A stretch of DNA of 64,000 bases from Pedobacter sp. Leaf41 (GTDB taxonomy: Bacteria > Bacteroidota > Bacteroidia > Sphingobacteriales > Sphingobacteriaceae). Location of the stretch: NCBI RefSeq assembly GCF_001422545.1, contig NZ_LMLE01000007.1, forward strand, positions 248,001 to 312,000. Reading direction: 5' to 3'. A program made the position numbers and the translations under genes. This document shows, piece after piece, positions 1-64,000 of this stretch. A model generated the notes under the pieces. That model saw only the letters and a program-made list of their open reading frames with translations. It was not told where the DNA came from and searched no databases. Numbering within the stretch: the stretch's first letter is position 1; each line of letters opens with the position of its first letter.

Positions 1-237
1 GATTTCTTCAACAAAGCCGACATGCTTGAATCCAAAATTGTGCAAGAGGGTAATCTAGATGATGCTGCAAAAGTGGCAAAAGATGGTTACGAAGCCCTGC
101 TCGCTGGCCAGGATATGGTGGTTTCAGGTTTCAAAAACAAAATGACGGTAGCCATGGGTAACATCACGCCTGACAGTATGCAGGCAGCGCAAATGGAAAA
201 AATGCAGGAACCTGTAGCGGAGAAGAATAAGGAGTAA
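1..237 (+). CDS. SDR-family oxidoreductase, C-terminal fragment
   Basis: The frame is open from the first base to a TAA at 235-237, so these are the last 78 residues of a gene that starts before the window. The opening DFFNKADM stretch and the following helix (EVAKxGYEALLAG-like) resemble the post-catalytic part of short-chain dehydrogenases of the DltE/YqjQ type, where a substrate-binding loop is followed by a helix ending in a small 'modifying subtilisin-like' tail. The Rossmann fold and the YxxxK catalytic pair lie outside the window, so cofactor and substrate cannot be judged. Family call is from remembered sequence similarity only. Confidence 0.6.
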   Translation, partial: DFFNKADMLESKIVQEGNLDDAAKVAKDGYEALLAGQDMVVSGFKNKMTVAMGNITPDSMQAAQMEKMQEPVAEKNKE

Positions 238-372
238 ATGTGGCAGGGCAACGTAAAGACGCGGAAGAAAGAAAGGGTTTAGGCGGTTTATTTGATGCGA
301 AAGTGCATTATAGTGATAAACGGGTAATATTCTATAAAATCAGAATAATAAGTAATGCATCTTTTTAATGTA

Positions 373-738
373 TTATTCGCAATAGGAAACGCTACATGTG
401 CTGTCATTGTAATTTTGTGTAGCATCAAACATCATCTCCACAATACCGTCAACATTTCGATCAGATGGTCTTAAGCCACCTATCTCAATTCCCAACCATC
501 TGGCAATAGAGGATCTCACTTGGTCATTATCTAGCTTTTCCCCTTCAATCTCACTAGTTTTGACTACATCCTTGGTTAGTGTTTGCAACACGGCTTCATT
601 TTGCAGATCGAAACCTAACTGTTCCATTTAACCCAACAACTTACCTTGCTTAAGGTGTACTTCGCTAAGCAACAATGCTAAAGTCGACGTATCCCAAGCA
701 AAGTTAGGCCACTGGTTAAGTTGATGGATATAAATAAA
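373..738 (-). pseudogene. Fic-family protein N-terminal remnant (DUF4172 region)
   Basis: Reading the minus strand from about 738, the translation begins YIHQLNQWPNFAWD, runs to an in-frame TAA at 628-630, and continues in the same frame from MEQLGFDLQNEAVL through KTSEIEGEKL to a stop at 373. This is the N-terminal DUF4172 region of Fic (AMP-transferase) proteins: the W-P-F opening, the T-SEIEGE inhibitory-helix-like motif and the GG-RPSDR segment are typical. The copy has no start codon (TGA at 739-741 lies just before), has an internal stop, and ends before the catalytic HPFxxGNGR motif. A functional Fic protein of this type is about 370 residues, so only about a third survives. The downstream 84-residue open frame could be translated but would lack the active site. 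Confidence 0.75.
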
Positions 739-751
739 TCAAATTTAAGCT

Positions 752-822
752 ATTCTCCGCATAAAATAATTTAGTGTTCTACGCATAATTTGCGGAGAAT
801 ACTAAATTAATCTCCGCAAAAC
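752..822. repeat. Cluster of four TCTCCGCA-type repeats upstream of the Fic remnant
   Basis: Four copies of a short element occur in 71 bases: ATTCTCCGCATAA (752-764), GTTCTACGCATAA (776-788), TTGCGGAGAAT on the opposite strand (790-800) and AATCTCCGCAAAA (809-821). The middle two form an inverted repeat flanked by TTTAGT/ACTAAA. The position, just upstream of the Fic remnant reading leftward, fits an operator array for that gene; Fic proteins of this family often carry a C-terminal winged helix. That link is inference. Confidence 0.55.
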
Positions 823-886
823 GATTCAAGTAAAGGATAAGAAGAAATGAAGGTAGGCTTGAAAATGAAGGAAGTAATTAAAATGG

Positions 887-2245
887 TTACTTTCCGATAC
901 AAAACTTAGTAAAAATATTCTCCAGCAAATCATCCGTAGTAACCGTACCCGTAATTTCTCCTAAATAATGTAAAGCCTGTTTAATATCCATAGCCAAGAA
1001 GTCAGAGGTAACCGGATTATCTACATTGTTCAGCACACGTTGCAAAGCATTTTCAGTTTGTTTTAAAGCTTCTACATGGCGGATATTAGTCACTAAAGTT
1101 TCACTCGTGTTGATATGATGCAGATTAACCTGCTCCAACAAAGTGTTTTTCAACTCGTCTATCCCTTGCTTTTCTTTAGCTGAGATAAAAACAACATTCA
1201 TATCCCCATAGCCTTTTCGCTGATCGTCGCTGATTAAATCGGCCTTGTTAACCAGAACCAGATAGGGAATCTCCAATTGGATAAGTCCCCTCACCTGCTC
1301 TTCAATTTCTGCAATGCTTTGGGCAGCGTCGGCCATATATATAATCAGCTTCGCCTGCTTCATTTTCTCCAGCGTCCTTTCTACGCCCAAAGCCTCAATA
1401 ATGTCGGCAGTATCCCGGATGCCGGCAGTATCGATAAAGCGGAAAACAATGCCACCTATTGTCAATTCATCTTCAATAGTATCTCGGGTAGTACCTGCAA
1501 TGTCCGAAACGATGGCCCGCTCTTCATTCAATAAGGCATTCAAAAGGGTCGATTTGCCTACATTAGGCTTACCGGCAATCACAATCGGAACACCGTTTTT
1601 GATTACATTCCCCATCTCGAACGAAGAAATCAAACGCCTCAGAACATGGTTGATTTTATTGACCAATGTGGTAAGCTGTTCCCGGTTGGCAAATTCTACA
1701 TCTTCTTCAGCAAAATCCAGCTCAAGCTCAATCATCGAAGCAAAATGAATCAATTGTTCCCGCAAAGCTTTCAACTCATTGGCAAAACCACCACGCATCT
1801 GTTGCATGGCCACATCATGTGAAGCTTTCGAATTCGAGGCAATCAAATCGGCTACGGCTTCTGCCTGACTTAGATCAAAAGCGCCGTTCAAAAAGGCCCG
1901 CAAAGTGAATTCGCCCGGTTTAGCTGCTCTTGCGCCTTTGGCAATCAAGAGGTTGATAATTTGCTGAATAATATAATTGGAACCATGGCAGGATATTTCG
2001 ACCACATTTTCCTTAGTATACGATTTCGGCGCAACGAATAACCCAGCTACCACCTCATCAACAATATGATCGCCATCTTTAATTAAACCAAAATGCAAAG
2101 TGTGCGAAGCCTGTTCCGCCAGGTTTTTACCGGCAAAAACAGCATTGGTAAGCTCAATCGCATCCGGTCCAGATAAGCGGATTACGCCAATGGCGCCCGA
2201 TCCGGATGGGGTAGATAAAGCAATAATGGTATCTTGATTATTCAT
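887..2245 (-). CDS. mnmE: tRNA-5-carboxymethylaminomethyl-uridine GTPase MnmE
   Basis: MnmE acts with MnmG to modify the wobble uridine of certain tRNAs, using potassium-activated GTP hydrolysis. The N-terminal folate-binding domain (residues 1 to about 120, TIIALSTPSGSGAIGVIRLSG), a helical domain and an inserted G domain are visible: P-loop GKPNVGKST near 225, DTAG, and NKAD. The C-terminus is the invariant FCIGK with the catalytic Cys. Length is 452 residues against 454 in E. coli. The ATG at 2243-2245 (MNNQDTIIALS) was chosen; the frame extends 31 codons further upstream but that part is not conserved-looking. A perfect TAnnTTTG box (TATTTTTG, 2263-2270 minus) lies 17 bases upstream, supporting the start. 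Confidence 0.95.
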   Translation of the reverse strand: MNNQDTIIALSTPSGSGAIGVIRLSGPDAIELTNAVFAGKNLAEQASHTLHFGLIKDGDHIVDEVVAGLFVAPKSYTKENVVEISCHGSNYIIQQIINLLIAKGARAAKPGEFTLRAFLNGAFDLSQAEAVADLIASNSKASHDVAMQQMRGGFANELKALREQLIHFASMIELELDFAEEDVEFANREQLTTLVNKINHVLRRLISSFEMGNVIKNGVPIVIAGKPNVGKSTLLNALLNEERAIVSDIAGTTRDTIEDELTIGGIVFRFIDTAGIRDTADIIEALGVERTLEKMKQAKLIIYMADAAQSIAEIEEQVRGLIQLEIPYLVLVNKADLISDDQRKGYGDMNVVFISAKEKQGIDELKNTLLEQVNLHHINTSETLVTNIRHVEALKQTENALQRVLNNVDNPVTSDFLAMDIKQALHYLGEITGTVTTDDLLENIFTKFCIGK

Positions 2246-2499
2246 GTTTCCTTTTCGAACCGCAAAAATAAAGCTATTTAAACAAGATAAAGTGGGTAAA
2301 GGGTAATTTTTTCGCTTTTCTCCTCCTCTTTCGCTCAATGAACCAGATGCATCCTGCGGAAGAAATTAAATAGATCCATGTTTTCAAAACCAGATCAGAA
2401 GCATAAATACACTGCCTTCATTAAAATAGTAATTTATAGCCACACTATATTTTTTTAATTAAGAAACATTTATTTTTAGCCCTTTCGTTAAATTTGAAG

Positions 2500-4017
2500 A
2501 TGAAAAACATTGGTGATATACCGGATGAGGCGCAAAAATTCCCCGAAAACTTCAATCCAAATGGGGACGACCTCACTTCACTGCTGCTCCTGAATGCGCT
2601 TCCGCAACAGGTTTGGACAGCAAATGCCGAGGGTATCATCAATTATGTAAATGATACCATTTGTCGTGATTTTGGTCATGCACAATCTACCATCATCGAA
2701 AGCGGTTGGGAATCATTTTTACATCCCGAAGATCTTCCGGAAAGCTTACACATCTGGCACGAATCGCTCAAAACAGAAAAAGAATATACCACAGAATTCC
2801 GTTTGCTATTTGCCGATGGCCACTATTATTGGCACCTGGCCAGGGCCGTACTGGTAAAACGCGAAGGCAAAGCCAACATTTGGGTGGGTACCAATACCAA
2901 CATACAAGACCATAAAAACATCGAATTCCGCAAGGATGAATTTATTTCTATTGCTAGCCACGAACTCAAAACGCCGCTCACTTCCATAAAAGGTTATAAC
3001 CAGATGTTGCTTCGCAAAGTGGAAGACGAAGCCATTAAAGCCTACCTTTTGCGTACCGAAGGGCAGCTGAGCAGACTTGAAAAATTGATTAAAGATCTGC
3101 TGGATGTGAGTAAAATAAATGCGGGAAAAATGCTCTTGAATATCGAAAGTTTCAATTTTTCGCTGATGTTGCAGGAAGCCATTACCGCCATGCAGCAACT
3201 TTCGCCAAATCACAAGATTATTCTGGATAACCAGCTCGATCTTCAGTTTGAGGGCGATCATTACCGCTTAGAACAAGTGGTACAGAATTTTCTATCCAAC
3301 GCGGTAAAATATTCACCTGATGCAGATCGCGTGATGGTCAACACAGCTTTAAAAGACGGAAATGTGATCGTTTCCGTAACCGATTTCGGGATAGGCATCG
3401 AAACAGCACACCTGGGTAAATTATTCGATCGCTATTATCGGGCCGACAATTCTTCTGCCCGTTTCGATGGTTTGGGTTTAGGCCTTTTTATTTCTGCAGA
3501 AATCATCAAACGTCATGGTGGAAGTTTTTGGATAGAAAGCGAGCTAGGAAAAGGTTCTGTTTTCTCCTTTAAATTACCCTTAGACCCTGGCCGCCCGATT
3601 GTACCGGAAATCAAAAATTCAAATCATTATAAAGACCAATACCTGACCATCTCCTGCCCCGAAAATGATGACATCATGTACGTCGAATGGGTGGGCCATC
3701 AAGACATGCGCTCGGTTAAACATGGAGGCGCATTGATGATTGAATACTTAAAAGCGAATCCCCGTTCAAAAGTATTTAACGACAATCGCCTGGTTTTAGG
3801 AACCTGGTCTGAAGCATCTGATTGGGCCGCAGAAACCTGGTTGCCAGAAATAGAACTTGCAGGCTTGGAATTCTTCGCCTGGATCTTCTCTGCCAGTGTC
3901 TTCAGCCAATTATCAGCACAAAAAAGTGTGGATAATGAAGAAAAAACTTCAGAAATTGAATTCTTCCATTCTGCAGATGAAGCAATGCTTTGGTTAAAAA
4001 AATGTAAGTCAGTTTAA
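2500..4017 (+). CDS. PAS-domain sensor histidine kinase with C-terminal STAS-like domain
   Basis: A soluble 505-residue kinase with no membrane segment. Domains in order: PAS fold (about 25-140, with the WHLARAVLV strand), HisKA dimerisation helix with the phospho-accepting His in ASHELKTPLTSI, HATPase with N box (FLSNAVKY), G1 (DFGIGI) and G2 (GLGLGLFI). After the kinase ends near residue 370 there is an extra domain of about 120 residues: VEWVGHQDM, KVFNDNRLVLGTWSEASDW and FFAWIFSASVFSQLSA. This resembles the STAS/SEC14-like domain found as separate proteins in Bacteroidota. ATG at 2500 was taken; a TTG two codons earlier is less likely. No response regulator is adjacent, so the partner is unknown. 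Confidence 0.88.
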   Translation: MKNIGDIPDEAQKFPENFNPNGDDLTSLLLLNALPQQVWTANAEGIINYVNDTICRDFGHAQSTIIESGWESFLHPEDLPESLHIWHESLKTEKEYTTEFRLLFADGHYYWHLARAVLVKREGKANIWVGTNTNIQDHKNIEFRKDEFISIASHELKTPLTSIKGYNQMLLRKVEDEAIKAYLLRTEGQLSRLEKLIKDLLDVSKINAGKMLLNIESFNFSLMLQEAITAMQQLSPNHKIILDNQLDLQFEGDHYRLEQVVQNFLSNAVKYSPDADRVMVNTALKDGNVIVSVTDFGIGIETAHLGKLFDRYYRADNSSARFDGLGLGLFISAEIIKRHGGSFWIESELGKGSVFSFKLPLDPGRPIVPEIKNSNHYKDQYLTISCPENDDIMYVEWVGHQDMRSVKHGGALMIEYLKANPRSKVFNDNRLVLGTWSEASDWAAETWLPEIELAGLEFFAWIFSASVFSQLSAQKSVDNEEKTSEIEFFHSADEAMLWLKKCKSV

Positions 4018-4050
4018 AATATTAGAGACACTTGAAACTTACATTTTACA

Positions 4051-4099
4051 AAAAAGCACAGAGAAACTGATCATAATAATCAGCATTCGCTGTGCTTTT
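4051..4099. terminator. Hairpin terminator after the histidine kinase
   Basis: Outer stem AAAAGCACAG (4052-4061) pairs with CTGTGCTTTT (4090-4099), with an inner stem CTGAT/ATCAG (4067-4071, 4079-4083). A-rich on the left and T-rich on the right, so it can serve both the kinase gene (+) and the efflux operon (-), which converge here. Confidence 0.75.
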
Positions 4100-4242
4100 A
4101 TTCTTTGTTGATAAGTGAGAAATAGAGTGTTTAATTTCTTCTAGGATATAGCCAATATCAACATACAATCCCTCTAGCTCACTGTTCTAAATCATGCTAT
4201 TCTTCCCCTTTCAGGGGGAAGGTGCCGCAGGGAGGATGGGGA

Positions 4243-5649
4243 CTAATTCCAACCTCCGCCTAAACTTCTGTATAACCCCACCACGGCATTTAACTGCTCT
4301 GTTTTAATGGTGGTCAACTCCAGTTCGCTTTGCAATAAATTTCCCTGGGCGGTGATTACCTCCAGGTAGTTGGCCATACCGCTTTTAAACAATAAGCTCG
4401 CATTTTTCGAAGCTTGTTGAAGGGTTTGTGCTCTTTTCGCTGCAATGCTGTATTGTGCTTTCAGCTTTTCTACTTTTGTTAACTCATCAGAAACCTCACC
4501 TACCGCAATAATGACCGACTGGCGGAATTGAATAACCGTTTTTTCGCGATCAATCTTTGCCAGTTTCAGGTTAGATTTCAGCTGTCCCCGTTGGAAAATC
4601 GGCTGTGTAATTCCTCCGGAAACCAAACCGAACAAAGATGCCGGCATACTAAACCAATTGCTTGCTTTGAAAGAATTCACCCCACCACTTGCGCTGATCA
4701 CTAAAGAAGGATATAAGCTCGCAGTAGCCACCCCAACCTTGGCATTGGCCACATTCAGCGCCAGCTCAGCAGATTTAATATCGGGTCTGCGGCTTAACAG
4801 TGAGGATGGAAAGCCCGCATTCAAATCCTGTGGAATAGCCATTTTATCCAAACGGCTCGTACGATCTATCGCCTTTGGCAAGGTGCCAATCAAAACACTC
4901 AAAGCATTCTCCTGTAAAGTAACATTTTGCTCCAATCTTGGAATCAGCTGCGCTGCATTTAACTGTTGCGCCTCTGCCTGCTGAATGGCCAGTGAAGTCA
5001 CCTGCCCGGCATCAAACTGTAAATTGATAATCCGCAAAGTACTATCGTTTAGTTTTAAATTTTTCCTGGCGATTTCCAGTTGCGCATCCAACATCAACAA
5101 ATTATAATAGCCTTGTGCAACATTGGCTACTAATCTGGTTTGAACCGCTTTACGGGCTTCTTCGGTTTGCAAAAAATTGGCTAAAGCGCCAGCTTTTTGA
5201 TTGCGGATTTTACCCCAGATATCGGCTTCCCAAAGTACGCCAAGGTTGGCCGTATAGTCTTCAATATGGGTTGAGCCGGTAAACTGGTTCAAGCTTAATC
5301 CGTTCAAACTATTATCAGATGGGCGACTTGAACTCGCGGCAACCTGCAACTTCAATTCGGGTAAATAACCCAGCTTCGACTGTTTGAACAAAACTTCTGC
5401 AGCATCGATGTTTTTCAAAGCAAGTTGCATATCAACATTTTTAACCAAAGCAGTATCAATTAAATTTTGAACCGTAAGGTCGTTAATGAAGCTTTTCAAA
5501 GGCAAATCTCCGACGCTGGAAGAGTCTTTTTGTATGGCGTTTCTAAATAACCCCGGCACAACATTTGGCAAGGAAACATCTTTGGAAACTGAACATCCGC
5601 TCCAGATTAAAGCAAGGAGCAGGACGGTAAGAATATTAAACCGTTTCAT
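4243..5649 (-). CDS. RND efflux outer-membrane lipoprotein (NodT/OprM family)
   Basis: Outer-membrane channel of a tripartite efflux pump. The lipoprotein signal is MKRFNILTVLLLALIWSGC with the lipidated Cys after IWSG. Two OEP repeats follow, with typical phrases NLGVLWEADIWGKIRNQKAGA, LLSRRPDIKSAELALNVANAKVG and the second-repeat ITQPIFQRGQL. Length (468) is normal for NodT-type factors. The ATG at 5647-5649 was preferred because it gives the better signal peptide; an in-frame ATG sits three codons upstream. The start overlaps the end of the pump gene by 14 bases, so the two are translationally coupled in one operon. Confidence 0.92.
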   Translation of the reverse strand: MKRFNILTVLLLALIWSGCSVSKDVSLPNVVPGLFRNAIQKDSSSVGDLPLKSFINDLTVQNLIDTALVKNVDMQLALKNIDAAEVLFKQSKLGYLPELKLQVAASSSRPSDNSLNGLSLNQFTGSTHIEDYTANLGVLWEADIWGKIRNQKAGALANFLQTEEARKAVQTRLVANVAQGYYNLLMLDAQLEIARKNLKLNDSTLRIINLQFDAGQVTSLAIQQAEAQQLNAAQLIPRLEQNVTLQENALSVLIGTLPKAIDRTSRLDKMAIPQDLNAGFPSSLLSRRPDIKSAELALNVANAKVGVATASLYPSLVISASGGVNSFKASNWFSMPASLFGLVSGGITQPIFQRGQLKSNLKLAKIDREKTVIQFRQSVIIAVGEVSDELTKVEKLKAQYSIAAKRAQTLQQASKNASLLFKSGMANYLEVITAQGNLLQSELELTTIKTEQLNAVVGLYRSLGGGWN

Positions 5650-8600
5650 ATAATTCATGATTTATAGGAGCTTCTTCATAATAATGTGGAACCTCCTCTT
5701 GTGATTTTTTTGAAAATTTTTCCTGGATGGCCTGGAAGATGACGAAGAGTACTGGAATGATAAACAGACCTAAGATTACTCCCGAAACCATACCTCCGGC
5801 AGCGCCGATACTAATCGAATGGTTACCCTGCGCCGATGGGCCAGTTGCCCCCATCATCGGTATTAAACCAACAATAAAAGCCAGTGAAGTCATAATAATC
5901 GGACGTAGCCTCGATTTTGCAGCCTCTAAAGCCGCAGCCACTAATGGCTGTCCTGCCCTCCTTCGTTGAACACCAAACTCCACAATTAAAATGGCATTTT
6001 TGGCGAGCAATCCAATCAACATAATCAATGCTACCTGTACATAAATGTTATTTTGGATTCCTGTCAACCCAATCGCAACAAATACTCCAAATATTCCGGC
6101 AGGAATAGATAAAATTACCGCCAATGGTAAAATATAACTCTCATACTGTGCTGAAAGCAGGAAGTAAATAAATACCAGACACAACAGGAATATCACGGTA
6201 GATTGTCCGCCTGAAGAAATCTCTTCACGGGTTTGTCCTGAAAATTCATAGCTGTAACCGGCAGGCAATTGTTTCTCTGCAACTTCTTCAATAGCTTTAA
6301 TCGCTTGTCCTGAACTAAAGCCTGGTTTTGGAATGGCATTGATAGAGATAGAGTTGAACAAATTATATCTCGACGCAGTTTCAGAACCATAAATACGGCT
6401 CAATTTCACCAGCGTGTTAATCGGTACCATTTCGCCCCGGTTACTTTTCACAAATACCCTGTCAATGGTCGATGGGTCTGCCCTGTCCTGAACATCAGCC
6501 TGAACAACTACACGATAATACTTACCAAAACGGTTGAAATCTGATGCCTGTGCACTCCCGAAATAGGTTTGCATCGTTTGCAGAATATCTTTCACATTCA
6601 CGCCCAACTGATCAGCTTTTTCATCATTAATATCCAGTTGTAATTGTGGATAATCTGCTTTAAAACTGGTAAAAGCTACAGCAATCTCCGGACGTTTCAT
6701 CAACTCGCCAATAAACTCTTGCGAAATGCCGCTAAACTTATCCAGTTTACCGCCTGTTTTATCCTGAAGCACCATATCCAGCGCTTCAACATTACTAAAT
6801 CCTGGTACCGTTGGGAAACTAAATACAAAGAAACTTCCACCAGATATGGCACCTAATTGACCACGAACCTGGTTCATAATCTCTTCAATATTTTTTACAG
6901 CACCCCGTTCTTCATTTGGTTTCAAGAGTACAAACACTACAGCCGATGATGGACTGGTAGAATTAGTTAAAAGGTTGAAGCCGGAAATGGCGGTAACATC
7001 TCTTGAGGCGTCAAGCTTGCTCAACAAATCCTCTGCTTGTGTCATTACTTTCTGCGTTCCATCCAATGATGTTCCCGAAGGCGTATTCACTGCAATGGCA
7101 ATAAAACCTTGATCTTCTGTTGGAATAAAGCCCCCAGGAGTAGTTTTAACCATGAAAACCGTTACAAGTGTTATTAACGCTAAACCGCCCATGCTCAACC
7201 ATTTGTGTCGAACCAAAAACTTCAATCCGCCAACATAACGGTTAGTTAAGGAGTTAAAACTGTGGTTAAACCCGTTGAAAAACCTTTGCTTAAAGTTTAG
7301 TTTAACAGCTGGCTTGTCACTATGGTTAGAATGATTATCTTTTAGAAACAAGGCCGCTAATGCCGGACTTAACGTCAACGCATTTACTGCAGAAATTACA
7401 ATGGCGATCGCCATGGTAAAGGCAAATTGCCTGTAAAATACACCTGTTGAACCCTCCATAAAACCGACCGGCAAAAATACTGCTGCCATAACCAAAGTAA
7501 TGGAAATGATGGCACCAGTAATTTCATGCATCGCTTCATGAGTAGCCGCCTTCGGCCCTAAATGTTTGTGTTCCATCTTCGCATGCACCGCTTCCACCAC
7601 TACAATCGCATCATCAACCACAATACCAATGGCCAGAATGAGGGCGAAAAGGGTTAACAGATTGATGGAGAATCCAAACAACTGCATAAAAAAGAAAGTA
7701 CCTAAAATGGCCACCGGAACAGCAATGGCTGGGATCAGGGTTGAGCGGAAATCTTGCAGAAACAGGAATACCACGATAAATACCAATATAAAGGCTTCAA
7801 CAAGGGTGTGCTCTACCTGCTCAATAGATTGATCTAAAGAAACTTTAGTACTGTAGAAAATATTCTTTTTAATTCCGGCTGGAAAACTTTTCTCCTGTTT
7901 ATCCATCAGCTTGTTAATCGCAACCTGAATATCGTTCGAGTTGGAACCCGCCAACTGGATAATCCCCATTACGATCGCTTTTTTACCGTTGATGCGGGTA
8001 ATACTGTTGTAAGAATAAGCCCCAAGTTCTATCCTCGCTACATCTTTAAGGTGCAAAATAGAACCATCGGCATTTGCACGTATAGCTATATTTTCATATT
8101 CTTCGGGTTTAGTTAGTTTACCTTTATACTTTATTACATACTCAAAAACCTCTTTACTTTTTTCGCCAAATTTTCCTGGAGCTGCCTCTAAACTTTTATC
8201 CTGAATGGCTTTCATAATTTCGTTTGGCGTAACTTTATAAGTAGCCATTTGGGTTGGATTTAACCAAACTCGCATCGAATAATCTTTTACCCCGCCAAAA
8301 ATAGCGGCCGAACCTACCCCAGGGATACGTTTGATCTCAGGAATGATATTGATTTGGGCATAGTTGGCAATGAAAGTCTGATCATATTTTTTCTCGTCAT
8401 CAGTGTATAAACCAATGGCCATGATAAAACTGTTTTGCTGTTTTGCGGTGGTTACCCCTTGTTGTACCACTTCGGTCGGCAACTGACTGGTAGCCTGGGC
8501 CACACGGTTTTGAACATTTACCGCAGCCTGATCTGCATTTGTACCCAATTTAAAGAAAACGGTAATGGCTAAAGAGCCATCGTTACTTGCAGTAGAACTC

Positions 8601-8833
8601 ATATAAGTCATGTTTTCTACCCCGTTGATAGATTCTTCTAACGATGGTGCAACCGAACGCAAAACCGTTTCGGCATTCGCACCCGGATATACAGCCGTAA
8701 CCAAAACCGATGGCGGCGCAATATCAGGGAATTGTTGCAAAGGCAACTTAGTGAGACCAAGTACACCTAATATCACCAATAAAATGGAGATTACGGTTGC
8801 CAGTACCGGCCTTTGTATAAATATCTTGAACAT
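5636..8833 (-). CDS. RND multidrug efflux pump, HAE1/AcrB type
   Basis: Inner-membrane proton-driven exporter of 1065 residues, the usual AcrB size. It begins MFKIFIQRPVLATVISILLV, the standard first helix, has two large periplasmic loops and twelve predicted helices. TM4 carries the paired aspartates of the proton relay (GIVVDDAIVVVEAV) and TM10 the relay lysine (GLLAKNAILIVEFG). The FLPVGFMEGSTG and PLAVILSIPAGIFGV segments are also characteristic. It lies between the fusion protein (104 bases upstream) and the outer-membrane factor (overlapping). Likely substrates are hydrophobic or amphiphilic toxic compounds; sequence alone does not say which. Confidence 0.95.
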   Translation of the reverse strand: MFKIFIQRPVLATVISILLVILGVLGLTKLPLQQFPDIAPPSVLVTAVYPGANAETVLRSVAPSLEESINGVENMTYMSSTASNDGSLAITVFFKLGTNADQAAVNVQNRVAQATSQLPTEVVQQGVTTAKQQNSFIMAIGLYTDDEKKYDQTFIANYAQINIIPEIKRIPGVGSAAIFGGVKDYSMRVWLNPTQMATYKVTPNEIMKAIQDKSLEAAPGKFGEKSKEVFEYVIKYKGKLTKPEEYENIAIRANADGSILHLKDVARIELGAYSYNSITRINGKKAIVMGIIQLAGSNSNDIQVAINKLMDKQEKSFPAGIKKNIFYSTKVSLDQSIEQVEHTLVEAFILVFIVVFLFLQDFRSTLIPAIAVPVAILGTFFFMQLFGFSINLLTLFALILAIGIVVDDAIVVVEAVHAKMEHKHLGPKAATHEAMHEITGAIISITLVMAAVFLPVGFMEGSTGVFYRQFAFTMAIAIVISAVNALTLSPALAALFLKDNHSNHSDKPAVKLNFKQRFFNGFNHSFNSLTNRYVGGLKFLVRHKWLSMGGLALITLVTVFMVKTTPGGFIPTEDQGFIAIAVNTPSGTSLDGTQKVMTQAEDLLSKLDASRDVTAISGFNLLTNSTSPSSAVVFVLLKPNEERGAVKNIEEIMNQVRGQLGAISGGSFFVFSFPTVPGFSNVEALDMVLQDKTGGKLDKFSGISQEFIGELMKRPEIAVAFTSFKADYPQLQLDINDEKADQLGVNVKDILQTMQTYFGSAQASDFNRFGKYYRVVVQADVQDRADPSTIDRVFVKSNRGEMVPINTLVKLSRIYGSETASRYNLFNSISINAIPKPGFSSGQAIKAIEEVAEKQLPAGYSYEFSGQTREEISSGGQSTVIFLLCLVFIYFLLSAQYESYILPLAVILSIPAGIFGVFVAIGLTGIQNNIYVQVALIMLIGLLAKNAILIVEFGVQRRRAGQPLVAAALEAAKSRLRPIIMTSLAFIVGLIPMMGATGPSAQGNHSISIGAAGGMVSGVILGLFIIPVLFVIFQAIQEKFSKKSQEEVPHYYEEAPINHELYETV

Positions 8834-8907
8834 TGTTTTTTATTTATTTTTTTGTTCTTATTGTATGCTTTAAGTTTTTTGTCTCGAAATCAAGAGATTT
8901 TCTTCCA

Positions 8908-8942
8908 AACTCCCTACTCAAGCCTTTCGACTCAAGACTATT
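8908..8942. repeat. Degenerate nACTnnn heptad array
   Basis: Five in-phase 7-base units: AACTCCC, TACTCAA, GCCTTTC, GACTCAA, GACTATT. It overlaps the stop codon of the fusion protein gene and lies in the gap before the pump gene. Compare the cleaner arrays at 51925-51959 and 56564-56612. Confidence 0.5.
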
Positions 8943-10134
8943 TTTTTAAGCTCGCTGCTTTGTCAGTAGCTTTTTCAGGGGTAATCACCTGTCCTTCCTG
9001 CAAACGATCTAAGCCACTTAACACTATCTGGTCGCCAGATTTTACGCCGTCCTTGATCAGGTAGTTGTTTCCACTCTTACCGATAACAGTAATAGGCATT
9101 TTGCTCACCTTGTTGCCTTTGTTCAAAGCGAACACGAAAACTTTATCCTGCATTTCTACAGTAGCCGACTGGGGGATTAAAATGGCATCATCGTGTTTCA
9201 AACCGAGGCGAAGTTTGCCTGTATTGCCCGAACGTAAAGTTCCACTGGCATTTGGAAAACTTGCTCTTAAGGTAATTGCACCAGTATTTTTATCAAACTG
9301 ACCATCAATCATATCAATCTTTCCTTTGATCGGATAGATAGAATTGTCGGCAAGAACCAACTCAACTGCTGGCAGATGTTTAATTCTATCTGCAGGAGAT
9401 TTACCCGGATAATTTGTATTGAAACTGTTGAAATCATTTTCTGCAAGGGCGAAGTAAACATGTACTTCGTGGATATCAGATAATTGTGTTAAAGCAGTTT
9501 GATCGGTTGGCGATACCAAACTTCCTTGCTTTTTAGGTATGCGGCCGATGTAACCACTCACAGTTGCTTTAACATTGGTGTAACCCAAGTTAATTTTGGC
9601 TGAAGCAACGCTTGCTCTAGCTTGCTCGGCATTTGCCTGAGCAATTTTATAAGCCGTTTTAGCCGTTTTTAATTGGAAATCAGAAACAACTTTATTCTGA
9701 ACAAGTGGTGTTAGCTTATCAACTTCCAATTGCGCATTAAGAATGGCAGCTTCCGCTGCATGCAAACTTGCTTTTGCATTGTTTAGTGCTTCACGGTAAG
9801 GGTTTTCATTGATTTTAAAAAGCGTTTGCCCAACAGAAACAAAGGCGCCTTCGTTAACCAAAACACTTTGTAAATAGCCACTAACTTGTGGTCTAACATC
9901 AATATCAACAGCACCTTGAATAGATGCTGGGTATTCGATGAAAGTAGTTTCGGTACTTTCATTAACCATGCTTACAGGCAAAACAGGGGGTGGTGGTACA
10001 GCTGCAGCTTGATTAGGCGATGACTTGCAACTTACTAAAGCTACAGATAGTGTAAATAAAATCAACATTGACTTAACATCATTAAGCTGTTTAACAGTGT
10101 TAAGAAGGATAAATAGGCGATGGATAGCATTCAT
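8938..10134 (-). CDS. RND efflux periplasmic adaptor (membrane fusion) lipoprotein
   Basis: Periplasmic adaptor that joins the RND pump to the outer-membrane factor. A lipobox LSVALVSC precedes a Pro-rich linker (VPPPPVLP). Then come the barrel/lipoyl halves (VDIDVRPQVSGYLQSVLVNEGAFVSVG and GYIGRIPKKQGSLV) around an alpha-hairpin rich in Ala and Gln, and the C-terminal membrane-proximal domain. With the ATG at 10132-10134 the protein has 398 residues and a 22-residue N-region before the hydrophobic core; a second ATG at 10066-10068 gives 376 residues but no positive charge before the core. A TetR-type operator copy (10091-10103) lies between the two ATGs, so the true start needs evidence. First gene of the efflux operon. 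Confidence 0.9.
   Translation of the reverse strand: MNAIHRLFILLNTVKQLNDVKSMLILFTLSVALVSCKSSPNQAAAVPPPPVLPVSMVNESTETTFIEYPASIQGAVDIDVRPQVSGYLQSVLVNEGAFVSVGQTLFKINENPYREALNNAKASLHAAEAAILNAQLEVDKLTPLVQNKVVSDFQLKTAKTAYKIAQANAEQARASVASAKINLGYTNVKATVSGYIGRIPKKQGSLVSPTDQTALTQLSDIHEVHVYFALAENDFNSFNTNYPGKSPADRIKHLPAVELVLADNSIYPIKGKIDMIDGQFDKNTGAITLRASFPNASGTLRSGNTGKLRLGLKHDDAILIPQSATVEMQDKVFVFALNKGNKVSKMPITVIGKSGNNYLIKDGVKSGDQIVLSGLDRLQEGQVITPEKATDKAASLKK
10091..10103. promoter_or_regulatory. TetR-type operator copy 3
   Basis: TTAACAGTGTTAA, arms TTAAC/GTTAA around three bases. It matches the copies at 10176-10188 and 10841-10853. Lies at the very 5' end of the fusion protein reading frame if the longer start is used, or in its leader if the shorter start is used. 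Confidence 0.5.
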
Positions 10135-10175
10135 ATGAAATATAATTTATTGTGGATTTAAGGTGTATAAATAAT

Positions 10176-10188
10176 CTAACAGTGTTAA
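10176..10188. promoter_or_regulatory. TetR-type operator copy 2 (efflux operon)
   Basis: CTAACAGTGTTAA, arms TAAC/GTTA. It sits 42 bases upstream of the longer start of the efflux operon and 20 bases after the tetR stop codon. No convincing TAnnTTTG box was found beside it. Confidence 0.6.
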
Positions 10189-10207
10189 ATGATAGATTAA
10201 AAAATTT

Positions 10208-10813
10208 TTAGCTATTAATGGATAGCGTAATGCCTTTAATGGCGTCTTTTAAAATTTGTTGGTTAAGTTCGTCTGTAGTTCTTCCATTTGGGCGCACAAG
10301 GTTAATAGAGATTAGGCCGTGAATAATTGACCAATAGGTGTAATACTTCATGCAGATATCATCTTCAGTTACTGGTTTGTTTTTAAATAGAGATTCAATC
10401 ACATCGCCTAGCATGGCAGAAACTTGTTCAGCTTCTTGCATGGAATTTTTCACGGTGCAACAAACCATATCAACACCGTACATTAACTGGTAAAATTCTT
10501 TGTGAGAAAAAGCGAAGTTCCAATAGGCTACCCACATGGCTTCCATTTTATCTTCAGGCTTTTCGTGATCATCACGGGCTTCACGAATCGCTTTACCCAA
10601 AATCTGATAACCTCTTCTTGTTAATTCAAGTAAAATACCTTCTTTATTAGGAAAATATTCATAAATGATCGGCGCTGTATATTCAATCTGGTCGGCAATT
10701 TTACGCATACTCAAAGCTTGCCAACCTTCCGTTTGAACAATGTTCAAGGCTGCATCCAGAATACTGGTTCTGGTTTCTTCTTTTAAACGTAAAATTCTTT
10801 CTTTGCTTCCCAT
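10208..10813 (-). CDS. TetR/AcrR-family transcriptional repressor
   Basis: A 201-residue TetR-type regulator. The N-terminal helix-turn-helix is clear: ILDAALNIVQTEGWQALSMRKIADQIEYTAPIIYEYFPNK, with Y-YFPNKE as the recognition-helix end. The C-terminal ligand domain (WVAYWNFAFSHKEFYQLMYGVD) is of the TetR_C_33/WHG-like type seen with Bacteroidota efflux operons. It is encoded just upstream of and in the same direction as the RND operon. Its own promoter contains an operator copy directly after the -7 box, so autorepression plus repression of the pump is the natural reading; the ligand is unknown. Confidence 0.9.
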   Translation of the reverse strand: MGSKERILRLKEETRTSILDAALNIVQTEGWQALSMRKIADQIEYTAPIIYEYFPNKEGILLELTRRGYQILGKAIREARDDHEKPEDKMEAMWVAYWNFAFSHKEFYQLMYGVDMVCCTVKNSMQEAEQVSAMLGDVIESLFKNKPVTEDDICMKYYTYWSIIHGLISINLVRPNGRTTDELNQQILKDAIKGITLSINS

Positions 10814-10840
10814 GACTGGAATTTATTAAGTGTAAATAAT

Positions 10841-10853
10841 CTAACACCGTTAA
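10841..10853. promoter_or_regulatory. TetR-type operator copy 1 (tetR promoter)
   Basis: CTAACACCGTTAA, arms CTAAC/GTTAA(G). It begins two bases downstream of the -7 element of the tetR promoter, so a bound repressor would cover the transcription start. Confidence 0.65.
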
Positions 10854-10854
10854 G

Positions 10855-10884
10855 CAAATGTAAAACCATTTCAGAAATTGACAA
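10855..10884 (-). promoter_or_regulatory. tetR promoter, Bacteroidota type
   Basis: Minus strand: TTG (10882-10884), a 19-base spacer, then TACATTTG (10855-10862), a full match to TAnnTTTG. An 8-bp inverted repeat TTGACAAT/ATTGTCAA (10878-10885, 10892-10899) overlaps the -33 element. Confidence 0.65.
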
Positions 10885-11038
10885 TCATTGAATTGTCAAA
10901 TGAAATTTGGACATGGTAACTATTGCCTGCAGATAGTTTAAGCAAGGATTTTAGAAGTAATTAATTTTATTGAAGAATTTTAGTAGCTCACAAAAATCGT
11001 GACAAGCAGACGTTTTTCTTTTTGGAAAGCAACTTATC

Positions 11039-11125
11039 GTCATTTCGAGTGAAGCACAGCGCAATTGAGAAATCTTTGAATCTTCCACCGACTCATTTGA
11101 AAGATTTCTCCCCTGTGGTCGAAAA
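11039..11125. repeat. GTCATTTCGAG-type dispersed hairpin repeat
   Basis: Starts GTCATTTCGAGTGAAGC and ends with GTGGTCGAAA. An 11-bp perfect inverted repeat, GAGAAATCTTT (11067-11077) and AAAGATTTCTC (11100-11110), would fold into a hairpin. Related sequence recurs at about 51690-51770. Confidence 0.6.
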
Positions 11126-11149
11126 GACTATTTATCAAAATCTGCTTAT

Positions 11150-11345
11150 ACAACTCATCCTCCCATCCAGCTAAGCCTTACCACATCATCCCCGTTCTAC
11201 TTTAATCCGGCCTAACAAATTTTTCGGGTTAGCAGATCCAAGCCAAACCACTAACTTTAAAAGAAAAATTTTCAGCCGGGAGTTTTGTTTCTTTTGCGGT
11301 CAAAAGAAAAAAGCCAGTCCTGGCAGGACAAAAAAACAAAAGATC
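11150..11345. repeat. Long dispersed repeat, copy A
   Basis: Shares long blocks with 13520-13750: TAATCCGGCCTAACAAATTT, GCCAAACCACTAACTTTAA, AGAAAAATTTT-AGCCGG and a final segment reading AAAGCC-GTCC-GC-AGGACAAAA. The last block also appears in copy C at about 23600-23665. No intact ORF; probably non-autonomous repeat or remnant. Confidence 0.65.
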
Positions 11346-11381
11346 GTAGCGAGACGCTACGACCAGAATTGGTCAAAAACG

Positions 11382-12149
11382 TTAACCTTTAAACTTCTTC
11401 ATAAACTCACTCACATTCTCTTCGATATCCCCATTCTCGATAGCTTTCACAAAGGCAGTGCCGATTATTGCCCCATTTGCATAAGAACAGGCTTTATCAA
11501 AAGTTTGCTTATCGCTAATACCAAATCCGATCATAGTTGGATTTTTTAAATTCATGTTTTTAATCCTGCTAAAGTAATTTTCCGTGGTATCGCCTACTTC
11601 AAGATTTTTACCCGTCGTTGCTGACGAAGAAAGCAGATAAATGAACCCGTTTGTTAAGCCATCAATTTTATGAATACGCTCATCAGCAGTTTGTGGAGTA
11701 ATCAGAAATACATTGCTCAGATTGTGTTCTTCGAAACAGCCTTTGTAAAATTCTTCGTATTCTACCATGGGCAAATCGGGTACAATGCAACCATCTACTC
11801 CTACTTCAGCACAAGCTTTACAAAAGTTCTCTACACCGAATTGCAAAACAGGATTTACATAACCCATTAACAAAACAGGAATAGTCACGTTCTTACGCAA
11901 ATCCTTAAGTTGCTCAAACAGTAGCTTCAAGTTCATCCCTTGATCTAGCGACTTTTTACTACTGGCCTGAATTACCGGACCATCAGCAACAGGATCTGAA
12001 TACGGGAATCCAATCTCTAGCATATCAGCACCAGATTTTTCTAAAGCTTCAGCAATTTGAATCGTATCGCCAATATTTGGAAAACCAGCGGTATAATAAA
12101 TTGACAATATATTTTTTTTCTCTTCGAAGAGTTGTTTGATTCTGTTCAT
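11382..12149 (-). CDS. trpA: Tryptophan synthase alpha chain
   Basis: Cleaves indole-3-glycerol phosphate to indole and glyceraldehyde 3-phosphate, passing indole to TrpB. TIM barrel of 255 residues. The catalytic Glu is in MLEIGFPYSDPVADGPVIQ, which also carries the catalytic Asp; the phosphate-binding loop GFGISDKQTF is present near 210. ATG at 12147-12149 (MNRIKQLFEEKK) was chosen; the frame can be read from a TTG three codons upstream. Last gene of the trpDFBA cluster, 109 bases after trpB; that gap holds a GTCATTGCGAGG-type repeat. Confidence 0.95.
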   Translation of the reverse strand: MNRIKQLFEEKKNILSIYYTAGFPNIGDTIQIAEALEKSGADMLEIGFPYSDPVADGPVIQASSKKSLDQGMNLKLLFEQLKDLRKNVTIPVLLMGYVNPVLQFGVENFCKACAEVGVDGCIVPDLPMVEYEEFYKGCFEEHNLSNVFLITPQTADERIHKIDGLTNGFIYLLSSSATTGKNLEVGDTTENYFSRIKNMNLKNPTMIGFGISDKQTFDKACSYANGAIIGTAFVKAIENGDIEENVSEFMKKFKG

Positions 12150-12163
12150 TGTTTTCAACTTTT

Positions 12164-12253
12164 CGTCATTGCGAGGAACGAAGCAATCCTAAAATGATAG
12201 TAAGGTTTATAACCCAAAGCATTAAGATTTCTTCGTATCTCGAAATGACGACT
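12164..12253. repeat. GTCATTGCGAGG-type dispersed repeat
   Basis: Begins GTCATTGCGAGGAACGAAGC and ends TTCTTCGTATCTCGAAATGACG, so the two ends are roughly inverted copies. It fills the trpB-trpA gap, so it would be transcribed within the operon. Confidence 0.6.
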
Positions 12254-12258
12254 TAACT

Positions 12259-13440
12259 TTATAATTTAAAATATTTAATGTAAGTATCTAAGTCCTTATC
12301 GCCCCGGCCCGACAAACAAACCACCACATTTTCGCCACCTTTAAATTCCATTTTCTCTAAATAGGCCAAAGCATGGGCACTCTCAATAGCCGGAATGATG
12401 CCTTCCAATTGTGTTAGTAATAAGCCAGCATCCAAACTTTCCTCATCAGTGATGGAGACGTATTTCCCGCGACCAGTTTTGAATAAATGGGCATGTTGTG
12501 GACCGATACCTGGATAATCCAAACCAGCAGAAACCGAATGTGGCTCCACCACCTGGCCATCATCTGTTTGCATTAAAATACTCCGGCTTCCATGTAAAAC
12601 TCCTTCTTTCCCGAGATAGGTTGTTGCTGCAGAAAAACCGCTTGAAACACCTTTTCCAGCCGCTTCAACGGCAATTAATTTCACATTTTCATCATCCATA
12701 AAATGATAAAACATCCCCATTGCATTACTTCCACCACCAACACAAGCCAAAACATAATCTGGTTGATCATTTCCGGTTTGCTCAATTAACTGTTTTTTAG
12801 TTTCCTCAGAGATAATAGACTGGAAAATGGCAACCATATCCGGGTAAGGATGTGGCCCAACCACCGAGCCAATGATGTAATGGGTATCAACCGGATTATT
12901 GATCCAGTCTCGCATGGCTTCATTAGTAGCATCTTTAAGTGTCTTACTTCCAGAACTTGCCGGTACTACCTTAGCGCCCAACATTTTCATCCGGGCAACG
13001 TTTGGTGCCTGACGTTCGATATCGACTTCGCCCATATAAATTACACATTCCAAATTGCGCAGGGCACATACAGTAGCCGTTGCAACGCCATGCTGACCAG
13101 CACCTGTTTCGGCGATGATTCGCTTCTTTCCAAGCTTTTCGGCCAGTAAAATTTGACCAATGGTGTTGTTGATTTTGTGTGCACCAGTATGATTCAGGTC
13201 TTCTCTTTTTAAGAAAATATTCGCCCCATATCTTGCTGATAAACGATTTGCCAAATACAATGGTGACGGGCGACCCACATAATCCTTCATAAGTTGATGA
13301 AATTCCTTTTGAAAATCGGCATCATCGATAATTTTCAAGTAGTTTTGACGCAATTCTTCCACGTTTGGATAGAGCATTTCCGGAATGTATGCTCCACCAA
13401 AATCTCCGTAATATCCTTTTTCGTTTACTTTGTATTTCAT
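12259..13440 (-). CDS. trpB: Tryptophan synthase beta chain
   Basis: PLP enzyme that condenses indole with serine to give tryptophan. The PLP lysine is in HTGAHKINN, the catalytic Glu in [12 protein letters not shown], the phosphate-binding loop is GGGSNAMG, and the C-terminal CLSGRGDKD is intact. Length 393, usual for TrpB1. The ATG at 13438-13440 ([16 protein letters not shown]) was used; an in-frame TTG five codons earlier is unlikely. Separated from trpF by 335 bases that contain a dispersed repeat rather than a trpC gene. Confidence 0.96.
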
Positions 13441-13460
13441 AATATCTTTAATCAATATTG

Positions 13461-13478
13461 CGTCGGTTAAAACCGACG
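13461..13478. repeat. 18-base palindrome upstream of trpB
   Basis: CGTCGGTTAAAACCGACG, perfect arms of 8 bases. No T-run follows on either strand, so it is not an obvious terminator. It lies 20 bases upstream of the trpB start on the minus strand. Confidence 0.5.
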
Positions 13479-13519
13479 GAATGAATTTTCAATCTTTTAT
13501 TTCTTCGTCACTTATTATT

Positions 13520-13750
13520 CCATCCTGCAAAGCCTTGCCACTACATCTCCGTTTCACTCTAATCCGGCCTAACAAATTTCTCGGAATGCATTATCCGAGC
13601 CAAACCACTAACTTTAATAGAAAAATTTTAAGCCGGTGTTTTTTGTTTTTCACAATTTTATATTTTTTATCGGTGTTCAAGCTTGCTTCGCAGGTCTTTT
13701 TGACATCAAGAAGAAAAGAGCCCGTCCGGCTAGGACAAAACACAATCCAC
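13520..13750. repeat. Long dispersed repeat, copy B
   Basis: Homologous to copy A (11150-11345), with an extra segment of about 50 bases before the final block. It occupies the trpF-trpB gap where trpC might otherwise be expected. A 112-codon plus-strand frame across it is judged spurious. Confidence 0.65.
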
Positions 13751-13775
13751 TCCAAACGGATAGCATAAGGAAAAA

Positions 13776-14411
13776 CTAATGGCCGAGTTTTACAAAAAAC
13801 TCTCCAATCTTCTGTACATCCTTAACTCCTGCCTCAATCTCAAACCGACTATTAATATCTAAAGCATATAATCTCGAATCCTCAATTTTTGATATCGCTG
13901 CTGCATGTTCTAAATCTATTCCTCCACTTAAAAAATAAGGCTTATTTAACTTATAATTCTCCAAAATCTTCCAATCGAAAGTTTTCCCTGAACCACCATG
14001 CGCTTTTGTTTTTGTATCGAATAAAAAGAAATCGACTACATCTTCATAAACATTCAAAACAGAAAAATCAAACTCTTCCTCTACACCGAAAGCTTTAATT
14101 ACTTCCAAACTATTAAATGACTCTTTCAGTTCGGCACAGTATTTAGCTGATTCATTGCCATGTAACTGAACAGCTTTTAACTGATAAAGATTTACTTTTT
14201 TCTTAACAATTTCCAGTTCTTCGTTTACAAAAACGCCAACAGTATTAATTTGAGGAGGCACATATTTTATCAATTCGGCAGATACATCAGAAATAAATCT
14301 CGGCGACTGCTCATAAAATATGAAGCCCAAATAATCTGGTTGTAGTGCAGCGACAGAAGCAATGTTCGCTGCAAACTTCATCCCGCAAACCTTTAGCTTT
14401 AAACTTCTCAT
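13776..14411 (-). CDS. trpF: Phosphoribosylanthranilate isomerase
   Basis: Amadori rearrangement step of tryptophan synthesis. The catalytic Cys is in LKVCGMKFAAN, and the catalytic Asp in FLFDTKTKAHGGSGKTFDW, which also carries the GGSGKTF phosphate motif; FLSGGID is the second phosphate loop. Length 211, single-domain form (not fused to TrpC). Its start overlaps the trpD stop by one base, so the two are co-translated. Confidence 0.94.
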   Translation of the reverse strand: MRSLKLKVCGMKFAANIASVAALQPDYLGFIFYEQSPRFISDVSAELIKYVPPQINTVGVFVNEELEIVKKKVNLYQLKAVQLHGNESAKYCAELKESFNSLEVIKAFGVEEEFDFSVLNVYEDVVDFFLFDTKTKAHGGSGKTFDWKILENYKLNKPYFLSGGIDLEHAAAISKIEDSRLYALDINSRFEIEAGVKDVQKIGEFFVKLGH

Positions 14412-15397
14412 CAGGCTACTAGTTTTTTAAAACTTTCCAAAGCCTTTTTGCTCAACAATGATTCTTCGGCTTCGTAAAAACAATCTGCAAAGCTGGCGGT
14501 TGGTTTGATTGTTTTGATGGCTAATGCCGAATTACAGAGCACCACATTATTTTGTACATCAGTAGCCTCACCATTTAGTACATTCATAAATATTTTTGCA
14601 GATGATTCTACCGTATCTCCACCCTTTATGTCATTTACTGCAACCTTTTCAAAACCCATCTCGTTTAATGTCAAAATACTTTCACCTTTGTTATTGAAAG
14701 TTTTCACATCGCAGGTGAGCGAGATCTCGTCATATCCCTCAAGCGCATGCACAATTGTGTAATTTTTGGTAGTATCCTGATATAAATAATTATACAAACG
14801 GGCGAGTTCCAAACTAAAAACCCCAACCATTTGATATTTGGGTTGTGATGGATTAACCATTGGCCCCAGCATATTAAAGAAGGTTTTGATGCCCAAATCT
14901 TTCCGTATCGGTGCCACAATCTTCATTGCTGGATTAAATAAAGGAGCGTGTAAAAAACATATTCCAGCGGCATCAAGATTTCGTTTCAAAATATCCTGAT
15001 TATTGGTGAAATTATAGCCCAAATATTCCATTACGTTTGATGAACCACAACCTGAAGAAACGCCATAATTACCATGTTTTGCTACTTTATGCCCCGCACC
15101 AGCTACCACAAAAGAGGAAAGCGTAGAAATGTTAAAGGTATCTTTTCCATCTCCACCGGTACCGCAAAGATCAATTAATTCATATTCAGAAAAATCTGTT
15201 TTAATACCCAAATCCAACATGGCATCACGGAAACCCTGAAGTTCATCAACCGTGATATTACGCATGGCATAAGCAGTAATAAAAGCGGCAATTTGCGAAG
15301 AATTAAATTCACCTTGTGTAATGGAAATGAGTATATTTTTTGCCTCTTCCCTACTGAAACTTTTATTGTCGAATAAATGATTTAAGATCTTTTTCAT
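14411..15397 (-). CDS. trpD: Anthranilate phosphoribosyltransferase
   Basis: Transfers the phosphoribosyl group of PRPP to anthranilate. The PRPP-binding loop DLCGTGGDGKDTFNISTLSS, the KHGNYGVSSGCGSSNVMEYLG motif and the metal-binding DE-type region near SLTCDV are visible. Length 328, the stand-alone form without a TrpG domain. First structural gene of the cluster; transcription from the leader promoter would pass an attenuator-like terminator and a GTCATTCTGAAC repeat before reaching it. Confidence 0.95.
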   Translation of the reverse strand: MKKILNHLFDNKSFSREEAKNILISITQGEFNSSQIAAFITAYAMRNITVDELQGFRDAMLDLGIKTDFSEYELIDLCGTGGDGKDTFNISTLSSFVVAGAGHKVAKHGNYGVSSGCGSSNVMEYLGYNFTNNQDILKRNLDAAGICFLHAPLFNPAMKIVAPIRKDLGIKTFFNMLGPMVNPSQPKYQMVGVFSLELARLYNYLYQDTTKNYTIVHALEGYDEISLTCDVKTFNNKGESILTLNEMGFEKVAVNDIKGGDTVESSAKIFMNVLNGEATDVQNNVVLCNSALAIKTIKPTASFADCFYEAEESLLSKKALESFKKLVA

Positions 15398-15417
15398 TTT
15401 TTATTTTTTCCCTCGTT

Positions 15418-15480
15418 CGTCATTCTGAACTTGGTTCAGAATCTTTTTTTATCAGATGCTGAAATAAACTCAGCATGACG
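15418..15480. repeat. GTCATTCTGAAC dispersed hairpin repeat in the trp leader
   Basis: Edges CGTCATTCTGAAC and CTCAGCATGACG. Contains a hairpin TTCTGAAC/GTTCAGAA (15423-15430, 15434-15441). It sits between the leader terminator and trpD and belongs to the same broad class as the GTCATTGCGAGG repeats. Confidence 0.55.
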
Positions 15481-15489
15481 AAAGCCCAT

Positions 15490-15522
15490 AAAAAAAGGAT
15501 TGCTTTTTGGGCAATCCTTTTT
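15490..15522 (-). terminator. Leader terminator (attenuator) of the trp cluster
   Basis: On the minus strand a 12-bp perfect stem AAAAAGGATTGC / GCAATCCTTTTT (15511-15522 and 15492-15503) with a 7-base loop, followed by Ts. It lies 44 bases after the leader peptide stop and about 93 bases before trpD. Because the next gene upstream is on the other strand, no minus-strand gene ends here; a terminator placed inside the leader is best explained as an attenuator. Confidence 0.8.
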
Positions 15523-15565
15523 ATCGTTTATAAAATATTTTAAAATATATAACAACAGAATTTGC

Positions 15566-15619
15566 CTAACGAATTTCGTTATGCCACCACCAATTGTTAT
15601 TTAAGTTTTTAATTATCAT
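15566..15619 (-). CDS. trpL: trp operon leader peptide with three tandem Trp codons
   Basis: A 17-residue ORF, MIIKNLNNNWWWHNEIR, with ATG at 15617-15619 and TAG at 15566-15568. The three TGG codons are at 15584-15592. Directly after them an AACGA/TCGTT hairpin (15568-15580) spans the stop codon, and the next bases, GGCAA on the RNA (15562-15566), can pair with UUGCC in the first arm of the terminator (15510-15514), offering an antiterminator. This is the arrangement of classical ribosome-mediated attenuation: stalling at Trp codons would favour read-through into trpD. An in-frame longer reading upstream is not needed. Peptide and hairpins are seen; the mechanism is inferred. Confidence 0.85.
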   Translation of the reverse strand: MIIKNLNNNWWWHNEIR

Positions 15620-15631
15620 GTTTATATAGAA

Positions 15632-15664
15632 CAAATATTGATATACTTTTTTATATTTCCAAAA
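15632..15664 (-). promoter_or_regulatory. Candidate promoter of the trp leader
   Basis: Minus strand: TTTTG (15660-15664), 20-base spacer, AATATTTG (15632-15639), one mismatch to TAnnTTTG. It places the start a few bases before the leader peptide ATG and lies back to back with the 5' end of the Kir channel gene. Confidence 0.4.
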
Positions 15665-15679
15665 CCTTTTTAACAATCT

Positions 15680-16627
15680 ATGGCATTTTTTAAGCGAAAA
15701 GTACAGTTTAATGATGATTTGGGTTTTGGCTCGAGCCCCGTAATCAAAAATCAACGCGTCCTAAATACCGATGGTACGCCGAATATTGAACGTACAGGTT
15801 TGCCCTGGTTTAAATTTGATGATACGTATACTCGGTTAGTTACCATGAGTTGGCCTCGTTTTTTTCTGGTGATACTCATTGCCTATCTTATTGTAAATAC
15901 TTTATTCGCTGTTGCTTACAACGTTATTGGAATCGAAAATTTGAATGGAGCAAATGGCAAAACCCTCCGCGATCAATTCTTTGATGCCTTCTTCTTTTCC
16001 GCACAAACCATTTCTACGGTCGGTTATGGACATATTTCTCCGCAAGGTTTTATTACCAGCGTTCTGGCTGCTTTCGAAAGTATGTTGGGTTTGTTGGCTT
16101 TCGCACTGGCTACCGGATTGCTTTACGGCCGTTTTAGTAGGCCTACTTCGAAAGTAACTTTTAGTAAAAAAATGGTTATCGCACCTTACCAAAACGGTCT
16201 AGGTTTAATGTGTCGGCTTGCCAACCTCAGAAAGAATTCTTTAATAGATGTAGAAGCGCAAATGTTTATGACTTTTAATGAAACCGTTGATGGAAAACTC
16301 AAACGTAGCTTTTATCCATTAGAACTGGAGCGCAGTAAAATTGCTTTTCTTTCGTTGAACTGGACTTTGGTACATCCTATAAATGAAGACAGCCCCATTT
16401 TTGAAAAAAAATTAGATGAACTAAAACTAGCCGAAGTGGAAATTTTTGTGATTTTAAGAGCATTCGACGATACTTTTGCGCAAACAATCCATACCCGTAC
16501 CAGCTATCAGGATGAAGACATTGAATGGAATGCAAAATTTAAGGTTATGCATTACCACAATGATGCCGGTAAAACGGTTATGGATTACAGCTTATTTGAT
16601 CACATGGAAAAAATAATGGCTGATTGA
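15680..16627 (+). CDS. Inward-rectifier potassium channel (KirBac type)
   Basis: A 315-residue potassium channel. The first membrane helix is about 55-75 (FFLVILIAYLIVNTLFAVAY), the pore helix and selectivity filter are AQTISTVGYGHI near 105-118, and the second helix is about 130-150 (SMLGLLAFALATGLLYGRF). The C-terminal 160 residues form the cytoplasmic IRK beta-sandwich (VDGKLKRSFYPLELER, IFVILRAFDDTFAQTIHTRTSY). The filter TVGYG is intact. It diverges from the trp leader region; no obvious functional link to tryptophan genes. Confidence 0.92.
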   Translation: MAFFKRKVQFNDDLGFGSSPVIKNQRVLNTDGTPNIERTGLPWFKFDDTYTRLVTMSWPRFFLVILIAYLIVNTLFAVAYNVIGIENLNGANGKTLRDQFFDAFFFSAQTISTVGYGHISPQGFITSVLAAFESMLGLLAFALATGLLYGRFSRPTSKVTFSKKMVIAPYQNGLGLMCRLANLRKNSLIDVEAQMFMTFNETVDGKLKRSFYPLELERSKIAFLSLNWTLVHPINEDSPIFEKKLDELKLAEVEIFVILRAFDDTFAQTIHTRTSYQDEDIEWNAKFKVMHYHNDAGKTVMDYSLFDHMEKIMAD

Positions 16628-16630
16628 TTA

Positions 16631-16864
16631 TTACCAAACCGGCGGGGCATAAAAGTTTTGCAAGTTTTCGCAATCATAACCGAATTTGGTAAGTAGAGAC
16701 ACCGCATCTCCAATTTTATCAATGCTTGAATCTATTCTAAGGATTTTATCAGCGTCTGATAGATCAACACTCCAGGTTGCTCCAGAGAGTAAGTTATTTA
16801 GATGCTGGGCAATTTTATTGAGTTCAACTCCTGTTTGAATATTCGTTTTAAAAATCGAGATCAT
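16631..16864 (-). CDS. Small hypothetical protein, possibly HMA-like fold without CxxC
   Basis: A 77-residue protein, ATG at 16862-16864, ending three bases from the Kir stop in convergent orientation. The alternation FKTNI / ATWSVDLSDADKILRIDS / LLTKFGYDCENL suggests the beta-alpha-beta-beta-alpha-beta order of heavy-metal-associated domains, but the metal-binding CxxC is absent. Small proteins of this look are common in Bacteroidota; function unknown. No signal peptide or membrane segment. Confidence 0.6.
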   Translation of the reverse strand: MISIFKTNIQTGVELNKIAQHLNNLLSGATWSVDLSDADKILRIDSSIDKIGDAVSLLTKFGYDCENLQNFYAPPVW

Positions 16865-17047
16865 AGGGCAATTTCTTAAGTAAAATTTTAGGTTTTCAGG
16901 ATTAGAGACGAATGAGAATTAGAATTACTTTAAAATAAATGTAAATAATTTCAATTTGTTGATTCCATGGCACTTAAAATTAATCTCACAAAGAATGTAG
17001 CATTCACACGATAGTGATCGTTTTAATTATGAATTAAACCTAAAATC

Positions 17048-17410
17048 ATGAAATCTAAATTTTTCTCAATCACTATATTGCCCATCGCAGCTTTCATTTT
17101 AACGTTATCTATATTCTTCTGTGGCTGCAAAAAGGATCAGTTAACAATAAATGAAGAGAAGCGGTTTGCGGAAGTGGGTTTCAAACCTGCCCCTTCAAAT
17201 CCTTATGATGGAGGTTGGGGAGTAACATTAAAACCTGATGGTGTAGTTGATATTGCACCAGGTGGGGATGTAATTTATAGGGGTACGTATAAAATTAATG
17301 GCAAGAATCTAAAAATAAGCACTGATCAGATGAAATTTAATTTCGAAATTTTATCTGAGACTGAAATAAAGGAAAAACAATATGGTACAATACTTAGATT
17401 GATACCTTGA
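17048..17410 (+). CDS. Hypothetical lipoprotein
   Basis: A 120-residue protein with N-terminal MKSKFFSITILPIAAFILTL and a lipobox ending FFCGC, so it is probably an anchored lipoprotein. The mature part has a run of short beta-strand-like segments (DVIYRGTYKINGKNLKIS), reminiscent of small lipocalin-like or META-like domains, but no family could be assigned. Monocistronic, with plain AT-rich DNA on both sides. Confidence 0.7.
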   Translation: MKSKFFSITILPIAAFILTLSIFFCGCKKDQLTINEEKRFAEVGFKPAPSNPYDGGWGVTLKPDGVVDIAPGGDVIYRGTYKINGKNLKISTDQMKFNFEILSETEIKEKQYGTILRLIP

Positions 17411-17826
17411 TTTTCCTTGGCAAAACCCCTTCATAGTTGAATAGTTGTACAATCGGATTGGTGCTAAACCCGATTGAAGTGAACACGAATCCTGATTCTT
17501 CTATCGGAAGAGTAAAACGGAAAGCTGGACTAAGATTAAAATTAAATCAGGTCTTGCTTTCCAAATCAAAAAAAGCTCACTAACGTAGATTTAAAATAAT
17601 TCTCGCAAAATAAATGAGTTAAAATCTGCGTAAATCCTCTCAATCTTCTGGAAAATATTAGCTCTTATGAAAAATAACCGAACACATTTCTCAAAATCAT
17701 ATTTTAAAAACTCACTGCCGAAATATTCTGTATAAAACTAAAGCGTTTCTCTACAGTAAAAATATTTTTAATAAGGATTAATTCTCGATTTAAAATTACA
17801 TTTTTGCAAAAATTATTTAAAAGTAA
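17411..17826. other. Gene-free stretch before speA
   Basis: About 415 bases. I see no gene, no strong hairpin and no known repeat; the last 100 bases are very AT-rich and presumably contain the speA promoter (CATTTTTG at about 17800 is one mismatch from TAnnTTTG). Confidence 0.5.
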
Positions 17827-19215
17827 ATGCAGAGTTACTCAGAATTTCTCGATCTAAGCGTTGGCTTTCCACAAGAAGGCTTTGATGTGATAGATGATGA
17901 ATTATATTTTCAGGATTTAAACCTGATGGAAATGATTGAAACTTACGGTACTCCCCTACGTTTCACCTACTTACCGATGGTAACTAAGAAGATTCAGCAA
18001 GCGAAAATTCTTTTCCAAACTGCCATTTTAAAAAACAATTATCGTGGTGACTATAAGTATTGCTACTGTACAAAAAGTTCGCATTTCCGCCACATTGTAG
18101 AGGAGGCATTGAAGAATAATATTCACCTTGAAACTTCATCTGCATTTGATATGCCTATGGTTGATGCTTTGGAGAAAAAAGGTCATTTAACTAAGGATAC
18201 AACCATTATTTGCAACGGTTTTAAAACCTACCAGTACAAGCAATATATTATTGATATGTTGCATGATGGTTATACCAATATCATCCCCGTTTTAGATAAT
18301 AAGGAGGAATTTAACCTATTTGATGATGAGGTTGACATTGATACGCCATGTAATCTTGGTATCCGTATCGCAGCTGAAGAGCAGCCTGATTCGCAGTTTT
18401 ATACTTCGCGTTTAGGGGTGCGGATGGAAGATATTATCGATTTTTATAACAACAAAATCGTTCATAATCCTAATTTCCGCGTGAAGTTGTTGCACTTTTT
18501 CATTAATTCTGGTATCACGGATTCGCCATATTATTGGAACGAATTAGAGAAATACGTAACGCTTTATTGTAAGTTTAAAAAGATTAATCCTGATTTAGAT
18601 ACCCTGGATATTGGTGGCGGTATGCCATTTAAAGATTCATTGGTTTTCGATTTCGATTACGAGTACATGGTAAACGAAATTGTAAAAAGGATTAAAGAAA
18701 TTTGTGCCATTCATGATGTGATGGAACCAGATATTATTACTGAATTTGGTAAATACACGGTTGCAGAAGCATCAGGAATTTTATACAAAGTTTTAGGTAG
18801 AAAACAACAAAATGATCGTGAGCGCTGGTTGATGTTGGATGGTTCTTTTATTACCAATTTACCGGATGTTTGGGCATTGAATCAAAAATACATTTTGCTT
18901 CCAATTAACAACTGGGATGCTGAATATGAGCGTGTTAACTTAGGCGGCATCACTTGCGACGGACAGGATTATTATAATCAGGAGGCGCACATGAACAGTG
19001 TATTCATGCCTAAAACACGTAAAGTGCAATACCTTGGTTTCTTTCACACCGGAGCTTATCAAGAGGTATTAAGCGGTTACGGCGGTATACATCATTGTTT
19101 GTTGCCTAGTCCGAAACATGTGCTTATTCGCAGAAACCGCGATGAAAGCTTCAACTTCGAAGTTTTTGGTGAAGAACAGAATAGCAAGCAGGTTTTGAAA
19201 ATATTGGGTTATTAA
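17827..19215 (+). CDS. speA: Biosynthetic arginine decarboxylase, short Bacteroidota type
   Basis: PLP-dependent decarboxylase of the alanine-racemase-fold family, making agmatine for polyamine synthesis. The PLP lysine is in YKYCYCTKSSHF near residue 80, the glycine-rich phosphate loop is LDIGGGMPF near 260, and the ITCDGQDYY motif near 380 supplies the second-protomer catalytic Cys-Asp. Length is 462 against about 650 in E. coli SpeA: the helical insertion and C-terminal extension of the long form are missing. A lysine or diaminopimelate decarboxylase was considered, but the overall pattern fits the Bacteroidota arginine enzyme better. Followed by a strong terminator. Confidence 0.85.
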   Translation: MQSYSEFLDLSVGFPQEGFDVIDDELYFQDLNLMEMIETYGTPLRFTYLPMVTKKIQQAKILFQTAILKNNYRGDYKYCYCTKSSHFRHIVEEALKNNIHLETSSAFDMPMVDALEKKGHLTKDTTIICNGFKTYQYKQYIIDMLHDGYTNIIPVLDNKEEFNLFDDEVDIDTPCNLGIRIAAEEQPDSQFYTSRLGVRMEDIIDFYNNKIVHNPNFRVKLLHFFINSGITDSPYYWNELEKYVTLYCKFKKINPDLDTLDIGGGMPFKDSLVFDFDYEYMVNEIVKRIKEICAIHDVMEPDIITEFGKYTVAEASGILYKVLGRKQQNDRERWLMLDGSFITNLPDVWALNQKYILLPINNWDAEYERVNLGGITCDGQDYYNQEAHMNSVFMPKTRKVQYLGFFHTGAYQEVLSGYGGIHHCLLPSPKHVLIRRNRDESFNFEVFGEEQNSKQVLKILGY

Positions 19216-19257
19216 ATAGGTTGCCTGTTTCGGGTTATAAATCTTAAATTCATAATT

Positions 19258-19291
19258 AAAACTCGAAGTAAATATGCTTCGAGTTTTTTTA
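19258..19291 (+). terminator. speA terminator
   Basis: ACTCGAAG (19261-19268) pairs with CTTCGAGT (19277-19284), followed by seven Ts; 45 bases after the speA stop. Confidence 0.85.
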
Positions 19292-19359
19292 TTCATAAGG
19301 ATATTCTAATTTTACAAATTGCCAAACTGGTAAACACAACTTGTAACCCACAACAGATT

Positions 19360-20259
19360 ATGCAATTCGGTAAAGTAGACGACCCTTCGATTATAGATTT
19401 CACCCTCCCCGCAGATGCCCCTGAAACAGCAGGAATCTTAGCAATAAATAAACCTCAACAAAATTTTCAGGCTTATGTGGGTTGCGCCAAATGGAATAAA
19501 GCAGATTTAAAAGGATTTTATCCGAAGGGAACAAAAGATGAGTTAACCTATTATGCTACACAATTCAATTCGATTGAATTAAACGCTACATTCTATGGAA
19601 TGCCAAGCAGTGAACAGGTGATTACCTGGAAGGAAAAAACACCTGCTGACTTTAAATTTTTCCCTAAATTAACCAATACGGTGAGTCATTTCAAAAGGCT
19701 AATTAACGTTAAAGAACCTGTTGAACAATTTGCTGATGCGATCAGTAACTTTGAAGACAAACTGGGCATGGCTTTTCTTCAACTACATGATAATTTCAAG
19801 CCGAAAGATTTTGAGCGACTGAAAATTGTGGTGAAAGAGTTTCCAAAGGTAATTCCGTTAGGTGTTGAAGTAAGAAATGCAGAGTGGTTTTCTAACCCGA
19901 CTATTGCCAGCGAGTTTGCTACACTTTTCGAAGATAATGGAGTGGCCAATATCATTGTAGATACCGCTGGTAGAAGAGACATGCTGCACATGAGGTTGAC
20001 AACGCCAACCGCTTTTATTCGTTATGTGGGTGCAAACCATGAAAGTGATTATACCCGGTTAGATGAATGGGTAGAAAAAATAGCTAAATGGAAAGAACAA
20101 GGTTTGCAAAACTTGTATTTCTTTGTACACCAAAATATCGAACTAGCTTCGCCTTTATTGTCTGCTTATTTTATTGAAAAACTAAATAAGACTATAGCAA
20201 CAGATTTAAAAATACCCACAATGGGAAATGGCAACACTCCAGGCCCAACATTATTCTAA
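19360..20259 (+). CDS. DUF72 domain protein (YecE-like)
   Basis: A 299-residue soluble protein of the DUF72/YecE family, predicted TIM barrel. Family landmarks: YVGCAKWNKADLKGFYPKG, YATQFNSIELNATFYGMPS, FKFFPKLTNTVSH, LQLHDNFKPKDFERL and the late FIRYVGANHESDYTRLDEW and NLYFFVHQN. The biochemical role is not established; the fold resembles endonuclease IV-like barrels. Length is slightly above the usual 240-290 because of an N-terminal stretch. Convergent with the DUF1579 gene. Confidence 0.9.
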   Translation: MQFGKVDDPSIIDFTLPADAPETAGILAINKPQQNFQAYVGCAKWNKADLKGFYPKGTKDELTYYATQFNSIELNATFYGMPSSEQVITWKEKTPADFKFFPKLTNTVSHFKRLINVKEPVEQFADAISNFEDKLGMAFLQLHDNFKPKDFERLKIVVKEFPKVIPLGVEVRNAEWFSNPTIASEFATLFEDNGVANIIVDTAGRRDMLHMRLTTPTAFIRYVGANHESDYTRLDEWVEKIAKWKEQGLQNLYFFVHQNIELASPLLSAYFIEKLNKTIATDLKIPTMGNGNTPGPTLF

Positions 20260-20265
20260 TATATT

Positions 20266-20310
20266 AAGATTTTATCGAATGATTTGCTTGAAATCATTCG
20301 ACAAAATCTT
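20266..20310. terminator. Long imperfect hairpin between convergent genes
   Basis: AAGATTTT-TCGAATGATTT pairs with AAATCATTCGA-AAAATCTT, 19 bp with one mismatch and a 5-base loop. It lies between the DUF72 and DUF1579 stop codons. No long T-run, so terminator function is probable but not certain. Confidence 0.6.
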
Positions 20311-20337
20311 GTATAAAACAGCATTCCTGAAAGAGTA

Positions 20338-20835
20338 TTAAACTCGTTTGTATACCGCTTCAATTGCTTTCGCCTCTTCTTCTCCTGGCATAATATTATA
20401 CGCTGAAAAAACAATTTCATCTTTACTAACAATTTCCAGTTCTGTACGCCAGCCAAAAAGTTGGTCACCATATTCGGGGTTTCCCCATGAGCCTAAAATA
20501 GAAAAGCCTTTTTCAGTTGCTTGGCCTGTTGCTTGCATAATCTGTGTACCCATGTGGAAGCTATCGATCCAACTGAAGGTAAATTTCTGGTATGGAATAT
20601 CAAAACCAATAATCATCTTGCCTTCCAAAGGCTTTCCGTCTAAACTACTTTGATAATCGTATGAAATGAAACGCCCATCCAAAATCGAAGTTATTTCAGC
20701 TTCGGCAGGAGACTCATCTGCTAAAACATCTCTTTCAAACCAGGTTTTGGCAGTTCCTTTCCAACTGCCGACGATGTTTTTTAGTTTCTGGTGAGCACCA
20801 TCTGCTAGCGATTGCTCAAATTTACCTTTTGCCAT
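20338..20835 (-). CDS. DUF1579 domain protein
   Basis: A 165-residue soluble protein of the DUF1579 family, a lipocalin-like beta barrel. Seen: the opening H-KLKNIVGSWKGTAKTWFE, the LDGRFISYDYQSSLDGKPLEGKMIIGFD strand pair, and the C-terminal EIVSKDEIVFSAYNIMPGEEE. The ATG at 20833-20835 (MAKGKFEQSL) is preferred to a TTG two codons earlier. Function unknown. Divergent from the exonuclease gene. Confidence 0.85.
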   Translation of the reverse strand: MAKGKFEQSLADGAHQKLKNIVGSWKGTAKTWFERDVLADESPAEAEITSILDGRFISYDYQSSLDGKPLEGKMIIGFDIPYQKFTFSWIDSFHMGTQIMQATGQATEKGFSILGSWGNPEYGDQLFGWRTELEIVSKDEIVFSAYNIMPGEEEAKAIEAVYKRV

Positions 20836-20944
20836 AATCAAACTTAAAAAATATTATCGGATTGTTAGATTGATTAATTGAAGATGTTCCCACTGAAAAT
20901 TCGGTATTGCTTTTTGGTTAATCATAAAATTAGTATCTTGTTTC

Positions 20945-21658
20945 ATGCTAAAAAAGCTCGATTTAAGTCAGGTTGTAGTATTAGATATTGAAACAGTTCC
21001 TCAATATCCAACCTTCAGTGAAGTTCCGCCGCATTTACAACAGCTTTGGGAGCAGAAAACACATTTTCAACGGACGACAGATCAAAGCGCAGACGAATTT
21101 TACGAACGAGCTGGCATCTTAGCCGAATTTGGAAAGATCATCTGTATCAGTTTAGGGATTTTCAGCTATCAAAATAAATCGTATTCTTTACGTTTGAAAT
21201 CATTTTATGGCCATGACGAAAAAGAAATTTTAACAGAATTTTCGAAGCTAATTAACAGGCAAGTGCCTACATTGGCATTTTGCGCCCATAATGGAAAAGA
21301 ATTTGATTATCCTTATATCTGCAGACGATTGCTGATCAATGGCTTAGAAATTCCAACTCAGCTAGATATCTCTGGTAAGAAACCCTGGGAAATTAACCAC
21401 CTGGATACTATGGAGATGTGGAAGTTTGGCGACCATAAACATTTCACTTCCTTGAATTTATTAGCGACAATTTTGAATATCCCTACGCCAAAAGACGACA
21501 TTGATGGAAGCCAGGTTAGGCAGGTTTATTATGAAGAGCAAAATCTGGATAGAATTGTAACCTATTGTCAAAAAGATGTAGTGACTACCGCTCAAGTGTT
21601 ACTAAAATTTAAAGGAATGGATATTATTTCAGCAGAAAACATTACCATTGTATCCTGA
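20945..21658 (+). CDS. Predicted 3'-5' exonuclease, PolB-like DEDDy type
   Basis: A 237-residue protein matching the predicted PolB-like 3'-5' exonuclease family. Exo I is VVVLDIETVP near residue 12, Exo II is LAFCAHNGKEFDYPYICRR near 115, and Exo III is YCQKDVVTTAQV near 205 with the Y-x3-D spacing of DEDDy enzymes. It probably acts on DNA or RNA 3' ends. The stop codon overlaps the next ATG (TGATG), so translation is coupled to an ABC ATPase although no functional link is known. Confidence 0.88.
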   Translation: MLKKLDLSQVVVLDIETVPQYPTFSEVPPHLQQLWEQKTHFQRTTDQSADEFYERAGILAEFGKIICISLGIFSYQNKSYSLRLKSFYGHDEKEILTEFSKLINRQVPTLAFCAHNGKEFDYPYICRRLLINGLEIPTQLDISGKKPWEINHLDTMEMWKFGDHKHFTSLNLLATILNIPTPKDDIDGSQVRQVYYEEQNLDRIVTYCQKDVVTTAQVLLKFKGMDIISAENITIVS

Positions 21659-23361
21659 TGCTAAACGTTGAAAATCTAAATATCGACTTCTACAATCAAG
21701 AAGAAAAAACCTGGTTTAAGGCAGTTAAAACAATCAGTTTCAATGTTAAAAAAGGAACTGTTTTGGGTATTGTTGGAGAATCTGGATCGGGCAAATCCGT
21801 AACTTCTTTTTCCATTATGCGTTTGCACGACGAACGTTCAGCTAAAATTACCGGCGATATTGATTTTGAAGACGTTAGTTTGCTCAACTTAAGTTCAAAT
21901 GAAATCCGTCAGATAAGGGGAAATCAAATTTCAATGATTTTCCAGGAACCCATGACTTCATTGAATCCTGTTTTTACCTGTGGCGAGCAAGTGGCAGAAG
22001 CCATCATACTTCACCAAAAAGTTGATAAACAAACGGCTAAAGAAAAAACTATCGACCTTTTTAATGAGGTTCAATTGCCGCGACCAGAGAAGATATTTGA
22101 TAGTTACCCGCATCAAATTTCTGGTGGACAAAAACAAAGGGTGATGATTGCGATGGCTTTAAGCTGCAACCCAAAACTTTTAATTGCTGATGAACCTACA
22201 ACTGCACTCGATGTTACTGTTCAAAAAACCATTCTTCAACTGCTTTTAAAGCTGAAAGAAGAGCGACACATGGGCATGATTTTTATCTCGCATGATTTAG
22301 GTGTGGTAAATGAAATCGCCGATGAGGTTGCTGTAATGTACAAAGGCGAAATTGTAGAGCAAGGGCCTGCAAAGTCAATATTTGAAAATCCTCAACACCC
22401 TTACACTAAAGGCTTGCTAGCTTGTCGCCCTTCTCCTAGCCTGCAATTGAAGAAACTGCCGGTTGTAGCCGATTTTTTAACCGGAAAAATTGCCGATGCA
22501 AATGCACACTTGAATGCATCTAACCAGTTAACGGAAGAAGAAATTGTCTCACGTAGAGCATTACTTTACGCTAAAAAACCTTTGCTTCAGGTTAAAGAAC
22601 TTTGCACCTGGTATTCCATTCACAATGGTTTGTTTGGCAAAACCACCGATTACGTGAAAGCAGTAGACCAGATTAATTTTGAGGTTTTTCCCGGAGAAAC
22701 TTTAGGCTTGGTCGGCGAATCTGGTTGTGGTAAAACAACTCTTGGCAGAACAATTTTACGATTGATTCAACCTACATCAGGAAGTATCATATTCAGCGGT
22801 CAAGATATCACAAACATCAGCAGATCTGAATTGAGGAAATTAAGAAAAGATATTCAGATTATTTTTCAGGATCCATACGCCTCTTTAAACCCAAAACTTA
22901 GCATTGGCCAATCAATTTTAGAACCTTTGCAAGTACATCGGTTGTATAAAAATGATGCAGAAAGAAAGCAAAAAGTGCTGGAACTATTGAGTAAGGTAGG
23001 CTTGAAAGAGGAGCATTTTAACCGTTACCCGCATGAATTTAGCGGCGGGCAGCGGCAGCGTGTGGTCATTGCAAGAGCTTTGGCTTTAGAACCAAAATTC
23101 ATTATTTGTGATGAATCCGTTTCGGCATTGGATGTTTCTGTACAAGCGCAGGTACTGAACTTAATTAGAGATCTTCAACGCGAATTCGGTTTGACATACA
23201 TTTTCATTTCACATGATTTAGCGGTGGTGAAACATATATCAGATCGTATTTTAGTAATGAATAAAGGTAAAATTGAAGAGGAAGGTTTTCCGGAACAAAT
23301 CTTCTATGCACCAAAGGCAGCTTACACCAAAAAATTAATTGAGGCGATACCGGGCTCTTGA
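21658..23361 (+). CDS. Peptide-type ABC transporter ATPase with two fused nucleotide-binding domains
   Basis: A 567-residue protein like YejF/GsiA: an OppD-like and an OppF-like ATPase in one chain. NBD1 has Walker A GESGSGKS, signature SGGQKQRV and Walker B LLIADEPT, followed by the oligopeptide-type QHPYTKGLL tail; NBD2 has [17 protein letters not shown] and [12 protein letters not shown]. The second Walker B has Ser instead of Pro-Thr, common in OppF-like domains. No permease or binding-protein genes lie nearby, so the membrane partners are encoded elsewhere. Starts on the TGATG overlap with the exonuclease gene. Confidence 0.93.
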
Positions 23362-23863
23362 TGCAGGGGCGAACGTATTACAACTGAGCGTTAGGTATTG
23401 ATGTACTTAGATAATATCTCTGCAACAACCAAAAGCGCATTGGCCTAGCCATTATTTTGAGGAAACGTTGAAACCACTTTCAAAACCGTTCAAACTGTAG
23501 TGTCCAAAATAATTTTTAGCCGTGTGGCGGCATAAAAGCAGAGGCAGGCTTCAGATTATTTTCGTTGTGGTTTGACGAATTTTTACCGAAGTAATGGCAA
23601 GCCTTGTTTTTTGCTCCACTTTTCATCAAGAAAAAGTGGAAGGCCTGTCTGGGCAAGATAAAATTATCTTAGTGCATTTGCCTCGGCTCAAGATGGAAAA
23701 TGTAATGATGTGAGATAAATAACGGCTATACCGTAACCTTATTAATCCCACCTAATCTATCTTAAATTTCGTGTTTATTTACGTCATTCGTCATCCATTT
23801 TACACCACACATTAACCATCGTTTATATCTTTTCTGTATCTTCGGTAAATTCAGTTTTAGCGT
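23362..23863. other. Gene-free stretch before rnr with dispersed repeat copy C
   Basis: About 500 bases. At 23580-23665 is a block related to repeats A and B: it contains TCCACTTTT/AAAAGTGGA (23615-23623, 23632-23640) as a hairpin, then a GGCCTGTCTGGGCAAGATAAA end that matches the AAAGCCxGTCCxGC ends of the other copies. At 23690-23705 a short AAGATGGAAAATGTAA element recalls the heptads at 56483-56510. The rest is featureless. Confidence 0.55.
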
Positions 23864-25996
23864 ATGGCAAAGAAGAAATCGGCAAATATAAAATTGGTTC
23901 TAAATCAATTGGTTAGTGATGTATTTGAAAAAAACAACAATCAGGTTCTTAACTATAAACAGGTTTCGGCTAAATTAAATCTGAACGATCAGGAATCAAG
24001 AGAAACCATCCTGGAAATATTAAAAGAAGGCAAAGGCGCCGGTATTTTCCTTGAACCAGAAAAAGGAAAATTCAAGCTTAAAGATCTTCAAAATTTCATA
24101 ATCGGAACTGTTGATATGACCGCTGATGGTTCTGCCTATATCGTTCCGGAAGACGAATTTGAGAAAGACGTCTTCGTAGCTCCTAGAAAATTGAAAAATG
24201 CATTACATGGCGATACCGTCAAAGCTTATGTTTTTGCTAAAAAAAGTGGACGAAAAAACGAAGGCGAGGTTGTAGAAATCCTGAAACGGGCCAAGTCAGA
24301 TTTTACTGGTGTAATTAAAATATCCGATCGATTTGCATTTGTTATCGCTGACGATAAAAAGATGATGCATGACATTTTCGTACCATTGGCTGATACGTTG
24401 GATGCAAAAAACGGTCAACGGGTTTTGGTAACCTTATCTGATTGGCCGGAAAGCGCTAAGAATCCTATCGGTATTGTAAAACATGTATTAGGAAACCAAG
24501 GTGAAAACAACACCGAAATGAACGCCATTTTGGCTCAATATGGTTTCCCCTTAGAATTTCCACCGCAGGTAGAAAAAGAGGCTAATGCAATCCCTGAGGA
24601 AATTCCCGCGGAAGAAATTGCAAAGCGTAAAGATTTTAGGAATATACTTACTTTCACCATCGATCCTGCAGACGCTAAAGATTTCGATGACGCCATTTCC
24701 TATCAGAAACTTCCGAATGGAAACCATGAAATTGGGGTTCATATTGCTGATGTTTCTCATTATGTTATTCAGGGAACCGATTTAGATAAGGAGGCTTATA
24801 GCCGTGCTACATCAGTATATTTGGTTGATCGCGTAATCCCGATGTTGCCAGAACGTTTAAGTAATGGTGTTTGCTCGCTTCGTCCAAATGAAGACAAATT
24901 GTGTTTTGCTGCAGTGTTTGAACTCGATGAGCAGGCCAATATTCAAGCTGAATGGTACGGGCGGACTATCATTCATTCTGATAGACGTTTTAGCTATGAA
25001 GAGGCGCAGCAAGTAATAGAAAATAAAGCTGGTGATTACGCCACAGAAATTCTAAAACTTAATGAGCTTGCTTATATTTTGCGTGATCGTAAATTTAAAA
25101 ATGGTGCCATTAGTTTTGAAAGTACCGAGGTAAAGTTTAAGCTTGATGAATCTGGCAAACCAATTGGAGTTTATGTAAAAGAGCGGAAAGATGCACACAA
25201 ATTAATTGAAGATTATATGCTTCTAGCCAACCGAAAAGTGGCAGAATTTGTGGCTAAAAAGCAAAAGGGTGAGAAGAAACTAACTTTCGTTTACCGGGTT
25301 CACGATTCGCCCAATATGGAAAATCTTACTTCTTTCGCCACATTTGCTTCCCGTTTCGGTTATAAAATCAATACTAAATCGGATAAGGAAATTGCCAAAT
25401 CACTGAACCATTTAATGGCCGATGTAGAAGGTAAGAAAGAACAGAATATATTAACTTCACTGGCCATCCGCTCAATGGCTAAAGCAATTTATTCAACTAA
25501 AAAGACGAGTCATTATGGCTTGGCTTTTGAATACTACACCCACTTTACCTCGCCAATTCGTCGTTACCCCGATGTAATGGCACACAGGCTGCTCCAAACC
25601 TATTTAGCTGGTGGTAAATCTGCTGATGCAGAATTTTACGAAGTAGCATGCGCTCATTCTTCTGCAATGGAAAAACGTGCCGCCGATGCAGAAAGAGCAT
25701 CAATTAAATACAAACAAGCCGAATACCTCGAAAATAATATTGGTACTGAATACAAAGGGATTATTTCTGGAGTTACCGAATGGGGTATGTATGTTGAGAT
25801 CGAAGAAAATAAATGTGAGGGAATGATTCGTTTGCGTGATATTTCTGACGATTTTTATGTACTCGATGAAAAAAATTATTGCATTGTTGGCCAAAGAAAA
25901 AAGAAAAAATATCAACTTGGTGATGAAGTGATGATTCGGGTAAAGAAAGTCGACCTTTCTAAACGCCAAATTGATTTCACCCTTATTCCTGATTAA
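23864..25996 (+). CDS. rnr: Ribonuclease R
   Basis: Processive 3'-5' exoribonuclease for structured RNA. 710 residues. Domains in order: N-terminal winged-helix-like region (about 1-60), two cold-shock OB folds (about 65-220), the RNB catalytic domain with the metal-binding aspartates in TIDPADAKDFDDAISY near 270 and later SPIRRYPDVMAHRLL near 565, and a C-terminal S1 domain (EYKGIISGVTEWGMYVEIEE) from about 630. The Lys-rich tail of the E. coli enzyme is absent. ATG at 23864 (MAKKKSANIK). Confidence 0.95.
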   Translation: MAKKKSANIKLVLNQLVSDVFEKNNNQVLNYKQVSAKLNLNDQESRETILEILKEGKGAGIFLEPEKGKFKLKDLQNFIIGTVDMTADGSAYIVPEDEFEKDVFVAPRKLKNALHGDTVKAYVFAKKSGRKNEGEVVEILKRAKSDFTGVIKISDRFAFVIADDKKMMHDIFVPLADTLDAKNGQRVLVTLSDWPESAKNPIGIVKHVLGNQGENNTEMNAILAQYGFPLEFPPQVEKEANAIPEEIPAEEIAKRKDFRNILTFTIDPADAKDFDDAISYQKLPNGNHEIGVHIADVSHYVIQGTDLDKEAYSRATSVYLVDRVIPMLPERLSNGVCSLRPNEDKLCFAAVFELDEQANIQAEWYGRTIIHSDRRFSYEEAQQVIENKAGDYATEILKLNELAYILRDRKFKNGAISFESTEVKFKLDESGKPIGVYVKERKDAHKLIEDYMLLANRKVAEFVAKKQKGEKKLTFVYRVHDSPNMENLTSFATFASRFGYKINTKSDKEIAKSLNHLMADVEGKKEQNILTSLAIRSMAKAIYSTKKTSHYGLAFEYYTHFTSPIRRYPDVMAHRLLQTYLAGGKSADAEFYEVACAHSSAMEKRAADAERASIKYKQAEYLENNIGTEYKGIISGVTEWGMYVEIEENKCEGMIRLRDISDDFYVLDEKNYCIVGQRKKKKYQLGDEVMIRVKKVDLSKRQIDFTLIPD

Positions 25997-26038
25997 AATA
26001 AGACATTCGTGCCCAAAGACACCGTGTTTACGTAAAAG

Positions 26039-27013
26039 ATGCATACAACAGAACAACTACAACAAATCTTAGATACAGCAATAAAAAATTTAAAGTTTCC
26101 TGATCAGCCTAAACAGCTTTACGATCCGATTACTTATATCATTAACCTGGGGGGAAAACGCGTTAGGCCACTTCTGGTTTTAATGGCAACCGAACTATTT
26201 GGTAAGGATGCCCACGACTCCATCCATGCAGCCATGGCAATTGAAGTTTTTCACAACTTTACGTTAGTGCATGATGACATAATGGATAATGCACCTCTGC
26301 GCCGGGGTAAAGCAACCGTACATGAGAAATGGAGCACCAATACGGCTATTTTAAGTGGAGATGTGATGATGGTTGAGGCAAATAAAAACCTAGCCAAGGT
26401 TAATCCAATCTTCCTGAAAGATGTTCTAGATACTTTTAACGCAACAGCTCAAGGCGTTTGCGAAGGACAGCAACTCGATATGGAATTTGAAAGCCGTGAT
26501 GATGTAAGTATTGAAGAATACATCAACATGATCAGGTTAAAAACGGCAGTTCTGCTGGGTGGCGCTTTAAAGTTAGGTGCGATCATCGCAGGGGCTTCAG
26601 AAAAAGATGCTGATTTGATCTACCAGTTTGGAGAAAACATCGGAATTGCTTTTCAATTACAGGATGATATTCTGGATGTTTATGCTGATCCTGAGAAGTT
26701 TGGAAAACAGGTTGGTGGCGATATCATCGCAAACAAGAAGACATTCTTACTACTAAAAGCATTTGAACTGGCAGAAGGTGATATCAAGGAGTCTTTAGAT
26801 ACCTGGACGGGTTATAAAGATTTCGACATCAAGGAAAAAGTCGCAACAGTAACCTCCGTTTACAATACTTTGGATATTCAAAATATTGCTAAACAAACGA
26901 TGAATAACTACCTGGATAAGGCATTAAACTTTTTTGAGCAAATTAATGTGAGCACTGAGCAAAAAAACAATCTGCTCACATTAACTAATCAGCTAATGGC
27001 TAGAGAATACTAA
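26039..27013 (+). CDS. Trans-polyprenyl diphosphate synthase
   Basis: Chain-elongating prenyltransferase of 324 residues, likely making the side chain of menaquinone. The first Asp-rich motif is LVHDDIMDNAPLRRGK and the second FQLQDDILDVYAD; GGKRVRPLLV is the isopentenyl diphosphate site. Small residues before the first motif suggest a long-chain (C35-C40) product as in IspB/HepT-type enzymes, but product length cannot be read reliably. Starts 42 bases after rnr in the same direction, so probably co-transcribed. Confidence 0.9.
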   Translation: MHTTEQLQQILDTAIKNLKFPDQPKQLYDPITYIINLGGKRVRPLLVLMATELFGKDAHDSIHAAMAIEVFHNFTLVHDDIMDNAPLRRGKATVHEKWSTNTAILSGDVMMVEANKNLAKVNPIFLKDVLDTFNATAQGVCEGQQLDMEFESRDDVSIEEYINMIRLKTAVLLGGALKLGAIIAGASEKDADLIYQFGENIGIAFQLQDDILDVYADPEKFGKQVGGDIIANKKTFLLLKAFELAEGDIKESLDTWTGYKDFDIKEKVATVTSVYNTLDIQNIAKQTMNNYLDKALNFFEQINVSTEQKNNLLTLTNQLMAREY

Positions 27014-27096
27014 CACATATAACGCTTCGTTTAAAAAGAGCTTATTGCAAAATAATTTTATATTTCAATAGAGAAAATAATACTTCATAAATCGTA

Positions 27097-27116
27097 ACTC
27101 CCGTGAAAACGGGAGT
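27097..27116. repeat. 20-base hairpin ACTCCCGT/ACGGGAGT
   Basis: Perfect 8-bp arms around GAAA, without a T-run. Located in the 277-base gap between the polyprenyl synthase and rpmA stop codons; it resembles the cores of dispersed REP-like elements. Confidence 0.5.
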
Positions 27117-27241
27117 CGTAATGCGAATAGAAGACAGAAATGCTCTTTCATGTAATAAGATGCGCAGTCAGGCTGAGGGTTAACTTATTTCATAAAAATT
27201 AATTGTAGCAGATGATAAGTTGTACATGATCCCATAAACAG

Positions 27242-27267
27242 AAAAAGTCCTGATTTTCATCAGGACT
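27242..27267 (-). terminator. rplU-rpmA terminator
   Basis: Minus strand AGTCCTGAT (27259-27267) pairs with ATCAGGACT (27246-27254) around a 4-base loop, followed by Ts (27242-27246); 23 bases after the rpmA stop. Confidence 0.85.
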
Positions 27268-27290
27268 CTTCAAATATCGATTAATACTAA

Positions 27291-27698
27291 TTATTCTGCA
27301 ACAGCAGCTTCTTCAGTAGCTTCGTCTTTTTTAACTTTTTTAGCAGGTGCTTTTTTAGCAGCAGCTTCAGCAGGAACTTCTACAGCAGCAACTTCTTTTT
27401 TAACAGCTGGTTTTTTAGCTAATGCTTCTTCGATTTCAGCATCAGAGATAGGAAGAACAGATACATAAGATTTGTTATCTTGCTTCTTTCTGAAAACTAC
27501 AGTACCATCAATCAAAGCGAATAATGTATGGTCTTTTCCTAAACCAACATTTTTATCTGGATGGTGTTTTGTACCACGTTGACGTACTAAAATGTTTCCA
27601 GCGATAGCTAACTGACCACCGAAAATTTTAATACCTAAACGCTTACTATGCGATTCACGTCCGTTTTTCGAACTACCGGCTCCTTTTTTGTGTGCCAT
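27291..27698 (-). CDS. rpmA: 50S ribosomal protein L27 with long Ala/Lys-rich tail
   Basis: The N-terminal 85 residues are a normal L27: [22 protein letters not shown], then [35 protein letters not shown]. The usual protein ends there; here about 45 further residues follow, rich in Ala, Lys, Glu and Val ([10 protein letters not shown]). No N-terminal processing peptide of the Firmicutes type is present. Co-transcribed with rplU, 51 bases upstream. Confidence 0.96.
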
Positions 27699-27749
27699 GA
27701 TTTTATATTTTTTAACTCGCTAGAAGCGAATTATTGGTTAACTAATGAA

Positions 27750-28061
27750 TTATAACGTGATATCAGAAATCTGAATCTTTGTGAAAAACTGGCGGTGACC
27801 ATTTTTCTTTTTGTAACCTTTTCTACGTTTTTTGTGGAAAACGATTACTTTATCACCTTTTAAATGAGATACGATAGTAGCTGAAACTTTAGCACCTTTA
27901 ACCGCAGGAGCTCCTACAGTGATTGCACCACCATTATCAACCAACAATACATTATCAAATTCAATACTAGCGCCTTCATCTCCTTGCAATCTGTGTACAA
28001 AAAGGTGCTGGTCTTTAGCAACTTTAAATTGCTGCCCTGCTATATTTACTATTGCGTACAT
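27750..28061 (-). CDS. rplU: 50S ribosomal protein L21
   Basis: A 103-residue protein binding 23S r[21 protein letters not shown] and the C-terminal [21 protein letters not shown] with the RKGY-KK-GHRQ signature identify it. First gene of the rplU-rpmA operon with a good promoter 41 bases upstream. Confidence 0.97.
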
Positions 28062-28101
28062 TGTTTAAATATTAGTTTTTTAATTTTTATTTAACGAGGT
28101 G

Positions 28102-28133
28102 CAAATATAGAACAAATTCAATTAACACACAAA
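28102..28133 (-). promoter_or_regulatory. rplU promoter, Bacteroidota type
   Basis: Minus strand TTTG (28130-28133), 20-base spacer, TATATTTG (28102-28109), a full TAnnTTTG match. Confidence 0.65.
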
Positions 28134-28533
28134 CACATATCGAAAATATTTTAACTATAATCCTCCGGAACCAAGATTTATAGGATTACCAGATTTTAAG
28201 ATCGAGTTACAATATGTTTTTGATCCGATTTGGAAAGCAAAACCTGAATATATTAGGTTACATCTGCCCTGCTGTTTATTACAAGTCCTCGCTGCGCTTC
28301 GGGCTTTTCATTACCATTAGGTTTATTTTACCCAGGCCGGTATTTCAAACTGTTGTTAGCAACCCTCAAACTTTACAAACAATTTTATTAAATGCGCTGC
28401 TATAGAAAACATGCCTTTGTTTATAAACCCAATTGAACGAAAATACTTTTTATTGCATTACCTTAAATATTTTTGTTATGCTGAGGGTTAATTTATTTCA
28501 TAAAAATCAATATAGATGACGTTAAGAACGGTC

Positions 28534-28640
28534 GTCATTGCGAGGCACGAAGCAATCTCTTTTAATAGAATAATACAAAAATGAGATTGCTTCTCCGATA
28601 AAGAATCGGGATCGCCTGCCTGCCGCAGGCAGGCAATAAC
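28534..28640. repeat. GTCATTGCGAGG repeat with two nested hairpins
   Basis: GTCATTGCGAGGCACGAAGC at the left end; GAAGCAATCTC (28549-28559) pairs with GAGATTGCTTC (28583-28593), and GCCTGCCTG (28614-28622) with CAGGCAGGC (28626-28634). Confidence 0.65.
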
Positions 28641-28656
28641 GGAAAGTTAAAAACGT

Positions 28657-28711
28657 CAATGATAGGCACGAAGCATCTGCAACCTATAAACAAATGCTTC
28701 GTGCCTCAGCA
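28657..28711. repeat. GGCACGAAGCATCTGCAACC hairpin repeat
   Basis: AGGCACGAAGCAT (28664-28676) pairs perfectly with ATGCTTCGTGCCT (28694-28706), 13 bp. The same GGCACGAAGCATCTGCAACC string occurs at about 48090-48109. Confidence 0.65.
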
Positions 28712-28847
28712 TGAAAAAAGTTGTTTAAAAAGATTGCAGTGAAAGCGGGATTGAATACCGCAATAGACAACCAAACATTCATTTTCAAATCAAACGCTTA
28801 AACTAAAAACTTGCTATTAGTTAAAAAATGTTAAACCACTTTCTTTA

Positions 28848-28876
28848 TTACGAAAGTTTCGTAGATTTACGAAAAT
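28848..28876. promoter_or_regulatory. BlaI-type operator upstream of the GLPGLI operon
   Basis: Three half-sites, TACGAA (28849-28854), TCGTA (28859-28863) and TACGAA (28868-28873). The spacing is identical to the site in front of blaI (34598-34625); 22 of the first 27 positions agree. It lies 27 bases before the ATG of the first gene. Confidence 0.6.
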
Positions 28877-28903
28877 TAAATAAAACTTAACAACACAAAA
28901 TTT

Positions 28904-29857
28904 ATGAAAAGCACCCTCATTTCCTCAGTGATGACATTATTTGCCGTTTCAACATTTGCTCAAAATCCCGATAAGGCACTTGCCAGAGTGAGATACACCT
29001 ATACCCATATTCAAGACACCACACAAAAAGACAAGCCGCACAAAGAAAACATGTTACTGGTTACTGGAAAAAACGCTTCTGTGTATACAAGTTATGATAA
29101 ACTGAATCAAGCTTTAAATGCGAAAAAGCAAATTGAAGAGCAGATTAAAAACCAAACAGGCAGCAATAGCATGAAAATCGAAATCAAAAGTGAAACGAAG
29201 TCGCCGACCACCGCTGTAGATTATTTCTTTTTTGCCAACGAAGGTAAAATGTTTAGCAAAGAAAAACTGCTTAATCATTATTTGATTGAAGAAACGGCGC
29301 CACAAATAGATTGGAAGATAACAAAAGATACCATGAGTTTTTCGGGTATCCCTTGCCAAAAAGCCATGGCTAATTTTAAAGGCAGAAACTGGATTGCCTG
29401 GTACGCTACTGATATTCCTTTTCAAAGCGGTCCGTGGAAACTAAATGGTTTACCAGGTTTAATAATTGAGGCTTATGATGAAAAGAAAGAAGTAAAATTT
29501 GAATTTGCCGGACTTGAAAACGTAATCGCAGATGATGCGAAAAATGCTTCATATGGAGATCAGAAAATTACCATGCCGAATGGTTCAACAGGAACGCTGA
29601 GAATTGCAGGAATAGAAACTAATACCGCTTACTTAGGGTCGGAAATTAAACTGCCTGCCAATGCGATAAAAACAACGCGAAAGGAACTTGACAAACTAAA
29701 GGCGGCCCGCGACAAGGACCCTGAAGGATTTATGCAAGCTCAAATGGCTGCAAATGGCATTCAAGGAGCCTTTAAAAAAAGCGTATCTACGCCCACGGGT
29801 CAACCAATAATTAAAGCTGAAATCAATAATCCTATAGAAATCCCTGACAAAAAATGA
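28904..29857 (+). CDS. GLPGLI-family secreted protein
   Basis: A 317-residue protein with an N-terminal signal peptide (MKSTLISSVMTLFAVSTFAQ). The family name motif is present as WKLNGLPGLIIEAYDEKK near residue 185, preceded by IAWYATDIPFQSGPW. The family is a Bacteroidota lineage of unknown function, usually encoded beside an outer-membrane beta-barrel with a carboxypeptidase-regulatory-like domain, as here. The end overlaps the next gene by four bases (ATGA). A BlaI-type operator lies just upstream. Confidence 0.9.
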   Translation: MKSTLISSVMTLFAVSTFAQNPDKALARVRYTYTHIQDTTQKDKPHKENMLLVTGKNASVYTSYDKLNQALNAKKQIEEQIKNQTGSNSMKIEIKSETKSPTTAVDYFFFANEGKMFSKEKLLNHYLIEETAPQIDWKITKDTMSFSGIPCQKAMANFKGRNWIAWYATDIPFQSGPWKLNGLPGLIIEAYDEKKEVKFEFAGLENVIADDAKNASYGDQKITMPNGSTGTLRIAGIETNTAYLGSEIKLPANAIKTTRKELDKLKAARDKDPEGFMQAQMAANGIQGAFKKSVSTPTGQPIIKAEINNPIEIPDKK

Positions 29858-32517
29858 GAGCGGTCATTTTGATTACACTGATGTATTTTTCTGGAGTAGC
29901 AGTAGCTTTTGCTCAAAAAACCATCAAAGGAAGTGTGAAAGATCATACAGGCAAGGCTATCGAATCTGTAAATGTGAACCTAAAAGATAATGAAGGAAAT
30001 ATAATCATTTTTACCAGAACAAATAAAAACGGTGAGTTTAACCTAGCCGTTAAAAGTGAGCAGATTATTGGTTATCGCATTGAAGCATCGAGTATCGGCT
30101 ATAAAAAACAAAGCATTGCTATTAAAGATATTAATAGGAATCAGGATCTGGTTTTACAAGCAAGCGAAACTAATTTAGAAACGGTCACAGTCAAAAACCG
30201 TCCGCTGTTAACAACTAAAGGAGATACACTAAACTATAAAACATCCGATTTTGCGGATAAGCAAGACCGAACTATTGGCGATGTACTTAAAAAGATGCCA
30301 GGTATTGAAGTGGCAGAAAATGGAAAAATCAGCTATAATGGCAAATCCATCTCTAATTTGTATGTAGATGGCGACAACTTGCTTGACGACAAGTATAACA
30401 TTGGCACAAAAAGTATCCCGCAAGATGCGGTTGATAAAGTACAGGTGATCCAAAATGATCAACCGATTAAAATGATGCGAAAAAATAATATGAGTGATGA
30501 TGTTGCACTAAACCTCGTACTTAAAGATGAGGCGAAACTAAGGGTAATGGGCGACGCTACCGTAGGTGCTGGAGCACCGAATCGCTTTGATGAAAACTTA
30601 ACCGCGATGTTGTTCAACAAGAGATTGAAGTTTATTAACAACATTAAGGGCAACAACATTGGCATTGACCCAGGTATAGAATTAACCTCACACAATTTTT
30701 CTGACTACCAGAAGCGTTTAGATAATACCAAACCAAATGGCTTACTATCTACCGGCGCAGCCGGAGTGCCTTCATTGCCTCAAAGCAGATATCTGTTCAA
30801 CAAGGCTGGTGTTGTAAACCTGAACAATTTATATAAGTTTAATCAGGATTTACAGTTAAGGGCAAACATTTCTTACCTCTACGATAACCGCAGGCAACAA
30901 TACAATCAATTTTCGGAGACTTATTTAGAAGATCAAATTATTAGTTATACCGAGTTTCAGAACAACAAGATTAACCCACAGAAATTAAGAGCGCAGTTTA
31001 ATTTGAATAAGAACGCAGAGAATGATTACTTCAACAATAATTTATCTTTAGATTACCTGCCATTTAAAACCACTTCGGCTTTCTCTATCAATAATGTGGC
31101 TGCGAACCAATATTTATCGCAAAAAACCTTCGATATTTCGAATGAGCTCAATTACCGCAAGAAATTAAAATCCGAAAATGTAATTAACCTTTACTCCTAT
31201 TTAAACAATACCTCGCAACCAGAAACTTTGAATATTTCGCAAGGTTTAAATGCCGACATCCTTAATAATGGAAATAGTTATCTTGGATTGAATCAATATG
31301 TCAAATTGCCCACTTGGTACACTAACAATTACCTTTCATTTGCTTTTGTTAAGGGTGGTTTCGCTCAAACTTACAAGGTAGGTTTTAATCTCCAGCAGCA
31401 GAATTTAAACTCTGAACTCTATCGTATCCAGAACGATCAAACTTCCGAACTCGTTTCGCAGAATACAGTAAATGATTTGAAGTGGTTTAAAGGCCGAGCA
31501 TATGCCGATGCCACTTACGAATACACCAATGATAAACTAAAGGCGGGATTGAGCTTACCTGTTAGCTATAACCATATCAATTACAACGATCCTGTAAATT
31601 CCTTGAATAGTAGTTTGACTAAACTTTTTCTAAATCCATCCCTGAATATTAAATACCAAACAGGGATCGAAAACTATTTTTCTGCAAACTATTTCTATAA
31701 AAACGATCTCGGGGGAATTGATGACGTATACCGTGGCACAGTTTTAAAAAATTATCGCTCGTTATTTGCAAATAACGCACCCATTTCTGAAGCAGAGACA
31801 CATAGCTTTCGTGGCGAATTTAACTTTAGGAGAGCCATGCAGATGTTTTTCTTTAACGCCTCTGCAGGTTACAACAACACTAAACTCAATACAATTTCTT
31901 CTTACAGCTTAAGTAATAATATTCAACAGCGAATGGTATTACCGCTACAAAATCATGTAAAAAACCTCTTTATTACTGCAAACGCAAGTAAATATATTTT
32001 CGCTTTGAAAAGCACAGCTAATGCCAGCCTTAACTATTCAGAAAGTAGATATAGTCAACTGCAAAATAATGAACTTTTACCATTCAATACCCAAACAATA
32101 TCGTACAAAGCAGGAATTGAAGCTAAGTTGACGAAGTTTATGAACTGGTCGTACAATGCTATTTACTCTGTTACCAATAACAAAGCTGAGGTTGCAAATG
32201 CAATCACTACCAATTTTCAGCAATTAAGGCAACAAACATCGGTGGCCATCGCCACCGTTAGTAATGTTTACCTGAATTTATCTGCTGAACATTTATTTAC
32301 ACACCAGGCCAGCCAACCAAATCTGAATTATTTATTTGCCGATGCGAATGTAAAATACAAAATAATGAAGTTTAAAACAGATTTTGAATTTGGGGTAACG
32401 AATTTGGCAAACATTAAACGATTCGACGCTATTTATCTTTCAGCAAATTCTTTAACTACAGGAACTTTTCTTATCCCTGGAAGGGTGGCGATGCTAAAAG
32501 CGACATTCAGCTTTTAA
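29854..32517 (+). CDS. Outer-membrane beta-barrel protein with CarboxypepD-reg-like domain, GLPGLI partner
   Basis: 887 residues. Signal peptide MRAVILITLMYFSGVAVAFAQ, then a carboxypeptidase-regulatory-like Ig domain (TIKGSVKDHTGKAIESVNVNLKDN, about 22-105), a plug-like part (DVLKKMPGIEVAENGKISYNGK and VQNDQPIKMMRKNNMSDDVALNLVLKDE-type sequence, about 140-240) and a long C-terminal barrel of alternating strands. It has the layout of TonB-dependent-receptor-like outer-membrane proteins, though no TonB box was recognised. Translationally coupled to the GLPGLI gene, so the two products probably act together at the outer membrane. Confidence 0.85.
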   Translation: MRAVILITLMYFSGVAVAFAQKTIKGSVKDHTGKAIESVNVNLKDNEGNIIIFTRTNKNGEFNLAVKSEQIIGYRIEASSIGYKKQSIAIKDINRNQDLVLQASETNLETVTVKNRPLLTTKGDTLNYKTSDFADKQDRTIGDVLKKMPGIEVAENGKISYNGKSISNLYVDGDNLLDDKYNIGTKSIPQDAVDKVQVIQNDQPIKMMRKNNMSDDVALNLVLKDEAKLRVMGDATVGAGAPNRFDENLTAMLFNKRLKFINNIKGNNIGIDPGIELTSHNFSDYQKRLDNTKPNGLLSTGAAGVPSLPQSRYLFNKAGVVNLNNLYKFNQDLQLRANISYLYDNRRQQYNQFSETYLEDQIISYTEFQNNKINPQKLRAQFNLNKNAENDYFNNNLSLDYLPFKTTSAFSINNVAANQYLSQKTFDISNELNYRKKLKSENVINLYSYLNNTSQPETLNISQGLNADILNNGNSYLGLNQYVKLPTWYTNNYLSFAFVKGGFAQTYKVGFNLQQQNLNSELYRIQNDQTSELVSQNTVNDLKWFKGRAYADATYEYTNDKLKAGLSLPVSYNHINYNDPVNSLNSSLTKLFLNPSLNIKYQTGIENYFSANYFYKNDLGGIDDVYRGTVLKNYRSLFANNAPISEAETHSFRGEFNFRRAMQMFFFNASAGYNNTKLNTISSYSLSNNIQQRMVLPLQNHVKNLFITANASKYIFALKSTANASLNYSESRYSQLQNNELLPFNTQTISYKAGIEAKLTKFMNWSYNAIYSVTNNKAEVANAITTNFQQLRQQTSVAIATVSNVYLNLSAEHLFTHQASQPNLNYLFADANVKYKIMKFKTDFEFGVTNLANIKRFDAIYLSANSLTTGTFLIPGRVAMLKATFSF

Positions 32518-32754
32518 ATAGATGCAATTGGTTTAAATCAAAAAGATTAACCGTTAGATAAATCGCTATCAAAATTAGCCAGGGAAAAATCACTAAACTA
32601 ATAGAAGTCCGAAAATTTTTTGGAGCTCGCTAAAAATGATGGTTAGCAAGGAGAATAAATATCAATGGAGATTGTCAAAAAGAAAATTATAAATTGATCT
32701 AAAGCATATAGACAGACTCACCATGATAAAAAATGAGAAAAGTTTATTAAAATT

Positions 32755-34227
32755 TTATGGCTTAGTTGTAATTTGTATTGCCGGGTTATTGCCCTTCAAA
32801 ACTTTAATAGCTAAAATATTATTGGGGTCAATACCTTTAAAATCTTCATGAGTAGCTTTGGCCCCGTTAATGTAGTAATCTGTTTCCTCAACAGATTTGG
32901 GCGTTATTTCTGTTCCATTTTGAACATTTGAAACTTTGCTGAGGGTTTTTATTAGCACAACTTTATTAACAGTGGCTTTTATTGATTTGTTAGTATTTGG
33001 TGCATCAACATCTCGCAAAAAGACACCCATTATATTCGGATCAATTCTTGAGCTATCTTTAAAAGTGAAATGCTGCAACATTGTTTTTGTTTTTGCCCCT
33101 TCAGTTGCTCGCAGATCAGTCACTTTGCCAACAAGCCTACCCAACTCGCTTGAAATAGATTGATAGCTCGTATCGGTAGTTTCAAAATGCGTTTTAAAAA
33201 CGAAGGTCATTTTTTCAACGGAGTCAACTCCTTTCTTTAACTCATGAGTAGATTTAATATCAACCTTTCGTTTGATTTTCTCTGGCTTCTCGATGATCAC
33301 TTGAATATCACGCTTTGGCAAAGCATTCTTAATTATTGTAGTCAGCGGCGCCATCTTTTTCTGAACATTTTTCTCATCTATGGTAAAGGCCAGTGTAACG
33401 CAAAGTAAAACTGGTAGAACCAATAAATAACGCGAAAGATCAACTTTTGACGAACGTTTAGCATTCATCATCTTAATTCGCTTTTTAAGGTCTGACAGAT
33501 TAAAATTATTCACAATCGTGATAGACGGCTGTAAGCTACCCACATTTAATAAACTATATTGATAGGCTTTTTTATCAATACCTTTTTTCAATATTTTGGC
33601 ATCAGTAATGAATTCGATGTTCTCTCTAACAGCCTTTTTCATCAACCAAACACCAGGATTAAACCAATAAAAAACCACGCAAACTTCTGCAAGAATGATA
33701 TCCAAAGTGTGCCATTCCTCAACGTGTACTTTTTCATGCTCTAGAATGTTGTTCAAATCCTGAGCTTGGTGTAATGCTGGATTGATATAAATTGTCTGCC
33801 AAAAAGTAAAGGGACTTACTTCCTCATTCAAAATCCTAACATTGAAATCTTTTAGTTTACCAACAGCAGATTTTTTATGCATCTGGCGTAGTGAAACAAA
33901 CTGAATCAATAGCCTTATTGCCATCAAAAAAAAGCCTATATAAAAAAGTACACTTAAAGAATACCAGAAGACTGAAACTGAGTCTTCCTGAATAATTTGA
34001 TTGAGATTTTGATTTAATTGTGGAATGAAACCAGGAATTGGTTGTTTTCCAGAAAAGAAATCTGTTAAATTGATAAACGGATAGGCTGATGAAAAAACGA
34101 TTCCAAAGACAAGAAAAACACGATTTAAGGAATAAAACGTCAATCTTCTAAGCACAAGATAATAGGTAGCAGAAAATAAGATCAGCACTAGATTAATTTT
34201 CAATAGTACAAGGAAAAATTGTGGCAT
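32755..34227 (-). CDS. BlaR1/MecR1-like M56 membrane metallopeptidase
   Basis: 490 residues with four N-terminal membrane helices (for example FFLVLLKINLVLILFSATYYLVL and VSVFWYSLSVLFYIGFFLMAIRLLI). The zinc motif is NILEHEKVHVEEWHTLD, with the downstream NIEFITDAKIL supplying the third ligand region. In BlaR1 such a peptidase cleaves or triggers loss of the BlaI repressor. The C-terminal penicillin-binding sensor domain is absent; instead there is a periplasmic region after a helix near residue 270 ending in a Plug-like GIDPNNILAIKVLKG segment. The signal sensed is therefore unlikely to be a beta-lactam. Starts four bases after blaI ends. Confidence 0.9.
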   Translation of the reverse strand: MPQFFLVLLKINLVLILFSATYYLVLRRLTFYSLNRVFLVFGIVFSSAYPFINLTDFFSGKQPIPGFIPQLNQNLNQIIQEDSVSVFWYSLSVLFYIGFFLMAIRLLIQFVSLRQMHKKSAVGKLKDFNVRILNEEVSPFTFWQTIYINPALHQAQDLNNILEHEKVHVEEWHTLDIILAEVCVVFYWFNPGVWLMKKAVRENIEFITDAKILKKGIDKKAYQYSLLNVGSLQPSITIVNNFNLSDLKKRIKMMNAKRSSKVDLSRYLLVLPVLLCVTLAFTIDEKNVQKKMAPLTTIIKNALPKRDIQVIIEKPEKIKRKVDIKSTHELKKGVDSVEKMTFVFKTHFETTDTSYQSISSELGRLVGKVTDLRATEGAKTKTMLQHFTFKDSSRIDPNIMGVFLRDVDAPNTNKSIKATVNKVVLIKTLSKVSNVQNGTEITPKSVEETDYYINGAKATHEDFKGIDPNNILAIKVLKGNNPAIQITTKP

Positions 34228-34231
34228 GACA

Positions 34232-34594
34232 TTACTTTTCAGGGTTTTCGATCAAGTTGATAATTTCCTTCAATTCTTCGGCACTTATCTTTTTATCTTT
34301 TGCAAAAAAAGCGACCAGCTCTTTATACGAACTTTGAAAATAATTGTTTACAAAACCATTCATGAAGCGCTTTTTGTACTCAACCTCTTTTACTTTTGCG
34401 CTGTAACGATTGGCGTTGGCGAAGCGCTCACTAATCAAATAACCCTTTTTCTCCAGATTTTTGATGGTCGACGCCAATGTGGTGTACGGAGGTTTAGGCT
34501 CAGGCATTGTGTCCATAAAATCTTTGATAAAACCTTTGCCAACTTGCCAAACCGCAAGCATTGCTTCCTCTTCTTGTAATGTTAATTTCTCCAT
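34232..34594 (-). CDS. BlaI/MecI/CopY-family repressor
   Basis: A 120-residue winged-helix repressor. MEKLTLQEEEAMLAVWQVGKGFIKDFMD opens the DNA-binding domain, PPYTTLASTIKNLEKKGYLISER is the recognition helix and wing, and the C-terminal half is the dimerisation region that the M56 peptidase is expected to target. ATG at 34592-34594 (the TTG before it is also in frame). The operator (34598-34625) abuts the start codon, indicating autorepression. Operon with the M56 peptidase gene. Confidence 0.93.
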   Translation of the reverse strand: MEKLTLQEEEAMLAVWQVGKGFIKDFMDTMPEPKPPYTTLASTIKNLEKKGYLISERFANANRYSAKVKEVEYKKRFMNGFVNNYFQSSYKELVAFFAKDKKISAEELKEIINLIENPEK

Positions 34595-34597
34595 CAA

Positions 34598-34625
34598 TTA
34601 CGAATATATCGTAAATATACGAAAT
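34598..34625. promoter_or_regulatory. BlaI-type operator at the blaI start
   Basis: TACGAA (34599-34604), TCGTA (34609-34613), TACGAA (34618-34623), the same arrangement as at 28848-28876. Ends three bases from the blaI ATG, so it must overlap the promoter or ribosome entry region. Confidence 0.65.
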
Positions 34626-34631
34626 CATCCT

Positions 34632-34681
34632 AAAAAAAACGGCTTAATTGCAACCCTAAATTTTAGGTTTACAATCAAGCC
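34632..34681 (-). terminator. Terminator of the gene at 34705-35205
   Basis: GGCTT-ATTG-AACC-TAAA (from 34641) pairs with TTTA-GGTT-CAAT-AAGCC (to 34681), about 20 bp with three mismatches. On the minus strand it is followed by eight Ts (34632-34639). Confidence 0.75.
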
Positions 34682-34704
34682 TTTTAATATTTTCTGTAAT
34701 AAAA

Positions 34705-35205
34705 TTACTTTCCAGATCTTATTTCAGCCTGGTTTAAAGTTTCCTGAATTACTTTACGCATTTGAACGGCAGCATCCAACAACTTTGGGTTTCCATCAAA
34801 ATCGCCATATATCACTACATGTTTCGATTTTTCTTTGTAATTGAAGGTGATATCGTAACGTGGAACTGCTTTCGATTTAGCACTTTTTTGACCAATCGTA
34901 TCGGGAAAATTCCAAAGACCAATCTCATTCGCCTTTCTGTGCATGTACAAAATATCGTCGCTTTTTAAGAAAACTTTCTTGGTAATCACCGAGTCTCTAT
35001 TGTTTACATATTGATAAACACCCGTTTTTGAATCATACTTATTTTCTAAGTTATCTTTTAATCCGTAGCTAAATTGCATGGAAACAAAATCAGCCTTGCG
35101 AAATGGTGCATTCTGAATAATGGGCTTGTAATAGATATAGCAGTAAATAATCATCGGTACGATGATGGTAATGGCTAAGAATATTTTTTTTCCTCTACTT
35201 GACAC
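34705..35205 (-). CDS. Hypothetical membrane-anchored protein
   Basis: 166 residues; the only start near the N-terminus is GTG at 35203-35205. A single membrane helix (IFLAITIIVPMIIYCYIYY) at residues 8-26 is followed by a periplasmic domain with strands such as VYQYVNNRDSVITKKVFLKSDDILYMHRKANEIGLWNFP and RYDITFNYKEKSKHVVIYGD. No family recognised. It has its own terminator, so it is probably separate from the blaI operon downstream. Confidence 0.7.
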   Translation of the reverse strand: MSSRGKKIFLAITIIVPMIIYCYIYYKPIIQNAPFRKADFVSMQFSYGLKDNLENKYDSKTGVYQYVNNRDSVITKKVFLKSDDILYMHRKANEIGLWNFPDTIGQKSAKSKAVPRYDITFNYKEKSKHVVIYGDFDGNPKLLDAAVQMRKVIQETLNQAEIRSGK

Positions 35206-35374
35206 TTGAGTTAATTATTGAATTTTGAATGACTGAATTATTGGACTATCAAATTTTGAGTTAATCCAAAACGATGCAAAGTTTAGAAAATTTAGTGAAC
35301 ATCGAAACATCCCAAAATCATTTATTAAATACATACTAAACTAAAAACGTCTGATGGATGACTAGAACTCGCAA

Positions 35375-36751
35375 TTACGAATCTTTCAACTCCCCTTCCC
35401 ATTTACTTACTACTGCAGTTGCGATACTGTTACCAACAACATTAGTTGCAGAGCGGCCCATATCCAATAGCGGATCGATACCAATCAGTAGGGCTAAACC
35501 TGCCTCGGGAATATTGAAACTGGCAATGGTTCCTGCAATTACTACCAATGAAGCTCTCGGTACACCCGCAATACCTTTACTGGTTAACATTAAAATCAAT
35601 AACATTGAAATTTGCTGTTCGAAACCTAAATGAATGCCATAAGCTTGCGCTATAAAAAGCGATGCAAAAGTCATGTACATCATGGAGCCATCCAAATTGA
35701 ACGAATAGCCCAACGGCAATACGAAACTCACAATTTTATCTTTGCAGCCAAAACGTTCTAGCAACATCATGGTTTTGGGGTAAGCAGCCTCGCTGCTGGC
35801 TGTACTGAAAGCCAAAATTGCCGGCTCTTTCATATCGCTTACTAGCTTGAAAACTCGTTTTTTAAGGATTAAAAAGCCGATAAAAATCAGCATTGCCCAT
35901 AAAATACCTAAACCCAGGTAAAACTCTCCAATAAAAATAGCATAGGTATTAAGCACATTTAGTCCTTGCTTGGCTACTATGGCTGTCATCGCACCAAAAA
36001 CTGCTAATGGAGCAAAGTTCATCACATAACCCGTCATTTTCAAAATCACATGCGCAATGGCGTCGAACGCTTTAATTACTACCTGGCCTAAGTCGCCAAT
36101 GGCAGCTGTGGCTACACCAAAAAACAAAGAAAATACAACGATTTGAAGAATTTCATTGGTGGCCATAGATTCGGCAATACTTTTAGGAAAAACGTGGGCG
36201 ATAAAATCTTTTACGCTCATAGCAGCCTTTTGGATGCCGGTATTTACCATTTGATCTGGCAAGGTTAACTGCATGTGTTTTCCAGGCTCGAACAGGTTAA
36301 CTAAAATTAATCCAAGTACTAAAGACATTAGCGACATCGCCATGAACCATCCTAAAGTTTTACCGCCAATGCGGCCTACAGCTTTAATATCGCCAACTTT
36401 AGCCACACCTACCACCAAAGTTGTAAAAACCAAGGGCGCCACAATCATTTTTATCAAGCGAAGAAAAATATCACTCAAAAGCGTGAAATATTCAAGCTTC
36501 TTTTCCCGGATATCTTCATTCTCCTTTTTAATTTGAGCATTCGCTTTTCTTTCGGCTTTAAGCTGGGTAAAAGTTGCAGATGTTGTATCGGTAGTTTTTT
36601 TAATGGCTACCTCTATGCTTTTTACCTGCGCATCAGCGTTTAGGATTTTCTGATTGTAAACATCAATCGAATTAACGTTCAGAATATAGCCTAATGCAAC
36701 TCCGGCAATCAGCGCTATAAAAATGAACAGCGTGAGTTTGTTTTTCTTCAT
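35375..36751 (-). CDS. Dicarboxylate/amino acid:cation symporter (DAACS family)
   Basis: A 458-residue glutamate/aspartate- or C4-dicarboxylate-type sodium or proton symporter. HP1 serine-rich region AFSTASSEAAYPKT, TM7 FNLDGSMMYMTFASLFIA and HP2 TSKGIAGVPRASLVVI are recognisable; the serine motif is SSEAAYP instead of SSSATLP. Between TM1 (LFIFIALIAGVALGYIL) and TM2 there is a charged, coiled-coil-like segment (residues about 28-85, NADAQVKSIEVAIKK and LKAERKANAQIKKENED) that is longer than usual. Substrate not decidable from sequence. Confidence 0.9.
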   Translation of the reverse strand: MKKNKLTLFIFIALIAGVALGYILNVNSIDVYNQKILNADAQVKSIEVAIKKTTDTTSATFTQLKAERKANAQIKKENEDIREKKLEYFTLLSDIFLRLIKMIVAPLVFTTLVVGVAKVGDIKAVGRIGGKTLGWFMAMSLMSLVLGLILVNLFEPGKHMQLTLPDQMVNTGIQKAAMSVKDFIAHVFPKSIAESMATNEILQIVVFSLFFGVATAAIGDLGQVVIKAFDAIAHVILKMTGYVMNFAPLAVFGAMTAIVAKQGLNVLNTYAIFIGEFYLGLGILWAMLIFIGFLILKKRVFKLVSDMKEPAILAFSTASSEAAYPKTMMLLERFGCKDKIVSFVLPLGYSFNLDGSMMYMTFASLFIAQAYGIHLGFEQQISMLLILMLTSKGIAGVPRASLVVIAGTIASFNIPEAGLALLIGIDPLLDMGRSATNVVGNSIATAVVSKWEGELKDS

Positions 36752-36784
36752 GAATATAAAAAGTTTGTGGCTCTGTTAATTTGG

Positions 36785-36815
36785 TAAAACTACGATATTT
36801 ACCGTGGCTAACAAA
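36785..36815 (-). promoter_or_regulatory. Candidate promoter of the symporter gene
   Basis: Minus strand TTTG (36812-36815), 19-base spacer, TAGTTTTA (36785-36792), one mismatch to TAnnTTTG. Confidence 0.45.
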
Positions 36816-36862
36816 TTTTGATCGCCAGGGTGTTTAAAAATTATTTAATTTTCTAATTTCGC

Positions 36863-36890
36863 TGTAACAAAAAACGATAACCTCCATCTA
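36863..36890 (+). promoter_or_regulatory. Candidate ECF-type promoter of the sigma factor gene
   Basis: TGTAAC (36863-36868), a 16-base spacer and CATCTA (36885-36890), 22 bases before the ATG. The -35 resembles the AAC-containing elements of many autoregulated ECF sigma factors. No TAnnTTTG box is nearby. Confidence 0.4.
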
Positions 36891-36912
36891 AAAAACATCT
36901 ACAAACCCATAA

Positions 36913-37410
36913 ATGGAACAAAAAGACAAGCTATTTAAAGAAATCTTCGACTCGAATTCCAAAAAGATCTTCCATTTATGTTATGGTTACACGGGCGATA
37001 CCGATGCTGCTAATGATCTTCTACAGGAAACCTTTTTAAAGGTTTGGCAGAATCTGGACAAGTTTAGAAACAAATCATTAATATCAACCTGGATTTATAG
37101 AATTGCCGTCAACACTTGCCTTACCTATCTCAGATCGGAAAAAAGACAAGCAAAAGACGAGTTGACAGAGAACATTATTGAAAACAAAATTGAAGAGTTT
37201 TCAGAAAAGAATGAACAGGTAGCCCTGCTTTATAAATGCATATCGAAACTTGAAGAAAACGACCGTTTAATTATTACCATGGTGCTTGATGAGCTTCCAT
37301 ACCACGAAATTGCCGACATCTCTGGAATAAGTGAAGGCAATTTGAGGGTTAAAATTCATCGTATTAAACAAAAATTAACAGAACTATATAACCAGTATGC
37401 AAGCGTTTGA
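36913..37410 (+). CDS. ECF RNA polymerase sigma factor
   Basis: 165 residues. Region 2 is LFKEIFDSNSKKIFHLCYGYTGD and LLQETFLKVWQNLDKFRNKSLISTWIYRIAVNTCLTYLR; region 4 is LEENDRLIITMVLDELPYHEIADISGISEGNLRVKIHRIKQKL. Both regions are complete and no extra domain is present. Its end overlaps the next gene by 14 bases, which suggests that the membrane protein encoded there is its cognate regulator. Confidence 0.93.
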   Translation: MEQKDKLFKEIFDSNSKKIFHLCYGYTGDTDAANDLLQETFLKVWQNLDKFRNKSLISTWIYRIAVNTCLTYLRSEKRQAKDELTENIIENKIEEFSEKNEQVALLYKCISKLEENDRLIITMVLDELPYHEIADISGISEGNLRVKIHRIKQKLTELYNQYASV

Positions 37411-37993
37411 TCAAATACAAGAGTTGTGGCAAAAACACGATGTAGAAGTTAAGGTTTCTGCTGATGAAATGCTACAGCAAGTAAAGAAAGAAGTGAATGG
37501 TTTGAAGTTAAAATCTGCTTTAAATATCCTTGGCATGCTTGCATCGTTTATTGCAATCGCCGTTTTATGGGTGTTCTTTCATTTCGAATCGTGGACCACA
37601 CATATAGGAATTAGCATTACTTTGCTAGCGATAGGCGTATATATTTTAATTTTATACCGGGATCATCGGTTAATTTCAAAAAGCGATTATACCCTTCACC
37701 CCAATGAATATCTCAGTGATTTAAGAGTATATCAGTTGAATAGATATAAACTATACAATTCCCTTTATTGGTTTTATACTGTCGCACTCTCACTTGGACT
37801 GATTTTCTATTTCATCGAAATACTTGCACACTTAAGTATTACCATGACGATTGTAGCGGTTAGTTTCACATTTCTTTGGATTCTGTTCTGCTCTACAATT
37901 CTTAGAAATGCGGTTATAAAACGCGAAAAGGAGCGTATCTCTCTACTAATTGAAAAATTTGAAAGAATAAGTGCACAAATTTCAATGCAATAA
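37397..37993 (+). CDS. Four-helix membrane protein coupled to the ECF sigma gene
   Basis: 198 residues. A soluble N-terminus of about 45 residues (ELWQKHDVEVKVSADEMLQQVKKEV) is followed by four predicted membrane helices (ILGMLASFIAIAVLWVFF; IGISITLLAIGVYILIL; YWFYTVALSLGLIFYFIEIL; TMTIVAVSFTFLWILF) and a basic C-terminus. No zinc-binding anti-sigma motif was seen. Overlap with the sigma gene and membrane location make an anti-sigma role plausible, but this is inference from position. Confidence 0.7.
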   Translation: MQAFDQIQELWQKHDVEVKVSADEMLQQVKKEVNGLKLKSALNILGMLASFIAIAVLWVFFHFESWTTHIGISITLLAIGVYILILYRDHRLISKSDYTLHPNEYLSDLRVYQLNRYKLYNSLYWFYTVALSLGLIFYFIEILAHLSITMTIVAVSFTFLWILFCSTILRNAVIKREKERISLLIEKFERISAQISMQ

Positions 37994-38028
37994 CATTTTA
38001 GGCACGGTTTTTTCAATTCAATTTTGTG

Positions 38029-38598
38029 ATGAAAACACGTCTTGCAATTTTACTGCTTATACTCATACTACCGTTTACTTTCGGTTTTAAGCAAGATTTT
38101 ACCCAGCCCGTTCAGCTGGATTGGGAAACTTATTTTAAAGGAAAGCCTGATACGCGTTCCCCATTTTTTGCATTAACGGCAATGACGTGGAAATACAGTT
38201 ACGAATCTACCATCTATAGAAATCGAGTAGCTATCAATCTTAAAAATGAAATAAGCATTGATAAAGACCGCTCATGGGTAAAGTGGGATAAAATTAATGA
38301 TCCGAATGTGAGTGCCAGCTTGCTTCACCACGAACAAGGACATGTTAATATTCAATATATTTTACTTTCAGAGGCGGAGCGTGTTCTAAAAAACAGAAAC
38401 TATTCAATAAAAAATTATAAGGCTCAAATTTCTCAGTTAGCGAACGAACTAAGCAATTATTTCGACACTATGCAACGCAATTATGATGAGGAAACCGAAC
38501 ACGGTAGCAATCATAAAATGCAGGCACGTTGGGATAAAATTATTGAAGATAAAATGGCCGAATCTCGAGCTGCTACCCTAGCCAATGATTCGCGATAA
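38029..38598 (+). CDS. DUF922-family putative zinc protease, secreted
   Basis: 189 residues from ATG 38029 (a GTG one codon earlier is in frame). Signal peptide MKTRLAILLLILILPFTFGF. The motif LLHHEQGHVNI is an HExxH zinc-binding site as in DUF922 proteins, followed by helices with a second acidic stretch (MQRNYDEETEHGSNHKMQARWD) typical of the family. Likely periplasmic or exported. The 3' end overlaps the convergent diacylglycerol-kinase gene by 21 bases. Confidence 0.8.
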   Translation: MKTRLAILLLILILPFTFGFKQDFTQPVQLDWETYFKGKPDTRSPFFALTAMTWKYSYESTIYRNRVAINLKNEISIDKDRSWVKWDKINDPNVSASLLHHEQGHVNIQYILLSEAERVLKNRNYSIKNYKAQISQLANELSNYFDTMQRNYDEETEHGSNHKMQARWDKIIEDKMAESRAATLANDSR

Positions 38599-38961
38599 TT
38601 TCGGTAGGAAGATGATTAATCCAACAACCACTGCCAACAAAGCAGCCATTAACACCGCAGCAGCGGCTAAATCTTTAACAACTTTAATTTTAGGATGATA
38701 TTCTGGAGAAACAACATCGGCTAATTTCTCTATCGACGCATTGATTATTTCAGCTACAATTACCGAAGTAATGACAGCCGAAATTGCAATCCACTCCGAT
38801 GCAGAAAGCTGTAGGTAGAACGATAAGCCAATGGTGATTAGCGCTGCAAATAGATGAATTCTGCCATTATGATCATTAATAAAAAATAACCGCAATCCAT
38901 TAAAAGCATATTTAAAGCTTTTAATTCTGTCTATTACTGAGAATTTGCGATTTTCTTGCAT
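38578..38961 (-). CDS. dgkA: Diacylglycerol/undecaprenol kinase family protein
   Basis: 127 residues from ATG 38959-38961 (MQENRKFSV); a longer frame from a TTG adds 16 unlikely residues. DgkA-type integral membrane kinase with three helices. The catalytic motif is IVAEIINASIEKLADVV, and the second conserved block is HPKIKVVKDLAAAAVL. In Gram-negative bacteria it recycles diacylglycerol; the Gram-positive relatives phosphorylate undecaprenol, and the substrate here is undetermined. Confidence 0.88.
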   Translation of the reverse strand: MQENRKFSVIDRIKSFKYAFNGLRLFFINDHNGRIHLFAALITIGLSFYLQLSASEWIAISAVITSVIVAEIINASIEKLADVVSPEYHPKIKVVKDLAAAAVLMAALLAVVVGLIIFLPKLSRIIG

Positions 38962-38987
38962 TTCGCAATTTACTAAATAGCATATTA

Positions 38988-39029
38988 AAACAAAGCAGCA
39001 TCTCTGCAAATAGCTAGAGATGCTGCTTT
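38988..39029 (-). terminator. GH20 gene terminator
   Basis: A perfect 14-bp stem AAAGCAGCATCTCT (38992-39005) / AGAGATGCTGCTTT (39016-39029) with a 10-base loop; the minus strand continues with TTGTTTTAATA. Located 58 bases after the hexosaminidase stop. Confidence 0.8.
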
Positions 39030-39086
39030 AAAAGCTTCTACAATGATGTGTTTTAAAATCCTGACTCTTTATTAATTCGCAGATCC

Positions 39087-40997
39087 CTATTTCTTCGCTT
39101 CAGCTTTTTCAGCTGGAGCTCCATTGTCTAAAATTGTTTTTGTAGTAACACTTCTTTTTCCGCTTGGCGCAACAACGATTGTAGTTAACACCCGTTTTTC
39201 GCCTTGTGGAACAGTTACTTTAATTGGCGAAGTATACAAAAATGCATTTTCCGACGGTCTTGAACCGTCTAGTGAATAGTAAATTTTTCCGCCAGTAATC
39301 GGAACTTTTAGATCAATTGTAAAATCGCCACCAGTTAGAGGTTTATCACTTTGACCAATAGGTGTTGGCACCCAAAGGTTAATATTCATTTTATCTAAAC
39401 GAGCTAAATGTTTCGGTAAACGCTCCTCCGAGAAATTCTTTAAGTCTTTGCGTTCAACCGGACTCCAGGCAATTTCTGATAGCGCCAATAAGCGTGGAAA
39501 GGCATGATTTTCTGCTTTTTCGGGTGTTTTAATGTATTCAGTCCACATGTTAGCCTGCACTCCTTTAATGTATTTTCGCTGATCGGCTGTTAAAACTTTC
39601 GGAATCGGATCGTAAGCATAAATTTTTTGGTAAGGTGCAAAACCACCGATGGTAACAGGTTCATCAGGAGAATTCGATTGTTTATGGTCGATGTATAGCC
39701 CCATCGAACCTGGAGTCATAATTACATCGTGATTTTGCTGAGCCGCCGCAATTCCCCCCGCTTCACCTCTCCAACTCATAACCGTTGCATTTGGCGCTAA
39801 ACCACCTTCTAAAATTTCATCCCAGCCAATAATCGAACGTCCTTTGCCATTTACATATTTTTCAATTCGTTGTATAAAATAGCTTTGTAGTTCATGTTCA
39901 TCCTTCAAGCCCTTTTCTTTCATCAAAGCCTGGCAAAACGGCGATTCTTTCCAATACGTTTTTGGTGCTTCATCTCCTCCAATATGGATATATTTGGAAG
40001 GGAAAATTGCAATTACCTCATCCAGCACATTTTCTAAAAAGGTAAACGTATTATCTGTTGGGGTGAAAATATCATCAAAAACTCCCCAGGTTTGCTGAAC
40101 TAATTTTCCTTTTCTTGCTCCTGCCCAAGGTGTTTTATCACTTATAAATGTATCACGGTTTGGGAATGTGCTTAATTCTGGATAAGCCGCAATTGCTGCT
40201 GATGCATGGCCAGGCAATTCAATTTCGGGTATCACGGTGATGTATCGCTCTGCGGCATATTTTACAATATCTTTAGCTTCATCTTGTGTGTAAAAACCCT
40301 TTACTTCGGTTAAATAATTGCCATTGCCAGGATAATTGCCAATGATTGTACCAGGTCTGGTAGAACCGATCTGAGTAAGCTTTGGATATTTTTTAATTTC
40401 CAACCGCCATCCCTGATCATCAGTTAAATGCCAGTGAAAAGTGTTTATTTTATAGTAAGCCAACTGATCGATATATTTTTTGATAAATGAAACTGGAAAA
40501 TAGTGGCGGCAAACATCCAACATTGCGCCACGATAACCGAAACGAGGATAATCATTGATCATCACCGCCGGAATAGTTATTTTCTCTCCGATTTTTTCTG
40601 GTATCATTTGCATGGCAGACTCTACCCCGTAAAATAAACCCGCACCTTTTCCAGTAATTACAATCTGAGTTGGACTAACCTTAATTGTATATCCTTCTGC
40701 TGGTAATTTATCTGCTCCAGCTGATGTTAGTAAAATACTCTTTTGGTTTGGTTGAGGTAATTTACTTTCTCGCAATGCGAAACCAGCTTTGTTTACAATG
40801 AAGGCATTTAATAAATCGGCCGATTTTGCGCCATCGACACTTTGATTAATTAATAAAGTTGTTTTGTCGAGAATGAAGTTACCACTCGCTCGGGTAATGG
40901 ATACTGGTGCAGGAATTATCCCGAGGTTTGGATCGCCCTGCGCAAATGCACTTGTACTGATTAATACTCCAATAAAAATCGATAATGCTTTGTTCAT
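39087..40997 (-). CDS. Beta-N-acetylhexosaminidase, GH20
   Basis: 636-residue secreted glycosidase, signal peptide MNKALSIFIGVLISTSAFAQ. An N-terminal GH20b domain (about 25-145) precedes the GH20 barrel, recognised by HWHLTDDQGWRLEIKKYP, IPEIELPGHASAAI and the catalytic pair in YIHIGGDEAPK. A C-terminal chitobiase-type domain follows (GGKIYYSLDGSRP). It removes terminal N-acetylglucosamine or galactosamine from chitin, peptidoglycan or glycan fragments. No other glycan-use genes are adjacent. Confidence 0.94.
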   Translation of the reverse strand: MNKALSIFIGVLISTSAFAQGDPNLGIIPAPVSITRASGNFILDKTTLLINQSVDGAKSADLLNAFIVNKAGFALRESKLPQPNQKSILLTSAGADKLPAEGYTIKVSPTQIVITGKGAGLFYGVESAMQMIPEKIGEKITIPAVMINDYPRFGYRGAMLDVCRHYFPVSFIKKYIDQLAYYKINTFHWHLTDDQGWRLEIKKYPKLTQIGSTRPGTIIGNYPGNGNYLTEVKGFYTQDEAKDIVKYAAERYITVIPEIELPGHASAAIAAYPELSTFPNRDTFISDKTPWAGARKGKLVQQTWGVFDDIFTPTDNTFTFLENVLDEVIAIFPSKYIHIGGDEAPKTYWKESPFCQALMKEKGLKDEHELQSYFIQRIEKYVNGKGRSIIGWDEILEGGLAPNATVMSWRGEAGGIAAAQQNHDVIMTPGSMGLYIDHKQSNSPDEPVTIGGFAPYQKIYAYDPIPKVLTADQRKYIKGVQANMWTEYIKTPEKAENHAFPRLLALSEIAWSPVERKDLKNFSEERLPKHLARLDKMNINLWVPTPIGQSDKPLTGGDFTIDLKVPITGGKIYYSLDGSRPSENAFLYTSPIKVTVPQGEKRVLTTIVVAPSGKRSVTTKTILDNGAPAEKAEAKK

Positions 40998-41120
40998 GAT
41001 TGGTTTTGGTTTAGAAAAATAGTTTTTAAATCTTACCTAAGATATAGATTACGAAAACAATGTATAGCTCACTTTTTTGTTACAATCTTAATCAAACGTT
41101 TGTTTTGCGAAATTTAAGAC

Positions 41121-41153
41121 AAAAAAAATCTCCTCAAAATGTTAAGGAGATTT
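41121..41153 (-). terminator. trxB terminator
   Basis: AAATCTCCT (41145-41153 on the minus strand) pairs with AGGAGATTT (41126-41134), then eight Ts on the minus strand; 21 bases after the trxB stop. Confidence 0.85.
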
Positions 41154-41174
41154 AAAATATTGTCAAATGAGTTT

Positions 41175-42131
41175 TTATGCCTCAACCGGATGTTCTTTAG
41201 AAGCAAGATAGCGCTCGGCATCCAGGGCAGCCATACAGCCCGAACCCGCAGCGGTTACTGCCTGGCGATAATACATATCCTGAACATCACCACAAGCGAA
41301 AACACCTTCAATATTAGTTAATGTAGAACCTGGTTTAGTTAATAAGTAACCCGTTTCGTCCATTTCCAACTGACCTTTAAAAATATCGGTATTTGGTTTG
41401 TGCCCAATGGCCACGAAGAAACCTTCAACAGGAATTTCTGTAGTTACGCTGGTTTGATTATTAAGCACTTTTACAGCGGTTACATTTTTACCATTGCCCA
41501 AAATTTCTTGAGTTTCGGCATTATAATGTACTACGATATTTGGAGTTGCCAACACGCGGCTCACCATTGTTTTTGAAGCTCTGAACTCATCGCGACGCAC
41601 CAATAGATGGACGGTTTTACAAAGTTTAGCTAAGTATGTAGCTTCTTCAGCAGCCGTATCTCCGGCGCCTACAATTGCAACATCCTGGCCTTTGAAAAAG
41701 AAACCATCGCAAACGGCACAAGCTGAAACCCCAAATCCATTATATTGTTGCTCACTAGGTAAACCCAGCCATTTTGCAGTTGCCCCTGTAGCAATAATTA
41801 CGGTATCGGCAGTGATGGTTTTAATTTCATCAATTACGACCTTGTGTGGAGCAGAAGAAAAATCAACAGAACTTACATAACCGAAACGGATATCAGTACC
41901 AAACCGCTCCGCCTGCTTGCGAAAATCTTCCATCATTTCCGGACCCATAATTCCTTGCGGATAGCCAGGGAAATTTTCTACATCAGTGGTTTGCGTTAAC
42001 TGACCGCCGGCTTGCATACCGGTATACATAATTGGTTTTAAATCTGCTCTAGCTGCGTAAATCGCTGCTGTATATCCTGCCGGACCAGAACCTATAATTA
42101 AACACTGAACGTGTTCGTTTTCTTGTGACAT
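41175..42131 (-). CDS. trxB: Thioredoxin-disulfide reductase
   Basis: 318-residue flavoenzyme reducing thioredoxin with NADPH. FAD site IIGSGPAGYTAAIYAARADL, NADPH site VGAGDTAAEEATYLA, redox-active CAVCDG and the second FAD motif GVFACGDVQD are all present. Length is typical. Monocistronic with a well-formed promoter and terminator. Confidence 0.96.
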   Translation of the reverse strand: MSQENEHVQCLIIGSGPAGYTAAIYAARADLKPIMYTGMQAGGQLTQTTDVENFPGYPQGIMGPEMMEDFRKQAERFGTDIRFGYVSSVDFSSAPHKVVIDEIKTITADTVIIATGATAKWLGLPSEQQYNGFGVSACAVCDGFFFKGQDVAIVGAGDTAAEEATYLAKLCKTVHLLVRRDEFRASKTMVSRVLATPNIVVHYNAETQEILGNGKNVTAVKVLNNQTSVTTEIPVEGFFVAIGHKPNTDIFKGQLEMDETGYLLTKPGSTLTNIEGVFACGDVQDMYYRQAVTAAGSGCMAALDAERYLASKEHPVEA

Positions 42132-42165
42132 TATATGGTGTGTTTGAAATTCATTAATTGTATTG

Positions 42166-42197
42166 CAAATTTAACGCATTAAATAATCGTTAGCAAA
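42166..42197 (-). promoter_or_regulatory. trxB promoter, Bacteroidota type
   Basis: Minus strand TTTG (42194-42197), 20-base spacer, TAAATTTG (42166-42173), a full TAnnTTTG match 34 bases before the ATG. Confidence 0.65.
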
Positions 42198-42291
42198 TGC
42201 GCATTGTCAACATAGTTTACTTATTAACATAAGATCTGTCCTTGTTGCGAGGCAAGAAGCAATATTAGTGCTCTTATGAGTAAATCGCTCC

Positions 42292-43455
42292 CTAACTTCC
42301 CTTGTTCTCCCTAATTAATCGAATCACATTTCCACCAAGGATTTTCTTAATTTCACTTTCCGAATAACCATTTTTAATGAGCTCTGAAGTAATTTTAGGA
42401 TAGTCGGCAACACTATTCATCCCTAACGGAAAAGATTCTGCCCCATCAAAATCAGCACCTAAACCTACATGATCTACTCCTATTAATTTCACAATATGGT
42501 TGATGTGTTTCACCACTAAAGCAATCGGCGGCCGGATAGCTTCGGCATCAGCCCGATGGTTTGAAATTAGTGTATCGATAGCACTGCTCCTTCCATATTT
42601 ATCGGAAAGGATTCTTAATTCCTGATCGTATTTTGCTAAAAATAGCTTTTGTTTTTTACTAAATGTAGAGTCTAAAAATCCGCTGTAGAAATTAATGCAG
42701 ATCACGCCTCCGTTTTTTCCAACAGCCTTAATTTGTGCATCTTTCAAATTTCGTGGAACGGGATTTAAACTATAGGCACAACTATGTGAAACAATTACGG
42801 GCTTTGAACTGGCGGCGATGGCATCATAGAAAGTTCTCTCGCCTACATGTGATAAGTCAACCATTACACCAAGTTTGTTTAACCTTTTCACTACCTGCTT
42901 ACCAAAAGCATTCAATCTAGCATTTTTTTGTTTCACTTTTCCAGATGTTTCTTCTGCTGCTGAGCTTGCCCATGGTGTACTATTGTTCCATGTTAGGGTT
43001 AAATAAGTCATTCCACGTTTGGCCAAGTTATCGATATAATCTAAATTGTTTTCAATCATGTGTCCGCCTTCCACGCCGATCATTGCAGCCATTTTTTGTT
43101 GCTTCACCGATGCTTCCAAATCTGTGGCAGTGTTAACCAATTGAATTTTCTCCGGATATCTTTTAATTAAACTGTAAAGCGAATCTATTTCCTGATTAGC
43201 GAGTGCATAACCCCCGGTTTCATCACACCAAATAGAAAAAAACTGAACATCCAAACCTCCGTCTTTTGCACGGATAAGATCAAAATTCCCTTTCGACTGG
43301 AGTTTACCAATATCAATTCCTGATTTAATTTGATTGAAAAGAATATCACCATGGGTATCAATTACGATGGCTTCCTGGTGGATTTGATTTGAAACTTGTG
43401 CTAGGATTTTGCTTTGAAGCAACACAAAAAAGAGAATGAAATAAACGGTTTTCAT
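42292..43455 (-). CDS. Membrane dipeptidase family protein (M19, renal dipeptidase type)
   Basis: 387 residues with a signal peptide ending LLQSKILAQ. Metal ligands are visible in VIDTHGDILF (H-x-D), IGVEGGHMIE, VDLSHVG, PVIVSHSCAYSL and DHVGLGADFDG. The binuclear zinc site therefore looks complete. Exported dipeptidases of this family cleave dipeptides, including some with D-amino acids. Convergent neighbours are absent; it is followed downstream by trxB in the same direction. Confidence 0.92.
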   Translation of the reverse strand: MKTVYFILFFVLLQSKILAQVSNQIHQEAIVIDTHGDILFNQIKSGIDIGKLQSKGNFDLIRAKDGGLDVQFFSIWCDETGGYALANQEIDSLYSLIKRYPEKIQLVNTATDLEASVKQQKMAAMIGVEGGHMIENNLDYIDNLAKRGMTYLTLTWNNSTPWASSAAEETSGKVKQKNARLNAFGKQVVKRLNKLGVMVDLSHVGERTFYDAIAASSKPVIVSHSCAYSLNPVPRNLKDAQIKAVGKNGGVICINFYSGFLDSTFSKKQKLFLAKYDQELRILSDKYGRSSAIDTLISNHRADAEAIRPPIALVVKHINHIVKLIGVDHVGLGADFDGAESFPLGMNSVADYPKITSELIKNGYSESEIKKILGGNVIRLIRENKGS

Positions 43456-43460
43456 AAATT

Positions 43461-43509
43461 AAAATTAAGCATTTGAACTTTTAATCATTCAAATGCCTAA
43501 TCTTAATTT
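43461..43509 (-). terminator. DUF3060 gene terminator
   Basis: GCATTTGAA (43469-43477) pairs with TTCAAATGC (43488-43496), with outer AT-rich pairing; the minus strand continues TTAATTTTAATTT. Confidence 0.65.
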
Positions 43510-43511
43510 TG

Positions 43512-43892
43512 CTATTTAATTTTAGTGACGTAAGCATCAGCCCCGGTTACACTTGAAATTGCCTTTCCATTTTTATTTGGACTTGATTTATACGCCACTC
43601 CCGAATCTGCACCTTGAACCCTAATGGTTCTTACACTTTGCGCCCTTACTTTGATGGCTGCACCAGTAACCGTAATGGTATTACATGCCCCAATGATGGT
43701 TACATTGATGTCACTACCAGAAATATTGATATTTTCATTTCCTGTAGCTTCAACTGTTTTGGTGATACCGCTACCGACAACATTTATCGTTTCCGATGTT
43801 TCCTTATTGGTCGTCTGTGCTTGCGAAATTAGAGGTATTGTACATAAAAACGTAAGCACAAATAGCCAGGCAATCTTCCTTAGATTTTTCAT
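43512..43892 (-). CDS. DUF3060 domain secreted protein
   Basis: 126 residues. Signal peptide MKNLRKIAWLFVLTFLCTIPLISQAQ, then repeated short strands (VVGSGITKTVEATGNENINISGSDINVTIIG) that look like a small right-handed beta-helix of the DUF3060 type. Repeating N-I-x-G/T pattern, acidic-poor, no catalytic residues evident. Function unknown; likely periplasmic or surface. Confidence 0.75.
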   Translation of the reverse strand: MKNLRKIAWLFVLTFLCTIPLISQAQTTNKETSETINVVGSGITKTVEATGNENINISGSDINVTIIGACNTITVTGAAIKVRAQSVRTIRVQGADSGVAYKSSPNKNGKAISSVTGADAYVTKIK

Positions 43893-43945
43893 ATTTGGTT
43901 GGATTAATTTCCTTTATCCTCACCAAATATCATACCATACGAATA

Positions 43946-45574
43946 TTATGTTTGGATCACACCAACGTTGAAACGTTTTGTTATCGGCGACTGATTTGCA
44001 GCTTCAATACCCATTGATATCACTTTCCTGGTTTCTAAAGGATCGATAATCCCATCTACCCAAAGTCGGGATGCGGCGTAGTAGGGTGTAGTTTGACTAT
44101 CATATTTATCAGTAATTTCTTTTAACATCTCCGCCTCTCGTTCAGGTGTAATTACTTCGCCTTTTGCTTTTAAAGAGGCCTCCTGAATTTGCAACAAAGT
44201 TTTGGCTGCCTGTGCACCGCCCATTACTGCTATCTTGGCCGTCGGCCAGGCATAAATTAATCTTGGATCGTAGGCTTTTCCACACATGGCGTAATTGCCA
44301 GCTCCATAAGAATTGCCCATTACGATAGTAAATTTTGGCACAATCGAATTTGCCACTGCATTTACCATTTTAGCACCGTCTTTAATAATACCTCCATGCT
44401 CTGATCGACTTCCAACCATGAAGCCGGTTACATCCTGTAGAAAAACCAGTGGAATTTTCTTTTGGTTACAATTCATGATAAAGCGGCTTGCCTTATCTGC
44501 ACTGTCAGAATAAATTACGCCCCCAAACTGCATCTCTCCTTTTTTAGATTTGACAACCTTGCGCTGATTGGCTACTATTCCAACTGCCCAACCATCAATA
44601 CGGCCCAAACCGCAAACAATGCTTTGTCCGTAGCCCTGCTTATATTCTTCAAATTTAGAATCATCAACCAAACGGTTGATAATATCCATGATCTCATACT
44701 GCTTATCTCTATTTTCAGGAATAATCCCATACAACTCTTCTTCTTTGGCTTTCGGTTTAGCAGGCTTAATCCTATCGAAACCAGCATTCTGGGGCGCACC
44801 TAACATGCTCACAATGTTTCGGATACTATCCAAACAGGCCTGATCGTTAGGGTGTTTATAATCGGTAACCCCAGAAATTTCGCAGTGTGTGGTCGCACCG
44901 CCTAAGGTTTCATTATCAACCTCTTCTCCTATAGCAGATTTAACCAAATAAGATCCAGCCAAAAATACCGATCCGGTTTTATCGACAATCATGGCTTCAT
45001 CGCTCATAATGGGTAGGTATGCCCCACCCGCCACACAAGCACCCATAATGGCGGAGATTTGGACAATACCTTCGGCCGACATCATCGCATTATTTCGGAA
45101 CATTCTTCCGAAGTGTTCTTTATCAGGAAAAATTTCATCTTGCATGGGCAAATACACACCCGCACTATCTACCAAGTAGATAACCGGCAAACGATTTTCC
45201 ATGGCAATTTCCTGAGCCCGAAGATTCTTTTTAGCTGTCATCGGGAACCAGGCGCCTGCTTTAACCGTCGCATCGTTAGCAACAATCATACATTGGCGAC
45301 CGCTTACATAACCAATACCGCAAACAACCCCGGCAGATGGACAACCGCCTTGCTCCTGATACATTCCATCAGCAGTGAAAGCGCCAACTTCCAGGAAATT
45401 AGAATCTTTATCAATAAGATAAGTAATGCGCTCCCGGGCCAATAACTTCCCTTTCTCTTTTTGTTTAGCCGCATTTTTTTCGCCACCACCCTGATAAATC
45501 TTTTTGAGTTTGGTTTTAAGCTCGTAAACCAGCTGTTTATTAACATCCTCGTTTTTGTTGAATTCGATATCCAT
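43946..45574 (-). CDS. Acyl-CoA carboxylase beta subunit, methylcrotonyl-CoA type
   Basis: 542-residue carboxyltransferase subunit of a biotin-dependent acyl-CoA carboxylase. Two crotonase-like halves: the N half carries GKLLARERITYLID and GVVCGIGYVSGRQCM, the C half PLVFLQDVTGFMVGSRSEHGG and NSYGAGNYAMCGKAYDPRLIYAWP. The MQDEIFPDKEHFGRMFRN and SGVTDYKHPND stretches resemble methylcrotonyl-CoA carboxylase beta rather than propionyl-CoA carboxylase beta, which would place it in leucine breakdown. The biotin-carrying alpha subunit is not in this window. Confidence 0.88.
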   Translation of the reverse strand: MDIEFNKNEDVNKQLVYELKTKLKKIYQGGGEKNAAKQKEKGKLLARERITYLIDKDSNFLEVGAFTADGMYQEQGGCPSAGVVCGIGYVSGRQCMIVANDATVKAGAWFPMTAKKNLRAQEIAMENRLPVIYLVDSAGVYLPMQDEIFPDKEHFGRMFRNNAMMSAEGIVQISAIMGACVAGGAYLPIMSDEAMIVDKTGSVFLAGSYLVKSAIGEEVDNETLGGATTHCEISGVTDYKHPNDQACLDSIRNIVSMLGAPQNAGFDRIKPAKPKAKEEELYGIIPENRDKQYEIMDIINRLVDDSKFEEYKQGYGQSIVCGLGRIDGWAVGIVANQRKVVKSKKGEMQFGGVIYSDSADKASRFIMNCNQKKIPLVFLQDVTGFMVGSRSEHGGIIKDGAKMVNAVANSIVPKFTIVMGNSYGAGNYAMCGKAYDPRLIYAWPTAKIAVMGGAQAAKTLLQIQEASLKAKGEVITPEREAEMLKEITDKYDSQTTPYYAASRLWVDGIIDPLETRKVISMGIEAANQSPITKRFNVGVIQT

Positions 45575-45582
45575 GTTGGCAA

Positions 45583-46170
45583 TTTAAATTTATTTTCAGA
45601 AATATAGAGAAGACTGAAATGGTTTCTAGTCTATCGGGGGGAACATTAAATACGGAATTCACAAAGAAAGCATAGAGTGGTACGAAGAAAATATTGACCT
45701 TTAAATATAAAACCTCACCCTATTAAAGTTGGTAGTATTGTTCTTTTATTACCGTTCCTCTCCTTGAAGAGAGGGAAACAAAGACAGTTTTAACCACAGA
45801 GTACACAGAGAAAAATAACAGAGAGAACAGAGAAAATATTTATCTAAAGCTGTTTTCTCGTAAGAACTCTGTGTGTTTGGTGGTTCATTCTTAACCAAAT
45901 AAATACTCTTGTGTTCTTCGCGAAAACTTTGCGCCCTTTGTGGTTAAATAAATATATATCCCACCGAGAAAATATTGACCTCGAAATATAAAACCTCACC
46001 CTATCAAAGTCAGTAATAATTGTTCTGGTATACCAATCCCTCTCCTTTAAGAAAGGGAAACAATGGCCTTTGGCAATTGGACTTGTGTTCTTTGCGAAAA
46101 ACTTTGTGCCCTTTGCGGTTAAACAAACAGATATCCAATTAAAATAATATTTTTGGATAAATCTCAATAA
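45583..46170. repeat. Intergenic region with two diverged direct copies of a 170-280-base unit
   Basis: GAAAATATTGACCT...AAATATAAAACCTCACCCTAT occurs at about 45687-45726 and again at about 45967-46006. Each copy continues with CTCTCCTT-AAGA-AGGGAAACAA, and then TTGTGTTCTTxGCGAAAA(A)CTTTG-GCCCTTTG-GGTTAAA at about 45910 and 46082. The second copy is shorter by about 100 bases. A 107-codon minus-strand frame across the duplication is not considered a gene. A CCACAGAGTACACAGAG element lies at 45790. Confidence 0.65.
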
Positions 46171-46614
46171 ATGGAACTCACCGTAAATATCCCGGCATTA
46201 TTATTTCCTGCCATTAGCTTAATTATGTTAGCGTACACCAATCGCTTTTTAGCGCTGGCTGCCCTGGTTAGAAGTTTAAAAGCAAAATACGAAGAAAGTG
46301 AGAAAAATATCGGTTTGCAAAACCAAATCAAAAATTTGCGCTACCGATTAAAGCTTATTAAAAACATGCAGGCTTTTGGTGTTTTAAGTTTTTGTCTTTG
46401 CCTTTTTTGCATGTTCTTTATTTATCTCGAATGGAATATTGTTGCAGAAATTCTTTTTGCTTTAAGCTTGATATTCTTCATGATATCGTTGATTATTTCT
46501 TTAATCGAAATCCAAATCAGCACAAAAGCGCTCGAACTCGAACTTAGCACGTTGGAAAATCTAGAAGGCGAATCTCTAGGTGGATTGATCAAAAAGAAAT
46601 TTAAGAAAGATTGA
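46171..46614 (+). CDS. DUF2721 membrane protein
   Basis: 147 residues. Three predicted helices: IPALLFPAISLIMLAYTNRFLALAALV near the N-terminus, and a pair at about 68-110 (FGVLSFCLCLFCMFFIYLEW and AEILFALSLIFFMISLIISLIEIQIS), separated by a basic helix (NQIKNLRYRLKLIKN). Matches the DUF2721 layout. No function known. Starts right after the repeat region. Confidence 0.82.
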   Translation: MELTVNIPALLFPAISLIMLAYTNRFLALAALVRSLKAKYEESEKNIGLQNQIKNLRYRLKLIKNMQAFGVLSFCLCLFCMFFIYLEWNIVAEILFALSLIFFMISLIISLIEIQISTKALELELSTLENLEGESLGGLIKKKFKKD

Positions 46615-46644
46615 ATGAGGGAGAAATAAGAAAGCGGCCATTAG

Positions 46645-46684
46645 ATATCATTTTATTACTGCCTACACAGTAATAAAATGATAT
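46645..46684. repeat. 17-bp perfect inverted repeat at the 3' end of the MaoC gene
   Basis: ATATCATTTTATTACTG (46645-46661) and CAGTAATAAAATGATAT (46668-46684) with a 6-base loop. The right arm encodes the last residues YHFITV of the MaoC protein and the stop codon is at the loop edge. No T-run on either strand. Confidence 0.75.
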
Positions 46685-47127
46685 AAGAAAACAACTTCGC
46701 CTGTAAAAGCAGGTTTTTTTTGCCCTTCTATTTCCATCTCTATTCCCATATGCACTTTTGTAACTCCTCGTAAATTAACAATTGAAGCTAATTTAGCTTT
46801 TAACCGGATTTTACTATTCACCAATACCGGTTGTGCAAATTTTAAACTTTCGATGCCATAATTAATTTCCATTTTTAAATTTTGGATATCAACAATCTCT
46901 TTCCATAGAAATGGGATTAATGAAAGTGTTAAATATCCATGTGCAATGGTACCTCCAAACGGACCTTCATTTTTTGCTTTCTCTTCATCGGTGTGAATCC
47001 ATTGATAATCTAAAGTAGCATCGGCGAACTTGTTAATATGGTCTTGGGTAATGACATGCCAGGATGATACACCGAGCTCTTGACCTAAGTGTTGTTCAAA
47101 CTCTGCGTGTGAAGTAATGATTTGCAT
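46663..47127 (-). CDS. MaoC-like hot-dog-fold dehydratase
   Basis: 154 residues. The hydratase motif is W(H)VITQDHINKFADATLDYQWIHTDEEKAKN-type, with the catalytic Asp/His in ATLDYQWIHTD, followed by GPFGGTIAHGYLTLSLIP. Family members hydrate enoyl-CoA-like substrates. It is 69 bases downstream of the LOG-family gene in the same direction. The C-terminal codons lie inside a perfect inverted repeat. Confidence 0.9.
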   Translation of the reverse strand: MQIITSHAEFEQHLGQELGVSSWHVITQDHINKFADATLDYQWIHTDEEKAKNEGPFGGTIAHGYLTLSLIPFLWKEIVDIQNLKMEINYGIESLKFAQPVLVNSKIRLKAKLASIVNLRGVTKVHMGIEMEIEGQKKPAFTGEVVFLYHFITV

Positions 47128-47196
47128 TGGAAAATATTTTAGCCCTGCGTTTTAGCGAGAGCGGTTCAAAATTGTTTAATGTATGTTATAATTTCC

Positions 47197-47790
47197 TTAA
47201 GTTAAGTTTCTGTCTTTAAACCAAACTTCATCCGGAACAGCAGAAAATTCGTCCATTTTATTAACCAGAGTTTCTGCGTCTGCTTCGTTAAAAACCAAAT
47301 CGCGGTTTGCTGGTTTTAAAAATTTGCTTTTCACCATCATTTCCATTTGCGCAAATAATGGATCGTAAAAACCACCTACATTTAAAACGCCAATGGGTTT
47401 ATTGTGTAGGCCTAACTGTAACCAGGTTAAAACTTCAAAAAATTCTTCAAGCGTACCAAATCCACCTGGTAAGATGATAAATCCATCACTTAAATCAGCC
47501 ATTTTTTGTTTGCGCTGATGCATATTTTCTGTAATAATCATTTCCGTTACGCCCTTATGTCCAACTTCTTTATCCATCAAAAATTGAGGAATAACTCCCG
47601 TAACTGACCCACCTGATTGTAATACATCATCTGCTATTACACCCATTACACCTACGCTCCCACCACCGTAAACCAACTTAATATCTTGTTTCACCAAAAC
47701 ATCCGCCAGTTGTTTTATCGCGTTCCGTAATTCCAGATCGCCATTAAAGTTTGAGCCACAATACACGCAAACTGCTTTAAGCTTATTCAT
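47197..47790 (-). CDS. LOG-family (TIGR00730) nucleotide-monophosphate phosphoribohydrolase
   Basis: 197 residues with a Rossmann-like fold. The family motif PGGFGTLEEFFEVLTWLQLG is intact, preceded by LVYGGGSVGVMG and ENMHQRKQKM. Plant and fungal LOG proteins release cytokinin bases; bacterial members hydrolyse AMP-like nucleotides, and the physiological role is unsettled. Same direction as the MaoC gene, perhaps an operon. Confidence 0.92.
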   Translation of the reverse strand: MNKLKAVCVYCGSNFNGDLELRNAIKQLADVLVKQDIKLVYGGGSVGVMGVIADDVLQSGGSVTGVIPQFLMDKEVGHKGVTEMIITENMHQRKQKMADLSDGFIILPGGFGTLEEFFEVLTWLQLGLHNKPIGVLNVGGFYDPLFAQMEMMVKSKFLKPANRDLVFNEADAETLVNKMDEFSAVPDEVWFKDRNLT

Positions 47791-48078
47791 TTGGTTTAAA
47801 ATTTTTCGAAGTTAAGATTTTATCGGCTTTCTGTAAATTTTAATTCTGCACAAGATGGTTAACATTCATTTTTTAAAAGATTTGGAAAGCAGTTGCAGAA
47901 GTTTATTTTAAAGCTCGCCCTTCTATCGCTTCGAGTCCTCGCCCCGAAAAAAAATCGGGGCTGTGCGCTTTCCGCTTTATAAGTTTAGTCACTTTGGCTG
48001 GCAAAAGGAATAATGACTGGTGCAAAATAGACCTGATGGAAGTGAAATACTTTTTGTTAGCAGCAACCTTGAATTTTC

Positions 48079-48142
48079 TGTCATGCTGAGGCACGAAGCA
48101 TCTGCAACCGATGAAACAGATACTTCATGCATCAGCACGACG
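48079..48142. repeat. GTCATGCTGAGGCACGAAGC dispersed repeat
   Basis: Shares the string GGCACGAAGCATCTGCAACC with the element at 28657-28711 and has similar inverted ends (GTCATGCTGA / TCAGCACGAC). Confidence 0.65.
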
Positions 48143-48214
48143 GCATCACAAAAAGATTGAACGTACAGCAGGATAGCCGTAACCGAAAAGTACCGAAGCC
48201 TGCTCTCCAAACAG

Positions 48215-48239
48215 AAAAAGCGCCGGACAATGCCGACGC
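48215..48239 (-). terminator. TonB receptor gene terminator
   Basis: Minus strand GCGTCGG pairs with CCGGCGC (48233-48239, 48220-48226) with one mismatch, followed by TTTTTC; 27 bases after the stop codon. Confidence 0.65.
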
Positions 48240-48265
48240 CTTCAACCAAATATAAGCGTGAATAA

Positions 48266-50845
48266 TTAGAAGCTATACCGGAAAGTTGCGCCGTAAGTTC
48301 TTGGGTCGCCTAGCACCCCAGCGTATAAACCAGAGTTACCTGCCGCAGCCTGCAATTGCTCGAAGTAATTTTTATTAGCAATGTTTCTACTCCACACAAA
48401 CATTGAAAATTTTTCTGATCTAAATCCTAACCTGGCGTTAAGTAATGAATATCCCTGAACGTTTAACACACTTGAAGGTGTTGGATTTGAGGAATAGGTG
48501 GAGCGGTAACTTGCATCGCCAGCAATAAAATAGCGACCAGCTTTAGTAGCCAAATTACCCGGCGTACTCAACTCTGCACCACCAGAAACATTCCATTTGG
48601 AGATTCCTGGCAACCTGCCACCAGATGCATCTTTAAATGCAACCTGTGTAGCAACACCATTTATCGTTTCGGTGTGGCCGGTTTCTTCTAAAGGTAGTGG
48701 CGCATTGGTGAAACTTACATATTTACCATCTAGGTATGCCAATGCAGCGTTTAAAGTTAAAAATCTTTCTAACTGATAGGTTCCATCAATCTCCAAACCT
48801 TTAACATTTACTTTTTCAGCATTAGCTAAATATCCTCTGTTTACCCCCAACTGCGGTGATTGGACATTGGTTTGATAATCTTTTATGTCGGTGTTGAAAG
48901 CTGTTACATTTAAAATTGCACCTTTAAATGGCTTTGTTTTCAGGCCCAGTTCGTAGTGTTCCACATATTCAGGTTTAACTACCGCTAAACTCAAATCGGC
49001 CTGACCGTTGGAAGCTGTTGGCAAGCCACCCACATTTACCCCTACTGGTTTGTAAGCGGTAGAAAAAGTTCCGTAAACATTTAATTTTGGTGTAGGGCGA
49101 TAGGAAACTGTAATATTTCCAGACAAATTGTTGTTATTGGTACTGGTATTAAATTGCTGATTGCTGTAAACTGCTGATTTCAGTGCTAACAAAGCGGCAT
49201 CATTTGTCTGCAAACCACCATAAGTATTTCTATCATAGTCAACATCTTTTTTATCGTAGGTGAATCTCAACCCCGGTAAAACATGCAGATTTTTAAGCAC
49301 TTCCCAATCCACCTGACCGAAGACCGCTGCACTTAAAGATTTGATGGTCGAGTTTGTTCTGATTCCAAAACCATCTAACAATCCAGGTGTAGAATAGAGT
49401 GCCTGTGCGCCTGTACTGGCAGTTTGTACAAATCTCCATTGGTCTTTACCAACTTCTTCTGTTTGGCCCAACCCTTGTAAGTTTTGGCCCAATAAAAATA
49501 CGCCAACTACTCCACTTAATTTTTCTGTAATGTTACCGGCATATCTAATTTCTTGCGAATACTGATCGTGACGCGAATTTCCTTGTGATTTTGTCAAGGC
49601 TGATAATTCAGAAAAATCTCTATCATTTGTTGGATCCCAGTTCCAGAATCTCCATGCTGTGGTGGAAGTTAAAGTTCCGCCGCCAATTTTGTAATCTACG
49701 TTTAAGGAGATTCCACCTATCGATTGATTATGTCTCCATGGTGTATTGGTATTTATTTCTCTTGAAAAGGGATCTATTTTGGGTTGTTGGTAGCCTAAAT
49801 CAGAAACTATTCGGGCGTACTGACGGTAAGCGCTTCTTTCGGTTGGCGTAACACCAGCAATTACCAATGGATAGCCTGCCGGATGCTGAACACTCACATC
49901 GCCACTTAAAAGAATTTTCAACCGATCTGATGGTGTAAAATAAAGCTGCCCTTTAAAACCGAGGTTATTTTGTCCGCTGTAACGCCGTTCTTCTCTGGAA
50001 TTCCAAATCGTACCATCGCGTTGTGTTCCAGAAATGGAGATTTTTGCAGCAAGATTTTTCGCCACGCCACCAGAAACAGATGTCTTTGCCTGAATAAAAT
50101 TATAATTACCTACACTCATTTCCACTTTAGCTGTTGGGGTTTGTGTGGGTTTAGTTGTTGTAATATTAAAAGCACCTGCAGTGGTGTTCTTACCAAACAA
50201 AGTACCCTGTGTACCGCGGATTACTTCAATTTGTTCAATATCAAGGAAATCTGTTGAGGTTGCAGCCGGACGGGCATGGTAAACACCATCAACATAAAAG
50301 CCTACACCTGGGTCGATACCATCGTTGGTTAAGCCAAAAGTTGAACCTAAACCACGAATATTTAATGTGGTATTACGGGCATTTGAAGCATACAATTGAA
50401 CTGATGGAACCAACTCTTTTAAGCGGTTGACGTTGAAAGCACCAGCATTTTCTGCTGCCTGACCGCCAATAACCGTAATTGGAATCGGCACATCCTGTAA
50501 AACTTCCGAGCGCCGTCTGGAGGTTACCACAATTTCGTCAAGCTGGGTATCTTCAACCAAAATCAGCTCAATTGGCGTTTCCTGCAGCTGCAAAATTTGA
50601 AAATCCTGAGGTTTGTAACCCACATAACTTACTCGGATATAAAACGGAGGTTGTTGTTTGGCATCGATTGTAAAAGCACCATTTGTATCTGTAACCGTGG
50701 CAATTTTAGTACCACGTACTGTAATAGTAGCTCCAGGTATTGTAGTACCGTTGCCTCCTTTTACAATTCCTTTTACTGTATTTTGAGCGAGTACAGCGGA
50801 AGCTGAAAGTATTAAAGAAAAAATGAGTAGTAAACTTCGTTTCAT
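48266..50845 (-). CDS. TonB-dependent receptor
   Basis: 859 residues. Signal peptide MKRSLLLIFSLILSASAVLAQ, a carboxypeptidase-regulatory-like domain (VKGIVKGGNGTTIPGATITVRGT, about 22-105), a plug domain (SEVLQDVPIPITVIGGQAAENAGAFNVNRLKELVPSVQ and IEQIEVIRGTQGTLFGKNTTAGAFNI) and a 22-strand-type barrel ending in ...ATFRYSF. The plug sequence resembles the single-gene receptors used for siderophores, vitamins or sulfonates, and there is no SusD partner, so glycan import is unlikely. A Cys-rich small ORF lies in its leader. Confidence 0.92.
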   Translation of the reverse strand: MKRSLLLIFSLILSASAVLAQNTVKGIVKGGNGTTIPGATITVRGTKIATVTDTNGAFTIDAKQQPPFYIRVSYVGYKPQDFQILQLQETPIELILVEDTQLDEIVVTSRRRSEVLQDVPIPITVIGGQAAENAGAFNVNRLKELVPSVQLYASNARNTTLNIRGLGSTFGLTNDGIDPGVGFYVDGVYHARPAATSTDFLDIEQIEVIRGTQGTLFGKNTTAGAFNITTTKPTQTPTAKVEMSVGNYNFIQAKTSVSGGVAKNLAAKISISGTQRDGTIWNSREERRYSGQNNLGFKGQLYFTPSDRLKILLSGDVSVQHPAGYPLVIAGVTPTERSAYRQYARIVSDLGYQQPKIDPFSREINTNTPWRHNQSIGGISLNVDYKIGGGTLTSTTAWRFWNWDPTNDRDFSELSALTKSQGNSRHDQYSQEIRYAGNITEKLSGVVGVFLLGQNLQGLGQTEEVGKDQWRFVQTASTGAQALYSTPGLLDGFGIRTNSTIKSLSAAVFGQVDWEVLKNLHVLPGLRFTYDKKDVDYDRNTYGGLQTNDAALLALKSAVYSNQQFNTSTNNNNLSGNITVSYRPTPKLNVYGTFSTAYKPVGVNVGGLPTASNGQADLSLAVVKPEYVEHYELGLKTKPFKGAILNVTAFNTDIKDYQTNVQSPQLGVNRGYLANAEKVNVKGLEIDGTYQLERFLTLNAALAYLDGKYVSFTNAPLPLEETGHTETINGVATQVAFKDASGGRLPGISKWNVSGGAELSTPGNLATKAGRYFIAGDASYRSTYSSNPTPSSVLNVQGYSLLNARLGFRSEKFSMFVWSRNIANKNYFEQLQAAAGNSGLYAGVLGDPRTYGATFRYSF

Positions 50846-50881
50846 GATTGTATTAATGTGTTTTGGGTTAGATTTTATTGT

Positions 50882-50965
50882 TTAATTATCCTTTCGGAAA
50901 TAGTTGAATGTGATTTTTTTGTGGCTACAACAACGGTTACATTTAGTGCTTTTCGCTTGCTTCAT
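50882..50965 (-). CDS. Candidate Cys-rich leader peptide upstream of the TonB receptor
   Basis: A 27-codon ORF, ATG at 50963-50965 and TAA at 50882-50884, 36 bases before the receptor ATG in the same direction. It begins MKQAKSTKCNRCCSHKK; three Cys codons lie in five positions (CNRCC). No terminator-like hairpin was found between it and the receptor. The position and codon content suggest a regulatory upstream ORF or a small metal-binding peptide; neither is proved. Confidence 0.5.
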   Translation of the reverse strand: MKQAKSTKCNRCCSHKKITFNYFRKDN

Positions 50966-50980
50966 ATTAAAATATATAAA

Positions 50981-50998
50981 TCCTATAGATTTAGTAGA
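50981..50998. promoter_or_regulatory. Imperfect palindrome upstream of the Cys-rich ORF
   Basis: TCCTATAGATTTAGTAGA, with TC-TA/TA-GA half-sites. It could be an operator; 16 bases upstream of the small ORF. Confidence 0.35.
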
Positions 50999-51138
50999 CA
51001 AATATATTAAAAAAATGTATTTGCCAAATTTTATTTCGTTTATTTATTTAAGTAGGGGAAGTTTAGGCGAACTGCTTAAAATCTTGTACATTTAAAGTCA
51101 AATCCTATTGTTTTCGCATCCCGCAAATCATTTAAATT

Positions 51139-51484
51139 GTGGGAAAATACGTCCTTTTATTATTGCTTTTTTGTTGTGTTTTCGATAATTCTACGGCACA
51201 AATTGGGTGAGTAGTTGGAGGAACATTACATACCTCACGAAGCGGTATGAGTAGAAATTTTGACGATACACCAAGTCAAACATTAGCTTCAGTATGTTAT
51301 TTTACATATACTCCAGGGAGTAATAACTGCACGGTAAAAGTTCATCTGACTTACCTGGATTCTTAGTTGACTCGATCGAATGCCCATTAGATCAAAGCTT
51401 TTTCTTCCTTGGTTTTGGAGTATTAATTTCAATTATTTCGGCTAGAAAAATAAATTCAGAGAAGCCGATGTTAACAGAAATTTA
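51139..51484 (+). pseudogene. Decayed gene for a small secreted protein with C-terminal membrane anchor
   Basis: From GTG 51139 the frame reads a signal-peptide-like GKYVLLLLLFCCVFDNSTAQ, then meets TGA at 51208-51210, continues GGTLHTSRSGMSRNFDDTPS to TAG at 51364-51366, and resumes in another frame as DSIECPLDQSFFFLGFGVLI ending in KINSEK with TAA at 51482-51484. The C-terminal CPLD motif plus one hydrophobic helix and a basic tail is typical of small Bacteroidota envelope proteins. One stop plus one frameshift indicate decay. A sequencing error could explain part of it. Confidence 0.55.
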
Positions 51485-51510
51485 AATCTAATCTTAATAT
51501 TTAGTGCTTT

Positions 51511-51546
51511 AAGATTGCTTGTCCCGAAAAATCGGGACAAGCAATC
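51511..51546. repeat. 16-bp perfect inverted repeat
   Basis: AGATTGCTTGTCCCGA (51511-51526) and TCGGGACAAGCAATCT (51531-51546) with an AAAA loop, just after the decayed gene. Part of the GAAGCAATCTC repeat class; related repeat sequence continues to about 51770. Confidence 0.7.
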
Positions 51547-51865
51547 TATTTAGCTAGAAAGATGCTTCACTTCGCACAAGTTCAGCTTCGCAATAACGAC
51601 TCTTCTTGTAAAATATGTACAGCTATTGTAAAAGGCATTTTAATAAGAAAGATTTTTAACCGAGAAGCGAAGCCGTTTTTCATGGCTGTGGCAATCTCAT
51701 CCAACAAATTCATCCCGAAGAAAGATTTCTCAATCGCGAAGGGCTCATTTCGAAATGACGCAATGTGCGAAAAAACTAAGCAGCCAACAAACCACCCCGT
51801 TTACGTAGATATGTTTTTTTGAAAAATTAACCCTAACAATGACTAGCAATTTCCATATAAGCATC

Positions 51866-51899
51866 AAAAAAAAACAGGGCTATCGTAAACGACGCCCTG
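51866..51899 (-). terminator. guaB terminator
   Basis: Minus strand CAGGGC (51894-51899) pairs with GCCCTG (51875-51880), followed by nine Ts. Confidence 0.8.
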
Positions 51900-51924
51900 C
51901 TTTGTATTTTGTTTATAGGTTCTT

Positions 51925-51959
51925 AACTTTCGACTCCGGACTAAAGACTCCGGACTAAA
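51925..51959. repeat. GACTNNN heptad array
   Basis: Five in-phase units AACTTTC, GACTCCG, GACTAAA, GACTCCG, GACTAAA between the guaB terminator and the guaB stop codon. Confidence 0.65.
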
Positions 51960-51962
51960 AAA

Positions 51963-53432
51963 CTACCTAGTATAATTCGGTGCTTCCTTAGTAATGGTGA
52001 TATCATGTGGGTGACTTTCACGCATACCTGCTGCTGTAATTTGAACAAATTGTGCTTCTTGTAAAGCTTCGATACTTGCTGCACCACAGTAACCCATACT
52101 CGCACGTAAACCGCCGATGTATTGATACATCACTTCAGCTAAAGTTCCCTTAAATGGTACGCGACCAACAATTCCTTCAGGAACGAGTTTTTTAATATCA
52201 TCTTCCACATCCTGAAAATAACGATCTTTCGAACCCTGTTCCATTGCTTCGATAGAACCCATTCCACGGTAAGATTTAAACTTACGTCCTTCATAAATAA
52301 TGGTTTCGCCGGGGCTTTCTTCTACTCCTGCGAATAACGAACCTGCCATTACCGTACTTGCGCCTGATGCAATTGCTTTGGCGATATCACCTGTGTGTTT
52401 AATACCACCATCGGCGATAACCGGAACTCCTGTACCTTTTAATGCTTTTGCACATTCGTAAACTGCGTATAACTGCGGAACACCAACACCGGCAATGATT
52501 CTGGTGGTACAAATAGAACCCGGACCAATACCAACTTTAACAGCATCCGCACCAGCATCAGCTAAGAATTTAGCAGCAGCACCCGTTGCAATATTACCAA
52601 CAATAACCTGTAAATCAGGATATTTTGCTTTAACTTCTTTTAGTTTATCAACTACACCTTTAGAGTGGCCATGAGCCGTATCAATTGTAATCACATCAAC
52701 ACCAGCGTGAACTAATGCATCAACGCGTTGTAAGGTATCGGCTGTTACGCCAACCGCAGCACCAACACGTAAGCGGCCGCGATCATCTTTACAAGCAGCA
52801 GGATAGTTTTTAACTTTTGAAATATCCTTGAAAGTAATTAATCCACTCAAGTAACCATCTTTTGAAACAACGGGTAGTTTCTCGATTTTATAATTTTGAA
52901 GAATTTCCTCAGCCTGAACCAAATTTGTTCCTTCCGGAGCAGTAATTAGATTTTCTTTGGTCATCACCTCGGCAATTGGTCTTGCCATGTCTTTCTGAAA
53001 GCGTAAATCGCGATTAGTAATAATGCCTACCAATTTATTATCGCTACTTACTACCGGTATGCCACCAATTTTGTGTTCTTTCATGATTTTGAAAGCATCA
53101 GCAACTACCGCAGTTTCCAATAACGTAACCGGATCTTGAATCATTCCGCTTTCCGATCTTTTAACTTTTCTCACTTCTTCCGCTTGTCTGTCGATCGTCA
53201 TGTTTTTATGCAACATACCAATACCCCCATTTTGCGCAATGGCAATGGCAAGTTCAGCTTCTGTCACCGTATCCATGGCTGCAGAAATCAATGGAACATT
53301 AAGTTTAATTTTTTTAGTTAAGAAAGTGGCTGTATTAACATCACGAGGCAGAATTTCGGAATATGCGGGTACCAAAAGTACGTCGTCATAAGTCAAACCT
53401 GTAGCAATAAATTTTGTGGAGTCGAGTTGCAT
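51963..53432 (-). CDS. guaB: Inosine-5'-monophosphate dehydrogenase
   Basis: 489 residues; converts IMP to XMP in guanine nucleotide synthesis. N-terminal [20 protein letters not shown], two CBS domains (about 95-205, with [17 protein letters not shown] and [13 protein letters not shown]), and the barrel with the catalytic-Cys loop [11 protein letters not shown] and the flap RGMGSIEAM. All catalytic parts are present. Single-gene unit with a good promoter whose transcript would begin with a hairpin. Confidence 0.97.
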
Positions 53433-53433
53433 A

Positions 53434-53460
53434 GCAAATAAATTACGATTTATTATTTGC
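53434..53460. promoter_or_regulatory. Inverted repeat in the guaB leader
   Basis: GCAAATAAAT (53434-53443) and ATTTAT-ATTTGC (to 53460), one bulged base, directly upstream of the guaB ATG and downstream of the promoter. Could be an operator or a leader hairpin. Confidence 0.5.
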
Positions 53461-53464
53461 CAGG

Positions 53465-53495
53465 CAAAGATACAAAAATGCCAGGTAAATCAAAG
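53465..53495 (-). promoter_or_regulatory. guaB promoter, Bacteroidota type
   Basis: Minus strand CTTTG (53491-53495), 18-base spacer, TATCTTTG (53465-53472), a full TAnnTTTG match. Confidence 0.65.
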
Positions 53496-53610
53496 GGTAA
53501 AAATAGAAATCGGTAAATATTGAGCTGGGGTGACAAATGAAATTTTTCTGGAGATTTACAGTTTGTTCAATCGCTTTATTATACTTGTATAATATTCTAA
53601 AGCCCCAAAT

Positions 53611-53892
53611 ATGATAATAGAAAATACCTATTTTGAAGGAAATGTAAAATCTTTAGGTTATGAAACCGGAGAAGGAAAATCAACCGTTGGAGTAATCGAC
53701 GCCGGTGAATATACATTTGGTACCGCACAGTTAGAAATAATGCATGTTATTGAGGGAACATTAACTGTACTATTACCTCACAACACCGAATGGAAAACTT
53801 TTGAGAAAGGTTCGCGTTTCACTGTTCCGGCCAACTCTTCATTTTCTGTTAAAACACTTGTTCAAACCGCCTACCTTTGTCAGTATCGATAA
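53611..53892 (+). CDS. ppnP: Pyrimidine/purine nucleoside phosphorylase (DUF1255)
   Basis: 93-residue single-domain cupin. NTYFEGNVKSLGYE, STVGVIDAGEYTFGT, ELMHVIEG-type LEIMHVIEGTLTVLLP and FTVPANSSFSVK match the PpnP family, which phosphorolyses several nucleosides. Divergently oriented from guaB, a neighbour in nucleotide metabolism. Confidence 0.92.
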   Translation: MIIENTYFEGNVKSLGYETGEGKSTVGVIDAGEYTFGTAQLEIMHVIEGTLTVLLPHNTEWKTFEKGSRFTVPANSSFSVKTLVQTAYLCQYR

Positions 53893-53930
53893 AAAAAAGA
53901 AGTCAGCTAACAAAACCTGACTTCCTTTTT
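53890..53930. terminator. Bidirectional terminator between ppnP and the M16 genes
   Basis: GAAGTCAG (53899-53906) pairs with CTGACTTC (53917-53924), with eight As before and six Ts after. Confidence 0.85.
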
Positions 53931-53936
53931 TGATAA

Positions 53937-55208
53937 TTATTTCTTTCCAATTACGACCTCGGTAAATTCGCTGGTATTGAGGTATTTGTTAGCTAAATCT
54001 TTTATTTCTTCGGCAGTTATACTTTTCACTTTTGCAATGTAGCGATCATAATAATCGTAATCTAAACCAAAGAAGTAAATATTCTTAAACTTATCCGCAT
54101 GAGAAAAAATATTCTCTAAACTGCCCAGCATAGAGCCCAGCATGTAGTTCTTAACCAGATTAAGTTCCTCATCTCCAATCAACTCATTTTTTAGCAAATC
54201 TATCTCTTTATAAATTTCTACCAATGCATCTGCACAAACCTCAGCACCAACTTCTGTCGCGATGAAAAAGTATCCGGCATCCTGTAAAGATGATATTCCT
54301 GATCCGATGCCATACGTATAACCCTTATCCTCCCTAATGTTGTTCATTAAACGAGAACCGAAGTATCCTCCCAAAACTGTGTTTAAAATCTGTAAACCAG
54401 GGAAATCTTCATGCGTACGGTTAACTGCTATTTTACCAATCCGAATAGCCGATTGGATAGCTTCAGGTCTTTCCCGGTAAACCGGTTGAGTATTTGAAGC
54501 CGTAAATTTAAAATTATTTGGAAGCGAATCACTTTTATCCCAGTTATTTCCAAATTGCTGATTCAGCAAATCGAAACTCGCCTCATCAAACTTTCCTGAT
54601 ACCACTATGGTGCAATTATTTGGCGTATATGAAGCTTTGAAGTACTCGACTAGACTATCTCTTTTCAGCTCGTCATAATGTTTTGCCTGGATATCGACAC
54701 CATAAGCAGTGTCTCCAAATAGGGCGTGAGCAAATTCCTTCCGCGATAAAATATCGTTCTTCTGCAAGTTTACCTGCATTTTTTGCTTTTGGTTTTGAAT
54801 ATAAATATCAAGTTCTTTTTGCGGAAATTGACTATCACTCAATACATCTTTAACAATTGGAAGAACCGAAGCCAAGTGCTTGTTTAAGGTATAAAGTGTT
54901 ACCGTAGATTGATCCTGAGCATATTCGGTTTGAAAAAATGCACCATAAAAATCAATTTGTTCGGCTATTTCTTTTGATGAAAGCTTGCTGGTTCCGTTAT
55001 TAAGCATCGCACTTACAGCAATGGCCTGCAATGGTTTTTCCACATTCCAATTTACATTGTTAAATATAAATTCAATACGTACTAAATCTTGTTCGCCCGA
55101 ATATACGATGTAAACCGGAACATCATTCTGCAGCTTTTTCTGTTGTGGCTGGATAATATTTATGGTAGATACCTGCTTAAAATCAGGCGCCTGTTGTCTG
55201 TTAAGCAT
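53937..55208 (-). CDS. M16-family peptidase-like protein, non-catalytic partner
   Basis: 423 residues, two M16 domains. The place where HxxEH should be reads IAVSAMLNNGTSKLSSKEIAEQID, so zinc ligands are missing; the second-half RxxxY-type motif (NNIREDKGYTYGIGSG) is kept. This is the pattern of the regulatory subunit in processing-peptidase-like heterodimers. Its start overlaps the end of the catalytic partner by eight bases. Probably cytoplasmic or periplasmic; no signal peptide seen. Confidence 0.9.
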   Translation of the reverse strand: MLNRQQAPDFKQVSTINIIQPQQKKLQNDVPVYIVYSGEQDLVRIEFIFNNVNWNVEKPLQAIAVSAMLNNGTSKLSSKEIAEQIDFYGAFFQTEYAQDQSTVTLYTLNKHLASVLPIVKDVLSDSQFPQKELDIYIQNQKQKMQVNLQKNDILSRKEFAHALFGDTAYGVDIQAKHYDELKRDSLVEYFKASYTPNNCTIVVSGKFDEASFDLLNQQFGNNWDKSDSLPNNFKFTASNTQPVYRERPEAIQSAIRIGKIAVNRTHEDFPGLQILNTVLGGYFGSRLMNNIREDKGYTYGIGSGISSLQDAGYFFIATEVGAEVCADALVEIYKEIDLLKNELIGDEELNLVKNYMLGSMLGSLENIFSHADKFKNIYFFGLDYDYYDRYIAKVKSITAEEIKDLANKYLNTSEFTEVVIGKK

Positions 55209-56445
55209 TATTTTCTGTTAAATAGTATAAAGTAGATGATGATTCTTTTTTGAAGGTATTATTCGAAATACGTTGGATATCCTCAGCGGTAACTTTCAAG
55301 AATTCCCCAGCTTCTTTATTCAATAAAGCTGCATCTCCAAGCAGTTCATAGTAAGCAAGATTCATCGCTTTATCCAATAAACTCATCTCCGAAAATACAA
55401 GGACAGACTCTACCTTATTTTTCACTTTAGTAAGTTCGTTATCAGTTACCATTCCTGCCTTTAACTGATTGAGCTCTTCCCAAATTGCCTGTTCTGCCTG
55501 TTCAGTTGTGATGCCTTCAACCAATTTCCCTTCCACAACAAATAAACCAGGATCAAGACTGCTTGATATATAAGCATTGATATCGCTGAATAACTTTTGC
55601 TCTTTTAATAAGCTATTGTACAATCGTGAAGATTGCCCCCTAGACATAATATCTGATAACAAATCGAAGGCATAGTAATCGGGATCTAAACGACCGGGCA
55701 TTTTAAACGCCATGTAGATAGCATTCAAAGGCACATTTGCCTTAACGGTTTCAGTTCTTTCTTCCCTTTGCGGATCTTCTTGAACTAAATCACGCTCATA
55801 TTTTTCTCCTGCCGGGATGGGCTCAAACCATTTTTCGGCTAGTTTTTTAACATCTTCGGTTTTCACATTTCCACCAACAACTAAAATGGCATTCTGTGGC
55901 GTATAATGTTTCTTAAAAAATGCCTTAACATCTTCCATCGTAGCATTTTCGATGTGCGAAAGATCCTTTCCTATAGTTGCCCAACGATACGAATGTTTTT
56001 TATAAGCCAGTGGACGAAGTTTTAGCCAAACATCGCCATAAGGCTGGTTTAAATAACGCTGTTTAAATTCTTCACTCACTACGTTACGCTGCGTATCTAA
56101 GCTCTTTTCTGAAAAAGCCAGGCTTAACATACGGTCGCTCTCCAGCCAAAAAGCAGTTTCAATATTTTCAGCCGGCAAAGTGATGTAATAATTGGTAATG
56201 TCGTTACTGGTGAAAGCATTATTCTCACCTCCTACCCTCTGCAAAGGCTCATCATAATTCGGAATATTGATGGAACCGCCGAACATCAAATGCTCAAATA
56301 AGTGTGCAAAACCAGTTTTTTCAGGACTTTCATCACGAGCCCCAACATCATATAAAATATTTAGGACTGCCATTGGAGTTGTTGGATCTTCATGAACCAA
56401 AACCTTTAACCCATTAGCAAGTGTAAAACGATTAAAATCTACCAT
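55201..56445 (-). CDS. M16-family zinc metallopeptidase
   Basis: 414 residues. The inverted zinc motif is FAHLFEHLMFGGS (HxxEH) near residue 49, with the downstream Glu in the ENIETAFWLESDR region. It pairs with the non-catalytic M16 protein encoded directly downstream. Such pairs degrade peptides in other bacteria; the natural substrate is unknown. First gene of the two-gene unit. Confidence 0.93.
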   Translation of the reverse strand: MVDFNRFTLANGLKVLVHEDPTTPMAVLNILYDVGARDESPEKTGFAHLFEHLMFGGSINIPNYDEPLQRVGGENNAFTSNDITNYYITLPAENIETAFWLESDRMLSLAFSEKSLDTQRNVVSEEFKQRYLNQPYGDVWLKLRPLAYKKHSYRWATIGKDLSHIENATMEDVKAFFKKHYTPQNAILVVGGNVKTEDVKKLAEKWFEPIPAGEKYERDLVQEDPQREERTETVKANVPLNAIYMAFKMPGRLDPDYYAFDLLSDIMSRGQSSRLYNSLLKEQKLFSDINAYISSSLDPGLFVVEGKLVEGITTEQAEQAIWEELNQLKAGMVTDNELTKVKNKVESVLVFSEMSLLDKAMNLAYYELLGDAALLNKEAGEFLKVTAEDIQRISNNTFKKESSSTLYYLTENNA

Positions 56446-56482
56446 ATAATTTTTTAGAATCGTAAAGATATACTTTTAGGGT

Positions 56483-56510
56483 AAAATGTAAGATGGAAAA
56501 TGTAAGATGG
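56483..56510. repeat. Tandem 14-base repeat built from heptads
   Basis: AAAATGTAAGATGG occurs twice in direct succession (56483-56496, 56497-56510), followed by a partial AAGACAT. It lies between the divergent M16 and mqnC genes. Confidence 0.7.
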
Positions 56511-56563
56511 AAGACATAATGTTAAAGGGATTAACCATAGTTTATTTCGACCTTAAAATCTTT

Positions 56564-56612
56564 GACTAAAGACTGACGACTTTCGACTTTCGACTTAGGA
56601 CTTTTGACTATC
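56564..56612. repeat. Seven-unit GACTNNN heptad array upstream of mqnC
   Basis: Seven consecutive in-phase 7-base units: GACTAAA, GACTGAC, GACTTTC, GACTTTC, GACTTAG, GACTTTT, GACTATC. The last unit runs into TATCTTTG (56609-56616), a full TAnnTTTG box five bases before the mqnC ATG. Confidence 0.8.
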
Positions 56613-56620
56613 TTTGTGCT

Positions 56621-57745
56621 ATGAATACAGCCGATTTACTGCAAAGGGCCTTGCATTTTGATTTTTTAAGCCAAGAGGAAGGTGTTTTTTTATACCATAA
56701 TGCCGATACTGCATCGTTGATGTTTGTAGCAAATGAGCTAAGAAAAATTCAAGTTCCGAGTGGTAAAGTTACCTGGCAAATAGATCGTAATGTAAACACC
56801 ACTAATGTTTGTATTGCTAACTGTAAATTTTGTAATTTCTTTCGCAGGCCTGGTCATGAGGAGAGCTACATTACCGACATCGAAACGTATAAAGTTAAGA
56901 TTGAGGAAACTTTCCGCTTAGGTGGCGATCAACTGCTGCTGCAAGGTGGGCATCACCCTGATTTAGGATTAGCGTTCTATGCTGATCTTTTCAGAAAGTT
57001 AAAAGAATTATACCCTGATTTAAAACTTCATGCATTGGGCCCGCCGGAGATTGCACACGTTGCAAAACTGGAAGGCATTTCGCACACCGAGGTTTTGCAA
57101 ACTTTAAAAGATGCTGGGATGGATTCACTCCCAGGTGCGGGCGCTGAAATTTTAAATGACCGTGTACGCAGGTTAATTTCTAAAGGAAAATGCGGTGGCC
57201 AGGAATGGCTTGATGTGATGAGGGCTTGCCATCAGTTGGATATAACCACATCGGCAACGATGATGTTCGGACATGTCGAAACCATTGAAGAGCGCTTTGA
57301 GCATTTGGTTTGGATTCGCCAGGTACAGAGTGAAAAACCTGCTGATGCCAATGGTTTTCTGGCATTCATTCCATGGCCATTCCAGGATGATGGAACTTTA
57401 TTGAAACGTTTACGTGGCATAAGCAATAATGTAACTGCCGATGAATATATCCGGATGATTGCTTTAAGCAGAATCATGTTGCCAAACGTTAAAAATATTC
57501 AGGCAAGCTGGTTAACGGTGGGTAAAGCAACTGCACAACTTTGTTTACATGCCGGCGCAAACGACTTTGGTTCAATTATGATTGAAGAAAATGTAGTTTC
57601 TGCTGCTGGTGCACCGCACCGTTTTACGGCAAATGGCATTCAGCAATCAATAAAGGCTGCAGGTTTTGAACCGCAATTACGAGGACAAAAATATAATTAC
57701 CGGGATTTACCAGAACACTTGGAAGAACAGGTAATCACTTACTAG
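56621..57745 (+). CDS. mqnC: Cyclic dehypoxanthine futalosine synthase, radical SAM
   Basis: 374 residues; a radical SAM enzyme of the futalosine route to menaquinone. The iron-sulfur motif is NVCIANCKFCNFF (CxxxCxxC), and MqnC-like phrases are QLLLQGGHHPDLGL, MDSLPGAGAEILNDRVRRLIS, TSATMMFGHVETIEERFEHL, FIPWPFQ and the C-terminal GANDFGSIMIEENVVSAAG. The related MqnE was considered but these phrases favour MqnC. Together with the polyprenyl synthase at 26 kb it indicates menaquinone-based respiration. The -7 box is so close to the ATG that the mRNA may be leaderless. Confidence 0.92.
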   Translation: MNTADLLQRALHFDFLSQEEGVFLYHNADTASLMFVANELRKIQVPSGKVTWQIDRNVNTTNVCIANCKFCNFFRRPGHEESYITDIETYKVKIEETFRLGGDQLLLQGGHHPDLGLAFYADLFRKLKELYPDLKLHALGPPEIAHVAKLEGISHTEVLQTLKDAGMDSLPGAGAEILNDRVRRLISKGKCGGQEWLDVMRACHQLDITTSATMMFGHVETIEERFEHLVWIRQVQSEKPADANGFLAFIPWPFQDDGTLLKRLRGISNNVTADEYIRMIALSRIMLPNVKNIQASWLTVGKATAQLCLHAGANDFGSIMIEENVVSAAGAPHRFTANGIQQSIKAAGFEPQLRGQKYNYRDLPEHLEEQVITY

Positions 57746-57957
57746 GATGAATTGGCGGATGTGAGGATTAGTAAACGAGCTAATCGGTAAATTGATAAAT
57801 TATCCCATCTTTAAACACTAGCTGAGTAATTGTCATCTTACGGCGATAGAAATCTATAGCCTGACAAGCACCTATGACTCGGAATTTTAGCTGACCGGTC
57901 TTGAGCAGAATTGATCTTATCATCCTTAAATCATCAAAAAACCTGATCAAAAACAAA

Positions 57958-57984
57958 GGGAAACAGAACTCAGTTCTGCCTCCC
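57958..57984 (-). terminator. Terminator of the ferritin-like gene pair
   Basis: Minus strand GGGAGGCAGAAC pairs with GTTCTGTTTCCC (imperfect), then TTTGTTTTTGAT; 48 bases after the stop. Confidence 0.65.
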
Positions 57985-58032
57985 TACCTTAAACTAAACA
58001 TTACCTAATCAATAATGTAAATTCTATTTGGC

Positions 58033-58893
58033 TTACGTTAATTTCGAACCTGTTCTTAGGAACAAGTTTGCAATTTGTTTAACTTCAGCACCTGTTAAAA
58101 ACTCATCGAACGATTCTGCTGCTGCAGCTCTTGTTACAGCGGTACCATTAATACCTGTAATTTCGATGTTTGCCTGAATAGTGTTGTTTTCACGAGCATA
58201 AACCGGATCTACCTGAGAAACACCTGTATCGTTTGAAACACCGTTAGCACCTAAACCTACCCATGGTTTCAACGGAACATTTAAAAATGCTGCTGTCATT
58301 TGACGTAAGTGAGAAGCGTGACGAGCCTCTACTGAGTGGATTTGTAGTGCTGTTGTTAATACCGGCATGCCTTTCAACACCGGCGCCTGACCTTTATAAG
58401 CTCTAACACCTGTATCTTCGAAAGCTGTTGCAACTTTTAAGAATGTTCCATAATTTGTGAAAACATCACCGAAAGTATTTCCAGCTGTAAAATCGAAGTT
58501 AGCTTCTGTTAAGGCGATAGGCGTACCACCAGCACCAGTAATTGCGCTTTTTAACAAGTTAACGTGAGCTAACTCATGAGCACGAATGGTTGTAATTGCA
58601 CCTGTTGCGGCACCCGCCGGAATTAAACCAGTACTTAACAATGCTCTGTTGTAAAAATTATATTCTAAATGCTCTAAAGCCAAAGCAAAGTTTAATACTT
58701 CTGTAACATTTGCTGGGTTTGATTGACCGTAAGCTTTTTGAAACATAGAACCTAAAGCCAATGGTAAAGCTGCCAAAGAAATTTTCTTTCCAACGTTGAA
58801 GAAACTCTTCATTGCTGCTCTACGTGGATTTAATCTTTCATAGATCTCTCCATCAACTTTTTCAATTTCGTCTAATATATTTATGATATTCAT
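58033..58893 (-). CDS. Exported ferritin-like domain protein 2
   Basis: 286 residues. After a cytoplasmic-looking N-terminus, NPRRAAMKSFFNVGKKISLAALPLALG looks like a Tat-type signal. The four-helix ferritin-like domain carries LALEHLEYNFY, IRAHELAHVNLL, AFEDTGVRAY and SVEARHASHLRQM, giving the E, ExxH, E and ExxRH positions of a possible di-metal site. Resembles the desiccation-associated (pcc13-62-like) ferritin_2 family. Starts 17 bases after its paralogue, so the two are an operon. Confidence 0.85.
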   Translation of the reverse strand: MNIINILDEIEKVDGEIYERLNPRRAAMKSFFNVGKKISLAALPLALGSMFQKAYGQSNPANVTEVLNFALALEHLEYNFYNRALLSTGLIPAGAATGAITTIRAHELAHVNLLKSAITGAGGTPIALTEANFDFTAGNTFGDVFTNYGTFLKVATAFEDTGVRAYKGQAPVLKGMPVLTTALQIHSVEARHASHLRQMTAAFLNVPLKPWVGLGANGVSNDTGVSQVDPVYARENNTIQANIEITGINGTAVTRAAAAESFDEFLTGAEVKQIANLFLRTGSKLT

Positions 58894-58910
58894 GATTTCT
58901 GAGTTTAAGA

Positions 58911-59633
58911 TTATAGGTTGATAACGTTAATTTTTGTTTTAATGAATGGAGCAGCTAATGGCAATACTTTATCTGGAGTTAATGCTCCATCTAATCCGTT
59001 TGCATCTACAGCGCCGAATGCGGTTAATGTACCTAAATCAGCAAAAGTACCGTTAGAAATCTGATCTCTTACGTATGCCGCGTGGCGAGCTTCGACTGAA
59101 ACAATCTGACCAGCAATTACTAAGAAACCAGTATCTTTTAATCTTACTCCAGCACCGTTATATGCTGCTACGCCTAAATCTTCAAATGTTTTTGCTGTAG
59201 CTAAAACACTAGCACCACTTGTAAAGTCAACAGCCGAGAAGTTTACTTCTAAACTACCAATTGCCGCTGTACTAAGTGCTTTTTTAAAGAATTCTCTGTG
59301 TGCAATTTCATGGAATTGTACATCTTGAAAATATGCTTTCTGTGCTGCAGTAAAACCTGATGGATTTGAGTTCGCTACCTGGATGTAAAACGCAGCCTCT
59401 AATTGCTCTAAAGCGTAAGCATAATTTAATACACCAAAATCATCTTTAAAATCAAGGGTTACACCTGCTACAGGATTCGTGTAGTTACGGTCTTTTCTAC
59501 AGCCAGCAGCTACTAAAGCTAAGGCTGCTGCACTTGCACCAGCATATTGAAGGAAACCTCTCCTACCAACAGTGCTTTTTAATAAACTTTCCTCTTGAAG
59601 TTCACTTTTTGTTTCTAGTTCATTGTTTTTCAT
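58911..59633 (-). CDS. Exported ferritin-like domain protein 1 (Tat lipoprotein)
   Basis: 240 residues. The twin-arginine signal is VGRRGFLQYAGASAAALALV, ending in a lipobox AAGC, so it is probably a Tat-exported lipoprotein. The ferritin-like domain has YALEQLEAAFY, VQFHEIAHREFF, TFEDLGVAAY and SVEARHAAYVRDQ, matching position for position with its downstream paralogue. The metal bound and the function are unknown. First gene of the pair, divergent from the LytTR regulator. Confidence 0.87.
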   Translation of the reverse strand: MKNNELETKSELQEESLLKSTVGRRGFLQYAGASAAALALVAAGCRKDRNYTNPVAGVTLDFKDDFGVLNYAYALEQLEAAFYIQVANSNPSGFTAAQKAYFQDVQFHEIAHREFFKKALSTAAIGSLEVNFSAVDFTSGASVLATAKTFEDLGVAAYNGAGVRLKDTGFLVIAGQIVSVEARHAAYVRDQISNGTFADLGTLTAFGAVDANGLDGALTPDKVLPLAAPFIKTKINVINL

Positions 59634-59756
59634 AGTGACTATGTTTAGGGTTTTTTAAATTCGTTGATGATACATACGTGACAATTCTATCCTCGGTTTT
59701 TTCTTTTTACATTTTTTTTTATTGATCGATTTTGATACATTCACAAACCTATAATT

Positions 59757-60542
59757 ATGACAGTACTAAAAGCCATTATTGTTGATGATGAGGAGTTTGC
59801 ACGTTCTTCACTGTTTTTTTTGCTTCAGCAAAATTGTGCCGAGGTAGAAATTACCGGGATTGCTAGATCTGTAGCCGAAGCACACGATATTTTGGCAAAT
59901 CATAATATCGATCTAATTTTTCTAGATATCGCCATGCCAGGTGGCAATGGTTTCGATCTAATCCCCGCTGCACAAAAGCAGAATGCTGCTGTTATTTTTA
60001 CTACTGCATACGATCAGTATGCTCTAAAAGCCATCAAGGCGAATGCCCTTGATTATTTGTTGAAGCCTATAGATATCGACGAACTTAAGACTGCCGTTGA
60101 TAAGGTATCGCAACATGTTAAGCTTTTTAAAAATCGAAATGAGAATGATGAACGGATTACTAATCTGGCTTCTACATTAACTTCCAGATCGGATATTAGA
60201 AAACTTACCCTCCCTTATGGCCAGGGCTTTAAAATGATAGATGTAGATGATATTATTTACATTGAGGCCGATAGCAACTATTCTATAGTTCATTTAAGCA
60301 ACCAAGAAAAAATTACTGTTTCGAAGGTATTGAGAGAATTCGAAGAATTGTTACCTACCGAACAATTTGTTAGGGTACATAAATCGAACATTATCAATTT
60401 AAATCACTTAAAAGAATACAATTCGAAAAATGGTTTGCAGGTTTTTTTAAAAAATGGCGAAAGCATTAACATCTCCAGAAGAAGGGCAAGCGATTTTTTC
60501 GACAAAATAAAATCATTTACAAAAGCTGGAAGTGATTATTAA
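59757..60542 (+). CDS. LytTR-family response regulator
   Basis: 261 residues. Receiver domain with acidic pocket AIIVDDEEFARSS, phospho-accepting Asp in LIFLDIAMPGGNGFDL and the conserved Lys in DYLLKPIDIDEL. The C-terminal LytTR DNA-binding domain is DDIIYIEADSNYSIVHL through FVRVHKSNIINLNHLKEY and ISRRRASDFFDKI. Its 3' end overlaps the kinase gene by 11 bases, so this is a tightly coupled two-component pair. The divergent ferritin-like genes are natural candidates for its target. Confidence 0.95.
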   Translation: MTVLKAIIVDDEEFARSSLFFLLQQNCAEVEITGIARSVAEAHDILANHNIDLIFLDIAMPGGNGFDLIPAAQKQNAAVIFTTAYDQYALKAIKANALDYLLKPIDIDELKTAVDKVSQHVKLFKNRNENDERITNLASTLTSRSDIRKLTLPYGQGFKMIDVDDIIYIEADSNYSIVHLSNQEKITVSKVLREFEELLPTEQFVRVHKSNIINLNHLKEYNSKNGLQVFLKNGESINISRRRASDFFDKIKSFTKAGSDY

Positions 60543-63537
60543 TTCATCGAAAATAGAATCTAATTTAGTCTCAAAGGCTTTACTTCTTATTTTTAAGAAA
60601 GGTTTTTCAATTGCTTTTTTACTTCTGATTTTCTTCTTGGTTAACGGATCAAATGCTGTGGCACAAATGACCTATCTGCCACATTACACCTCTAAAAATG
60701 GTTTAGCCAGCAACAATTGCTATTACATTTTGCAAGATCAGAAGGGCTTTATCTGGATAGCAACCGATAATGGAATCAGCCGTTTCGATGGTACAAACTT
60801 CCAAAATTTCACCATTGAAGATGGTTTGCCCGACACGCAAATCCTTCAAATGAAAGAAGACCAATTTGGAAGAATTTGGTTTTTTGCATTAAACGGGCAA
60901 TTAAGTTATCTGCAAGATGGAAAATTTTATAACCAGGATAACAGTCAATTATTAAAGCAACTTAGCCTAAACACTGTTATTGTTTCTTTTTTGATGGATA
61001 AGCAAGGCAGAATTTGGTTAGGTACAAACTCAAATTTAATTGTTTGTTGGGATGGAAAACGAATTAGAAAGTACGTTTCTCCAAATCCGAAAGATAAATT
61101 CATCAATGCGTTTATTCACGAAGACGAAAATGGCAACATCTATTCGTATAGCGATCTAAGTGTTCAGAAATTTAACGGCGCTACTTTTTCGATCTTAAAA
61201 TCTAATGTTCAGCCGCTTTCTTACATGACAGCGAGCAACACTAAATCAAAGTCGTTAATTTATCTGGATAAAAGTGGACTAAAAGAATTGAGCAAAGGGA
61301 ATATCAATAGCTTAATTTCCATTCCCCAAAACCTGATTAAAAACATGTCTGGTTATTTCTACTATGATAGCGCAGCTAAAGAGGTTTGGATTGCCAATGC
61401 AAATGGTTCGTTTGCTTTGGATAAAAATGGAAAAACAGTTCAGTATCTTCAGGATATTCCCGTAAACCAGGTAATAAAAGATAGCAACAAGAACATGTGG
61501 TTTGCCACCAATGTTGGAATCTATATGTTACCAAATGCAAGCAATCGTTTATCCATTATTGATGCAGAATCTGGCTTGAGCAGTAATGTCATCAAAAGCA
61601 TTACCAAAGATGGTAAAAACAGGCTTTGGCTCGGCACAGACGATGCCGTTATTGATGTTTTAACCATCGATAACTATCAGGTAAATGAAATTGGGTTAGA
61701 TGATTTTAAGAAATACAAAACCATAAAACAACTAAACTTCGACCAAAAAAATCAATCGATATATTTTTCTTCAGATTATGGGATGGGTGTTTTTAAAAAT
61801 ATCTACAGCACCACAAATGCAGTAAACTACTTAAAGGAAGCTAATAATTCCATGTTTGTAATTAAACATTTTAGCGTTGATGAAAAAAGCAATCGTTTAG
61901 CCCTGGCACTTTCTTCTGGGGTTGTTTTTTTATCTGATAGAATAAACAATTTTGAATTCAATTCCTTGAAATATCGGGAGAAGGAAGATTTCTTCAAAGA
62001 TCGCTCTTACCATGTGTTTTACGATCGGACAGGTAATTTGTGGTTTTCAAATATCAATGGTTTATCTCAGTTTGTAAACGGAAAACTCATTAAGCATTTT
62101 GAAAAACATCCCCTACTCACTAAAAGAATTAATGATATTCAACAATTGGCTGATGGCACATTGATTTTGGCTACAGACGGATATGGATTGCTTTTTTACA
62201 AAAATGACCAAATTGTAAAACAGATCACTCAAAAAGATGGCTTAACCAATAATATTTGTACTAAAATATTCGTAAAAAATAACGAGATATGGGTACTCAC
62301 CAACAAGGGCGTTAATAAAATTGCCAATTATCCGCAAAAGCTTAGCGTTGCCAATTTCGATTACGGGAAAGATTTATTGAGTGATGATATCAACAGTTTA
62401 TTTATTGATGACAGCACGGCGTATTTCGCTACCAATAAAGGGCTGATTCTTTTCAAGTACAACAATAAAAACATCAGCAGAAATTTACCGAAGGTTTATG
62501 TAACCTCTATCATCAAAGACAAGGATAGATTGCCCGTAAATCAAAAAAATTTCACCTTCGAAACAGGAAATAATACCATTTTATTCACTTTTAGTGCAGT
62601 AGATTTTACCACAAGCGACATTACTTATCGTTATCGGTTAAGTGAAAATTCTGCCTGGGTAGAAACCAGAACCCGCCGTTTAGATTTTTCATCGCTTCAA
62701 TCCGGAGAATATAATTTCGAAGTTTCGGCCAAAAGCCAAAACGGAAACTGGGGGCCATCCGCAAAAATTTCATTTACCATTACCAAGCATTTTTGGCAAA
62801 GCTTATGGTTTTTATCCATCTTAATCCTTTTGGTGGCCTACATTTTTTACAAAGTTGCGGTTTACATCACCAGAAAACAAAAGGATAAGGAACAAGAGCA
62901 GCTTTTGCTAAAAAACAAGGTGTTGATGTTAGAGCAGCAGGCTTTACAGGCAATGATGAATCCACATTTTGTATTCAATGTGATGAATTCTATACAGCAT
63001 TATATTAATACGCAGAACACGGCATCAGCTAATCGGGTATTAACCGGGTTTGCTCGGTTAATAAGAAAAAACCTGGAAATTTGTACCAAAAGCTATATCT
63101 CTCTGGAAGAAGAACTTGAATATTTGAATTTGTATTTAAAGCTCGAGAAAAATAGATTCGGAGATAAGTTACAATACTCCTTTGCAATTGATGATCAAAT
63201 AGATAAGGAAGAAACTTTAATCCCATCGATGCTATTACAGCCTTACGTAGAGAATGCAATTTGGCATGGCATTATGCCAAAAGAAACGGGTGGCGAAATA
63301 CAAATTAATATTAAAATTGATGTTCCAGAGTATTTAAACATCGAGATAATTGATGATGGTGTTGGTATTGACAATTCTTTGAGGGAGAAAAAAGAAACAC
63401 ACATTAGCAAAGGTATGCAACTTACCAAAGAAAGATTGCATTTGTTAGGACAGATTGCAGCAAAACCTATACACCTCAGTGTTAAACAAAAGGCCACAAA
63501 TGGTACAATCGTTTCTATATCTATACCGTTAAAATAG
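60532..63537 (+). CDS. Two-component propeller sensor histidine kinase (LytS-like)
   Basis: 1001 residues starting at GTG 60532, inside the end of the regulator gene. A signal/membrane helix (GFSIAFLLLIFFLVNGSNAVAQ) is followed by a periplasmic sensor of Reg_prop repeats (DQKGFIWIATDNGISRFDG, DKQGRIWLGTNSN, DRTGNLWFSNINGLSQF) forming two propellers, a Y_Y_Y domain (ITYRYRLSENSAW...LQSGEYNFEVSAKS), a membrane helix near 760 (SLWFLSILILLVAYIFYKVAVYI) and a His_kinase domain with the His in AMMNPHFVFNVMNSIQHYI and the ATPase N box LLQPYVENAIWHGI. Hybrid-type receiver absent; the partner is the LytTR protein. Confidence 0.92.
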   Translation: MIINSSKIESNLVSKALLLIFKKGFSIAFLLLIFFLVNGSNAVAQMTYLPHYTSKNGLASNNCYYILQDQKGFIWIATDNGISRFDGTNFQNFTIEDGLPDTQILQMKEDQFGRIWFFALNGQLSYLQDGKFYNQDNSQLLKQLSLNTVIVSFLMDKQGRIWLGTNSNLIVCWDGKRIRKYVSPNPKDKFINAFIHEDENGNIYSYSDLSVQKFNGATFSILKSNVQPLSYMTASNTKSKSLIYLDKSGLKELSKGNINSLISIPQNLIKNMSGYFYYDSAAKEVWIANANGSFALDKNGKTVQYLQDIPVNQVIKDSNKNMWFATNVGIYMLPNASNRLSIIDAESGLSSNVIKSITKDGKNRLWLGTDDAVIDVLTIDNYQVNEIGLDDFKKYKTIKQLNFDQKNQSIYFSSDYGMGVFKNIYSTTNAVNYLKEANNSMFVIKHFSVDEKSNRLALALSSGVVFLSDRINNFEFNSLKYREKEDFFKDRSYHVFYDRTGNLWFSNINGLSQFVNGKLIKHFEKHPLLTKRINDIQQLADGTLILATDGYGLLFYKNDQIVKQITQKDGLTNNICTKIFVKNNEIWVLTNKGVNKIANYPQKLSVANFDYGKDLLSDDINSLFIDDSTAYFATNKGLILFKYNNKNISRNLPKVYVTSIIKDKDRLPVNQKNFTFETGNNTILFTFSAVDFTTSDITYRYRLSENSAWVETRTRRLDFSSLQSGEYNFEVSAKSQNGNWGPSAKISFTITKHFWQSLWFLSILILLVAYIFYKVAVYITRKQKDKEQEQLLLKNKVLMLEQQALQAMMNPHFVFNVMNSIQHYINTQNTASANRVLTGFARLIRKNLEICTKSYISLEEELEYLNLYLKLEKNRFGDKLQYSFAIDDQIDKEETLIPSMLLQPYVENAIWHGIMPKETGGEIQINIKIDVPEYLNIEIIDDGVGIDNSLREKKETHISKGMQLTKERLHLLGQIAAKPIHLSVKQKATNGTIVSISIPLK

Positions 63538-63724
63538 ATTTTTTACCGTTTACTCAATTATTAATACCATTCACTAAATAGAACTTACACCGAATCTCGT
63601 TTAGCCTTAAACTTGTGTTAGAAATAAACGATAGTGTTTATCAAAACGTTCTTATAGAATTGATATAGATATTTAATAACCTAACCTAAAACTATATCTT
63701 AATTCAGGTTTCATTTGTGTGTTG

Positions 63725-63764
63725 AAAGCGGTCTTGTTTTTTAAAAAGCGAGACCGCTTTTTTT
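63725..63764 (+). terminator. Terminator after the propeller kinase
   Basis: AAAGCGGTCT (63725-63734) pairs perfectly with AGACCGCTTT (63751-63760), followed by more Ts. Confidence 0.85.
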
Positions 63765-63789
63765 ATGTCCAAAAATTATATTTTTGTAT

Positions 63790-64000
63790 ATGTCCCAAAC
63801 CGATATTACCAGGCACATAGAAGCGCTCATATTCTCTTCTGTTCAAAGTATTACCGTTCAAGAAATCATCTTAGCTTTAAATGCGGTTTTCGAAGCAGAG
63901 TTTATTGAAACACAGATTTTTGAAAGCTTAGATCTTATTCAAGAAAAGTATAAACATCATGATTTCGCAATCGAATTGGTAAACCTAAATAAAGGATATC
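63790..64000 (+). CDS. scpB: Segregation and condensation protein ScpB, N-terminal part
   Basis: The frame from ATG 63790 runs off the window end and gives 70 residues: MSQTDITRHIEALIFSSVQ, then QEIILALNAVFEAEFIE and IQEKYKHHDFAIELVNLNKGY. The IEALIF opening and the winged-helix pattern with late Gly-Tyr match ScpB, the kleisin-associated subunit of the SMC-ScpAB condensin. Only the first winged helix is visible. Confidence 0.8.
   Translation, partial: MSQTDITRHIEALIFSSVQSITVQEIILALNAVFEAEFIETQIFESLDLIQEKYKHHDFAIELVNLNKGY

Follow-up and report, generated by a model that had tools for sequence, protein, structure and literature searches.

In the trpL leader of enterobacteria, tandem Trp codons and a stalled-ribosome logic set an antiterminator against a terminator. 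Trp leaders with three consecutive Trp codons (WWW) are also known from Bacteroidota: the Bacteroid-trp family (RF01692) was described in 2010 (PMC2864571), such a leader has been noted ahead of the F. psychrophilum trp operon (PMC6414381), and clues of leader-peptide attenuation before amino-acid operons come from the same species (PMC9723704). In Sinorhizobium meliloti, the trp leader starts at AUG, and the RNA of the attenuator, which sits at trpE(G), acts on trpDC in trans (PMC7298713). An attenuator of the kind considered here is already known in Bacteroidota; less expected is a second, unlike Trp-codon leader at a separate trpE. Our search of the open-licence literature for Pedobacter, leader peptide and attenuation together found no report.

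We analysed a 64,000-nucleotide stretch of the genome of Pedobacter sp. Leaf41 (contig NZ_LMLE01000007.1, positions 248,001 to 312,000; hereafter the window), in which an earlier note, made from the sequence alone, had proposed a trp attenuator upstream of trpD and had named enterobacteria as its precedent; within the phylum, RF01692 had already been published. Our main reading, to which we assign a probability of about 0.9, is that the leader is a ribosome-mediated transcription attenuator of trpDFBA, whose genes would be read only when tryptophan is short. It builds on sequence, conservation, compensatory pairing and masked folding, and from these we infer a promoter, ribosome stalling, termination and a response to tryptophan.

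Architecture of the trpD leader

The elements of the leader lie on the minus strand between a divergent potassium-channel gene and trpD (Table 1). The earlier note had listed a 17-codon ORF with three TGG codons, a hairpin over its stop codon and a 12-bp terminator stem with a T-run upstream of trpD, all of which we recovered. It had also proposed a GGCAA:UUGCC antiterminator; this pairing is real but was understated, as it belongs to a 9-bp helix with one bulged A, in which GGCAA(A)UUCU of segment 2 (GGCAAAUUCU in the window) joins AGGAUUGCC of segment 3 at -8.4 kcal/mol. Beyond that list, we found the outer helix P2, a -33/-7 promoter-like pair, the conservation of the leader and a second leader at trpE.

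Table 1. Coordinates of the trpD leader, its surroundings and the trpE leader (positions are those of the window, except in the last row).
Feature	Position	Strand	Remarks
-33-like element TTTTGG (predicted promoter)	15659..15664	-	compared with the TTTG/TAnnTTTG consensus (PMC6847099)
-7-like element AATATTTG (predicted promoter)	15632..15639	-	7/8 positions of TAnnTTTG; predicted RNA start ~15627, leader ~8 nt
trpD leader ORF, MIIKNLNNNWWWHNEIR followed by stop	15566..15619	-	17 codons; kept in 131/131 Pedobacter regions
Outer helix P2, 5' arm	15593..15600	-	fold; native versus permuted arms, z -6.2
Three consecutive Trp codons TGG (WWW)	15584..15592	-	invariant in alignment A1
Stop-codon hairpin P1, UAACGA-AAU-UCGUUA	15567..15581	-	permutation z -7.9
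Segment 2, antiterminator 5' strand	15557..15566	-	first base is the last base of the stop codon; z -4.6
Outer helix P2, 3' arm	15549..15556	-	fold and permutation test
Segment 3, common to antiterminator and terminator	15510..15518	-	sequence and duplex comparison
Terminator hairpin with U-run (segments 3 and 4)	15490..15522	-	12-bp stem; -13.4 kcal/mol; z -5.4
trpD, first gene under the predicted regulation	14411..15397	-	Pfam; trpD model in own genome
trpF	13776..14411	-	Pfam PRAI
trpB	12259..13455	-	Pfam PALP; trpB name by eye from position and sequence
trpA	11382..12158	-	Pfam Trp_syntA
Inward-rectifier potassium-channel gene, divergent upstream neighbour	15680..16627	+	Pfam
trpE leader, MINNIHTWLWQSNSKQNCAGCV followed by stop, with GC-rich terminator (L033)	contig C9, start 237690	-	in front of trpE

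The window has 1040 frames of 8-40 codons that start with ATG, counting nested starts, and the leader ORF alone among them has a WWW run. The string TGGTGGTGG itself occurs twice in the window against 0.23 expected, with at least two copies in 2 of 100 shuffles. A chance origin of the run was ruled out on the frame count together with the conservation described below.

The terminator has no other gene to serve, as the earlier note had held: the neighbouring channel gene is encoded on the plus strand and points away from the leader, and no plus-strand ORF ends between trpD and this gene among the listed window ORFs of at least 80 aa. A consensus terminator scan reported the palindrome of the leader terminator on the plus strand only, probably because the U-run on the minus strand pairs with an A-run and is likely to fail the rule of the scan. 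The terminator is separated by 92 bases from trpD, which is followed by trpF, trpB and trpA. The claim that the leader controls trpDFBA is supported as far as the attenuator reading goes, but these genes make up only part of the pathway, since trpE and trpC lie elsewhere and trpE has a leader of its own.

Conservation in Pedobacter and the Sphingobacteriaceae

TrpD is present in 142 of 145 Pedobacter genomes, and 78 of the 80 nearest TrpD relatives kept carry Pedobacter titles. The sample comprised 131 trpD upstream regions, 100 of them located by the position of trpD alone, 30 via a match to RF01692 and one being that of the window; the 11 trpD-bearing genomes outside it (G092, G106, G068, G122, G107, G041, G078, G046, G136, G034 and G121) all have an RF01692 match at E <= 1. 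Every one of the 131 regions holds exactly one ATG ORF through TGGTGGTGG, 15-19 codons long (17 codons in 122) and closed by TAG (100), TGA (27) or TAA (4), and in every one a terminator-like hairpin follows 36-47 nt past the stop. A hairpin score of at least 17 within 90 nt of the stop was reached by 131/131 real stretches versus 0/131 base-shuffled stretches of 90 nt. The earlier note had suggested aligning the leaders of relatives, and had named relatives that keep the terminator without the ORF or its Trp codons as evidence against the attenuator: the Trp codons proved conserved, compensatory pairing was seen in the hairpin arms, and such relatives numbered zero among the 131 Pedobacter regions and 16 loci of six other genera.

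We then built a model, R1, from 42 trpD-leader representatives, using the terminator pairs only. Within the family, R1 has matches at E <= 0.01 in 378 of 399 genomes, spread over 21 of 25 genera; because weak matches may be terminators alone, we also give the count at E <= 1e-5, which is 372 of 399 (our own count from the printed rows). Of the 20 family genomes listed without a match, 17 are 3.0 Mb or less. The 16 loci of the six other genera, fetched from among the stronger matches, all have a WWW ORF ahead of trpD. How many codons precede WWW differs from locus to locus without the frame ever being closed, an indication that the leader is translated. Further R1 matches in the genome of Leaf41 itself have E values of 0.003-0.8; one (L383) is the leader terminator again, read from the opposite strand, and a leader ORF with tandem Trp codons is absent from the five inspected (L382, L384-L387).

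Compensatory pairing of the arms

RNAalifold on a MAFFT alignment recovered nothing beyond the terminator and 3 bp of pairing inside the Trp codons; P1, P2 and the antiterminator were missed, partly because P1 has two loop sizes. We therefore substituted an alignment-free permutation test, in which the duplex energies of native arms were compared with those of permuted arms across the 42 representatives (5000 permutations). For P1, P2, the terminator and the antiterminator alike, none of the 5000 permutations was as low as the native pairing (z scores in Table 1). The test treats the representatives as independent and ignores their relatedness; since this is its weak point, control pairs were added, and 11 pairs of arms not meant to pair gave z of -2.4 to +2.2, with reversed partners at -0.8 to -3.1.

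The changes themselves can be followed in the sequences of the arms. The TGG codons are invariant while the hairpin arms that flank them vary together; those of the stop-codon hairpin change in concert (for example ACGC/GCGU, AUGC/GCAU and ACUC/GAGU), and the antiterminator arms, GGCAAAUUCU with AGGAUUGCC in the window, read GUAACCCU with AGGGUUGC in the other large clade and GUAACCU with AGGUUGC in a third form. By computation, the antiterminator and the terminator appear to be mutually exclusive structures, each of them conserved by pairing.

Ribosome-masked folding and the proposed mechanism

For the same 42 representatives, we folded the transcript up to segment 3 with the footprint of a ribosome (A site -15 to +13) held unpaired. 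The folding model leaves out kinetics and pseudoknots, and since P2 encloses segment 2, P2 and the antiterminator together would constitute a pseudoknot. With the A site on W1, W2 or W3, the antiterminator was favoured in 42/42 (means 0.99-1.00), versus 2/42 (mean 0.09) with the A site on the stop codon and 7/42 (mean 0.18) in the RNA free of ribosomes. Footprints reaching to +11 and +15 again gave 42/42 on the Trp codons, with 6/42 and 1/42, respectively, on the stop. When the model ribosome was moved codon by codon, the antiterminator was favoured in 42/42 at positions -2 to +4, counted in codons relative to the first Trp, then in 22/42 at +6, 5/40 at +7 and 1/40 at +8. Eight to three codons before the Trp run the means were 0.41-0.79, so that the codons preceding the run partly favour the antiterminator as well and the switch responds to more than the Trp codons. 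A coarser measure, applied to the 16 loci of other genera, gave antiterminator pairing in 16/16 on the Trp codons, 7/16 with no ribosome and 5/16 at the stop; for 29 of the 30 best RF01692 loci (L330 left out) the corresponding numbers were 29, 13 and 6. In these models it is the position of the ribosome that would decide between antiterminator and terminator.

The mechanism that we propose runs as follows. RNA polymerase would start just ahead of the leader AUG. When charged tRNA-Trp is scarce, the ribosome would stall on one of the three Trp codons and cover the 5' arms of P1 and P2. Segment 2 could then pair with segment 3 while segment 4 has yet to be transcribed; this pairing would block the terminator and allow trpDFBA to be transcribed. 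When tryptophan is plentiful, the ribosome would reach the stop codon and cover segment 2, which begins in that very codon, whereupon segments 3 and 4 could form the terminator and transcription would end near 15490. If no ribosome is present, P2 would enclose segment 2 and favour termination in most relatives, and P1/P2 may possibly act as a pause hairpin as well. The suggestion that attenuation logic operates in this Bacteroidota genome is thereby supported from three sides: conservation, compensatory pairing and ribosome-masked folding.

The RNA of the window is less clear-cut in its default state, as the antiterminator reaches 0.52 without a ribosome, and default termination is not clear here. 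This even split between both forms, like the strength of the terminator (Table 1), would fit a simple early terminator, or else a small RNA that ends in a terminator, with the WWW ORF as a by-product of a conserved RNA. We regard this as very improbable: the Trp codons are invariant in frame although both flanking arms change, the length before WWW varies in the other genera and the frame stays open, and segment 2 covaries with segment 3. Control by an RNA- or DNA-binding regulator (a TRAP-like protein, a T-box or a promoter repressor) in place of leader translation seems to us just as remote, since a coding WWW leader would be superfluous for it, although such a regulator may contribute a further layer of control. 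T-boxes and other Rfam riboswitches were rejected as candidates: at gathering level the window has no Rfam match of any kind, and even with E relaxed to 10 a T-box is absent from the matches.

Relationship to known trp leaders

Against RF01692 the window scores 39.5 bits (E 0.0033), below the gathering cut-off of 49, and is hence not a member by that family's own criterion. The alignment nevertheless spans the whole model (positions 1-131 of 131) and includes a WWW leader ORF, and the location, with trpD directly downstream in a member of the Bacteroidota, agrees with the one required of the family. Pedobacter as a whole behaves alike, with 93 of 145 genomes matching at E <= 1 and 0/145 above the cut-off; in a sample of the phylum, 37 of 395 genomes pass it. 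The trpD leader shares with Bacteroid-trp the full-length alignment, the WWW leader ORF, the hairpin around the Trp codons, the terminator, the phylum and the place upstream of trp genes. It differs in preceding the trpD of a split pathway, whereas the top 30 RF01692 matches of the phylum sample stand, by eye, ahead of trpE-like (27) or trpB-like (3) genes. Also by eye, RF01692 matches of other families precede trpB-like genes at L305, L310 and L331.

The pairing partners seem to differ too. In RF01692 leaders of the Flavobacteriaceae type, the region of the stop codon seems capable of pairing with the loop and 3' side of the terminator (by eye, and in one fold, that of L306), whereas in Pedobacter it pairs with the 5' arm. 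In L306 and similar loci, UCGUGA at the stop codon could pair with UCACGA of the terminator loop (by eye and in the fold of L306), which would give the antiterminator another layout than in Pedobacter. We regard the trpD leader as a diverged variant that would work like Bacteroid-trp. It would extend trp attenuation past the curated reach of RF01692 to most of the sampled genomes of a whole family.

Like enterobacterial trpL, the trpD leader combines tandem Trp codons with a predicted stalled-ribosome logic and an antiterminator directed against a terminator, but its segment 2 starts within the stop codon and is enclosed by an extra outer helix. The enterobacterial family Trp_leader (RF00513) gave no match down to E = 10. 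A further difference is that no Shine-Dalgarno-based start is expected in Bacteroidota (PMC9976891).

A second leader in front of trpE

In the genome of Leaf41, a different contig carries trpE and trpC at a short distance from each other, and a Trp-codon leader with a GC-rich terminator stands in front of trpE (Table 1). An Rfam scan of this locus down to E = 1 returned no Trp leader family, only two unrelated weak matches. A W-x-W leader is present in all 90 trpE upstream regions examined, of 145 Pedobacter genomes, with a GTG start in G118, and 89 of the 90 show the terminator pattern; the exception, G119, matches our trpE-leader model R2 over its full length. At E <= 1e-5, R2 matches 69 of 251 genomes of the family, made up of 52 Pedobacter genomes and 17 that belong to four other genera; all six of those 17 loci that were fetched lie ahead of trpE and have Trp-rich leaders.

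Masked folding of 29 trpE-leader representatives favoured the antiterminator in 29/29 at the Trp codons, 4/29 with no ribosome and 9/29 at the stop, the last figure indicating that simple masking by a ribosome on the stop codon is not the whole story at trpE. By these models, the trpE leader would work by the same logic as the trpD leader, from which it is structurally unlike. Both halves of the split trp pathway carry a Trp-codon leader, and annotation would gain a sharper trpD-leader model in R1 and, in R2, a model of the second.

A split set of trp genes and a leader ORF that lies at the 5' end of the RNA or close to it (predicted in our case) are features shared with S. meliloti, which differs in having its attenuator at trpE(G) (PMC7298713), whereas here each half of the pathway has its own. 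The S. meliloti leader RNA, rnTrpL, is reported in PMC7298713 to act in trans on trpDC, and with the trp genes split here too, released leader RNA or peptide could act in trans besides the cis control. We think this unlikely. Each half of the pathway has a cis leader, so that action in trans is not needed, and the 3' part of the trpE leader is read in two frames in close relatives (ending in NELRWLRMNKI or CAGCV) whose RNA is nearly the same (L135-L164), which argues against a kept function of the peptide there.

Predicted transcript start

The -33/-7 consensus of Bacteroidota is TTTG/TAnnTTTG, with the G of the -7 box at position -5 (PMC6847099). A TTTG ends 5-13 nt before the AUG in 129 of 131 trpD leaders (the exceptions being 54 nt in G004 and 57 nt in G018; L090, L095) and 5-7 nt before the start codon in 89 of 90 trpE leaders (56 nt in G064; L222). 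From this spacing the RNA is predicted to begin about 1-9 nt before the start codon, or ~8 nt in the window, which would make both mRNAs almost leaderless. Leaders as short as this are a minority in the figures given for other members of the phylum: of the F. johnsoniae leaders that have a probable promoter, 87% are longer than 10 nt (PMC6847099), ~3.7% of the 5' UTRs of B. thetaiotaomicron are shorter than 10 nt (PMC7366714) and leaderless mRNAs make up 5.5% in F. psychrophilum (PMC9723704).

On balance we lean towards a wider picture, in which the Sphingobacteriaceae keep a split trp pathway under two separate attenuators of unlike structure, the one at trpD with WWW and the one at trpE with W-x-W or WW(W). 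In both cases the ribosomes, which in this phylum make no use of Shine-Dalgarno sequences, would begin on an mRNA with almost no leader (~1-9 nt). Leader translation would then set in as soon as RNA emerges from the polymerase, and the tryptophan level that opens one leader could differ from that of the other. In such compact leaders one could study how transcription and the translation of the leader keep step where ribosomes ignore Shine-Dalgarno sequences.

Two smaller features of the window deserve mention. Between the terminator and trpD lies a palindromic stretch (15413-15484); a complete copy of it is present in the genome, together with a match at 80% over 59 bases and three partial ones. 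Similar-looking insertions are seen between terminator and trpD in other species, and may account for the variable distance between the two. On the plus strand, positions 19238-19291, just 3' of the ORF at 17827-19215, match weakly (E 0.0006) the 3' part only of R2, and are probably a plain terminator.
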